DNA of 38,217 nt. It comes from Deltaproteobacteria bacterium (GTDB lineage: Bacteria; Myxococcota_A; UBA9042; DTJE01). Positions 1 to 38,217 of this stretch are shown piece after piece. Numbering within the stretch: position 1 is the stretch's first letter; each line of letters begins with the position of its first letter. The stretch lies in assembly GCA_016875475.1 (NCBI GenBank), contig VGRB01000004.1:1-38217 (forward strand). The letters run 5' to 3'. The notes under the pieces were generated by a model. That model worked only from the letters and a program-made list of their open reading frames with translations. It searched no databases and was not told where the DNA came from. The position numbers and the translations under genes are program-made.

Positions 1-117
1 GACACCGACACCTGCACCGACACCGACACCTGCACCGACACCGACACATGCACCGACACCGACACGGACACCTACACCGACACCGACACCGACACCGACA
101 CCTACACCTGCCCGCGG
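1..117. repeat. Degenerate hexanucleotide tandem repeat (GACACC/TGCACC on + strand)
   Basis: Direct reading: gacaccgacacctgcaccgacaccgacacc..., running up to and into the rodA stop codon. Confidence 0.9.
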
Positions 118-1226
118 TGCAGCCCGGAGTTCAGAGCCAGGCCCACGGCGAGCATGCTGGACAGCATGGACGACCCGCCGTACGACAGGAACGGAAGCGT
201 CAGCCCGACGACAGGGAAGATCCCGAGCACCATCCCGATGTTGAACACGACCTGCCAGAACACGATCGCCACCGCGCCGACGCTGACGAGCACGCCGAAC
301 CGTTCCCGGGCCCGCACCGCCAGCACCAGCAGCGACAGCGTCAGCGCCGCGTACAGCCCGAGCAGCAGGACGCACCCCAGGAACCCGCGCTGTTCCGCGA
401 ACGAGGCGATGATGTAGTCCGTGTGCGCCTCGGGCAGCCGCCGCATGCGCGACTGGATCGCGTCCTCCGTGCCCTTGCCGAGCAGCCGCCCGCTCCCGAC
501 CGCCCACAGCGCCTGCTCCGGCTGCATCGTGCGGTCCGCGCTCACCTTCACGTTCTCCGCGGCGCCCGACATGTGCAGCCAGGTGTAGACGCGCTGCTTC
601 TGGTACGGCTGGATGACGTCGAACTCCCACGCGAGCGGCACGGTCAGCAGGATGATGCCGAGCAGGATCAGGAACGACCTCAGCCGGATCCCCTGGAAGA
701 ACATGACCGAGAACCCGACCGCGATCACGACCAGGGATGTGCCGAGGTCCGGCTCCATCATGATCAGCGCGACCGGCAGCAGCACGTAGCCGAGCGGCTT
801 CAACAGCGCGCGCAGCGTGTAGCGCTCCGGGTTCCGCTCGCCGTGGAAGAAGCGCGACAGGTACAGGACCAGCGCGGGCTTCATGAACTCGGACGGCTGG
901 AACGACGCGAAGTCGCCGATCGCGAACCACCGGTGCGCGTGGTTCACCTCCTTGCCGAACGGCAGCACCAGGACCAGCAGCGCGATCCCGATCCAGTAGA
1001 ACAGCCCGGCGAGCTGCTCGAAGAACCGCATGTCCACGACGGCCACGGCCGCCGCGGCCAGCAGCGACAGCACGACCCACAGCACCTGCGTCTGGTGGAA
1101 GCGCTCGACCGCGGCGGCGCCGGCGTTCGACAGGTTCAGGAGCCCGACGATCACCAGCACCACGACCGCCACGGCGCCCGTCCAGATCGCGGGGCTGAGC
1201 TGGGCCGCGTCACGGTATGCCTTCAT
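102..1226 (-). CDS. rodA: Rod shape-determining protein RodA (SEDS family)
   Basis: Multi-pass membrane protein with SEDS motifs (FQPSEFMKPALVLYLSRF, EPDLGTSLV, GLTLPFLSYGGSS); next to PBP2 and mreBCD. Confidence 0.93.
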   Translation of the reverse strand: MKAYRDAAQLSPAIWTGAVAVVVLVIVGLLNLSNAGAAAVERFHQTQVLWVVLSLLAAAAVAVVDMRFFEQLAGLFYWIGIALLVLVLPFGKEVNHAHRWFAIGDFASFQPSEFMKPALVLYLSRFFHGERNPERYTLRALLKPLGYVLLPVALIMMEPDLGTSLVVIAVGFSVMFFQGIRLRSFLILLGIILLTVPLAWEFDVIQPYQKQRVYTWLHMSGAAENVKVSADRTMQPEQALWAVGSGRLLGKGTEDAIQSRMRRLPEAHTDYIIASFAEQRGFLGCVLLLGLYAALTLSLLVLAVRARERFGVLVSVGAVAIVFWQVVFNIGMVLGIFPVVGLTLPFLSYGGSSMLSSMLAVGLALNSGLHRGQV

Positions 1227-1278
1227 CGGGCCTCCTCTTCCCGACGGTTCGAGATGCGATGGCCCCGGGGTCCTTCGC

Positions 1279-3276
1279 TCATCGCACGATCTCCAGCGGC
1301 GGGTCGTCGCCCTCCGGCTCCCGGCCGCCCAGCCAGAGGTCCGACAGCTCGTCCGCGTGCTCCGCGTACCACGCCTGGATCACCTTCTTCGCGACCGGCG
1401 CCGCCACCGCGCCGCCGAAACCGCCGTGCTCGACGAACGCCGCGACCACGATCCTCGGGCGCTTCGCCGGCGCGTACCCGACGAACCACGCGTGGTCCTG
1501 GAGCAGCCAGCTCGCGATCGCGGACGACGACACGTTCCGCCTGACCTCGCGCGCCTGGGCGGTCCCGGTCTTCCCGCCGAACGGCAGCTCGCGGATCCTC
1601 GACGACCGCGCGGTCCCCGCCTCGAAGTTGACCGCGCCGAACAGCCCAGCCATCACGGTCTCGACGTACGTCTCCGGGATGTCGAGCACGCGCATGACCT
1701 CGGGCTCGACCGCCCGCATCCCCCCCGCCGCGTCCGCGACCGCCTTGACCAGGCGCGGCCGCACCAGCTTCCCGCCGTTCACCAGGGCCGCGTACGCGCG
1801 GGCGAGGGCCAATGGCGTCACCTTCACGTCGCCCTGGCCGACCGACGTGTTGATGGCGAACCCGGGCTGGAACCCGCGGTGGCGGCGATACCAGCGCTCG
1901 GTCGGGATCAGGCCCGGATCCTCGGCCAGCTCGATGCCGGTCTTCTCGCCGAGCCCGAACACGTCCCGCGCGTAGTGCGCGAGGTTGTCCTGCCCGAGCA
2001 GCTCGCCGAGCTGGTAGAAGTACGTATCGCACGACTCGGCCAGCGCCCGGATCAGCCGGATCTTCCCGTGGCCGTGCTGCCGGAAACACTTGAACTTGTG
2101 GCCCCTGAACACGTGGAAGCCCGGGCACCAGGCCTCGCTGTCCTCGACGATCAGTCCCTCGTTCAGGGCCGCGATCGCGGTGATCATCTTGAACGTGGAC
2201 CCGCACGGGTACGCGGACACGGCCTTGTTCATCATCGGCGCATAGACCGGGTCCATCGGCCGGCCGGCCGCGTCCGGCTCCGGGACCAGGACCGGGCCGG
2301 GGTCGAACGACGGCCAGCTCGCCATGACGAGGGGGTCGCCCGTGTCCGCCTCCAGCGCCACGACCGCGCCCGACGGGTACTCCTTCAGGGCGTCGAACGC
2401 GACCCGTTGCAGCGCGAGGTCGAGCGTGAGCGTCACGTCGCGGCCGGGCACGGGTGGGGTCGGCCGGACGTCGCGGTACGGCTCGGGCAGCTCCTCGGGC
2501 GACAGCCTCCGCCCCCCCGGGCCCCGCACCCACACGTCCTCGCCGGTCATGCCGCGGAGCGTCTCGTCGAGCGCGCGCTCCATCCCCGACCGGCCGACCG
2601 TGTCGCCGGGCCTGAGCCGGCCCCGGTGCCGCTCGATCTCCGCCTCGGACGCCTCGTTCAGGAACCCGACGACGTGCGCCGCGACCGAGTGGGCGGGGTG
2701 GTGGCGCAGCGTCCGCCCGCGCAGCGAGAACCCGGGCAGCTCGTGCAGGTGGGTCTGGACGACGGCCCGCTGGTCCACGTGCTCCGAGCCGCACTGGGGG
2801 CAGACCTGCCGGCCGCGCGACGCGTCGAACGACATCGGCGACAGGTCCGCCGGGCAGCGCGACCCGACGAGTCCCTTGTGCGCGACCAGCCTGTGCGACC
2901 TCTTCGCGCCGCCGAGCGCGGTCTCGATCAGGGTCCGGATCTCCTCGGCGCGCGCCTCCGTGAACACCCCCAGATCCACGAGCCGGTCGATCTCGCGCGG
3001 CACGTCCTTGACGTACATCGGCACGACCATCAGGTCGGTGACCTCGACGTCCATGGCGAGGACCTCGCCGCCCCGATCTCGCAGCGTGCCCCGCGCCGGG
3101 ACGACGCGATCGCGCACGACCGTGCTGACCGTGGCGAGCGCCTCGTACGTCTCGCCCTCGATCACCTGGAGCTGGAAGAACCGCAGCGCGAGCAAGGCGA
3201 ACGCCACGACGACGCAGAGGGCGGCCCACCGGAAGTGGGTCCTGTATTCGACCAGCTCGTCGTGGAGCCCGCGCAC
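1279..3276 (-). CDS. mrdA: Penicillin-binding protein 2 (transpeptidase)
   Basis: N-terminal TM, FQLQVIEGETYEALA, active site YPCGSTFK, CPG..FKCF...GHG..SCDTYFYQLG, GKTGTAQ; rod cluster context. Confidence 0.92.
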   Translation of the reverse strand: MRGLHDELVEYRTHFRWAALCVVVAFALLALRFFQLQVIEGETYEALATVSTVVRDRVVPARGTLRDRGGEVLAMDVEVTDLMVVPMYVKDVPREIDRLVDLGVFTEARAEEIRTLIETALGGAKRSHRLVAHKGLVGSRCPADLSPMSFDASRGRQVCPQCGSEHVDQRAVVQTHLHELPGFSLRGRTLRHHPAHSVAAHVVGFLNEASEAEIERHRGRLRPGDTVGRSGMERALDETLRGMTGEDVWVRGPGGRRLSPEELPEPYRDVRPTPPVPGRDVTLTLDLALQRVAFDALKEYPSGAVVALEADTGDPLVMASWPSFDPGPVLVPEPDAAGRPMDPVYAPMMNKAVSAYPCGSTFKMITAIAALNEGLIVEDSEAWCPGFHVFRGHKFKCFRQHGHGKIRLIRALAESCDTYFYQLGELLGQDNLAHYARDVFGLGEKTGIELAEDPGLIPTERWYRRHRGFQPGFAINTSVGQGDVKVTPLALARAYAALVNGGKLVRPRLVKAVADAAGGMRAVEPEVMRVLDIPETYVETVMAGLFGAVNFEAGTARSSRIRELPFGGKTGTAQAREVRRNVSSSAIASWLLQDHAWFVGYAPAKRPRIVVAAFVEHGGFGGAVAAPVAKKVIQAWYAEHADELSDLWLGGREPEGDDPPLEIVR

Positions 3277-3336
3277 CGGCGCCTCGCGATGGCACGCGCG
3301 GATTCTACCAGCGCTGCGCGCCAGTGCGCACCGGCC

Positions 3337-3858
3337 TCACCGCAACAGGATCCCGCCGTCCGCCGACCTCCGGCCGCGCAGGCGCTCGTCCACCACCCCG
3401 AGCAGCCGGAACAGCAGCGGCCCGAGCAGCGCGGTGACGAGGGCGTGGGGCGCGGCCCAGAGGATGACCACCGAGTACTGCGAGAAGTTGCGGTCGAAGA
3501 GGATCGAGAAGAGGAAGAACAGGAGCGTCGAGACGAGCGAGCAGACGAAGGCCGCGATCACCAGCGGCAGGGGCCGCAGCAGGTGTACGCGCGCCGCGAG
3601 CCCCATCGCGACGAGGTACATGATCCCCATGATCTCGGTGTACATGCCCAGCACGCCGCCGGGCGTGAACGAATCGACCACGAACCCGATGACCGCGGCC
3701 GTGACGAACCCGGGGAGGCGCGGCGACGTCGTGGCGAGGTAGATCACGGTCAGCAGGCCGACGTCGAGCGACCAGGCCGACAGCCCGAGGACCTGCAGCA
3801 CGGGCGCCTGGACCGCGAGCAGGAGGAACACGAGCACCGTCAGCACGACGTACCGCAA
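3337..3858 (-). CDS. mreD: Rod shape-determining protein MreD (TTG start)
   Basis: Small hydrophobic multi-TM protein between mreC and PBP2. Confidence 0.82.
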   Translation of the reverse strand: MRYVVLTVLVFLLLAVQAPVLQVLGLSAWSLDVGLLTVIYLATTSPRLPGFVTAAVIGFVVDSFTPGGVLGMYTEIMGIMYLVAMGLAARVHLLRPLPLVIAAFVCSLVSTLLFFLFSILFDRNFSQYSVVILWAAPHALVTALLGPLLFRLLGVVDERLRGRRSADGGILLR

Positions 3859-3861
3859 GGA

Positions 3862-4725
3862 TCACCTGCCCCTTGCCGGAGGCGGCGCCGCCGAGGCCTC
3901 CAGCACGACCATGGCGTCGTCGATCGCGGCCGGGTTGACCGCGAGCACGACGTCGTACTCCACGAACGGCCCGGCCTGCCGGCGCTTCGACGGGTCCGCT
4001 ACGTAGCCGGCCTCGATGCCTCGCCCCAACACGCGGTCGTGCCCGGACGTGACCACGACCGCGTCCTTCTCCAGCGGCGCCTCGATCACGGACACCTGGA
4101 GCCGCGCCCGGTACTCGTCGAGCGTCCCGGTCCCGACCAGCGTCCCGAGCACGCCGCGCCCCAGCACCTCGCAAGCCACGCGGCTGCGCGTGTCGGTCAG
4201 CAGCATCACGTCCGCGTAGCGGCCGGCGGTGCGCACGATCCGGCCCACCAGGCCCGCGTGCGTCACGACCGCCATGTCCGGCGCGGGCGCCGCGTCGCCG
4301 TCGAGGTCGATCGACAGCCGCGCGACGCGGTAGAACGGCGTCAGCTCGCGGCCGACCACGCCCGCCGGCGCCATCTTCAGCTCCTTGCGCGCCTGCCTGA
4401 GCCCGAGCAGCTTGCGGAGCGCCTCGTTCTCGACCGCGAGCCGCTTCCCGAGCAGGGCCTCGCCGACCAGTCGCTCGTTCTCCGCGGCCAGCGACTGGTT
4501 CCTCTCGGCCACGTCCACGAGCACGAAGTAGTCCTCGAGGAACCCGGCCCCCCCCGCGACGAGTGCGCCGACACCCGCCTGCACGAGCCCGGCGAGGCCG
4601 GTGGAGGCGGTCTCGACGGCGGATCCCCCCCCGCGGCGGCCGTGCTGGTACATGAGGATCAGCGGGACCACCAGCAGGACCCCGACGGTCACGCCGAACC
4701 GGTTCCTGGCGAGGAATTCCCGCAT
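3862..4725 (-). CDS. mreC: Rod shape-determining protein MreC
   Basis: N-terminal TM, coiled coil, then VVGRELTPFYRVARLSIDLDG, GLVGRIVRTAGRYADVMLLTD; 8 nt after mreB. The ORF track extends it artificially upstream. Confidence 0.9.
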   Translation of the reverse strand: MREFLARNRFGVTVGVLLVVPLILMYQHGRRGGGSAVETASTGLAGLVQAGVGALVAGGAGFLEDYFVLVDVAERNQSLAAENERLVGEALLGKRLAVENEALRKLLGLRQARKELKMAPAGVVGRELTPFYRVARLSIDLDGDAAPAPDMAVVTHAGLVGRIVRTAGRYADVMLLTDTRSRVACEVLGRGVLGTLVGTGTLDEYRARLQVSVIEAPLEKDAVVVTSGHDRVLGRGIEAGYVADPSKRRQAGPFVEYDVVLAVNPAAIDDAMVVLEASAAPPPARGR

Positions 4726-4733
4726 GTCCGCGG

Positions 4734-5843
<1,110 letters not shown>

Positions 5844-5867
5844 TCAAAGGCTGCGGGTGGGCGACGC

Positions 5868-7838
5868 TCAGGGCACCAGCCGCACCCGCTCGTCGTAGAG
5901 CGCCGTCCCATCGCCGGCGTCGGTCTCGCGGGGGGCGACGAGCGCGTTCGCGCAGCGGCCCGCGGACAGGTGCCCGCCCTTCGCCATGAGCGCCACGTCG
6001 CGCCGCTGCCCCGGGTCGTGGCGCACGCGCACCGCCATGGACCCGACCGCGGACTCGAGCCGCGCGGCTCCGCCGTCCGGGATGCCCCCGGGACAGGCCG
6101 CGGCCGCGACATCCGGGTGGACGCGGACCTCCGCCGGGCCGGGACCCGGGTCGCGCGCCCACTGCGACGACTGCGCCTCCGGCACGGAGAGCGCGGACAG
6201 GGTCAGAGGGAATCCGGGCACTTCCGCCGGGTCGGCCGGCGGGACCGACGCAAGGAGCCGGGCCCGTCCGTCCGGTGTCGCGAACCTGCGGCCGCCCGGC
6301 GCCGCCGCGTCCGCGAACGGCACGCGCGGCCGGAACGGGTTGCGGACCGCGCCCGCCTCGAGGTCGTCCACGGTCACCCCGGCCGCGCGGAGCCGGGTGC
6401 AGATGCGCTCCTTCCACTCCCGGGCGGTGCCGGCGAGCACGTCATCGAGGCCCGTGCGCGCCGCGAGCCCCTGCGCGATCTCGAGGTCGCTCCGGACCTC
6501 CGGCGGCGGGGGCACGACCGGCCTCGACGCGGTCAGCCACGAGTGGCCGTACGACCCGACGAGGTCGTCCGCCTCCAGCAGGGTCGGCACGGGCAGCACC
6601 AGGTGCGCGCACGCCGCGGTGTCGGTCAGGAAGGCGTCCGCGACCGCGACGAACTCGCGGCTCCGCAGGGCCGCCGCCGTGGTCTCCGAATCGGGCAGCA
6701 TCGCGACCGGGTTGCCCGCGGTCACCCAGACCGCGCGGAGCGGCGGGTCGGAGGCGGCGAGGATCCCGCGGCCGAGCGCGGTCTCGCTGACGGTCCTTGG
6801 CGGCGGCGCCGAGGGCGCTGGCAGGTCGAACGCGGACCGGCGGCGCACGCAGAACTGCACGCCCGCGCCGGGCACGCCGGCGTTCCCCGACACGAGGGCC
6901 AGCGCGTCGATCGCGCGGACCGTGGCGGCGCCGCGGACCCGGCGCCCGAGCCCCCAGCCGAGCAGGACCGCGACCGGCGCGGCGCCCGCGGCGAACAGGC
7001 CCGCGAGGTGGTCGAGGTCGTCCGGCGGCACGTCCGCCTCGGCGAGCCAGGCGTCCGGCGGGCGCGAGCGGACAAGCGCCCGGAACGCGTCGAGACCGCC
7101 GCACCACGCAGCCGCGTCCGGGTGGGCCGCGCCGCGGTCGAACAGGGCGCGGGCCACGCCGAGGGCCAGGGCGAGGTCGCCCCCGGGACGCGGCTGGACG
7201 AAGCGGTCCGCGAGCGCCACCGACTTGTGGCGGACCGGGTCGATCAGGGTGACATGGGCGCCGCGGGCGCGCGCCTCGCGGATGAACGGCACCAGGTGGA
7301 CGCTCGACGTGATCGGGTTCCTGCCCCAGAGCACCACGTGCCGCGCCGCGGCCAGCATGTCCGCCGGGTCCGGGCCGTCGCAGACGCCGAAGTCCTCCTC
7401 CTGCGCCCACTCGCCCGCGCCGGAGCAGACGTCGCCGCGCTTCGTCGCGACCGGGCCGAACCGGTCGAAGAACAGGTCCGCGAGCCCGGTCAGCAGGCCG
7501 AGCGAGCCGCCGCACCGGTAGTGCAGGATCGCGGCGGGCCCGGATTCGTCCCTGATGCGGGTGAGCCGCGACGCCGCGACGTCGAGCGCCTCGTCCCAGC
7601 CGATCCGGCGGAACGGGTCGGACACGCGCTCGCGGAACAGCGGGTTGAGCAGGCGGTCCGGCGAGTGCTGGCGATCGAGGAAGCGCGCGGTCCGCGGGCA
7701 GATCGTGCCGCGCGTGAACGGGTGGGCCGGGTCGCCCCGCAGCGCCGTGACGCGGCCGTCGCGCACGGTCGCGACCAGGCCGCACGCGTCCGGGCAGTCG
7801 CGGTTGCACGCGGTGCGGCGGGTGGTGGGTGCCGACAT
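5868..7838 (-). CDS. Molybdopterin-dependent oxidoreductase (DMSO reductase family), no signal peptide
   Basis: N-terminal 4Fe-4S motif CNRDCPDAC...C, GTICPRTARFLDRQHSPDRLLNPL, WGRNPITSSVH, GNAGVPGAG, C-terminal molydopterin-dinucleotide binding-like region. Start MSAPTTRR chosen. Confidence 0.88.
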   Translation of the reverse strand: MSAPTTRRTACNRDCPDACGLVATVRDGRVTALRGDPAHPFTRGTICPRTARFLDRQHSPDRLLNPLFRERVSDPFRRIGWDEALDVAASRLTRIRDESGPAAILHYRCGGSLGLLTGLADLFFDRFGPVATKRGDVCSGAGEWAQEEDFGVCDGPDPADMLAAARHVVLWGRNPITSSVHLVPFIREARARGAHVTLIDPVRHKSVALADRFVQPRPGGDLALALGVARALFDRGAAHPDAAAWCGGLDAFRALVRSRPPDAWLAEADVPPDDLDHLAGLFAAGAAPVAVLLGWGLGRRVRGAATVRAIDALALVSGNAGVPGAGVQFCVRRRSAFDLPAPSAPPPRTVSETALGRGILAASDPPLRAVWVTAGNPVAMLPDSETTAAALRSREFVAVADAFLTDTAACAHLVLPVPTLLEADDLVGSYGHSWLTASRPVVPPPPEVRSDLEIAQGLAARTGLDDVLAGTAREWKERICTRLRAAGVTVDDLEAGAVRNPFRPRVPFADAAAPGGRRFATPDGRARLLASVPPADPAEVPGFPLTLSALSVPEAQSSQWARDPGPGPAEVRVHPDVAAAACPGGIPDGGAARLESAVGSMAVRVRHDPGQRRDVALMAKGGHLSAGRCANALVAPRETDAGDGTALYDERVRLVP

Positions 7839-7930
7839 GCGGTGGATTGTAGCCGGGAATCGCCGCCAGCGACCTTGGTGGCAGCCCCCTCTTCCTCTAT
7901 AATGACCGCGGGTGCGGGTGGAGTACGCGG

Positions 7931-9826
7931 GTGGAAGCCAGATTCCCGTTCCGGATGGCCGCGGTGCTCTTCCTCGCGCTCGCCGCGTCCTGCGGGGGCG
8001 GCAGCTCTCCACGGCCCGGCCCGATCGACATCAGCTACTTCGACCCGGGGACCGAGCCCGAGCCGGACCAGGAGATGCCCGCCGAGGTGGAGCGCGAGCC
8101 CGGCCACCGCTACCGGCTGGGGCTCGTCATCATCCGCGACGACCCGGTGCTGATCGGGACCGGCGACAGCATCTCGCTGCCGGTCAAGGTCATCGACTTC
8201 GACCTGGGCGCGCCCGCGCCGAACGAGTGCGTCTCGTTCGTCATCTCGCGTCAGACCGATCTGCAGGACGTCGACACCAACGACGGCGACGCGCAGCTCG
8301 GCGCGGAGATGGCCTATTCGAACGACAGCGGCATCGCCGTCACCGAGTTCGTGTCCGGCATGGTCAAGGACCGCATCTACCACGTCACGGTCTCGATCTG
8401 CGACGACCCGGTCGCGGCCGAGCCGCAGACCATCCGCTTCATCGTGTCCGGCGGGGCCTGCGGGAACATGAAGGTCACGCTCAAGTACGAGGGCGGCCTG
8501 CCGGAGTCCAGCCTCAAGGACATCAAGGTCAGCGTGCTGCCGTCGCAGTACACGTGCGACCTCCTGAAGCCCGAGCAGAAGCTGCCCGGCGCGGTCATCG
8601 CCCAGCAGACGCTGACGGACCTCTACGGCGAGAAGGAGTTCGAGTGCCTCCCGGCGGGCAACTACTACACGGTCTTCGCCACCGCCAAGGGTCCGTTCAC
8701 GTGCGTGGCCGCGTCCGGCTGCGACGACGGCGTGTTCATCCAGCCCGAGAAGACCGTCGACAAGAAGCTCGAACTGTACCTGGTGGGCCTGAACCCGACC
8801 GGGTGCTACGACGCGACCGACATCTTCGACTTCACGGACGCGCTGCTGGCCTGCGCCGGGGGCAAGGGCACCGCGTTCGACTGCGCCACCAAGGGCGACA
8901 CCGCCCAAAACGTCTGCTGCGCGGTCTACCAGGTCGTATTCTTCTTCGAGGACCCCGGGACGTTCATCATCGCGACCATCCTCGACGCCGCGAAGCTCTA
9001 CTTCGGCCAGCTTATCATCGGCGTGTTCGAGATGTTCGAGGACGCGGTCGGGAAGATCCTGTCGAACTGGATCCTCAGCCAGGGCGGCTTCATCGGGCAG
9101 TTCTTCGACATCGGCGAGCAGCTCATCCAGGTGATCACGCACCTGACGCTGCACTCGGACCTGTGCATCTCGAAGCTCTCGTCAAGCTTCTCGGTCCAGG
9201 GCACGCACTACTGGACCGGCATCACGCTGAACTGGATCAACAACCAGTCGATCACCTTCGACATGAAGGACCTGCAGAACACGCAATTCCCGCTGGACCT
9301 CGTCGAGGGGAAGTTCACGGCGTCGGTCGCGGACTTCAACAAGCTCATCCTCGACACGCACATGATCAAGCTGAACTACGGCAAGCTGGTCCTGTTCGTG
9401 CTGAACGAGATGGTGATCGCGAACCTGACCGAGGGCGACTGCCCCTGGAACGACTGGGACCCGGAGAAGGCCTGCCACTCGATCAAGGACGTGGCGCACG
9501 TCTGGCTCGACTGCAAGTCGATCGCGAACGGCATCATCGGCGAGATCTGGTCGTGGTTCACCGGCAGCAAGTCGGACGTGGAGAGCGCCTGCAACTGGAT
9601 GGTCGATTCGGTCGCGGACCTGCTCTCCGGGTTCCTGGGCGCGCTGACGTACCCGTCGGACATCTCGCTCCAGGGGCACGGCACCCTGGTCGACGACATC
9701 GAAGAGGACGGGTCGTGCGACCTGAAGGTCGACCGCATCATCAACGGCAAGTACACCGGCTCCATCCAGACGCCGAACGGGCAGGGGGCTCCGTTCAAGG
9801 GGACCTGGGAAGCTACGAAGAAGTAG
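7931..9826 (+). CDS. Cys-rich hypothetical lipoprotein, 631 aa (GTG start)
   Basis: Signal sequence with lipobox (LALAASC); about 20 Cys spread through the mature protein; no family recognised. Confidence 0.8.
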   Translation: MEARFPFRMAAVLFLALAASCGGGSSPRPGPIDISYFDPGTEPEPDQEMPAEVEREPGHRYRLGLVIIRDDPVLIGTGDSISLPVKVIDFDLGAPAPNECVSFVISRQTDLQDVDTNDGDAQLGAEMAYSNDSGIAVTEFVSGMVKDRIYHVTVSICDDPVAAEPQTIRFIVSGGACGNMKVTLKYEGGLPESSLKDIKVSVLPSQYTCDLLKPEQKLPGAVIAQQTLTDLYGEKEFECLPAGNYYTVFATAKGPFTCVAASGCDDGVFIQPEKTVDKKLELYLVGLNPTGCYDATDIFDFTDALLACAGGKGTAFDCATKGDTAQNVCCAVYQVVFFFEDPGTFIIATILDAAKLYFGQLIIGVFEMFEDAVGKILSNWILSQGGFIGQFFDIGEQLIQVITHLTLHSDLCISKLSSSFSVQGTHYWTGITLNWINNQSITFDMKDLQNTQFPLDLVEGKFTASVADFNKLILDTHMIKLNYGKLVLFVLNEMVIANLTEGDCPWNDWDPEKACHSIKDVAHVWLDCKSIANGIIGEIWSWFTGSKSDVESACNWMVDSVADLLSGFLGALTYPSDISLQGHGTLVDDIEEDGSCDLKVDRIINGKYTGSIQTPNGQGAPFKGTWEATKK

Positions 9827-9852
9827 GCCCGCACAAGCCGGATCGAGGGGAG

Positions 9853-10392
9853 ATGCTGAGACACGGACCGATGATCGCCCTGGTCGCGCTGGCGGCGTGC
9901 ACGCCGTCCAACAAGCTGATGCCGCTCCGGGGCGAGGACCCCCAGGCGCTGGCGCTGTCCGGGGAACGGGTCGACTGGCTGGAGCGGACCGGCGCCACCG
10001 AGGCGGTGCGGGCGCTCCGTGAGGAGCTGCTCGACGAGGAGTGGGGCAGGGCGGCCTCGATGCTCGGGCCCGCGACCCGGACCGCCGTGGCGCGCCGCGC
10101 GGCCGAGGTCGGGAAGGAGCCGGCCGACGTGGTCGCCGCACGCGGCGTGCCCGGGCTCGGGCTCCCCGGCGCGGACGACCCGGTCGCGGCGCTGTCCGCC
10201 CGGGGACGCTACACGGTCGCGGAGCCGGGGCCGTTCGACGCGAGGCGCCGCTCGGTCCGCGTGGTCCTGAGGATCGAGGGGCGGCCGGAGCCGATCGAGG
10301 TCCCTGTCGTGTTCACGGAGGACGGCTGGCAGGTCGAGCTCGTCAGGGTGCTCGAGACGGCGCCCGTTCCGGCGCCGGCCCCGGGCGAATGA
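9853..10392 (+). CDS. Small hypothetical lipoprotein
   Basis: MLRHGPMIALVALAAC lipobox; AGGGGAG upstream of the ATG; in-frame to 10392. Confidence 0.75.
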   Translation: MLRHGPMIALVALAACTPSNKLMPLRGEDPQALALSGERVDWLERTGATEAVRALREELLDEEWGRAASMLGPATRTAVARRAAEVGKEPADVVAARGVPGLGLPGADDPVAALSARGRYTVAEPGPFDARRRSVRVVLRIEGRPEPIEVPVVFTEDGWQVELVRVLETAPVPAPAPGE

Positions 10393-10405
10393 GGGGGAGG
10401 TCCGC

Positions 10406-11173
10406 ATGATCGTCTCCCAGTTCCGCGAGGTCCGCCGGTTCATGGGCCGCATGGACCCGGGCCAGGACGTGGTCGCCGGCTTCAAGACCGTGTGCCAGGA
10501 GAACCGGATCGCGTCCGGCTGGATCATGGCGTCCGCGGTGCTGCGGAACGCGACCGTGGCCCCGGTCCTGGCCGACGGCAGCGGCATCGGCGATCCCGAG
10601 CGGACCGACGGCACCGTATTCTGCCCGTCGCTGTCCGGCAACGTGTCGGTGGAGGGCGAGACCCGCGGCGTCCGCCTCTACTCGATCTGCCACCCAGCGG
10701 ACGGCGGCGCGCCGCGCATGGGCCTGGTGCGCGCCGGCGAGGTCGTAATGTGCGAGTTCCTGGTCGTCGCGCTCGACGACGCCACGCTGGTGCGCCAGGC
10801 CGACGGCCGCGCCGGGTTCGCGCCCTGGGTCCAGCTCCAGGCGGCCGGCGAGCCGCCGCGCGAGGCGCCCCGCACGCCGATGCGCGCACCCGAGGGACCG
10901 GCCCCGCGGCCCACTCCCCCGCCGACCCACGTCGCGATCGAGGACGACGAGGCGTCCGAGCTGAACATCCTGGAGATGCAGCAGGGCGACTGGGTGGACC
11001 ACCCGAGGTTCGGCCTGTGCAAGGTCGTCCACCCCCCCGTGGACGACAAGGTGACGATCAAGCTCCCCGCCGGGAAGCACGTGGACCTCCACCTGGGCGT
11101 GATGCGCGTGCTGCCGCCGAAGCAGGTCGGGGGGAGGAAGATCTTCCAGGTGGAAGTCCGGCGGAAGACCTGA
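10406..11173 (+). CDS. PPC/DUF296-domain protein with a C-terminal Tudor/CarD-like small beta domain
   Basis: N-terminal PPC-like pattern (GQDVVAGFKTVCQENRIASGWIMASAVLRNATVAPV...LSLSGNVS...H); C-terminal GDWVDHPRFGLCKVVHPPVDDKVTIKLPAGKHVDLHLGVMRVLPP. Confidence 0.75.
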   Translation: MIVSQFREVRRFMGRMDPGQDVVAGFKTVCQENRIASGWIMASAVLRNATVAPVLADGSGIGDPERTDGTVFCPSLSGNVSVEGETRGVRLYSICHPADGGAPRMGLVRAGEVVMCEFLVVALDDATLVRQADGRAGFAPWVQLQAAGEPPREAPRTPMRAPEGPAPRPTPPPTHVAIEDDEASELNILEMQQGDWVDHPRFGLCKVVHPPVDDKVTIKLPAGKHVDLHLGVMRVLPPKQVGGRKIFQVEVRRKT

Positions 11174-11261
11174 GGGCCCCCCCCCGCGCCGGCCTCGGTT
11201 CGCGCGCAGGGTGCTGCGCGCGAACCGCCCGCACGAATGGACGGCCGGCGCGGGGGGGGCA
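11174..11261. terminator. Nested palindrome filling the convergent junction
   Basis: Outer arms 11176-11194 / 11243-11260 (GCCCCCCCCCGCGCCGGCC / GGCCGGCGCGGGGGGGGC); inner perfect 13-bp stem 11197-11209 / 11214-11226 (GGTTCGCGCGCAG / CTGCGCGCGAACC). Confidence 0.75.
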
Positions 11262-12656
11262 CTACTTCGCAGTCCGCGCACGGCGCCGCGCCGTGTACCC
11301 CTCCACGTTCTTCTGCTCGACCCGCGTGATCGCGAGCGCCCCGTCCGGCACGTCCTTCACGATCGTCGCCCCGGCGGCCACGTACGCGTCCTTCCCGACC
11401 TTCACCGGCGCGACGAGCTGGGTGTCCGACCCGATGAACGCGCCGTCGCCGATCTCGGTCGGGAGCTTGTGCACGCCGTCGTAGTTGCACGTGATCGTGC
11501 CCGCGCCGATGTTCGCCTTCGCGCCGACCGTGCAGTCCCCGAGGTAGGTCAGGTGGTTCGCCTTGGCCCCGGGACCCAGCACGGTCTTCTTCATCTCGAC
11601 GAAGTTGCCGACGTGCGCGCCGCGCCGCACCACGGACGCGGGCCGAAGGTGCGAGAACGGGCCCATCTGCGCCTCGTCCTCCACGACCGCGTCGGTCATC
11701 ACGCAGTACGGCTTGACCGCGACGCCGTCCCCGATCCGCACGTTCGTCAGCACGCACCCGCGGCCGATCGAGCAGCCTGCCCCGACGACCGTGCCCGCGT
11801 GCATCTCGACACCGGGCCAGACCTCCGAGTCCGGGCCGACCGCGCAATCCACGTCGATCATCACGGTCGCGGGCTGGCGGATCGTGACGCCAGCCGCCAT
11901 CAGCTCGCGCGCCTTGCGCCGGTGGAGCGCGGCCTCGACCTCGGCGAGCCCGGCGCGGTCGTTGACCTGGAGCGCCTCGTCCGCGTCCTCGACCACGTGC
12001 AGCCCGACCGGCTTCCCCGCGTCGCGGAGCGCCTTGACCACGTCGGTGAAGTAGAACTCCTTCTTCGCGTTCGCCGACCCGACGCCGGAGAGCATCCCGA
12101 ACAGGACGTCCGCCGCCGAAGCGTAGACGCCCACGTTCCCCTCCCGGATCGCGCGCTGCGCGGGCGTCGCGTCCCGCTCCTCCACGATCTCGGCGGGCAT
12201 GCCGTCCGCGTCCCTCAGGATGCGGCCGTACCCGGTCGGGTCGGGGAGCATCGCGGACGTCAGGGCGAACAGGCCGCCCGACGCCGTGAACGCATCGCAG
12301 AGCGCGCGGAGCGACTCCGGCCGGAGCACCGCCATGTCGCCGTTGACGACGACCGCGTTGCGGAAGCCCTCGCAATGAGGCCGCGCGCACATGGTCGCGT
12401 GGGCCGTGCCCTTCTGCTCGGCCTGGACCGCGAACTCGACCGGCGCGCCCGGGAAGAGGCCGCGCACCGCGTCCGCGACCACCTCGGCCTGGTGGCCGAT
12501 CACGAGCACCACCTTCGCGAACCCGGCCCGGAGCGCCGCGTCCACCGGGTACCAGACGAGCGGCCGGCCGGCGGCGACGTGCAGCCCCTTCTGCCGCCTC
12601 GACCGCATCCTCGTCCCGAGCCCCGCGAACAGCACGACCGCGACCGCGTCCTTCAT
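11262..12656 (-). CDS. glmU: Bifunctional UDP-N-acetylglucosamine pyrophosphorylase / glucosamine-1-phosphate acetyltransferase
   Basis: VVLFAGLGTRMRSRRQKGLH, QKGTAHA, NGDMAVL, left-handed beta-helix hexapeptide repeats, HLTYLGDCTVGAKANIGAGTITCNYDG. Confidence 0.94.
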   Translation of the reverse strand: MKDAVAVVLFAGLGTRMRSRRQKGLHVAAGRPLVWYPVDAALRAGFAKVVLVIGHQAEVVADAVRGLFPGAPVEFAVQAEQKGTAHATMCARPHCEGFRNAVVVNGDMAVLRPESLRALCDAFTASGGLFALTSAMLPDPTGYGRILRDADGMPAEIVEERDATPAQRAIREGNVGVYASAADVLFGMLSGVGSANAKKEFYFTDVVKALRDAGKPVGLHVVEDADEALQVNDRAGLAEVEAALHRRKARELMAAGVTIRQPATVMIDVDCAVGPDSEVWPGVEMHAGTVVGAGCSIGRGCVLTNVRIGDGVAVKPYCVMTDAVVEDEAQMGPFSHLRPASVVRRGAHVGNFVEMKKTVLGPGAKANHLTYLGDCTVGAKANIGAGTITCNYDGVHKLPTEIGDGAFIGSDTQLVAPVKVGKDAYVAAGATIVKDVPDGALAITRVEQKNVEGYTARRRARTAK

Positions 12657-12771
12657 CGGCGCACCTCCGTCGGGGCGGTATTCTACTCGCGCCGTCCGCG
12701 GCGTGGACAACCCGGCGGGCTCCCGGTAGCATTCCGCGGGTCCCGGGGCGCGATTCCGGAGGTGCCGGGCG

Positions 12772-15441
12772 TTGGGCGACACCCTCCCGCAGGAGCGGCG
12801 GTCCGCGCTTCACGTCGCGGTCAGCGACGCCTGCAACAACTCCTGCGTGTTCTGCCTGAACGCGCGGGTGGACGGCCGCATCGACGGCGCGCCGCCGCGC
12901 CCCCCCGCGTGGGAGGAGATCCGGGGGACGATCGACCGCGGCCGTGCGGCCGGCCTGACCGAGCTGGCCATCACGATCGCGGAGCCCACGCTCGGCAAGC
13001 ACCTGGTCCGGGCGGTCCGCCACGCGCGCGAGATCGGGTTCGAGCGGGTCGCCATGAACACGAACGGACGCCTGCTCGGGCGCGGCACCCTGCTCGACGA
13101 CCTGCTCGCGGCCGGGCTTTCCCGGATCGTGCTCTCGCTGCACGGCCCCGAGGCCGGGGTCCACGACCCGCTCGCGGGACGCGCCGGCGCGTTCGCCGAG
13201 GTCCTGGCGGGCCTCGAGAAGCTCGCGGCGCGCCGGCCCGAGAGCGGCTTCAACCTCCAGGTCCTCTGCGTGGTCTGCCGCCCGAACCTCGCAGCGATCG
13301 AGCCGATGTGGCGCTTCTTCGAGCGGCACGCGCGCCCGGACCGCGGCGACGGGATCTCGTTCACCGCCCTGAAGACGCTCGGCCTCGCCGCGGACCGGTT
13401 CGCGGACCTCGGGGTGCCGTACGGCGAGCTGGTCGATCACTGGCTCGGCGCCTGGCGCTCGCTCGGCGCGCCGCCCGCGATGATGCTGTCCGAGGTGCCG
13501 GGGTGCGTGGTGCTCGCCCGCGCGGCGACCGGGCCGGTCCCGGCCGTGGACGTGCCGGACGCCCGCTTCGTTCGCGAGGGCGTCGCGGTCCGGAACGCGA
13601 CCGACCCGAACTACGCGAAGCGGGACGCCTGCCGCGACTGCCGGATCGAGCCGGTCTGCCCCGGCGTGATGGAGCGCTACGTGGCCACGCACGGGTGGGA
13701 CGAGTTCCCGCCCGTCCGCGAGCTTCCGGCCGCGTCCGCCCCCGCGAAGGTGTCGGGCGACGGCGGGGCCCGGGCGGGCGACGGCGGGGCCCGGGCAGGC
13801 GACGGCGCGCCCGCGGTACAACTGGCCTGCATGCTGCTCGGCACGACCGCGGAGGCGCTCGCCCGCGGGGGGCTGTCCGCGACCTCGTTCCGGCGCAACG
13901 ACGACGGGCTCGCGGTCGGCGTCGCGGGCCCCGGCGGGTTCGAGGCGGTGCTCCAGGTCGCGCCGCGCGACGACACGAAGCCCGCCTACCTGCGGACCCC
14001 GGCGCTGAACGTCAGCTACTCCGGGGGGCCCGCGGAAGGGCTGCTGCCGAAGCTCCTGGCGCGCGTGGTCAGGGCGGTCGGGGACCGGCCGTTCGCCGAC
14101 CTCGCGGCCGCGTGGGACCGCGCCGCGGCCGCGGCCCCGCCCGCCCCGTCCCCCGCCGGCGATCCGGCCGCGCCGGCCGCGCCCGACCTGCCGCTGGAGG
14201 AGTCGTTCGGGGACACGGCCTGCGGCATGATGGGCGCGGTCGACGTGATCAAGGAGGTGCCGTCGGACATCGCGGTCGTGGTGCACGGGGACCGCGGCTG
14301 CCTTCCCACGCCCGAGGGCGCCTCCGCGCCGGCCTGCACCAGCGACATGCGCGAGATCGACGTGGTCGGTGGCGGCGAGGCGAGGCTGCTCGACGCGGTC
14401 CGCGCGACCCTCGCGCTCGGCCGCTCGCGGCCCGCCGCGGTCGTGCTCGTGGGGACCTGCCTGTCCGAGATGATCGGCGACGACCTCGACGAGGTCGCGG
14501 CCCGGGCGGAGGCGGAGCACGGGCTGCCCGTGGTGCCGATCCGCGCGACCGGGCTCCAGCCGCTCCGACCGGTCGAGGTCGCACGGCGCGTGCACGGCGC
14601 GCTCGCGGCCCGGTTCCTGACGCCGATGCCGCGCGCCGAGGAGATCGGCCTCGTCGGCTACCCGGACGACGAGCGCGGCCGGTTCCACTCGGAGGTCCGC
14701 GGCGTGCTGGCCGGCGCCGGGGTCGCGGTCGGGGGCGTCTGGCCGCGCGGCGGCCTGGACGGGCTCCGGCGCCTCGCGGCGGCCTGCGTCGTGCTCGCGC
14801 CCGAGCGCGTGGCGCACGGCCCCCTGCTCGACCGCCTCGATGCGCTGCGCGAAGGCGAGAACCGGCCCGGCCCCGAGGTCGCGGTGGCCGCGGCGCCGTT
14901 CGGGCTGTCCGCGACACTCGCGTTCTACCGCGAGGTCGCGATCCGCATGGGGAAGGAGGACGCGGTCAGGTCGCGCGCGGAAGGCGAGGCGGCCCGGGCC
15001 GCGGCCCGCGTCGAGCGCTTCCGCGGCCGCCACGCCGGGTTGCGCGTCGCGGTCAGCTTCGGCAACAACCGCAAGGGCACCGGCGCCCAGACGACCGTAC
15101 ACCTCGGGGTCGGGTACGTGCCGTTCCTGGTCGAGCTGGGCCTGGAGCCGGTCCTGGTCGCGCTGACCGGGGAGTCGGACGCCCAGGCGGCGAAGGTGCG
15201 CGCGCTCGCGGGGCGGCTCGGCGCCTCGGCCGAGGTCCACCTGCACCGGCGGCCCGAGGGGCTCGTCCCCGTGCTCGCGGGGGGGCGCTTCTCGCTCGCC
15301 ACGAACGAGAGCTGCCAGAAGCACTTCGTTGACGCGGCGAAGGTGCCGTACCTGCACTTCATGCGGATCGAGCCGGGGTTCGGCGGGATGATGCGGTCGA
15401 TCGACGCGATCGAGGCCGCGATCGAGGGGGGTGCGCCGTGA
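12772..15441 (+). CDS. Fusion protein: N-terminal radical SAM/SPASM-like domain plus C-terminal nitrogenase component-1-like (NifD/NifE/BchN-like) domain (TTG start)
   Basis: GGAGGT 8 nt upstream of TTG; radical SAM CNNSCVFC (12832-12855); C-x2-C-x5-C (13630-13659); nitrogenase-like CGMMGA (C484), HGDRGC (C510), GTCLSEMIGDD (C563); C-terminal NESCQKHFVDAAKVPYLHF...PGFGG. Confidence 0.87.
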   Translation: MGDTLPQERRSALHVAVSDACNNSCVFCLNARVDGRIDGAPPRPPAWEEIRGTIDRGRAAGLTELAITIAEPTLGKHLVRAVRHAREIGFERVAMNTNGRLLGRGTLLDDLLAAGLSRIVLSLHGPEAGVHDPLAGRAGAFAEVLAGLEKLAARRPESGFNLQVLCVVCRPNLAAIEPMWRFFERHARPDRGDGISFTALKTLGLAADRFADLGVPYGELVDHWLGAWRSLGAPPAMMLSEVPGCVVLARAATGPVPAVDVPDARFVREGVAVRNATDPNYAKRDACRDCRIEPVCPGVMERYVATHGWDEFPPVRELPAASAPAKVSGDGGARAGDGGARAGDGAPAVQLACMLLGTTAEALARGGLSATSFRRNDDGLAVGVAGPGGFEAVLQVAPRDDTKPAYLRTPALNVSYSGGPAEGLLPKLLARVVRAVGDRPFADLAAAWDRAAAAAPPAPSPAGDPAAPAAPDLPLEESFGDTACGMMGAVDVIKEVPSDIAVVVHGDRGCLPTPEGASAPACTSDMREIDVVGGGEARLLDAVRATLALGRSRPAAVVLVGTCLSEMIGDDLDEVAARAEAEHGLPVVPIRATGLQPLRPVEVARRVHGALAARFLTPMPRAEEIGLVGYPDDERGRFHSEVRGVLAGAGVAVGGVWPRGGLDGLRRLAAACVVLAPERVAHGPLLDRLDALREGENRPGPEVAVAAAPFGLSATLAFYREVAIRMGKEDAVRSRAEGEAARAAARVERFRGRHAGLRVAVSFGNNRKGTGAQTTVHLGVGYVPFLVELGLEPVLVALTGESDAQAAKVRALAGRLGASAEVHLHRRPEGLVPVLAGGRFSLATNESCQKHFVDAAKVPYLHFMRIEPGFGGMMRSIDAIEAAIEGGAP

Positions 15442-16700
15442 CCGTCGAGCCGCGCACATACCAGGCCCCGGCCAGCATCGGCGCCTGCGTGGCCGGGATC
15501 GCCGTGTCCGACGCCGTGACCGTGCTCCACGGCGGCGCGGGCTGCGACATCAAGCTCCACACGCTGCTGCGCCACCACAACCCGACCGGCGCGGTGCACC
15601 ATCGCGTCGTGTGCACGAAGATCGCCGAGGCGGACCTCGTGCTGGACCCCGGCGTTGTGGTCGGGCGCGCGGCCGGCGACATCGCGCGCCGCACCTCCGC
15701 CCGGCTCGTCCTGGTGACGGCCGCGTCGTTCGTCGAGATCGCGGGCATCGACCGGGAGCGCGTCGTCGCGGAGGTCGAGGCGCGGGTCGGCCTGCCTGCC
15801 GTCTATGTGTATGCCCCGGACTTCGCGGGCGACCTGTTCGACGGCTACGGCAAGGCCGCGGCCGCGGTGGCGGAGCGGATGCTGCGGGACGCGCCCGACC
15901 GGTCCGCGTCCGATCGCGCCGCGCGCGTGAACATCGCGGGCTACGTGCACGACCGGCCGATGGGCGATCACCGCGGCAACCTGGCCGAGCTGGCCTCGCT
16001 CGCCGCGGCGGTCGGGCTCGAGGTGAACGCGGTCCTGCTCGGCGGCTCGCCGGTCGCGGCGCTGGCCGACCTGCGGAACGCCGGGTTCGCGGTCGCGCTC
16101 CCCGGCGGCGGCCCGGCCGCGGACGTGCTCGCCCGGGACGCGGGCCAGCCGCGTGTGGACGCGCCGCTGCCGATCGGGCTCGAGGCGACCGCCGCGTTCC
16201 TGCGCGCCGTCGGCGGCGCGACCGGCCGGTCCGACCGCGCCGAGGCCCGGATCGATGAGCACGAGGCGCGGGTCCGGGCGCTCGTCCGGCAGGCCGCGGA
16301 GCCCCTGACCGGGCGTCGCGTCGCGCTGTTCGCCGACGGTCACAAGGTCGCGGGCCTGCTCGGGATCTGCCGCGACCTGCGCATGGTGCCGGTGCTCGCG
16401 GGCGTGCTCGACGGTCGCGCGGACGCGCTGCCCTCGCCGCTGCCGGACGGGCTCGCGGTCCTGGTCGATCCGGGCCAGCCGACGTGCCTGGCGCGCATCG
16501 CGGACCTCGCGAAGGCAGGCGCGGTGGACGCCGTCGTCGGCCCGGCCTGGGAGGTCCAGGCCGCGCGCCGGGCGGGCGTCGCCGGGATCGAGTTCGGGTT
16601 CCCGTGCAAGGCGTACCAGCCGTTGCACCCCGTCCCGTACCTGGGTTATGAGGGCGTGCTTGCGACGGCCTCGCGCATCCTCGAGGCCATTGGCACCTGA
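15438..16700 (+). CDS. Nitrogenase component-1-like beta subunit (NifK/NifN/BchB-like), GTG start overlapping upstream stop
   Basis: GTGA overlap; CVAGIAVSDAVTVLHGGAGCDIK; FADGHKVAGLLGICRDLRMVPVLAGV; C-terminal GFPCKAYQPLHPVPYLGYEGVLATASRILEAI. Confidence 0.85.
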   Translation: MTVEPRTYQAPASIGACVAGIAVSDAVTVLHGGAGCDIKLHTLLRHHNPTGAVHHRVVCTKIAEADLVLDPGVVVGRAAGDIARRTSARLVLVTAASFVEIAGIDRERVVAEVEARVGLPAVYVYAPDFAGDLFDGYGKAAAAVAERMLRDAPDRSASDRAARVNIAGYVHDRPMGDHRGNLAELASLAAAVGLEVNAVLLGGSPVAALADLRNAGFAVALPGGGPAADVLARDAGQPRVDAPLPIGLEATAAFLRAVGGATGRSDRAEARIDEHEARVRALVRQAAEPLTGRRVALFADGHKVAGLLGICRDLRMVPVLAGVLDGRADALPSPLPDGLAVLVDPGQPTCLARIADLAKAGAVDAVVGPAWEVQAARRAGVAGIEFGFPCKAYQPLHPVPYLGYEGVLATASRILEAIGT

Positions 16701-16711
16701 AGGAGGAAGCA

Positions 16712-17278
16712 ATGATCCGCGGAACCCGCATCCTGGTCGCGTCGCTCCTCGCCGTCGCGCCGGCCGTCCCGGCCGCGGCGCAGGGCAAGCCGGCGAAGAA
16801 CCCGGTCGCCGTGATCGAGACGAACCTCGGCACGATCGAGATCGAGCTGTGGCCGGACAAGGCCCCGAAGACGGTCGAGAACTTCGTCACGCTCGCGAAG
16901 AAGGGCTTCTACGACGGCACGCGGTTCCACCGCCTGGTCCCGGGCTTCGTGATCCAGGGCGGCGACCCGCTCTCCAGGGACCCGGCCAACCGCTCCCGGT
17001 GGGGCACCGGCGGCCCGGGCTACAAGTTCGCGGACGAGCCGGTCAAGGCGGACTACGAGCGCGGCTGCGTGGCCATGGCCAACTCCGGCCCCGACACGAA
17101 CGGCAGCCAGTTCTTCATCTGCGTCCGCGAGCTGAAGGGCCGCCTTCCGCCCAAGTACAACCACTTCGGCAAGGTCTCGAAGGGCATGGACGTGGTGGAC
17201 AGGATCGTCGCGCTCGACCGCGACGAGGCCGACCGCCCCAAGACCGACGTGATCATGAAGAAGGTGACGGTCAAGTAG
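16712..17278 (+). CDS. Cyclophilin-type peptidyl-prolyl cis-trans isomerase, exported
   Basis: GGAGGAAGCAATG; signal peptide ending AAAQG; VENFVTLAKKGFYDGTRFHRLVPGFVIQGGDP, NGSQFFI. Confidence 0.93.
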   Translation: MIRGTRILVASLLAVAPAVPAAAQGKPAKNPVAVIETNLGTIEIELWPDKAPKTVENFVTLAKKGFYDGTRFHRLVPGFVIQGGDPLSRDPANRSRWGTGGPGYKFADEPVKADYERGCVAMANSGPDTNGSQFFICVRELKGRLPPKYNHFGKVSKGMDVVDRIVALDRDEADRPKTDVIMKKVTVK

Positions 17279-17286
17279 CCCCTCCC

Positions 17287-17316
17287 AGCCGGGTCCCGGC
17301 AGGGGACCCGGACGGC
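17287..17316 (+). terminator. Candidate hairpin after the cyclophilin gene
   Basis: Stem CGGGTCCC / GGGACCCG with loop GGCAG shortly after the stop; no U-tract. Confidence 0.4.
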
Positions 17317-17429
17317 CCGCCCCCGGCCGCAGGCCACCCACGATCCGTTCGCGGATGCGCCGGCGGGCGGGTTCGTTCCGTTGCGTTCGCGGCGCTCGCG
17401 CGCTACGCTGGCACCGGAGAGGTGGGGCG

Positions 17430-18347
17430 ATGCACGAGGAGGCGACCGTGAGCGAAAGGAACGATGGCGGGTCTCCGCCCGGATCCGGGGGCGGACCGCC
17501 GCACGGGGACGGAGCGCAGCGCGCAGGCGTGGGGGGGCCGAGGCGGGAGGGCGGCAGGCCCCCGGGCCGCGGACCGGAGCGCGGTCGGGCGACCCACCCG
17601 CCGCGGAGCCCGGCGGGCGCCAAGGCGACGCCGGAGGAGAAGGCCAAGGCCCAGCAGGTCGTCGAGCGCTCGGGGATCCCGCTCCCGCAGGCGATCCTGG
17701 TCGTGCGCGGGCAGGTCACGCTGAACGACGTCCTGAAGGAGATGCTCGCGCGCGAGAAGGTGGAGAAGCTGGTCAAGGAGGGGTTCGACCGCAGCCTCGC
17801 GGGCCAGGTCGCGCACGGCCGCCTGGACCTGGAGCGGGCCCGGCGGATCCAGAAGGTCTGGACGACCCAGAACGCGTCATTCCACTCGGACCGCATGAAG
17901 GACCTGCCGGTCGGCGCGCCGGTCATGGTGTCCCTGTTCGACGCCGGCGCGGTACGTGGCCTCGTGCAGGACGTGTCGCGCTACGACCTCGTGCTCCGGA
18001 CCGAGGCCGGGCCCGAGCCGGTGACGGTCAAGAAGCACGACATCAAGTTCTACTGCGCGCTCGGCTACGCGGACCGCGTGCTGGCGTCGGTCGGACGCGA
18101 CGCCGAGGTGGCCGCGCTCGGGCTGAAGGCCAGCACGAGCCTGGCCGATCGCTTCCGGCCCGAGGACGCGCTGGTGCTCCAGTGGGTCCCGTCCGCCGCG
18201 CCGAAGCGCCTCGTGCTGCGGGACGGCGACGCGCTTACCGGCGTGCCGGTGCGGATCGCGAGGTACGAGATCGAGCTGGACGTAGGCGACGGCGCGACCG
18301 TGTGCGTGCTGACCCACGCGCTGCTCCGGGAGCGGCCGTTCGTGTAG
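17430..18347 (+). CDS. Hypothetical protein with disordered GRP-rich N-terminus and two Hfq/Sm-like modules
   Basis: APVMVSLFDAGAVRGLVQDVSRYDLVLRTEAGPEPVTVKKHDIKF resembles the Hfq Sm1/Sm2 pattern; second copy PKRLVLRDGDALTGVPVRIARYEIELDVGDGATVCVLTHALL. Confidence 0.7.
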   Translation: MHEEATVSERNDGGSPPGSGGGPPHGDGAQRAGVGGPRREGGRPPGRGPERGRATHPPRSPAGAKATPEEKAKAQQVVERSGIPLPQAILVVRGQVTLNDVLKEMLAREKVEKLVKEGFDRSLAGQVAHGRLDLERARRIQKVWTTQNASFHSDRMKDLPVGAPVMVSLFDAGAVRGLVQDVSRYDLVLRTEAGPEPVTVKKHDIKFYCALGYADRVLASVGRDAEVAALGLKASTSLADRFRPEDALVLQWVPSAAPKRLVLRDGDALTGVPVRIARYEIELDVGDGATVCVLTHALLRERPFV

Positions 18348-18396
18348 AGCGCGCCGCGCCTCGGCGCGGCGCGCTCGGCGGCCGCAAGGCGGCCGC
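18348..18396. repeat. About 50-bp double-hairpin repeat, copy 1
   Basis: 13-bp stem AGCGCGCCGCGCC / GGCGCGGCGCGCT followed by GCGGCCGC-AAG-GCGGCCGC; starts immediately after the upstream stop codon. Confidence 0.85.
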
Positions 18397-18566
18397 GCAA
18401 GGGGGGTGGCCCGCGCCCCGCATCGCGGGGCGGCGGGCAGGGGGGCGCGCCGCGCCCCCCTCCGATCGATGCCCCGGGCGCCTGCCGGGGTCCGGGGCGT
18501 GGGGTACGCATCTCGACGGGGGTCGTTCGGGACCGCCTGCCGCGCGGGCCGGGCGACAGAGCGGAG

Positions 18567-18616
18567 AGCGCGCCGCGCTGGGGCGCGGCGCGCTCGGCGG
18601 CCGCAAGGCGGCCGCC
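18567..18616. repeat. About 50-bp double-hairpin repeat, copy 2
   Basis: 12-bp stem AGCGCGCCGCGC / GCGCGGCGCGCT then the same GCGGCCGC-AAG-GCGGCCGC; direct repeat of 18348-18396. Confidence 0.85.
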
Positions 18617-18647
18617 GCACGGCCGAGGTCATGGTAGATTCCCGGGC

Positions 18648-20870
18648 ATGGCCGACCACCACGTCGCGGACGTCCTGCTCCTGCTCCCCCTTGCCCAGCT
18701 CTACACGTACTCGATCCCGGAGCGGCTGCGGGGCAAGGTCCGGCGCGGCGTGCAGGTCGACTGCCCGGTCCGGACGCGGCGCGCCCACGGGCTCGTGCTG
18801 AAGGTCAGGCCGCCGTCGCCGGCGGACCCGCCGCTCGTGGACGTGGCCGAGGTCGTGACCACCCGCCCGCCGTGGCCCGAGGACCTGCTGGAGCTGCTCG
18901 ACTTCGTCTCGACGTACTACGTCGCGCGCATCGGGCAGGTCGCTCGGGCCGCGATGCCGTCCCTGTTCGCGCGCCGGTCGCCGAAGCCCGAGGCCTGGGT
19001 GCGGATCGCGACCCGGCCGGACAAGCTCCCGCGGTCGCCGAAGGACGTCCTGGTGCTGGAGGCGGTCGAGGCGGCCGGGCGGCTCGAGCTGCCGGCGGCG
19101 CGCGTCCTGGTCCCCGGCGGAGCGGACGTGGTGAAGAGGCTGCTCGCGCGGGGGTTCCTGGCGATCGAGGAGGAGGAGGCGACACCCGCGCCGGCCCCGG
19201 CCGCGGCGGCGCCCGTCGTGGTCCGGCCGGAGCCGACCACGGACCAGGCCGCGGTGCTCGCGCAGATCGGGGGCGCGATCGGCAACGGCTACAAGGCGTT
19301 CCTGCTGCACGGCGTGACCGGGTCGGGCAAGACCGAGGTCTACTTCCGGGCCATCGAGCAGGTGGTCGCGGCGGGCAGGGGCGCGATCGTGCTCGTGCCG
19401 GAGATCGCGCTGACGGTCGAGCTGAGGCGCCACATCGAGGCGCGGTTCGGCGGGATCGTCGCGGTCCTCCACTCCGCGATGGCGCAGGGGCAGCGCGCGG
19501 CGGCGTGGGACGCGGCCCTTGCCGGACGCATGCGGATCGTGGTCGGTCCGCGGTCCGCGGTGTTCGCACCCGTCCGCGACCTCGGGCTGGTCGTCGTGGA
19601 CGAGGAGCACGAAACCACCTACAAGCAGGAGGAGGGCCTCCGGTACAACGCTCGCGACGTGGCGATGGTCCGCGCGAAGATGGCCGGCTGCCCTGTGGTC
19701 CTGGGCTCCGCGACCCCTTCGCTCGAGACGTTCCAGAACGCCCACGCCGGCAAGGTGACCTACCTGTCCATGCCGCACCGGGTCCGCGAGCGGCCGATGC
19801 CCGAGGTCCGGTTCGTGGACCTGCGCTACGAGCCGCCGGTCGGCGCGGAGCGCCTGTTCTCGCGACCGCTGCTGGACGCCCTCTCCGCGACGATCGGGCG
19901 CGGCGAATCCGCGATCCTGTTCATCAACCGGCGGGGGTTCGGCCGGTTCGTGGTCTGCTCGGCGTGCGGCGCCCCGATCTCCTGCCCGAACTGCTCGATC
20001 ACGCTGACGCACCACGTGAAGCCGGACCGGCTGGCGTGCCACTATTGCGATCACCAGGTGCCCGTCCCGGAACGGTGCCCGGGCTGCGGGTCGTCCGAGG
20101 TCGCGATCTACGGGTTCGGGACCGAGCGCGTGGAGGACGAGGTCGGGCGTCTCGTGCGCGGCGTCCGGTGCGCGCGGCTGGACGCGGACACCGCGTCCGC
20201 CGGGGGGATCGACGCGATCCTGGCGGGCTTCCGGCGGGGCGACTCGAACGTGCTGGTCGGGACGCAGATCGTCGCGAAGGGGCACGACTTTCCGATGGTG
20301 ACGCTCGTGGGCGTGCTGCTCGCCGAGCAGTCGCTCGCGTTCCCGGACTTCCGCGCGGCCGAGCGCACGTTCCAGCTCCTGACCCAGGTCGCGGGGCGGG
20401 CGGGGCGGGGCGAGACCCCGGGGCAGGTCGTCATCCAGACGTTCGAGCCCGGCCAGTACGCCCTGCGCTTCGCCGCGGCGCACGACTTCCTCGGGTTCGC
20501 GGTCGTCGAGAACCGCATCCGGCGCGAGCGCGGCTACCCCCCCCACTCGCACCTGGCCGCCATCGAGGTCTCGTCGCCTGACCCGGCAGAGGCGTCGCGC
20601 GCGGCGGACGAGGTGCGCGACTACCTCGACCAGTTCCTGACGCTCGAGGGCGCGGGAACGCGGGGTGGACCGGCCGCCGCATCGGCGATCCTCGGCCCGG
20701 CGCTCGCCGCGATCGAGCGCATCAAGGGACGCACGCGGATGCAGGTCCTCGTGAAGACGCGCCGGCGCGCCGCACTGAACCGCGCCTTGTGGCGCCTGTA
20801 CAAGCTGGTCGGCCCCGGCCGCGGCCGCACCCGGATCCGGATCGACGTGGACCCGGTCAGCCTGCTGTGA
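18648..20870 (+). CDS. priA: Primosomal replication protein N' (helicase PriA)
   Basis: GVTGSGKTEVYFRAIEQ, LVVVDEEHETTYKQEEGLRYNARDVA, LGSATPSLET, zinc-binding CSACGAPISCPNC...CHYC...CPGCGS, GTQIVAKGHDFP. Confidence 0.96.
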   Translation: MADHHVADVLLLLPLAQLYTYSIPERLRGKVRRGVQVDCPVRTRRAHGLVLKVRPPSPADPPLVDVAEVVTTRPPWPEDLLELLDFVSTYYVARIGQVARAAMPSLFARRSPKPEAWVRIATRPDKLPRSPKDVLVLEAVEAAGRLELPAARVLVPGGADVVKRLLARGFLAIEEEEATPAPAPAAAAPVVVRPEPTTDQAAVLAQIGGAIGNGYKAFLLHGVTGSGKTEVYFRAIEQVVAAGRGAIVLVPEIALTVELRRHIEARFGGIVAVLHSAMAQGQRAAAWDAALAGRMRIVVGPRSAVFAPVRDLGLVVVDEEHETTYKQEEGLRYNARDVAMVRAKMAGCPVVLGSATPSLETFQNAHAGKVTYLSMPHRVRERPMPEVRFVDLRYEPPVGAERLFSRPLLDALSATIGRGESAILFINRRGFGRFVVCSACGAPISCPNCSITLTHHVKPDRLACHYCDHQVPVPERCPGCGSSEVAIYGFGTERVEDEVGRLVRGVRCARLDADTASAGGIDAILAGFRRGDSNVLVGTQIVAKGHDFPMVTLVGVLLAEQSLAFPDFRAAERTFQLLTQVAGRAGRGETPGQVVIQTFEPGQYALRFAAAHDFLGFAVVENRIRRERGYPPHSHLAAIEVSSPDPAEASRAADEVRDYLDQFLTLEGAGTRGGPAAASAILGPALAAIERIKGRTRMQVLVKTRRRAALNRALWRLYKLVGPGRGRTRIRIDVDPVSLL

Positions 20871-20955
20871 GGCCCCCCCGCGGGCCCGTCCGATCCGTCC
20901 GCGGCGGACCGCGGCGAAGGCAACGTCGCGGTCCGAGGGCCCGCGGGGGGGGGCC
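20871..20955. terminator. GC-palindrome at the priA / radical SAM convergent junction
   Basis: GGCCCCCCCGCGGGCCC (20871-20887) pairs with GGGCCCGCGGGGGGGGGCC (20937-20955); inner stem CGGACCGCG / CGCGGTCCG. Confidence 0.7.
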
Positions 20956-20970
20956 GGTTCCAGACCCGCG

Positions 20971-22245
20971 TCACCGGGCGCGCCGCCTGGCGATCACGAC
21001 CGACCTGACCGGGGGATTGAAGTAGCCGAACCGGAGCCCCGGCACGGCCGCGCGCATCCCGGCCATGGCCGCGGACAGGCCGACCGGCTCGCCGTGGTCC
21101 CGGCCGACGACGTCCAGGTAGACGTCGGGGTCGATGTTCAGGTTGCGCATCTGGACGAAGTCCGCGCCGCACGCGCGAAGGCCGTCCGTGGTCGCGGCGA
21201 GGTCCGCGTCCGTGTCGGAAACCCCTGGGAACACCAGGAGGTTCACCGACACCCACCCCCCGGTTGCGCGGACCGTGCGGCCCGACTCGATCACGTCCGC
21301 GAGCGCGTAGCCGTGCGGCCGGTAGTACGCGTCGTAGGTGGGCCTCCGGAAGCTGTTCACGGACAGGCGGATCGAGTCGAGCCCCGCCTCGCACAGCCGC
21401 GCCACCGCGTCGGGCCGGCTGCCGTTCGTGTTCAGGTTGACCGTGCCCGAGCGGGTGCGGCGGCGGATCAGCCGGACCGCCTCGACCAGCACGTCGGCGA
21501 CCGTCAGGGGCTCGCCCTCGCAGCCCTGCCCGAACGACACGACCGGCCGCGGGACCCGGCCGATGTGCAGGCAGGCGACCTCGGCGATCTCGTCGGGGGT
21601 GGGCGTGAACGCGATGCGGTCATGGGGCGCGCACACGCCCGCGGCCGGCGCGAGCGACAGGCACCCGGCGCAGCGCGAGTTGCAGGCGCGCGCCGTCGGG
21701 AGGGGGCACTCCTCGCGCGCCAGGAAGAAGTTCTGCGCGGCGCGGCAACCGTAGACAAGGGCGCAGTGCTCGAGGTGCGCGACCAGCCGGTTCGCGGGCA
21801 TGGACCGGCAGAGCGACTTCGCGCGCCGGCCGATCTCGCGGCGGTCGAACCGGCGCGGGTCCTGGCGGTTCGACCGGTCCACGCGCACGGCCGTGGTCCA
21901 GAACCGGCCGCGGCGCCACCCGATCGGCGCGTACGCGTAGAGCGGGAGCGCGGGCGCGTCCGGTCCCTTCACCGCCGCGGGGTGCCCGAGCCGCAGCCAC
22001 GCCGGGCTGGCGAAGGCGGACACCGCGGTCACGCCGCGGACCACCTCGGGGCCGCCGGTCTCGGGGTGGATCCCGAGGGGCTCGCGGCCGGCGAGGAGAT
22101 AGACGTCGCTCCCCGCGGGCAGCGGGACCAGCTCGTCCTCCCTGGGCGGTCGCACGCGGCGGCCGTCGAACACGGCCATGCGGTAGAACGGGTGGTCGAA
22201 CATCCCGCCGCGGGAGTCGCAGGACATCAGGGCCGGAGCGTTCAT
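20971..22245 (-). CDS. Radical SAM protein of uncharacterised function
   Basis: ACNSRCAGC (Cx3Cx2C), GQGCEGEPL, NLNTNGSRPDAV, SIRLSVNSF; ATGA overlap with the rlmB stop supports start MNAPAL. Confidence 0.85.
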   Translation of the reverse strand: MNAPALMSCDSRGGMFDHPFYRMAVFDGRRVRPPREDELVPLPAGSDVYLLAGREPLGIHPETGGPEVVRGVTAVSAFASPAWLRLGHPAAVKGPDAPALPLYAYAPIGWRRGRFWTTAVRVDRSNRQDPRRFDRREIGRRAKSLCRSMPANRLVAHLEHCALVYGCRAAQNFFLAREECPLPTARACNSRCAGCLSLAPAAGVCAPHDRIAFTPTPDEIAEVACLHIGRVPRPVVSFGQGCEGEPLTVADVLVEAVRLIRRRTRSGTVNLNTNGSRPDAVARLCEAGLDSIRLSVNSFRRPTYDAYYRPHGYALADVIESGRTVRATGGWVSVNLLVFPGVSDTDADLAATTDGLRACGADFVQMRNLNIDPDVYLDVVGRDHGEPVGLSAAMAGMRAAVPGLRFGYFNPPVRSVVIARRRAR

Positions 22246-23006
22246 CGGGCGCCGCCCCGGGCCGCCATCGCGACGGTCAGCGCGTGGAGCAGCACGCCCG
22301 CGGCCACGCCCACGTTCAGGGACTCGAACCCGCCGGGCGAGGGCACGGTGACGAGCGCGTCGCACGACTCGCGGACGAGCCTGCGCACGCCCTCGGACTC
22401 GGACCCGACCACGAGCAGGACCGGGCCGCGCGGCAGGGGCATGGCCCCGGGCGGGACGCCGCCGTCCGCAACCGCGGCGACCGCGAAGAAGCCGGCGTCC
22501 TTGCAGGCGCGCACGGTCCGCGCGAGGTTGACCACGCGGGCCACCGGCACCCGGCCCGCCGCGCCGGCCGAGGCGCGCACCGCGGCGGGCGACACAGGCG
22601 CGGAGCGATCCTGGGGCAGCAGCACGCCGCGCACGCCGAAGAAGGCGGCGGACCGGAGGATCGACCCGAGGTTCTGCGGGTCCTGGACCTGGTCGAGCGC
22701 GAGCAGGACCCCGTCGCCGTGGGCGGCCGCGGCCTCGATCGTCGCGTCGTCGTCCGCATACAGATAGGCGGCGACGCGCGCCGCGATGCCCTGGAACGGG
22801 CGACCGCGCGACAGATCGCGGAACGCCTGGGGGGGGAGGAGGCGGACCGGCAGGCCGGCGGCCTTCGCGCGGTCGGCAAGCACGCGCGCGCCCGGACCGG
22901 AGCCGCCGTCGAGCAGCACCTCGCGCACGCGCCCCGCGCCCGCGAGCGCCTCCTCCACGGAATGGAGGCCCCAGATCAGGTCCTCGGTGGGATCGCGGCG
23001 AGTCAC
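22242..23006 (-). CDS. rlmB: TrmH/RlmB-family 2'-O rRNA methyltransferase (GTG start, GTGA overlap)
   Basis: GLHSVEEAL, LALDQVQDPQNLGSILRSAAFFGVRGVLLP, VVGSESEGVRRLVRESCD, SLNVGVAAGVLLH. Confidence 0.9.
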   Translation of the reverse strand: MTRRDPTEDLIWGLHSVEEALAGAGRVREVLLDGGSGPGARVLADRAKAAGLPVRLLPPQAFRDLSRGRPFQGIAARVAAYLYADDDATIEAAAAHGDGVLLALDQVQDPQNLGSILRSAAFFGVRGVLLPQDRSAPVSPAAVRASAGAAGRVPVARVVNLARTVRACKDAGFFAVAAVADGGVPPGAMPLPRGPVLLVVGSESEGVRRLVRESCDALVTVPSPGGFESLNVGVAAGVLLHALTVAMAARGGAR

Positions 23007-23545
23007 TTCCACATTACCCGGAGCTTGCGCATGGCGACGGACACCGCGTCCGTGAGGTCGCGGTGAAGCTCGGCGGGCTCCACGATGAACGCCTCGACGC
23101 CCCCGGAGGTCTCGTCGGCGCCGAACACGCGGATCAGCTCCTCCAGGAACAGCTCCATGCGGGGCCGTGCGGCCATCCCGGTCAGGGGCGAGCCGGGCAG
23201 CGAGGTCACGAACGAGGAGGTCCGGAGCTTGTGCAGCGAGTCCGCCACGAACCACGACGCCTCGCGCGCGCGGGCGGGCGAGAACTCCGCGAGCCTGCCC
23301 ATCCCGTAGGCGCACACGCGCGACGCGGGCAGGCGGCCGTAGGCCGGGAGCAGGACGGCCTCGCGGAACCGGCCGGTCACCTGCCCTCCGACCATCAGGC
23401 GCGACAGACGGCCGCACAGGCGCCAGTCCATCAGCCCGGACACGCCTCGGGGGGGGCGCTCCTCCTCGAACACGGACACCACGACCGTGTCCGCGGTCAC
23501 GCGGTCGATCTGGTGGAGGTCCGGCCTGAGGAACTGGATCTTCAT
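23003..23545 (-). CDS. Stand-alone M17 leucyl aminopeptidase N-terminal (macro-like) domain protein
   Basis: Pattern TVVVSVFEEERPPRGVSGLMDWRLCGRLSRLMVGGQVTGRFREAVLLPAYGRLPASRVCAYGMG; no catalytic M17 domain follows. Confidence 0.6.
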   Translation of the reverse strand: MKIQFLRPDLHQIDRVTADTVVVSVFEEERPPRGVSGLMDWRLCGRLSRLMVGGQVTGRFREAVLLPAYGRLPASRVCAYGMGRLAEFSPARAREASWFVADSLHKLRTSSFVTSLPGSPLTGMAARPRMELFLEELIRVFGADETSGGVEAFIVEPAELHRDLTDAVSVAMRKLRVMWK

Positions 23546-23592
23546 GCTTCCCCCCGGACGCCTCAGCCGCGAAGTAGGCTGCAAGCGTCCGC

Positions 23593-23628
23593 AGCCGGAC
23601 GGCTTCAGTCCGTCCGGCTATTTTTTTT
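23593..23628 (+). terminator. Intrinsic terminator-like hairpin plus T8, in plus-strand orientation (antisense to nusB)
   Basis: AGCCGGACGG-CTTCAGT-CCGTCCGGCT followed by ATTTTTTTT. Confidence 0.75.
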
Positions 23629-24043
23629 GCGCGGGCCGCAAGATCGACCCGATCTTGTCGAGCACGCCGTTCACGAACGCGCTGGAGTCCTCGGACCCGA
23701 AGCGCTTGGACAGCTCGATCGCCTCGTTGAGCACGACCTTCAGCGGCGTCTCGGAAACGTGCAGCAGCTCGAACGTGGCGAGCCTCAGGATGTTGCGGTC
23801 CACGGTCGCCATGCGGTCGATGCGCCAGTTCAGGGACGCCTTCCGGATCAGCTCGTCCACCTCCTCGAGGTGGCTGACGACGCCCTCCATGAGCTGGGTC
23901 GCGAACGCCTTCGTGGCCTCGTCGTCCTGCTCGGCGCGGTCCTGCCAGAACACCGGGATCCCGGGATGGTCCACGGTGCGCAGGTACTCCCACATGTACA
24001 GGAGCTGGAGAGCGCACTCGCGGGCGCGGCGCCGCGTGCCCAT
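23618..24043 (-). CDS. nusB: Transcription antitermination factor NusB
   Basis: TRRRARECALQLLYMWEY, VDRNILRLATFELLH, VVLNEAIELSKRFGSEDSSAFVNGVLDKI. Confidence 0.95.
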   Translation of the reverse strand: MGTRRRARECALQLLYMWEYLRTVDHPGIPVFWQDRAEQDDEATKAFATQLMEGVVSHLEEVDELIRKASLNWRIDRMATVDRNILRLATFELLHVSETPLKVVLNEAIELSKRFGSEDSSAFVNGVLDKIGSILRPAQKK

Positions 24044-24050
24044 TTCGGGA

Positions 24051-24521
24051 CTACCCCTGCATCTCCTTGAGGAGATTAGCCATCTCGATGGCCGAGAGCG
24101 CGGCGTGCCAGCCCTTGTTCCCTGACTTCGTGCCCGCTCGCTCGATCGCCTGCTCGAGGTTCTCGGTCGTGAGCACGCCGAACGCGACCGGGACGCCGCT
24201 GTCGAGGGAAGCGACCGCGATCCCCTTCGACGCCTCGGCCGCCACGTAGTCGAAGTGGGGCGTGGACCCGCGCACCACGCACGCGAGGCAGATGACGGCG
24301 TCGAAGCGCCCGGATTCCGCGGCCTTCTTGGCGATCAGCGGCATCTCGAACGCGCCGGGCACCTTCATCACCTCGACCTTCTCGTCCTCGCCGTCGTGCC
24401 GGTGCAGCGCATCGAGCGCGCCCTCCAGCAGGCGGTCGGTGATGAAATGGTTGAACCGGCTCACGACGATCGCGAACCTGAGGCCGCGAGCGTTGAGCTT
24501 GCCTTCGACGATCCGGGCCAT
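24051..24521 (-). CDS. ribH: 6,7-dimethyl-8-ribityllumazine synthase
   Basis: [77 protein letters not shown]. Confidence 0.96.
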
Positions 24522-24705
24522 CCGGGCCTCCCGATTCCTGGCAAGTGCTGCCGCCCCCGCGGCGTCCGTGACATTACCCCAGGTCCCCCGTCATGGCAAG
24601 GCGCGCCCTCGGCCACCTCTGCTTGTTCCCGCGCCTTTCTTGGCGCCCGGCCCCGACGACAGCCATAATAGGCTTCCCGATCGTCCGGGGCAGGCGGGGC
24701 GGAAG

Positions 24706-26754
24706 GTGGACGGGTTCACGGCGCTGGTGCTCGGCGGGACCTTCGCGGCCGCCCTGGCGGTGGCCTGGGTCCTCGTGCGCCTCGCCTCCAGCGGCATGCG
24801 GAAGCGCGATGTGGCCGCGAGCGCGAAGCGGCTCGGGAACATGGTCGCCGACGGCCGTCACGGCCAGGGGGTCAGCGCCCTCGTCACCCAGGGGAAGCTC
24901 AAGGAGGCGCTCGAGCTTGCCGTGTCGCAGTCGGACTTCCGCGGCGCCGGCCGGATCGCGCTGAAGCTGCAGCAGCCGCAGCGCGCCGCCGAGTTCTTCG
25001 AGCGCGCGGGCGACAACGAGTCCGCGGCCACGGCGTACATGAAGGTCCCGGACATGCGGCGCGCGGCCGAGTGCTACGTGCGCGGAAAGAACCACGACAA
25101 GGCCGCGGAGATCTACACGCAGGTCGGCGACCTGTGGGCCGCGGCGGAGACGCTGGTCGCGGGCGGGCGGCTGCTCCAGGCGGCGGCGGTCCACCGGCAG
25201 CTCGGGAACGACCTCCAGGCCACGCGGCTCGAGGCGGAGGCGCTCGGGCAGGAAGGACGCCACGACGAGGCCGCGCGGCGCTACGCGGACGCCGGTGACC
25301 TCGAGAAGGCGGCCGACTGCCTGATGTCGGCCGGGAAGCTGCGCGAGGCCGCGCGCGTGTACCAGCAGGCCGGACGCGCGGACCTCGCAGCCGGGCTCCT
25401 GGAGCGCGCGGGGGCGGAGACCGAGGCCGCCGCCCTGTACGAGGAGGCGGGCGACCACGCGAACGCGGCGCGGCTGTACCAGCGCGTCCAGAACCCGCTG
25501 AAGGAGGTCGACGCCCTGGTCGCGGCCGGCGACACGCTCGCCGCGGGCCAGCTCGCCTACAAGCTCGGGAACCGCGCGAAGGCCGAGGAGATCCTGAAGA
25601 TGGCCACGCCGGCGGACCGCGGCTTCGTCCGCGTCTGCCTGCTGCTGGGACGGGTCCTGGAGGAGGAGGGGCGCGACCAGGAGGCGATCCGCTACTACGC
25701 GATGTTCGTGGAAAGGGCGGTCCCGGGCGAGAAGACGGTGGTCGCCCTCAAGAAGCTCGCGGCATTCCTCGATCGCAACGGGGCGAAGGACGCGGCGCTG
25801 CGGGCGCTGAAGAAGCTCGAGGGGGCGAAGCTGCTCGACTCCGTGGCGAAGAAGAACCTCGACCGCCTCGACAAGGACGTCGGTGCGACCGCGGAGCCGC
25901 CCAAGGGCATCTCGTCCATGCTGTCCCGCGGCCGGGAGGCCGTGCCGGAGGTCCTGGCGGACCGCTACCGGATCACCCGCCGGCTGGGCGAGGGCGGGAC
26001 CGCGATCGTCTACCTCGCGCAGGACCGCAAGCTGAAGCGCGAGGTCGTGCTGAAGTTCCTGTCCAACCCGAGCCTGCCGGGCGAGCTGGCCGAGGACTAC
26101 TTCCAGCGCGAGGCCGAGATCGTGGCAGGCATGTCGCACCCGCACATCGTCCGGGTGTTCGACCTCGGCAGCGCGGACGGGCGCCCGTACATCGTGATGG
26201 AGTACATCGAGGGCGACTCGCTGGAGGGCGTGCTGGCCAGGGAGGCGAAGCGCGGGATGGCGGTCGCGGACGTGGCGCGCATGGCCACGGAGCTCGGCGA
26301 CGCGCTCGCCTACGCGCACGCGCGGCAGGTCATCCACCGCGACCTGAAGCCCGGCAACATCATGATCCTCCCCGACGGCCACGCGAAGCTGATGGACTTC
26401 GGCATGGCCAAGGCGCTCCAGGTGAACCGCTCGCGGTCCACATACATCTGCGGCACGCCGGACTACATGTCTCCCGAGCAGGAGATCGGCCTCGACCTGA
26501 CGCCAGCGTCCGACATCTACTCCTTCGGGCTCGTGCTGCTGGAAGCGCTGCTGGGGAACCTGCCGACCGCCTCGACCGCCCGGACCGCCCGGCTGTCCCG
26601 CCTCGACGCGCTCGAGCGCAGCGCCATGCCGGAGCCCGTCAAGCGCGTGATCGCGCGCTGCCTGGCCCTGGAACCCGACGACCGCCCCCAGGACGCCCGC
26701 ACCGTCGCCTCGATCCTGGTCAAGTCCGCCCGCCCCGGCGGCGCCACCGCGTAG
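24706..26754 (+). CDS. Membrane-anchored TPR-repeat protein with C-terminal Ser/Thr protein kinase domain (likely GTG start)
   Basis: N-terminal TM, helical repeats of the form A..YE.AGD...AA.LY, then RYRITRRLGEGGTAIVYLAQD, HRDLKPGNIMI, DFGMAK, GTPDYMSPEQ. In-frame GTG at 24706. Confidence 0.88.
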   Translation: MDGFTALVLGGTFAAALAVAWVLVRLASSGMRKRDVAASAKRLGNMVADGRHGQGVSALVTQGKLKEALELAVSQSDFRGAGRIALKLQQPQRAAEFFERAGDNESAATAYMKVPDMRRAAECYVRGKNHDKAAEIYTQVGDLWAAAETLVAGGRLLQAAAVHRQLGNDLQATRLEAEALGQEGRHDEAARRYADAGDLEKAADCLMSAGKLREAARVYQQAGRADLAAGLLERAGAETEAAALYEEAGDHANAARLYQRVQNPLKEVDALVAAGDTLAAGQLAYKLGNRAKAEEILKMATPADRGFVRVCLLLGRVLEEEGRDQEAIRYYAMFVERAVPGEKTVVALKKLAAFLDRNGAKDAALRALKKLEGAKLLDSVAKKNLDRLDKDVGATAEPPKGISSMLSRGREAVPEVLADRYRITRRLGEGGTAIVYLAQDRKLKREVVLKFLSNPSLPGELAEDYFQREAEIVAGMSHPHIVRVFDLGSADGRPYIVMEYIEGDSLEGVLAREAKRGMAVADVARMATELGDALAYAHARQVIHRDLKPGNIMILPDGHAKLMDFGMAKALQVNRSRSTYICGTPDYMSPEQEIGLDLTPASDIYSFGLVLLEALLGNLPTASTARTARLSRLDALERSAMPEPVKRVIARCLALEPDDRPQDARTVASILVKSARPGGATA

Positions 26755-26782
26755 CCCGCCGCCCCCGCGCTCTCCCGGTATT

Positions 26783-26850
26783 GCCGTACCCGGACCCGGG
26801 CCCGTCCCGCTCTCCCTGCCACTGCTCCCGTTCCTTCCCCCCGCTATGGA
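26783..26850. repeat. Degenerate hexamer tract (CGNNCC on + strand)
   Basis: CGTACC CGGACC CGGGCC CGTCCC then decayed CTCCCGTTCC-like units. Confidence 0.55.
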
Positions 26851-26902
26851 CCCCCGCCCCGCATTGTCCTATCATCCCATCACCCGGTTGCGGAGCATTC
26901 CG

Positions 26903-27454
26903 ATGTTCATCGAGAAGGAGCCACAGAAGGCGGTCGAGAACAAGAAGGCCAAGGAGTCGTTGGCCAAGGAGCCCGTGGCCGAGAAGGCGCCGGCCAAGCA
27001 GGCGCTGAAGGGCCTCCCATACAACGATCAGGTCAAGGCCGTCTCGCCGCGCGAGAAGAAGGCCCCGGCGGGCAGGACGCCGGAGGCGGTCTCGGCGAAG
27101 GACCCCGTCTCCGAACTGCGCAAGCTGTTCCGCGAGATGAACGTCTGCGACAAGCTCGTGCCGGGGAACGTGGTCAACTTCACCTACGACCGCGCCTCCG
27201 GGTCCATCGCGATCGAGCTGCGGGAGTCCTTCTCGCGCAAGTTCGACGCCGAGAACACGGTGACGTTCGAGCGCCACGTCTCGGGCGTCCTCAGGAAGGG
27301 ATCGCTGTCCGGCCTGGACGGGATCCGCCGCGGCACCGCCGCGATCGTGGAAATCGAGCGCGTACGCGAGGGCGTCACCGCGATCCGCGGCAAGCTCGGG
27401 CCGTTCTCGAAGACGGTGGAGTTCCGGGACGAGCAGATCCCGAGCTTGCCGTAG
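26903..27454 (+). CDS. Hypothetical protein
   Basis: Lys/Glu-rich low-complexity N-terminus and a compact C-terminal domain; start MFIEKEP uncertain. Confidence 0.6.
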   Translation: MFIEKEPQKAVENKKAKESLAKEPVAEKAPAKQALKGLPYNDQVKAVSPREKKAPAGRTPEAVSAKDPVSELRKLFREMNVCDKLVPGNVVNFTYDRASGSIAIELRESFSRKFDAENTVTFERHVSGVLRKGSLSGLDGIRRGTAAIVEIERVREGVTAIRGKLGPFSKTVEFRDEQIPSLP

Positions 27455-27481
27455 GACGCCGCCGCCGGCGTCCAAGAGCAG

Positions 27482-28720
27482 CTACCCGGTCCCCGAACCA
27501 GAACCCGAGCCCGTACCCCCTCCCCGAGCCCCTGCCCTCTCCCCTTCCCTGTCACTTCCGGAGGGCGGCCAACCCAGCAGATCCGGCTCCGCGGCGAGCA
27601 GCGCGTCCATGCGGCGCGCCAGGTCCCGCATCTGCTCCGCGGTGCCCGCGGTGATGCGCACCCATCCATCGAAGCCCTTCAAGTGCGAGCGGTCGCGTAC
27701 GAACACCCCCGCCGACTCCAGCGCCGACGTGAACCGCTTCGGCCGCGGCACGCGCACCAGCAGGAAGTTCGCCTGCGTGGTCCGGACCTCCGCCCCCCGG
27801 CGCTCGAGGTACTCCGCGAGCGCGGCCTGACCCTCGCGGACGTCCTTGACGTAGCCTTCGCGCGTCTCGCGGTCCGCGAGCGCCGCGAATGCGCCCACCT
27901 GCCCGAGCACGTTCACGCTCTTCGGGTTGTAGAGCTTCGACAGGTGTCCGAGCACGGCCGGCGCCCCGAGCAGGTAGCCGACCCGCAGCCCGGCGATCCC
28001 GAAGCACTTCGAGAACGTGCGCGTCACGACCAGGTTCGGCGTCGCGGGGACGAGCGGGGCCGCGGACGTGCCGCCGAACTCGTGGTAGGCCTCGTCGAGC
28101 ACGAACAGGGTCCGCGGGTGGGCGCGGCAGAGCCGCCCCACGTCGCCGGCAGGGGTGACGACCCCGGTCGGGTTGTTCGGGCTCGCGATGTAGACGAGCT
28201 TGGTGTCCGGCCGGATCGCGTCCAGCAGCGCGGCCGCCGGCACGTCGAACGGGTCCGCCGGCGCCACGGGCCGGGGCTCGACCCCGCGCGCGCGGGCGAA
28301 GATGAGGAAGTGGCCGTACGTCGGCCAGACCACGACCGCGTCGTCGGAGGCCCCGAGGAACGTCCGGCAGAGCAGGTCCAGCGCGTCGTCGGACCCGTTC
28401 GTCACGATGATCCCGTCCGCGGGGACGCCGGTGTACCGCGAGAGGGCGCCCCTGAGCCGCGTCGCGCCGAGGTCGGGGTACCAGTTCAGGTGGTGGGTGT
28501 TGCGAAGGAACGCCTGGATCGCCTCGATGACCCGCGGCGACGGCGGGATCGTGGACTCGTTCCAATCGAGCTTCAGGGGCACCGTGCCTTCCGGGAGCGC
28601 CTTGATCGCGTCCAGCGACGACACCGCGTCGTAGGGAGACATCACCTGCACGTGCGGGCACGGCGCCGGCGCCGGCGCCTCGGGCGCCTCCTCGGTCATC
28701 CATCGGGCCTTCGTATGCAT
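27482..28720 (-). CDS. hisC: Histidinol-phosphate aminotransferase-like class I/II PLP aminotransferase
   Basis: LDWNESTIPPSP, NWYPDLGATRLRGALSRY, NGSDDALDLLCRTF, SPNNPTG, LDEAYHEF, TFSKCFGIAGLRVGYLLG; AGAGGG upstream of MHTK start. Confidence 0.88.
   Translation of the reverse strand: MHTKARWMTEEAPEAPAPAPCPHVQVMSPYDAVSSLDAIKALPEGTVPLKLDWNESTIPPSPRVIEAIQAFLRNTHHLNWYPDLGATRLRGALSRYTGVPADGIIVTNGSDDALDLLCRTFLGASDDAVVVWPTYGHFLIFARARGVEPRPVAPADPFDVPAAALLDAIRPDTKLVYIASPNNPTGVVTPAGDVGRLCRAHPRTLFVLDEAYHEFGGTSAAPLVPATPNLVVTRTFSKCFGIAGLRVGYLLGAPAVLGHLSKLYNPKSVNVLGQVGAFAALADRETREGYVKDVREGQAALAEYLERRGAEVRTTQANFLLVRVPRPKRFTSALESAGVFVRDRSHLKGFDGWVRITAGTAEQMRDLARRMDALLAAEPDLLGWPPSGSDREGERAGARGGGTGSGSGSGTG
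27484..27545. repeat. Degenerate hexamer tract encoding the hisC C-terminal Gly/Ser tail
   Basis: Minus strand GGTACG GGCTCG GGTTCT GGTTCG GGGACC; tail translates to GGGTGSGSGSGTG. Confidence 0.6.
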
Positions 28721-28907
28721 CGTCCCTCTGCAAGGCATCCGGCCCGCAACGGGCCGTCCGGCCCGAACTGCAACCGTCATGCCACGGCGCGCTCTCCGGG
28801 CAACGACGTGGAATCGCGGGGATTGCGCGCGCCGGCGGGGATCGGCTTGGATGAACGCTACTCCACCGGTTGGAGCGCGCTGCCGCAGCGCGTCACGCAG
28901 GCGCGGC

Positions 28908-28962
28908 GGGTACGGGCACGAGTACGGGCACGGGCACGGGCACGGGCTTTGGGCACGGGGAT
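28908..28962. repeat. Degenerate hexamer tract (GGNNCG on + strand)
   Basis: ggtacg ggcacg agtacg ggcacg ggcacg ggcacg ggcttt gggcac. Confidence 0.85.
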
Positions 28963-29072
28963 GAGCCGCATGTCCTCGTCCCGACTAGCTTCTGCCGTCG
29001 TCTTGGCGCCCCCGCGGGGCCGGGAATACGATTCGGAAGGGACGGAGTCCGTTCTTTTTCCCGGAGGTTCCG

Positions 29073-32000
29073 ATGAGAATTCGCGGACGAGTCGCCGCCG
29101 CGGGGATCCTCGCGGCGATGCTTCTCCCGCTCTCCACGGCCGCGGTCGGCGTGCCGGACGGCGGGGGGGGAAATGCGATCACCCGCATCTCCGTGATCGA
29201 GGAGGCGCAGGAGACGGTGATCGCGATCTCGTCGGAGGCGACGCCGACGTTCAGCGTGTTCAAGCTGGACGACCCGGTCAGGCTCTTCGTGGACGTCTCG
29301 CAGGGCGACACGACGCGCGTGGCCGACCCGATCGTGGTCGACAACGGCGTGGTCGAGCAGGTCGGGACCCTCCAGTTCAAGAGCCGCGGAGGCACGGTCG
29401 GCCGGGTCATCGTCGGGCTCCGGGAGGACGTGCCCTACGACGTCAAGGCGGACGGCAACCGGATCGTGGTGCGGGTGGACGCCCGGGGCCGGCGCCCCGC
29501 CCCGGCGGAGGCGTCCGCGCTCGCCGCCAGGGTGACCGAGGTCCGGGACCAGATCACGAAGGAGCAGGCGCTGCTGGCCGACATCCGCGCCGCACGCGAA
29601 CGCGCGGAGGCCCTGAAGGCGCGCGAGGAGGAGAGCCGTCGCGAGGCGGAGCGGCTCCGGACCGATGCCGAGGCGGCCGGCTCGCGCGCGCGCGAGGAGG
29701 CGAGCGAGGCCGCCGCCGGCGCGAAGGACGAGGCGGCCCGGCTCGCGGCCCTGAAGGACGCGACCGCGCGCGCGGAGGCGCAGAAGCAGGCGATCGAGGA
29801 GGCTGGACGCCAGGAGGCGCGGAGGCTCGAGCTGCTCCGCCGCGAGGCCGAGGTCGTGGCGCGTGCGAAGGAGGCCGCCGCGGCCGCGGCGGTCGCGGAG
29901 AAGGATCGCGCGACGGCGGTCGAGCAGGCCGCCCGCCAGGCGATGGCGCGGCGCGCGGCGGAGGAGGCCGCGGCAGCCGGGGCGGCCGGGGCGGCGAAGG
30001 CGGCGCGCGAGGCGGCGGACGCGGAGGGACGGCGGCTCGCGGCGGCGAAGTCGGCTCGCGAGGCCGAGGAGGCTCACGGCAGGGCGGTCGCGGAGGCGGC
30101 GGCCCGCGAGACCGGGAAGGCGGAGCGCGCCCGCGAGGCGCGGGAGCGGGAGGAGAGGCTCCTCGCGGACCTGGCCGCGGCGAAGCGGCGCGAGGCGACG
30201 GCGCGCAAGGACGCGACGGACGCCGAGCTGGCCGCGCTCCGGAAGCAGGTCGCCGACCTCGGCCGCGCGGTCGAGACGGAGCGGACCCGGGCCACGGCGG
30301 AGACGAGCCGCGAGGAGGCGGCCAGGGCCGCCGCGATGGCCCAGGTGACCGAGAAGGAGAAGGAGCTGGCGCGGGCGCGGACCGAGGTGGCGGGCCTTTC
30401 GGCGCGGATGCGCGAGCTGGCGGCGGAGCGCGATCGGGCCGCGGCGGCCGCGAAGGCGGCGGGAGCCGAGGCGGGCCGCGTGGCGGCGCTGGCCGAGGCG
30501 GCGGACCGGGAGGTCCGGCGCAAGGAGGAGGCGCGCAGGGAGGCTTCGGCCCTCTCGACGCAGCTCGCGGCGCAGCGCAGGGAGCTGGACCGGCTCGGGG
30601 CCGAGGCGAAGCTGCGCGAGACGGAGCTTCGGGCCGCGGCGGACCGGGCGAGCGCCGCCCGCGCCGAGGCCGAGGCAGCGGCGCGGGACCTGGACGCGGC
30701 GCGCAAGGTCACGAGCGCGGCCCAGGCCGATGCCGACGCGGCGCGCAAGGTCACGAGCGCGGCCCAGGCCGATGCCGACGCGGCGCGCAAGGCCACGAGC
30801 GCGGCCCAGGCCGATGCCGACGCGGCGCGCAAGGTCACGAGCGCGGCCCAGGCCGATGCCGACGCCGCGCGCAAGGTCACGAGCGCGGCCCAGGCCGATG
30901 CCGACGCGGCGCGCAAGGTCACGAGCGCGGCCCAGGCCGATGCCGACGCCGCGCGCAAGGTCACGAGCGCGGCCCAGGCCGATGCCGACGCCGCGCGCAA
31001 GGTCACGAGCGCGGCCCAGGCCGATGCCGACGCGGCGCGCAAGGCCACGAGCGCGGCCCGCGCGGACGCGGACGCCGCCCGCCGGGCGACCGAGGCCGCG
31101 CGCGCGGCGAAGGAGGAGAGCGCGCGGAAGCTCGCCGCCGAGGAGCAGCGGCTCGAGCGGCTGGCGCGGGAACGCGAGCGCGAGGAGGCCGCGGTCGCGG
31201 CCTTCCGCAAGGAGCTCGACGAGCTGGCGGCCCGCCGCAAGACCATCGAGACCGAGGAGACGAGGACGCTCAGGGCGCAGCTCGACACGCGGCAGGCCGA
31301 GCTGGACCGGCTCCGGCTGAAGGTCGAGACGCTCTCGACCGCGGCGCGCGGCAAGGCGTCGGCGCAGCAGGCCGAGGCGGCGCGGACGCTCGCGGCGAAA
31401 CAGGCCGAGGTCGCGGCGAAGCAGACCGAGATCGAGCGGCTGCGGGTGGGCTACGAGGACGCGCTCGCGCGGGCCCGGGCCGAATCGGCGTCCAAGGACG
31501 AGACGATCCGGACGCTCGCGGCGGAGCGTGACAGGACGGAGCAGGCGCTCCAGTCGATGTCCGCCGAGCGGGAGAAGACCGAGCAGACGATCCGCACGCT
31601 CACGGCGGACGTCCAGCGGGTCCGGCAGGAGGTCGGACAGTCGCGCGACGCGATCGCGGCCCGCGAGTCCGAGGTGGCGCGCCTGAAGGACGCGCTCGCG
31701 CGCGAGCGGGCCGGCCGGGCGGACAAGACCGCGATCGAGCGCCTCCAGCAGGCGCTGTCCGATCGCGAGCAGGCGCTGAAGTCGGTCCAGTCGGACCTGA
31801 CCGCGCGCCTGGCGGTCGCGGACGACCTGGCGCGGCGGCGCGCGTCCGAGATCGAGCGGCTGAACGGCGAGGTCGAGCGGCTGAAGTCGGACCGGGCGCG
31901 CGAGGCGTCCGGGGAGATCGCGGCCCTGAACGAGAAGCTCAGGACGCGCGAGGCCGAGAACAACGTGGTCCGGCGCGCGTACGACGAGGCGAAGCGGTCC

Positions 32001-35000
32001 GCGGCGACGAGCGCGGCGGCGACGAGCGCCGACGCGACCGCGCGGCTCGCGCGACTGAAGAAGGCCCTCGACGAGCAGAAGGCGGAGACCGATCGGCTTT
32101 CGGCCGAGCACGACCGCAAGCTCGCGGCCGAGCAGGACCGGACGCGCGAGCGTGATCGTCGGATCGCGGAGATGGGCGCGCGGATCGCGGAGCTGAAGGC
32201 CGCGGACAGCACGCGGGAATCGGCCGAGGTCGCCCGCCTGCGCGCGTCCATCCGGAGCCGCGAGGCCGAGCTGGAGGCGCTGCGGGACAAGGCACGCGCC
32301 GCGGACGAGAAGGCGCGGCACGCGGGCGAGTCGGGCTCGTCGGAAGCGAAGGCGGCGCGGGCGAAGCTCGCGTCGGCGACCCTGGCGCTCGACAAGGTCC
32401 GCGCGGAGCTGGACACGGCCAAGGACCGCGAGGGCGCGGCGGTCGGGCGCGAAGCGGCGGCTGCGGCCCGCCTGAACGACATGGCCGACGCGCTGGCGCG
32501 CACCGGGCGCGACCTGGCCGCGGCCACGGCGCGGGCCGAGGCCCTTGGAGGCGAGCTGAAGCGGACCCAGGCCGACGCGGCCGGGCTCGAGCGGCGGCTG
32601 CGCGAGCGGCAGGCCGCGACCGAGTCGCTCGATCGGCAGTTGAAGGAGCGGCAGGCGGCAACCGAGTCGCTCGATCGGCAGTTGAAGGAGCGGCAGGCCG
32701 AGGTTGACAGGCTGGCGCGGCAGCTCGACCAGGCGCGCAACCGCGGAACGGCGTCGAAGGCCCTCGCGGCGGACCTGGCGCGCGAGAAGGCCGAGCGCGA
32801 CCGCGTGGCGCGCGAGGTCGCGGACGCGAAGGCCGCGCTCGAGCGGGCGCGGCGAGAGGCGGCGGAGGCGACCGCGCAGGCCGAGGAGGCCGCGGCGCTC
32901 GCCGCGACGATGGCCGAGGGCAAGGAGCGCGCCGAGCGGACCGCGGCCGAGCTGGCCCGCGCCCGCGAGCAGGCGGAGCGGAACGCCGGCCGCCTGGCGA
33001 AGGACCTGGACGCGAGCCAGCGCGAGGTGGAGCGCCTTTCCGGCGAGCTGAAGTCGGCGAAGGGCCGCGGCGACGACCGCGTCCGGACGCTCGAGGCCGA
33101 CCTCGCGCGCGGGAAGGCGGAGCGGGACCGGCTGGCCCGCGAGGCGGCGGGCGCCCGCGAGAGCGTGGCGGCGGCCGAGCGCGCGGCCATGGAGGCCGTT
33201 GCGCGGGCCGAGGCGGCCGGGCGGGAGCGGAGCGATGCCGCGACGCGGCTCGCCTCGGAGGTCGAGGCGAGGAAGGCGGACCTGGCGCGCGTGACCGCGG
33301 AGCTGGATGCGGCGCGCGGCGAGGCGAGGAGCGAGCGCGGCAGGTCCGAGGCACTGACCACGGCGAGCCGCGACCGCGTGGCGGCGCTCCAGGCCGACGT
33401 GGCCGCACGCGAGGCCGAGGTCGCCCGGATCACGGCGGAGCTGGAGGCGACGAGGGCGAGAGGCGCTTCGGAGTCGGCTCGCGTCGCGGAGATGAAGTCC
33501 GAGCTGGACCAGGGACGGGCCGACAGGGACCGGCTGGCGCGGCAGCTCGACGAGCTGAAGACGCGCATCGACGCGGTCACGGCGGCCGCGACGGCGAAGC
33601 GGGCCGAGCCGGCGCCCGCCCCGGAGAAGGCGGCAGCGACGCCCGCCGCGCAGGGCCCCGCCTCCGCGGTCATCCGGAACATCGAGTTCAAGGACGTCGG
33701 CGGCATCCCGTCGCTGGTCCTGTCCATGGACGGGGCGGCCGAGTACGAGGTCCACCAGGGCGAACGCTCGTACGTGATGGCGATGAGCGGCGCGGTGCTG
33801 CCGAAGCCGCTCGCGCGTCGCCTCGACGTGTCCGCGTTCGAGTCCCCCGTGTCCATGGTCAGCGCCTACACGGCCGACGACGGCCGGGTGCGGATCGTGG
33901 TGGAGCTGTCCGAGTCCGTCGGGCAGGCGGCGCGCGTGGTGGACGGGCGCCTGGTGTGGGCGTTCACCGGCCCGGCGCCGTCGCGCATGATGGCCGGGGC
34001 GTCGCCCACGGTCACGACCGGTCCGGAGCGCCGGGCGCTCGCGCTGGCGACCCCGCAGGCGCAGCCGCCGGTGCCCGGAAACCCGGGCGGCATCGCCCCG
34101 GGCGGCGCGCCGCAGGCGCCCCCCGTGCCGACGATGGCCGCGCCGGCGGGCGAGCCGGGCCAGGACTACCTGAAGCCGGCGCTGGTGCCGAAGAAGAAGA
34201 AGTACAAGGGCAAGCACATCAACCTGACGGTCAAGGACGCGGACATCCAGAACGTCCTGACCTTCCTGGCGCGCGAGGGCAAGGTCAACATCGTGACGTC
34301 CGAGGCGGTCGCCGGGCGCGTCACGTTCCACCTCGAGGACGTGCCGTGGGACCTCGCGCTCGACACGGTGCTCAAGACCAAGGGCCTGGACTACGTGGTG
34401 GAGCAGGGCATCTACCGCGTGGCGCCGGTCGAGCAGATCCAGAAGGAGTACGAGGCGCAGGTCCAGAAGCTGGCGCGCCAGCGGGAGCTGAAGCCGGTCG
34501 TGGTCCGCCTGATCCCCGTGAACTACGGGGAGGGCACCGAGATGGCGAACCGGGTCAAGTCCGTGCTGTCGCCGACCGGCACGGCCGAGATCGACGCGCG
34601 GACGAACACGCTGGTGGTCAAGGACACGGAGGACTACCTGCAGGCGGCCGAGGACCTGGTGCGGCGGCTCGACCAGCAGACCCCCCAGGTCCTGATCGAG
34701 GCGCGGATCGTCCCCGCGCGGACCACGTTCCGCGAGGACATCGGCATCCAGTGGGGCGGCCGGTTCGCCGCGTCGTCCGCGTTCGGCACCGAGACGGGCC
34801 TCGTGTTCCCTTCGTCGGTCGGCGTGATGGGCGGCGTCGAGCCCGCGGCGCCCACGGGCGGACTCAACCTCGCGAACCCGCACTGGGCGGTGAACCTGCC
34901 CGCGCCGACCGGTCTCGGGTCCGGCGGCTCCATCGGCATCCAGCTCGGGTCGATCGGCGGCGCCGGGAACCTGAGCCTGCGGCTGTCGGCCGCGGAGGAG

Positions 35001-35480
35001 AACGGCGACGTGAAGATCATCTCGTCGCCGCGCATCTCCACGCTGGACAACCGCAAGGCCACGATCTCGCAGGGCGTTTCGATCCCGATCTCGGTCGTGT
35101 CCGCGGCCGGCGTGAACACGCAGTTCTTCTCGGCCGACCTCCGGCTGGACGTGCTGCCGCACGTGACGCGGGACGGGCACATCAACCTGAAGATGGACAT
35201 CACGAAGAACGAGCCGGATTTCGGTAACGTTGCGGCGAACGGGAACCCCACCATCCAGCGGCGGGAGGCCCACACGGAGCTGCTCATCCGGGACGGCGAC
35301 ACGACGGTCATCGGCGGGATCTACGCGCGCAGCACGTCGCGCTCGTACCACAAGGTGCCGCTGTTCGGGTCGATCCCCGTAATCGGGTGGTTCTTCAAGA
35401 ACCGCGCGGTGAAGGACGATCGGTCGGAGCTGCTGATCTTCATCACCCCGAAGGTAGTGAACCGGGAGGTGACGCTGTGA
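29073..35480 (+). CDS. Giant PilQ-like secretin: AMIN - ~1300 aa coiled coil - AMIN - STN/secretin_N - secretin
   Basis: GGAGG upstream of ATG; signal peptide; AMIN at about 29163-29500 and 33660-33980; HINLTVKDADIQNVLTFLAREGKVNIV; secretin signature LLIRDGDTTVIGGIY...KVPLFGSIPVIGWFFKNRAVKDDRSELLIFITPKVV. Confidence 0.9.
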   Translation: MRIRGRVAAAGILAAMLLPLSTAAVGVPDGGGGNAITRISVIEEAQETVIAISSEATPTFSVFKLDDPVRLFVDVSQGDTTRVADPIVVDNGVVEQVGTLQFKSRGGTVGRVIVGLREDVPYDVKADGNRIVVRVDARGRRPAPAEASALAARVTEVRDQITKEQALLADIRAARERAEALKAREEESRREAERLRTDAEAAGSRAREEASEAAAGAKDEAARLAALKDATARAEAQKQAIEEAGRQEARRLELLRREAEVVARAKEAAAAAAVAEKDRATAVEQAARQAMARRAAEEAAAAGAAGAAKAAREAADAEGRRLAAAKSAREAEEAHGRAVAEAAARETGKAERAREAREREERLLADLAAAKRREATARKDATDAELAALRKQVADLGRAVETERTRATAETSREEAARAAAMAQVTEKEKELARARTEVAGLSARMRELAAERDRAAAAAKAAGAEAGRVAALAEAADREVRRKEEARREASALSTQLAAQRRELDRLGAEAKLRETELRAAADRASAARAEAEAAARDLDAARKVTSAAQADADAARKVTSAAQADADAARKATSAAQADADAARKVTSAAQADADAARKVTSAAQADADAARKVTSAAQADADAARKVTSAAQADADAARKVTSAAQADADAARKATSAARADADAARRATEAARAAKEESARKLAAEEQRLERLAREREREEAAVAAFRKELDELAARRKTIETEETRTLRAQLDTRQAELDRLRLKVETLSTAARGKASAQQAEAARTLAAKQAEVAAKQTEIERLRVGYEDALARARAESASKDETIRTLAAERDRTEQALQSMSAEREKTEQTIRTLTADVQRVRQEVGQSRDAIAARESEVARLKDALARERAGRADKTAIERLQQALSDREQALKSVQSDLTARLAVADDLARRRASEIERLNGEVERLKSDRAREASGEIAALNEKLRTREAENNVVRRAYDEAKRSAATSAAATSADATARLARLKKALDEQKAETDRLSAEHDRKLAAEQDRTRERDRRIAEMGARIAELKAADSTRESAEVARLRASIRSREAELEALRDKARAADEKARHAGESGSSEAKAARAKLASATLALDKVRAELDTAKDREGAAVGREAAAAARLNDMADALARTGRDLAAATARAEALGGELKRTQADAAGLERRLRERQAATESLDRQLKERQAATESLDRQLKERQAEVDRLARQLDQARNRGTASKALAADLAREKAERDRVAREVADAKAALERARREAAEATAQAEEAAALAATMAEGKERAERTAAELARAREQAERNAGRLAKDLDASQREVERLSGELKSAKGRGDDRVRTLEADLARGKAERDRLAREAAGARESVAAAERAAMEAVARAEAAGRERSDAATRLASEVEARKADLARVTAELDAARGEARSERGRSEALTTASRDRVAALQADVAAREAEVARITAELEATRARGASESARVAEMKSELDQGRADRDRLARQLDELKTRIDAVTAAATAKRAEPAPAPEKAAATPAAQGPASAVIRNIEFKDVGGIPSLVLSMDGAAEYEVHQGERSYVMAMSGAVLPKPLARRLDVSAFESPVSMVSAYTADDGRVRIVVELSESVGQAARVVDGRLVWAFTGPAPSRMMAGASPTVTTGPERRALALATPQAQPPVPGNPGGIAPGGAPQAPPVPTMAAPAGEPGQDYLKPALVPKKKKYKGKHINLTVKDADIQNVLTFLAREGKVNIVTSEAVAGRVTFHLEDVPWDLALDTVLKTKGLDYVVEQGIYRVAPVEQIQKEYEAQVQKLARQRELKPVVVRLIPVNYGEGTEMANRVKSVLSPTGTAEIDARTNTLVVKDTEDYLQAAEDLVRRLDQQTPQVLIEARIVPARTTFREDIGIQWGGRFAASSAFGTETGLVFPSSVGVMGGVEPAAPTGGLNLANPHWAVNLPAPTGLGSGGSIGIQLGSIGGAGNLSLRLSAAEENGDVKIISSPRISTLDNRKATISQGVSIPISVVSAAGVNTQFFSADLRLDVLPHVTRDGHINLKMDITKNEPDFGNVAANGNPTIQRREAHTELLIRDGDTTVIGGIYARSTSRSYHKVPLFGSIPVIGWFFKNRAVKDDRSELLIFITPKVVNREVTL
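30693..31070 (+). repeat. 42-bp tandem repeat, 9 units (14-aa unit DAARKVTSAAQADA)
   Basis: Unit gacgcggcgcgcaaggtcacgagcgcggcccaggccgatgcc repeated with only a few base differences; a decayed tenth unit follows. Confidence 0.95.
32604..32695 (+). repeat. Second 42-bp tandem duplication (14-aa unit ERQAATESLDRQLK)
   Basis: Units at 32604-32645 and 32646-32687 plus a partial third. Confidence 0.9.
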
Positions 35481-36343
35481 GTACTCGGCTGTTTGCGGTC
35501 GTGACGGTTGCGTTCGGCGTCGTGCTCGGCACACAGGCCGCATGCCAGAAGGAGCACGCGCAGGGGCTGATGCTCGTCTGGAATGTCCCGCTGGACTCGC
35601 AGTGCAACGCGCGCCCGGGCGGCAACATCTACAATCCGTACGGGGTGCTCGACCTGGCACTGACCAACCAGTTGTGGCTGTTTCCGGAAGTCAAGAACGT
35701 AATGCCGACCATCGAGGAGGCGACCGGCGAGTCGATCACGGACGGGACGATCGAGACCAATACGGTGAGCATCGTGTCCGCAAGGGTGGATTTCAACCTC
35801 GGGATGTTCGACGACGGGACCGCGCTCCCCTTCACCTACCAGTTCGACGGGTACACGTGGCCGCTTTCCACGTACGTCGGGCCGACCGGCAGCATCGTGC
35901 TCATGGTCCAGGCGGTCACGCCCGAACTCGGGAACTTCCTGGACGAGAGAATGGTCGAGTGGGTGAAGAGGGGGTTCGAGCGGCCGGGCGCCTGGATCAC
36001 GGCGTACGTCTCGGTCGAGGGTCTGACCCAGGACCGCTGGCCGATCCAGTCGAACACCTTCGCCTATCCGATCCACGTCTGCTGGCAGTGCCTGATCGAC
36101 TGCTGCTCGCTGGTCGAGAACCCGGCACTCGACCCGGCCGAGGAGTTGCCGTGCTACCCGGGCCAGGACTCATCGATCTGCGACTCGCGCTGCATGCTGG
36201 TGTCGCACCACTGGAACGACTACCTCGAGGCGAAGCGCCAGCAGGCGAAGGGCGAGACCTTCCCCTGGGCCGTGACGGACCCCGAGACCGCCCTGCCGAA
36301 GCCGCTGAACCCCTGCTCCGTCTGCCCGGCCGCCGTGCGGTGA
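35477..36343 (+). CDS. Cys-rich hypothetical lipoprotein translationally coupled to the secretin gene (GTG start)
   Basis: GTGA overlap with the secretin stop; lipobox LGTQAAC; HVCWQCLIDCCS and CSVC clusters. Confidence 0.8.
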   Translation: MSTRLFAVVTVAFGVVLGTQAACQKEHAQGLMLVWNVPLDSQCNARPGGNIYNPYGVLDLALTNQLWLFPEVKNVMPTIEEATGESITDGTIETNTVSIVSARVDFNLGMFDDGTALPFTYQFDGYTWPLSTYVGPTGSIVLMVQAVTPELGNFLDERMVEWVKRGFERPGAWITAYVSVEGLTQDRWPIQSNTFAYPIHVCWQCLIDCCSLVENPALDPAEELPCYPGQDSSICDSRCMLVSHHWNDYLEAKRQQAKGETFPWAVTDPETALPKPLNPCSVCPAAVR

Positions 36344-36409
36344 CCCGAATCGTCTGCGTCGGACCGGCGATTCGGCCAGTGACGCCCGGGCGGGGGGCCG
36401 GACCCGCCG

Positions 36410-37426
36410 CTACCGCCCGTCCGGCAGCGCCATGCAGCCGCTCACGTCGTCCATGGATCGCGCCTTCCACGCGCAGATGGAGAACCGCATGTCGCCGCCG
36501 TCGCAGCGCTCGCGGCAGCGGTTGCGGATGGGGGCCCGGATCGAGTCGGAACCGGACACCGCGGTCACGAACCGGTCGCAGACCGCGCTGCAGTTGGGCT
36601 TGCCGCCGGCAGCCCCGGCCAGGGGGGCGGGCGCGGGGGCGGGGACCGGGGCCGCCGCCACGGGCGAGGAGGCCGGGGCGGGCGCGGGTGCCTGGACCGG
36701 GCGCGCGACGGGCGCCGGTGCGGGCACCGGGGCCGGCGCCGGGGCGGGTGCGACCACGGGCGCCGGGGCGGGGCGCGCGACCGGCGCCCCGACCGTCCCG
36801 CCCATGTTCATCGAGATCAGGTTGGTCTCGGTCGGGCTGACGTTCACCTCGCCGGCCCACGACCACGAACCCGAGACCAGCCCGAGCCGGTGCGGTCCGG
36901 GCTGGAGTCGGCGCAGCGTAACCGGCGTGTGCCCGGCCGGCTGATCGTCGAAGCGCACCTCGGCGCCCGGCGGGTCGGTCAGCACGGTCAGGCGGCCGCC
37001 CAGGCGGGGCAGGTCGATGCGGATCTTGACGACCTCGCGCTCCTCCAGCTCGACCACGCCCTCGACCGTCTCGAAGCCCGGCGCGGACACGGCGAGCTGC
37101 CGGTGCCGGCTGCCGGTGGTCCGGAGGAACACGCGGCCGCGGCCCTCGACCACGTCGTCGACGCGGACCTCGGCGTCGGCCGGGTCGGTCACGACGTAGA
37201 GGTAGCCCGGCTCCCGCAGGGGCTTGCCGCGCTTCGCGCGGGCCTTGGCGTCGGCCGCGGAGAGCAGCGCTTCCTCACCCGCGAACTCCCGTGCAGCGTT
37301 CCCGGCAGGGGCCGGCGCCGCGGCGGGCTGGTGGGGCTGCCGGCGGTCCTGTCCGCGCACCTCGCCGACGGGGGCGCAGGCCGCCAGGCACCCGACCACC
37401 AGCAGCACATCGATGCGGTTGCGCAC
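36410..37426 (-). CDS. PEGA-domain lipoprotein with Pro/Ala linker and Cys-rich C-terminus (GTG start)
   Basis: GAGGAGG upstream of GTG; lipobox VVGCLAAC; two PEGA-like units (YLYVVTDPADAEVRVDDVVEG; LTVLTDPPGAEVRFDDQPAGHTP); long PAPAPV linker. Confidence 0.82.
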   Translation of the reverse strand: MRNRIDVLLVVGCLAACAPVGEVRGQDRRQPHQPAAAPAPAGNAAREFAGEEALLSAADAKARAKRGKPLREPGYLYVVTDPADAEVRVDDVVEGRGRVFLRTTGSRHRQLAVSAPGFETVEGVVELEEREVVKIRIDLPRLGGRLTVLTDPPGAEVRFDDQPAGHTPVTLRRLQPGPHRLGLVSGSWSWAGEVNVSPTETNLISMNMGGTVGAPVARPAPAPVVAPAPAPAPVPAPAPVARPVQAPAPAPASSPVAAAPVPAPAPAPLAGAAGGKPNCSAVCDRFVTAVSGSDSIRAPIRNRCRERCDGGDMRFSICAWKARSMDDVSGCMALPDGR

Positions 37427-37509
37427 GTGGCACCTCCTCGTCGCGATCCAAGGGGCCGTACCGCCCGCGGGGGGCGCCCGGCCGCCGGGCACGCAGGGCC
37501 CGGACGCGC

Positions 37510-38019
37510 CTAGCCGTCCGACACGCAGCGGACGTGGTGCTCGCGATCGCGCGCGTCGAATCCCGAGCCGCCGAAGCCCATGTCCGTGAAGCCGGCCGGC
37601 GAATCCGCGTCGTCGGCCTTCTCGACCTCGGCGGTCCAGTAGTAGCCGCACGGGCCCGTGAACGGGGCCTCCATCCGGCACCTGTCCACGAGGCACTCGC
37701 GGATCAGCGACTCCAGGTCGGTCCGCGCCGGAAGGCGCCACTTCAGCCCGGCCAGGTCGAGCGCGTCGCAGTACTCCCTCGCCCCCTCCCAGGTCCGGGT
37801 GCCGGACGCCCCCTCCTTCTGGAAGCGGAGCGCCCTCGGGTCGGCCCGCGCGATCGTCCCGTCCCCCTTGTCGACGAACTTCGGGGCGGCCGGCGCGTCG
37901 TCGGAGGCGTCGCAGACGGTCCCGGCCGGAGGCGGGTCGGAGAGGGAGCTGCCGCAGACCAGGGTCGCGAGACCGAGGGCCGCGGCGAGGACGGTCAGCA
38001 ATCGCAGGAACAGCCGCAT
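37510..38019 (-). CDS. DUF1566-domain exported protein
   Basis: Signal peptide; FVDKGDGTIARADPRALRFQKE...TWEGAREYCDALDLAGLKWRLPARTDLESLI. Confidence 0.82.
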   Translation of the reverse strand: MRLFLRLLTVLAAALGLATLVCGSSLSDPPPAGTVCDASDDAPAAPKFVDKGDGTIARADPRALRFQKEGASGTRTWEGAREYCDALDLAGLKWRLPARTDLESLIRECLVDRCRMEAPFTGPCGYYWTAEVEKADDADSPAGFTDMGFGGSGFDARDREHHVRCVSDG

Positions 38020-38217
38020 CGTACGTGCCCCTCCCCGGGCCGCGGCCGATTCTTGCAAACGGGCGAAGGGGTGTCAACGAGCGCGGTCGCTCAGCGAAAT
38101 GACAGGTGCGCGGGCGCGGAGTCCTCCGTCTCCCCGTCGGTTCGGGGCTCGGCGAGGGGCGGCGCGGTCGCGGTGCACGGGCGCCGTTGGGCACGTCCCG
38201 ACGCGCACCGCGTCGGG

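Follow-up and report, generated by a model that had tools for sequence, protein, structure and literature searches.

A radical SAM domain fused to a nitrogenase-like alpha subunit in an uncultured myxobacterium-like microbe

To our knowledge, only a handful of reactions have been assigned to nitrogenase-like enzymes; among them are ring and C-S transformations that are difficult to bring about by other means. Among the nitrogenase-like enzymes (NFLs), the Mar, Isr and Nfa systems are paired with a radical SAM B protein, and several unrelated radical SAM families have been recruited in this way (PMC11423573). Methylthio-alkane reductase (MAR) has six P-cluster cysteines plus C270/H429, and tetrapyrroles are the substrates of the [4Fe-4S]-only NFLs that have been characterised (PMC12552129). 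In NifEN, the ligands of the O-cluster are NifE C37, C62 and C124, with NifN C44 nearby (PMC13031127). Here we present a two-gene locus in a 38,217-nucleotide stretch of DNA (the window), in which a radical SAM enzyme and a nitrogenase component-1 domain share one polypeptide, together with its predicted cluster content, its distribution and its relation to these systems.

The gene pair, its neighbours and a candidate Fe protein

ORF1 (12772..15441; TTG start, 889 aa) encodes a radical SAM - mid domain - component-1 alpha (D-like) fusion, and ORF2 (15438..16700; GTG start, 420 aa) a component-1 beta (K-like) subunit; these, the RBS-like sequence and the domains and residues located below lie on the forward strand. 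An RBS-like GGAGGT read from the sequence (12758..12763) lies 8 nt 5' of the TTG start. The Pfam profile Oxidored_nitro (cut-off 28.6 bits) matched ORF1 at residues 484-813 with 101 bits and ORF2 at residues 13-418 with 208 bits, and the stop and start codons of the two genes overlap in GTGA, so that the coupled K-like partner proposed in an earlier sequence-only reading was recovered. Pfam Radical_SAM matched ORF1 at residues 17-154 with 65.1 bits (cut-off 29.5). An AlphaFold2 model of ORF1 (mean pLDDT 80.8) matched NifD, NifE, VnfD and BchB chains in Foldseek with E about 1e-18. Both domains named in that reading are therefore supported by Pfam, and the alpha fold also by structure prediction; by domain and fold, the proteins belong to NFL component 1 (Oxidored_nitro superfamily). 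Long antisense ORFs (e.g., the 1593-aa frame at 10678-15459 on the minus strand) were regarded as high-GC frame artefacts and not as genes.

The fusion is genuine. Apart from the two Pfam matches above their curated cut-offs, a full-length ORF1-type fusion with 55% identity is present in an independent Myxococcota MAG, which rules out an assembly chimera, including one inside 13650-14220, the interval where the sequence-only reading had placed that risk. In a third genome the fusion is present but split at contig ends. The two-gene radical SAM/nitrogenase-like system, found in the genomes G000, G005 and G021, is thus real and conserved in an uncultured myxobacterium-like microbe.

Besides ORF1 and ORF2, the only conserved flanking gene is one with two radical SAM domains, which lies directly upstream in G005, has a relative on contig C182 in G000 and a 28%-identical counterpart in G021; its own neighbours differ between genomes and give no hint of a pathway. 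The cyclophilin gene downstream of ORF2 (16712-17278) has no conserved counterpart at the other loci. Six NifH-like genes (one of them partial) scored above the cut-off in the window's genome. One of these, on contig C182, has one-to-one orthologs only in the same genomes as the fusion (three of the 52 genomes of the class), with identities of 71% and 66% and scores of 431 and 404 bits, as compared with 284 bits for the next match. In G021 the ortholog and the ORF1/ORF2 pair share one contig; in G005 the ortholog also adjoins another alpha/beta pair. From this co-occurrence, the C182 NifH is a candidate Fe protein of ORF1/ORF2.

Radical SAM and mid domains

The radical SAM domain with one predicted auxiliary [4Fe-4S] site (12793..13731, residues ~8-320) is HxsC4-like. 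Its CX3CX2C SAM-cluster motif (C21, C25 and C28; 12832..12855) is invariant in the orthologs and, with the Pfam score, places ORF1 in the radical SAM superfamily. Equally invariant are the predicted auxiliary-cluster ligands C245 (13504..13506) and C287/C290/C296 (CX2CX5C; 13630..13659). Among the 25 NCBIfam families listed for ORF1, the nearest to the radical SAM part was HxsC4 (NF038332, 129.8 bits), followed by MoaA and heme b synthase (AhbD, 50.7 bits); as the HxsC4 score is below the curated cut-off of 500, ORF1 is not a member of that family. No nifB match occurred among these 25 families, and the nifB model gave none at the window locus, in agreement with the initial view that the domain is not NifB-like. 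That view had also called it MoaA/PqqE/SPASM-like: the MoaA match stands, although behind HxsC4, but SPASM does not, as Pfam gave no SPASM match in ORF1 and there is a single auxiliary Cys4 set rather than two clusters.

The two named domains are separated by a third, distinct domain of about 100 residues (the mid domain; 13804..14151, residues ~345-460), which the two-domain reading of ORF1 had passed over. Its predicted structure (pLDDT 90.7, pTM 0.81) has the order helix-helix-four strands-helix-helix. No Pfam or NCBIfam match was obtained for it, nor any fold match in the PDB at E<=0.001; the best PDB match, to RnlA (E 0.03), was taken as noise. The domain is common to separate D (alpha) subunits and separate radical SAM proteins of the Myxococcota radiation described below and is a previously unnamed domain joining both enzyme classes.

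The HxsC4, HxsC and GeoRSP matches of ORF1 would accord with a peptide or protein modifier, in which an HxsC-type maturase alters a ribosomal peptide or a partner protein and the NFL part reduces the modified residue. The mid domain could then be a peptide-recognition domain, because it recurs on radical SAM proteins. We consider this quite improbable, since no short ORF conserved next to the fusion loci was found in a neighbourhood comparison across loci. RREs have a winged-helix fold, and the predicted topology of the mid domain does not resemble it.

Component-1 domains, cluster ligands and proposed function

The component-1 alpha-type domain (14209..15438, ORF1 residues ~480-889) contains C484 (14221..14223), C510 (14299..14301) and C563 (14458..14460), which in alignments at about 20% identity correspond to NifD C62, C88 and C154 and to NifE C37, C62 and C124, respectively. 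On the same basis, ORF2 C36 (15543..15545) corresponds to NifK C95 and NifN C44, and no Cys is present in ORF2 at NifK C70 or C153, leaving four of the six P-cluster cysteines. The position of NifD C275 (the cofactor Cys in NifD, NifE and VnfE) is Glu in ORF1, and that of H442 is Met. Read from these alignments, the bridging-cluster ligands fit the NifEN pattern of three alpha and one beta cysteines. Regarding the 16 cysteines of ORF1, 11 are conserved in the orthologs (C21, C25, C28, C245, C287, C290, C296, C484, C510, C563 and C848); these include all predicted Fe-S ligands, and the remaining ones vary except C848 (15313..15315), a candidate active-site residue conserved in the window clade only. 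ORF2 C59 (15612..15614) and C390 (16605..16607, within GFPCK or GMPCR) are invariant in the three orthologs. NifB above the cut-off was not found in G000, G005 or G021, an absence that is not absolute, given a fragmented assembly with 89% completeness.

As the sequence-only reading had held, the pair is not within any curated nitrogenase-family equivalog. Assignment to the Mo, V or Fe nitrogenases or another FeMoco-type system was rejected for lack of NifD C275, H442, the full set of six P-cluster cysteines and a NifB match, and assignment to methylthio-alkane reductase (MarBHDK) for lack of the full P-cluster cysteine set, Cys270/His429 and a match to a NifB-like MarB. NifEN was rejected on the replacement of the L-cluster Cys by Glu and on scores of 62.8 and 70.8 bits (nifE cut-off 505.1), CfbD on 26.1 bits (TIGR03282 cut-off 268.4), and DPOR/COR on scores far below the bchN, bchB and bchZ cut-offs and the absence of BchN from the window's genome.

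The system probably makes or reduces an organic molecule and does not fix nitrogen. Our preferred explanation, favoured with slightly less than even confidence, is a nitrogenase-like reductase that uses ATP and [4Fe-4S] clusters to reduce an organic substrate and is coupled in cis to radical SAM chemistry. ORF1 and ORF2 would form the catalytic component of this ATP-dependent enzyme, which would carry its own radical SAM enzyme. The C182 NifH-type Fe protein would dock on the alpha/beta pair and deliver electrons to a bridging [4Fe-4S] cluster with ORF1 C484, C510 and C563 and ORF2 C36 as its ligands. From that cluster the electrons would reduce an organic substrate bound in the alpha/beta cavity, in the manner of DPOR or CfbCD, and not a small molecule on a FeMoco-like cluster. 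The N-terminal radical SAM domain would contribute a 5'-deoxyadenosyl-radical reaction, either on this substrate or in the same pathway, and the mid domain may hold a common substrate or partner, so that the fusion would keep the two steps together. We infer cluster occupancy, the direction of electron flow, the shared substrate, the role of the mid domain and the order of the steps. The one-chain fusion bears out the suggestion that a component-1-like scaffold and radical SAM chemistry are linked in cis; between the two functions initially offered, reductase or cofactor maturation, a [4Fe-4S]-only reductase is preferred to a FeMoco-type cofactor system, given the cluster ligands and the lack of NifB.

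The solved chains nearest to ORF1 and ORF2 include MarD and MarK, and this finding, like the pairing of Mar, Isr and Nfa with a B protein (PMC11423573), speaks for a reductase with a P-cluster and [Fe8S9C], cleaving C-S or similar bonds like methylthio-alkane reductase. Already disfavoured by the incomplete P-cluster set and the lack of a Cys270-type ligand, this is very unlikely: NifB was not found, and in trees, which contained one BchN/BchB pair and did not include Isr and Nfa sequences, the window clade was apart from the NifB-associated pairs tested. It was also separate from NifEN.

The Myxococcota radiation and comparison with known systems

The pair is not the isolated two-gene locus that it had been taken for, but one branch of a large, unnamed, Myxococcota-wide nitrogenase-like radiation in which the radical SAM partners are usually in trans. 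The window's genome has 30 component-1 matches and about 15 other component-1 loci, and the order H-D-K-radical SAM recurs in related operons of the radiation. In the Elusimicrobia, nitrogenase paralogs reportedly adjoin many radical SAM genes (a 2020 study by Meheust).

The other component-1 loci of the window's genome are possible clients of a maturase or scaffold resembling NifEN with NifB, in which the radical SAM domain would build or alter a metallocluster or organometallic cofactor, and the alpha/beta pair would hold and reduce it and pass it to other members of the radiation. The NifEN-like bridging-ligand set, the first rank of nifE among the NCBIfam matches of ORF2 and among the component-1 matches of ORF1, and the existence of NifN-NifB fusions are consistent with such a role. 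We nevertheless regard it as unlikely: ORF1 lacks the L-cluster Cys of NifE, its radical SAM domain does not resemble NifB, NifB itself was not found, and ORF1/ORF2 are missing from most genomes with related pairs and so are no general maturase. A specific form of the preferred reductase would be a tetrapyrrole enzyme, combining an AhbD/NirJ-type radical SAM step with a DPOR/COR/CfbCD-type reduction. The AhbD match and the tetrapyrrole substrates of the characterised [4Fe-4S]-only NFLs (PMC12552129) point that way, but HxsC4 is far closer, no tetrapyrrole gene was recognised near the locus, BchN is absent from the genome, and the number of paralogous pairs (about 15) points to many substrates; we find it distinctly unlikely.

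At this locus a radical SAM enzyme forms part of an alpha subunit, the mid domain links both enzyme classes, and systems of this kind have multiplied in the lineage. It may, as a tentative and somewhat doubtful proposition, represent a new enzyme logic, in which one substrate would undergo both radical SAM chemistry and an ATP-driven reduction of the nitrogenase-like type, by modules sharing the mid domain for recognition. This logic would have diversified, giving about 15 paralogous component-1 loci within a single Myxococcota genome, and would make undescribed cofactors or metabolites. ORF1, ORF2 and one NifH are concrete genes with predicted cluster content that could widen the range of reactions attributed to the nitrogenase superfamily, and the fusion could be a Rosetta-stone case for uncharacterised pairs of radical SAM proteins and NFLs.

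Among known systems, HxsC/HxsC4 is closest to the radical SAM domain but, apart from the sub-threshold score, its His-Xaa-Ser repeat substrate was not identified here. DPOR (BchLNB) and CfbCD are [4Fe-4S]-only enzymes that reduce organic substrates in an ATP-driven manner, as proposed for ORF1/ORF2, and BchN likewise lacks the cofactor Cys, having Gln where NifD has C275; however, BchB is without the beta Cys found in ORF2, and neither DPOR nor CfbCD has a radical SAM domain. NifEN shares the bridging-ligand set. In Clostridium pasteurianum NifN-NifB, a component-1-type domain is fused to a NifB-type radical SAM domain, but in the opposite domain order and on the N/K side rather than the D side. 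IsrBHDK, MarBHDK and NfaBHDK also combine nitrogenase-like H, D and K proteins with a radical SAM partner; P- and [Fe8S9C]-clusters are present in Mar, whereas the cluster ligands of ORF1/ORF2 differ and NifB was not found. Radical SAM and NFL systems of the Mar/Isr/Nfa type, in which the radical SAM enzyme is a separate protein, are thus known already; what is new is its fusion into the alpha subunit through the mid domain.

Architecture and distribution of the fusion

ORF1 (12772-15441, + strand) has a TTG start with GGAGGT 8 nt upstream, and ORF2 (15438-16700, + strand) starts with GTG; these coordinates bear out the GTGA overlap described in the sequence-only reading. Both domain types proposed there were recovered above the Pfam curated cut-offs, Radical_SAM at residues 17-154 and Oxidored_nitro at residues 484-813 of ORF1, and Oxidored_nitro across the whole of ORF2. 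No NCBIfam family scored above its own cut-off for either protein. Below cut-off, the radical SAM part was nearest HxsC4 (129.8 bits); the component-1 parts were nearest nifE, with anfK, BchB and others only slightly behind for ORF2. An AlphaFold2 model of ORF1, built from a 28-row alignment (mean pLDDT 80.8), matched nitrogenase, NifE and DPOR chains (E about 1e-18, target-normalised TM about 0.6-0.7). Another radical SAM-like gene of the window (20971-22245, - strand; CX3CX2C at residue 188, weak match of 24 bits) has, by context, no relation to the pair.

An assembly chimera, raised as a possible artifact, is ruled out by a full-length fusion of the same architecture (55% identity) in an uncultured Myxococcales bacterium MAG (G005, CAIZWN010000044.1). 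In a further genome (G021, SBGO01000571.1), the alpha-type (D) part together with the domain preceding it (mid, ORF1 residues 345-460) lies with ORF2 on one contig, and the end of a separate contig carries a radical SAM-mid protein without D domain. A pattern scan of 84,980 GTDB species found close relatives only in these two genomes. When 379 Myxococcota genomes were searched with a profile, these two and the source genome (G000) scored 766-780 bits, and no other match exceeded 189 bits.

Predicted clusters and proposed working

Among the 16 cysteines of ORF1, five vary between orthologs; the rest are kept, namely C21/C25/C28 (predicted SAM cluster), C245/C287/C290/C296 (one predicted auxiliary cluster), C484/C510/C563 and C848. 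C848 and ORF2 C59 and C390, kept in the three orthologs, are scattered or absent elsewhere. When ORF1/ORF2 are aligned with Nif, Vnf and Bch pairs and with NifB-associated ones, C484, C510 and C563 occupy the positions of NifD C62, C88 and C154; Glu stands at the cofactor-cysteine position (NifD C275), where NifE and VnfE have Cys, and another residue at that of H442. ORF2 C36, equivalent to NifK C95, is the only such ligand kept, the equivalents of C70 and C153 being absent. This set equals that of the NifEN O-cluster (NifE C37, C62 and C124, near NifN C44; PMC13031127). Since NifB above cut-off was not found in G000, G005 or G021, this cysteine set is most simply read as that of a putative [4Fe-4S]-only reductase. 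A MAR-like reductase is the least likely reading: MAR has a six-Cys P-cluster set plus C270/H429 (PMC12552129), and the pair lacks that six-Cys set.

For a [4Fe-4S]-only reductase, the most likely route would lead from an Fe protein through a bridging [4Fe-4S] cluster to an organic substrate inside the alpha/beta cavity; the N-terminal radical SAM domain would act upon the same substrate, and mid may hold the substrate or its carrier. The sequences themselves show the parts, the ligand set, the clade and the co-occurrence with one NifH; substrate, order of steps and coupling are inferred. Besides the MAR-like reductase, rival readings of the pair are a NifEN-like maturase, a peptide modifier and a tetrapyrrole enzyme.

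The mid domain and the Myxococcota radiation

The mid domain (about 100 positions) matched nothing in Pfam or NCBIfam. Its predicted model is confident (pLDDT 90.7, pTM 0.81), with a predicted topology of two helices, four strands and two helices, and no PDB chain matched it at E<=0.001. Iterated searches found mid in 34 of the 52 class genomes. Many D-type subunits carry it at the N-terminus, and it also occurs on radical SAM or CX3CX2C-motif proteins adjoining pairs of D and beta-type (K) genes (fetched stretches L018 4130-7138, 2.8e-19; L108 5282-8227, 4.9e-16; L120 3409-5244, 4.5e-16; L119 10823-12103, 6.6e-12). Because the same module sits on both partner enzymes, the fusion is intelligible as a putative joining of radical SAM-mid and mid-D into radical SAM-mid-D. 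Further radical SAM proteins bear mid at either end; those of the class in L154-L158, L160-L162 and L165 have no nitrogenase-like gene adjoining within the fetched stretch.

G000 has six NifH-like genes and 30 Oxidored_nitro matches on 17 contigs (e.g., L017, L018, L020-L025, L028), as against 0 to 11 in each of nine related genomes and one same-phylum genome. None of the five beta-type G000 proteins searched matched any NCBIfam family at 1e-15, and the 30 matches make up an unnamed nitrogenase-like radiation. The order H-(mid)D-K-radical SAM recurs (L104 14046-19998; L108 5282-12245, - strand; L110 3957-10445, - strand), and other fusions are NifH-mid-mid-D (L149), mid-mid-D (L151) and a 999-aa NifH-D (L120:5241-8240). 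A 708-aa radical SAM gene with two CX3CX2C motifs (L031, G000 contig C368) lies on the same strand, two genes 3' of a partial K-like gene. Six radical SAM genes cluster in L071:191-10022 (genome G006), and the radical SAM domain of ORF1 has one of its nearest relatives among them.

The window clade lies outside the Nif/Vnf/Bch references in both trees, which were built without CfbD, BchY/Z, MarDK, IsrDK and NfaDK. In the beta tree, a 100/100 branch separates all Myxococcota sequences from NifK/NifN/VnfK/VnfN/BchB/NifB-associated K; on the Myxococcota side, the window clade (100/99) splits off from the other sequences (98/92). The alpha subunits give a window clade (100/100) that lies outside the reference clade and joins a second, mid-less clade (97/93). 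In that mid-less D/K clade, a large gene (771-820 aa) lies immediately 5' of D in two genomes (L104:8605-13889, L107:7299-12314).

Candidate Fe protein and comparison with known systems

Contig C182 of G000 carries, in this order, a two-motif radical SAM gene, NifH and a mid domain cut by the contig end. Orthologs of this NifH (71% and 66% identity; next match 284 bits) occur only in G005 and G021, so that among the 52 class genomes it is found in the same three as ORF1/ORF2 (the chance of so exact an overlap would be 1 in 22,100 were the genomes independent, which they are not). In G021, this NifH and the pair share an 8.8-kb contig; in G005, the two-motif gene lies immediately 5' of ORF1. 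The G005 NifH adjoins another mid-D/K pair, which corresponds to one on contig C34 of G000, and may thus serve either pair. The contents of the C182 right end (H, mid) and C34 left end (D, K) resemble G005 stretch L105, which suggests that the two contigs adjoin. Some genomes have several copies of a protein that is about 670-690 aa long, contains two CX3CX2C motifs and matches SPASM (L032:7180-9201; L178, L179, L182-L186); it has matches at E<=1e-40 in 7 other class genomes, and its neighbours vary.

Nitrogenase-like enzymes are already known to pair with radical SAM proteins that have several origins, as in Mar, Isr and Nfa (PMC11423573), and ORF1/ORF2 share this pairing. As far as the literature searched shows, three features are new: the joining of radical SAM, mid and D in one protein, the mid domain common to both enzyme classes, and the extent of the Myxococcota radiation.
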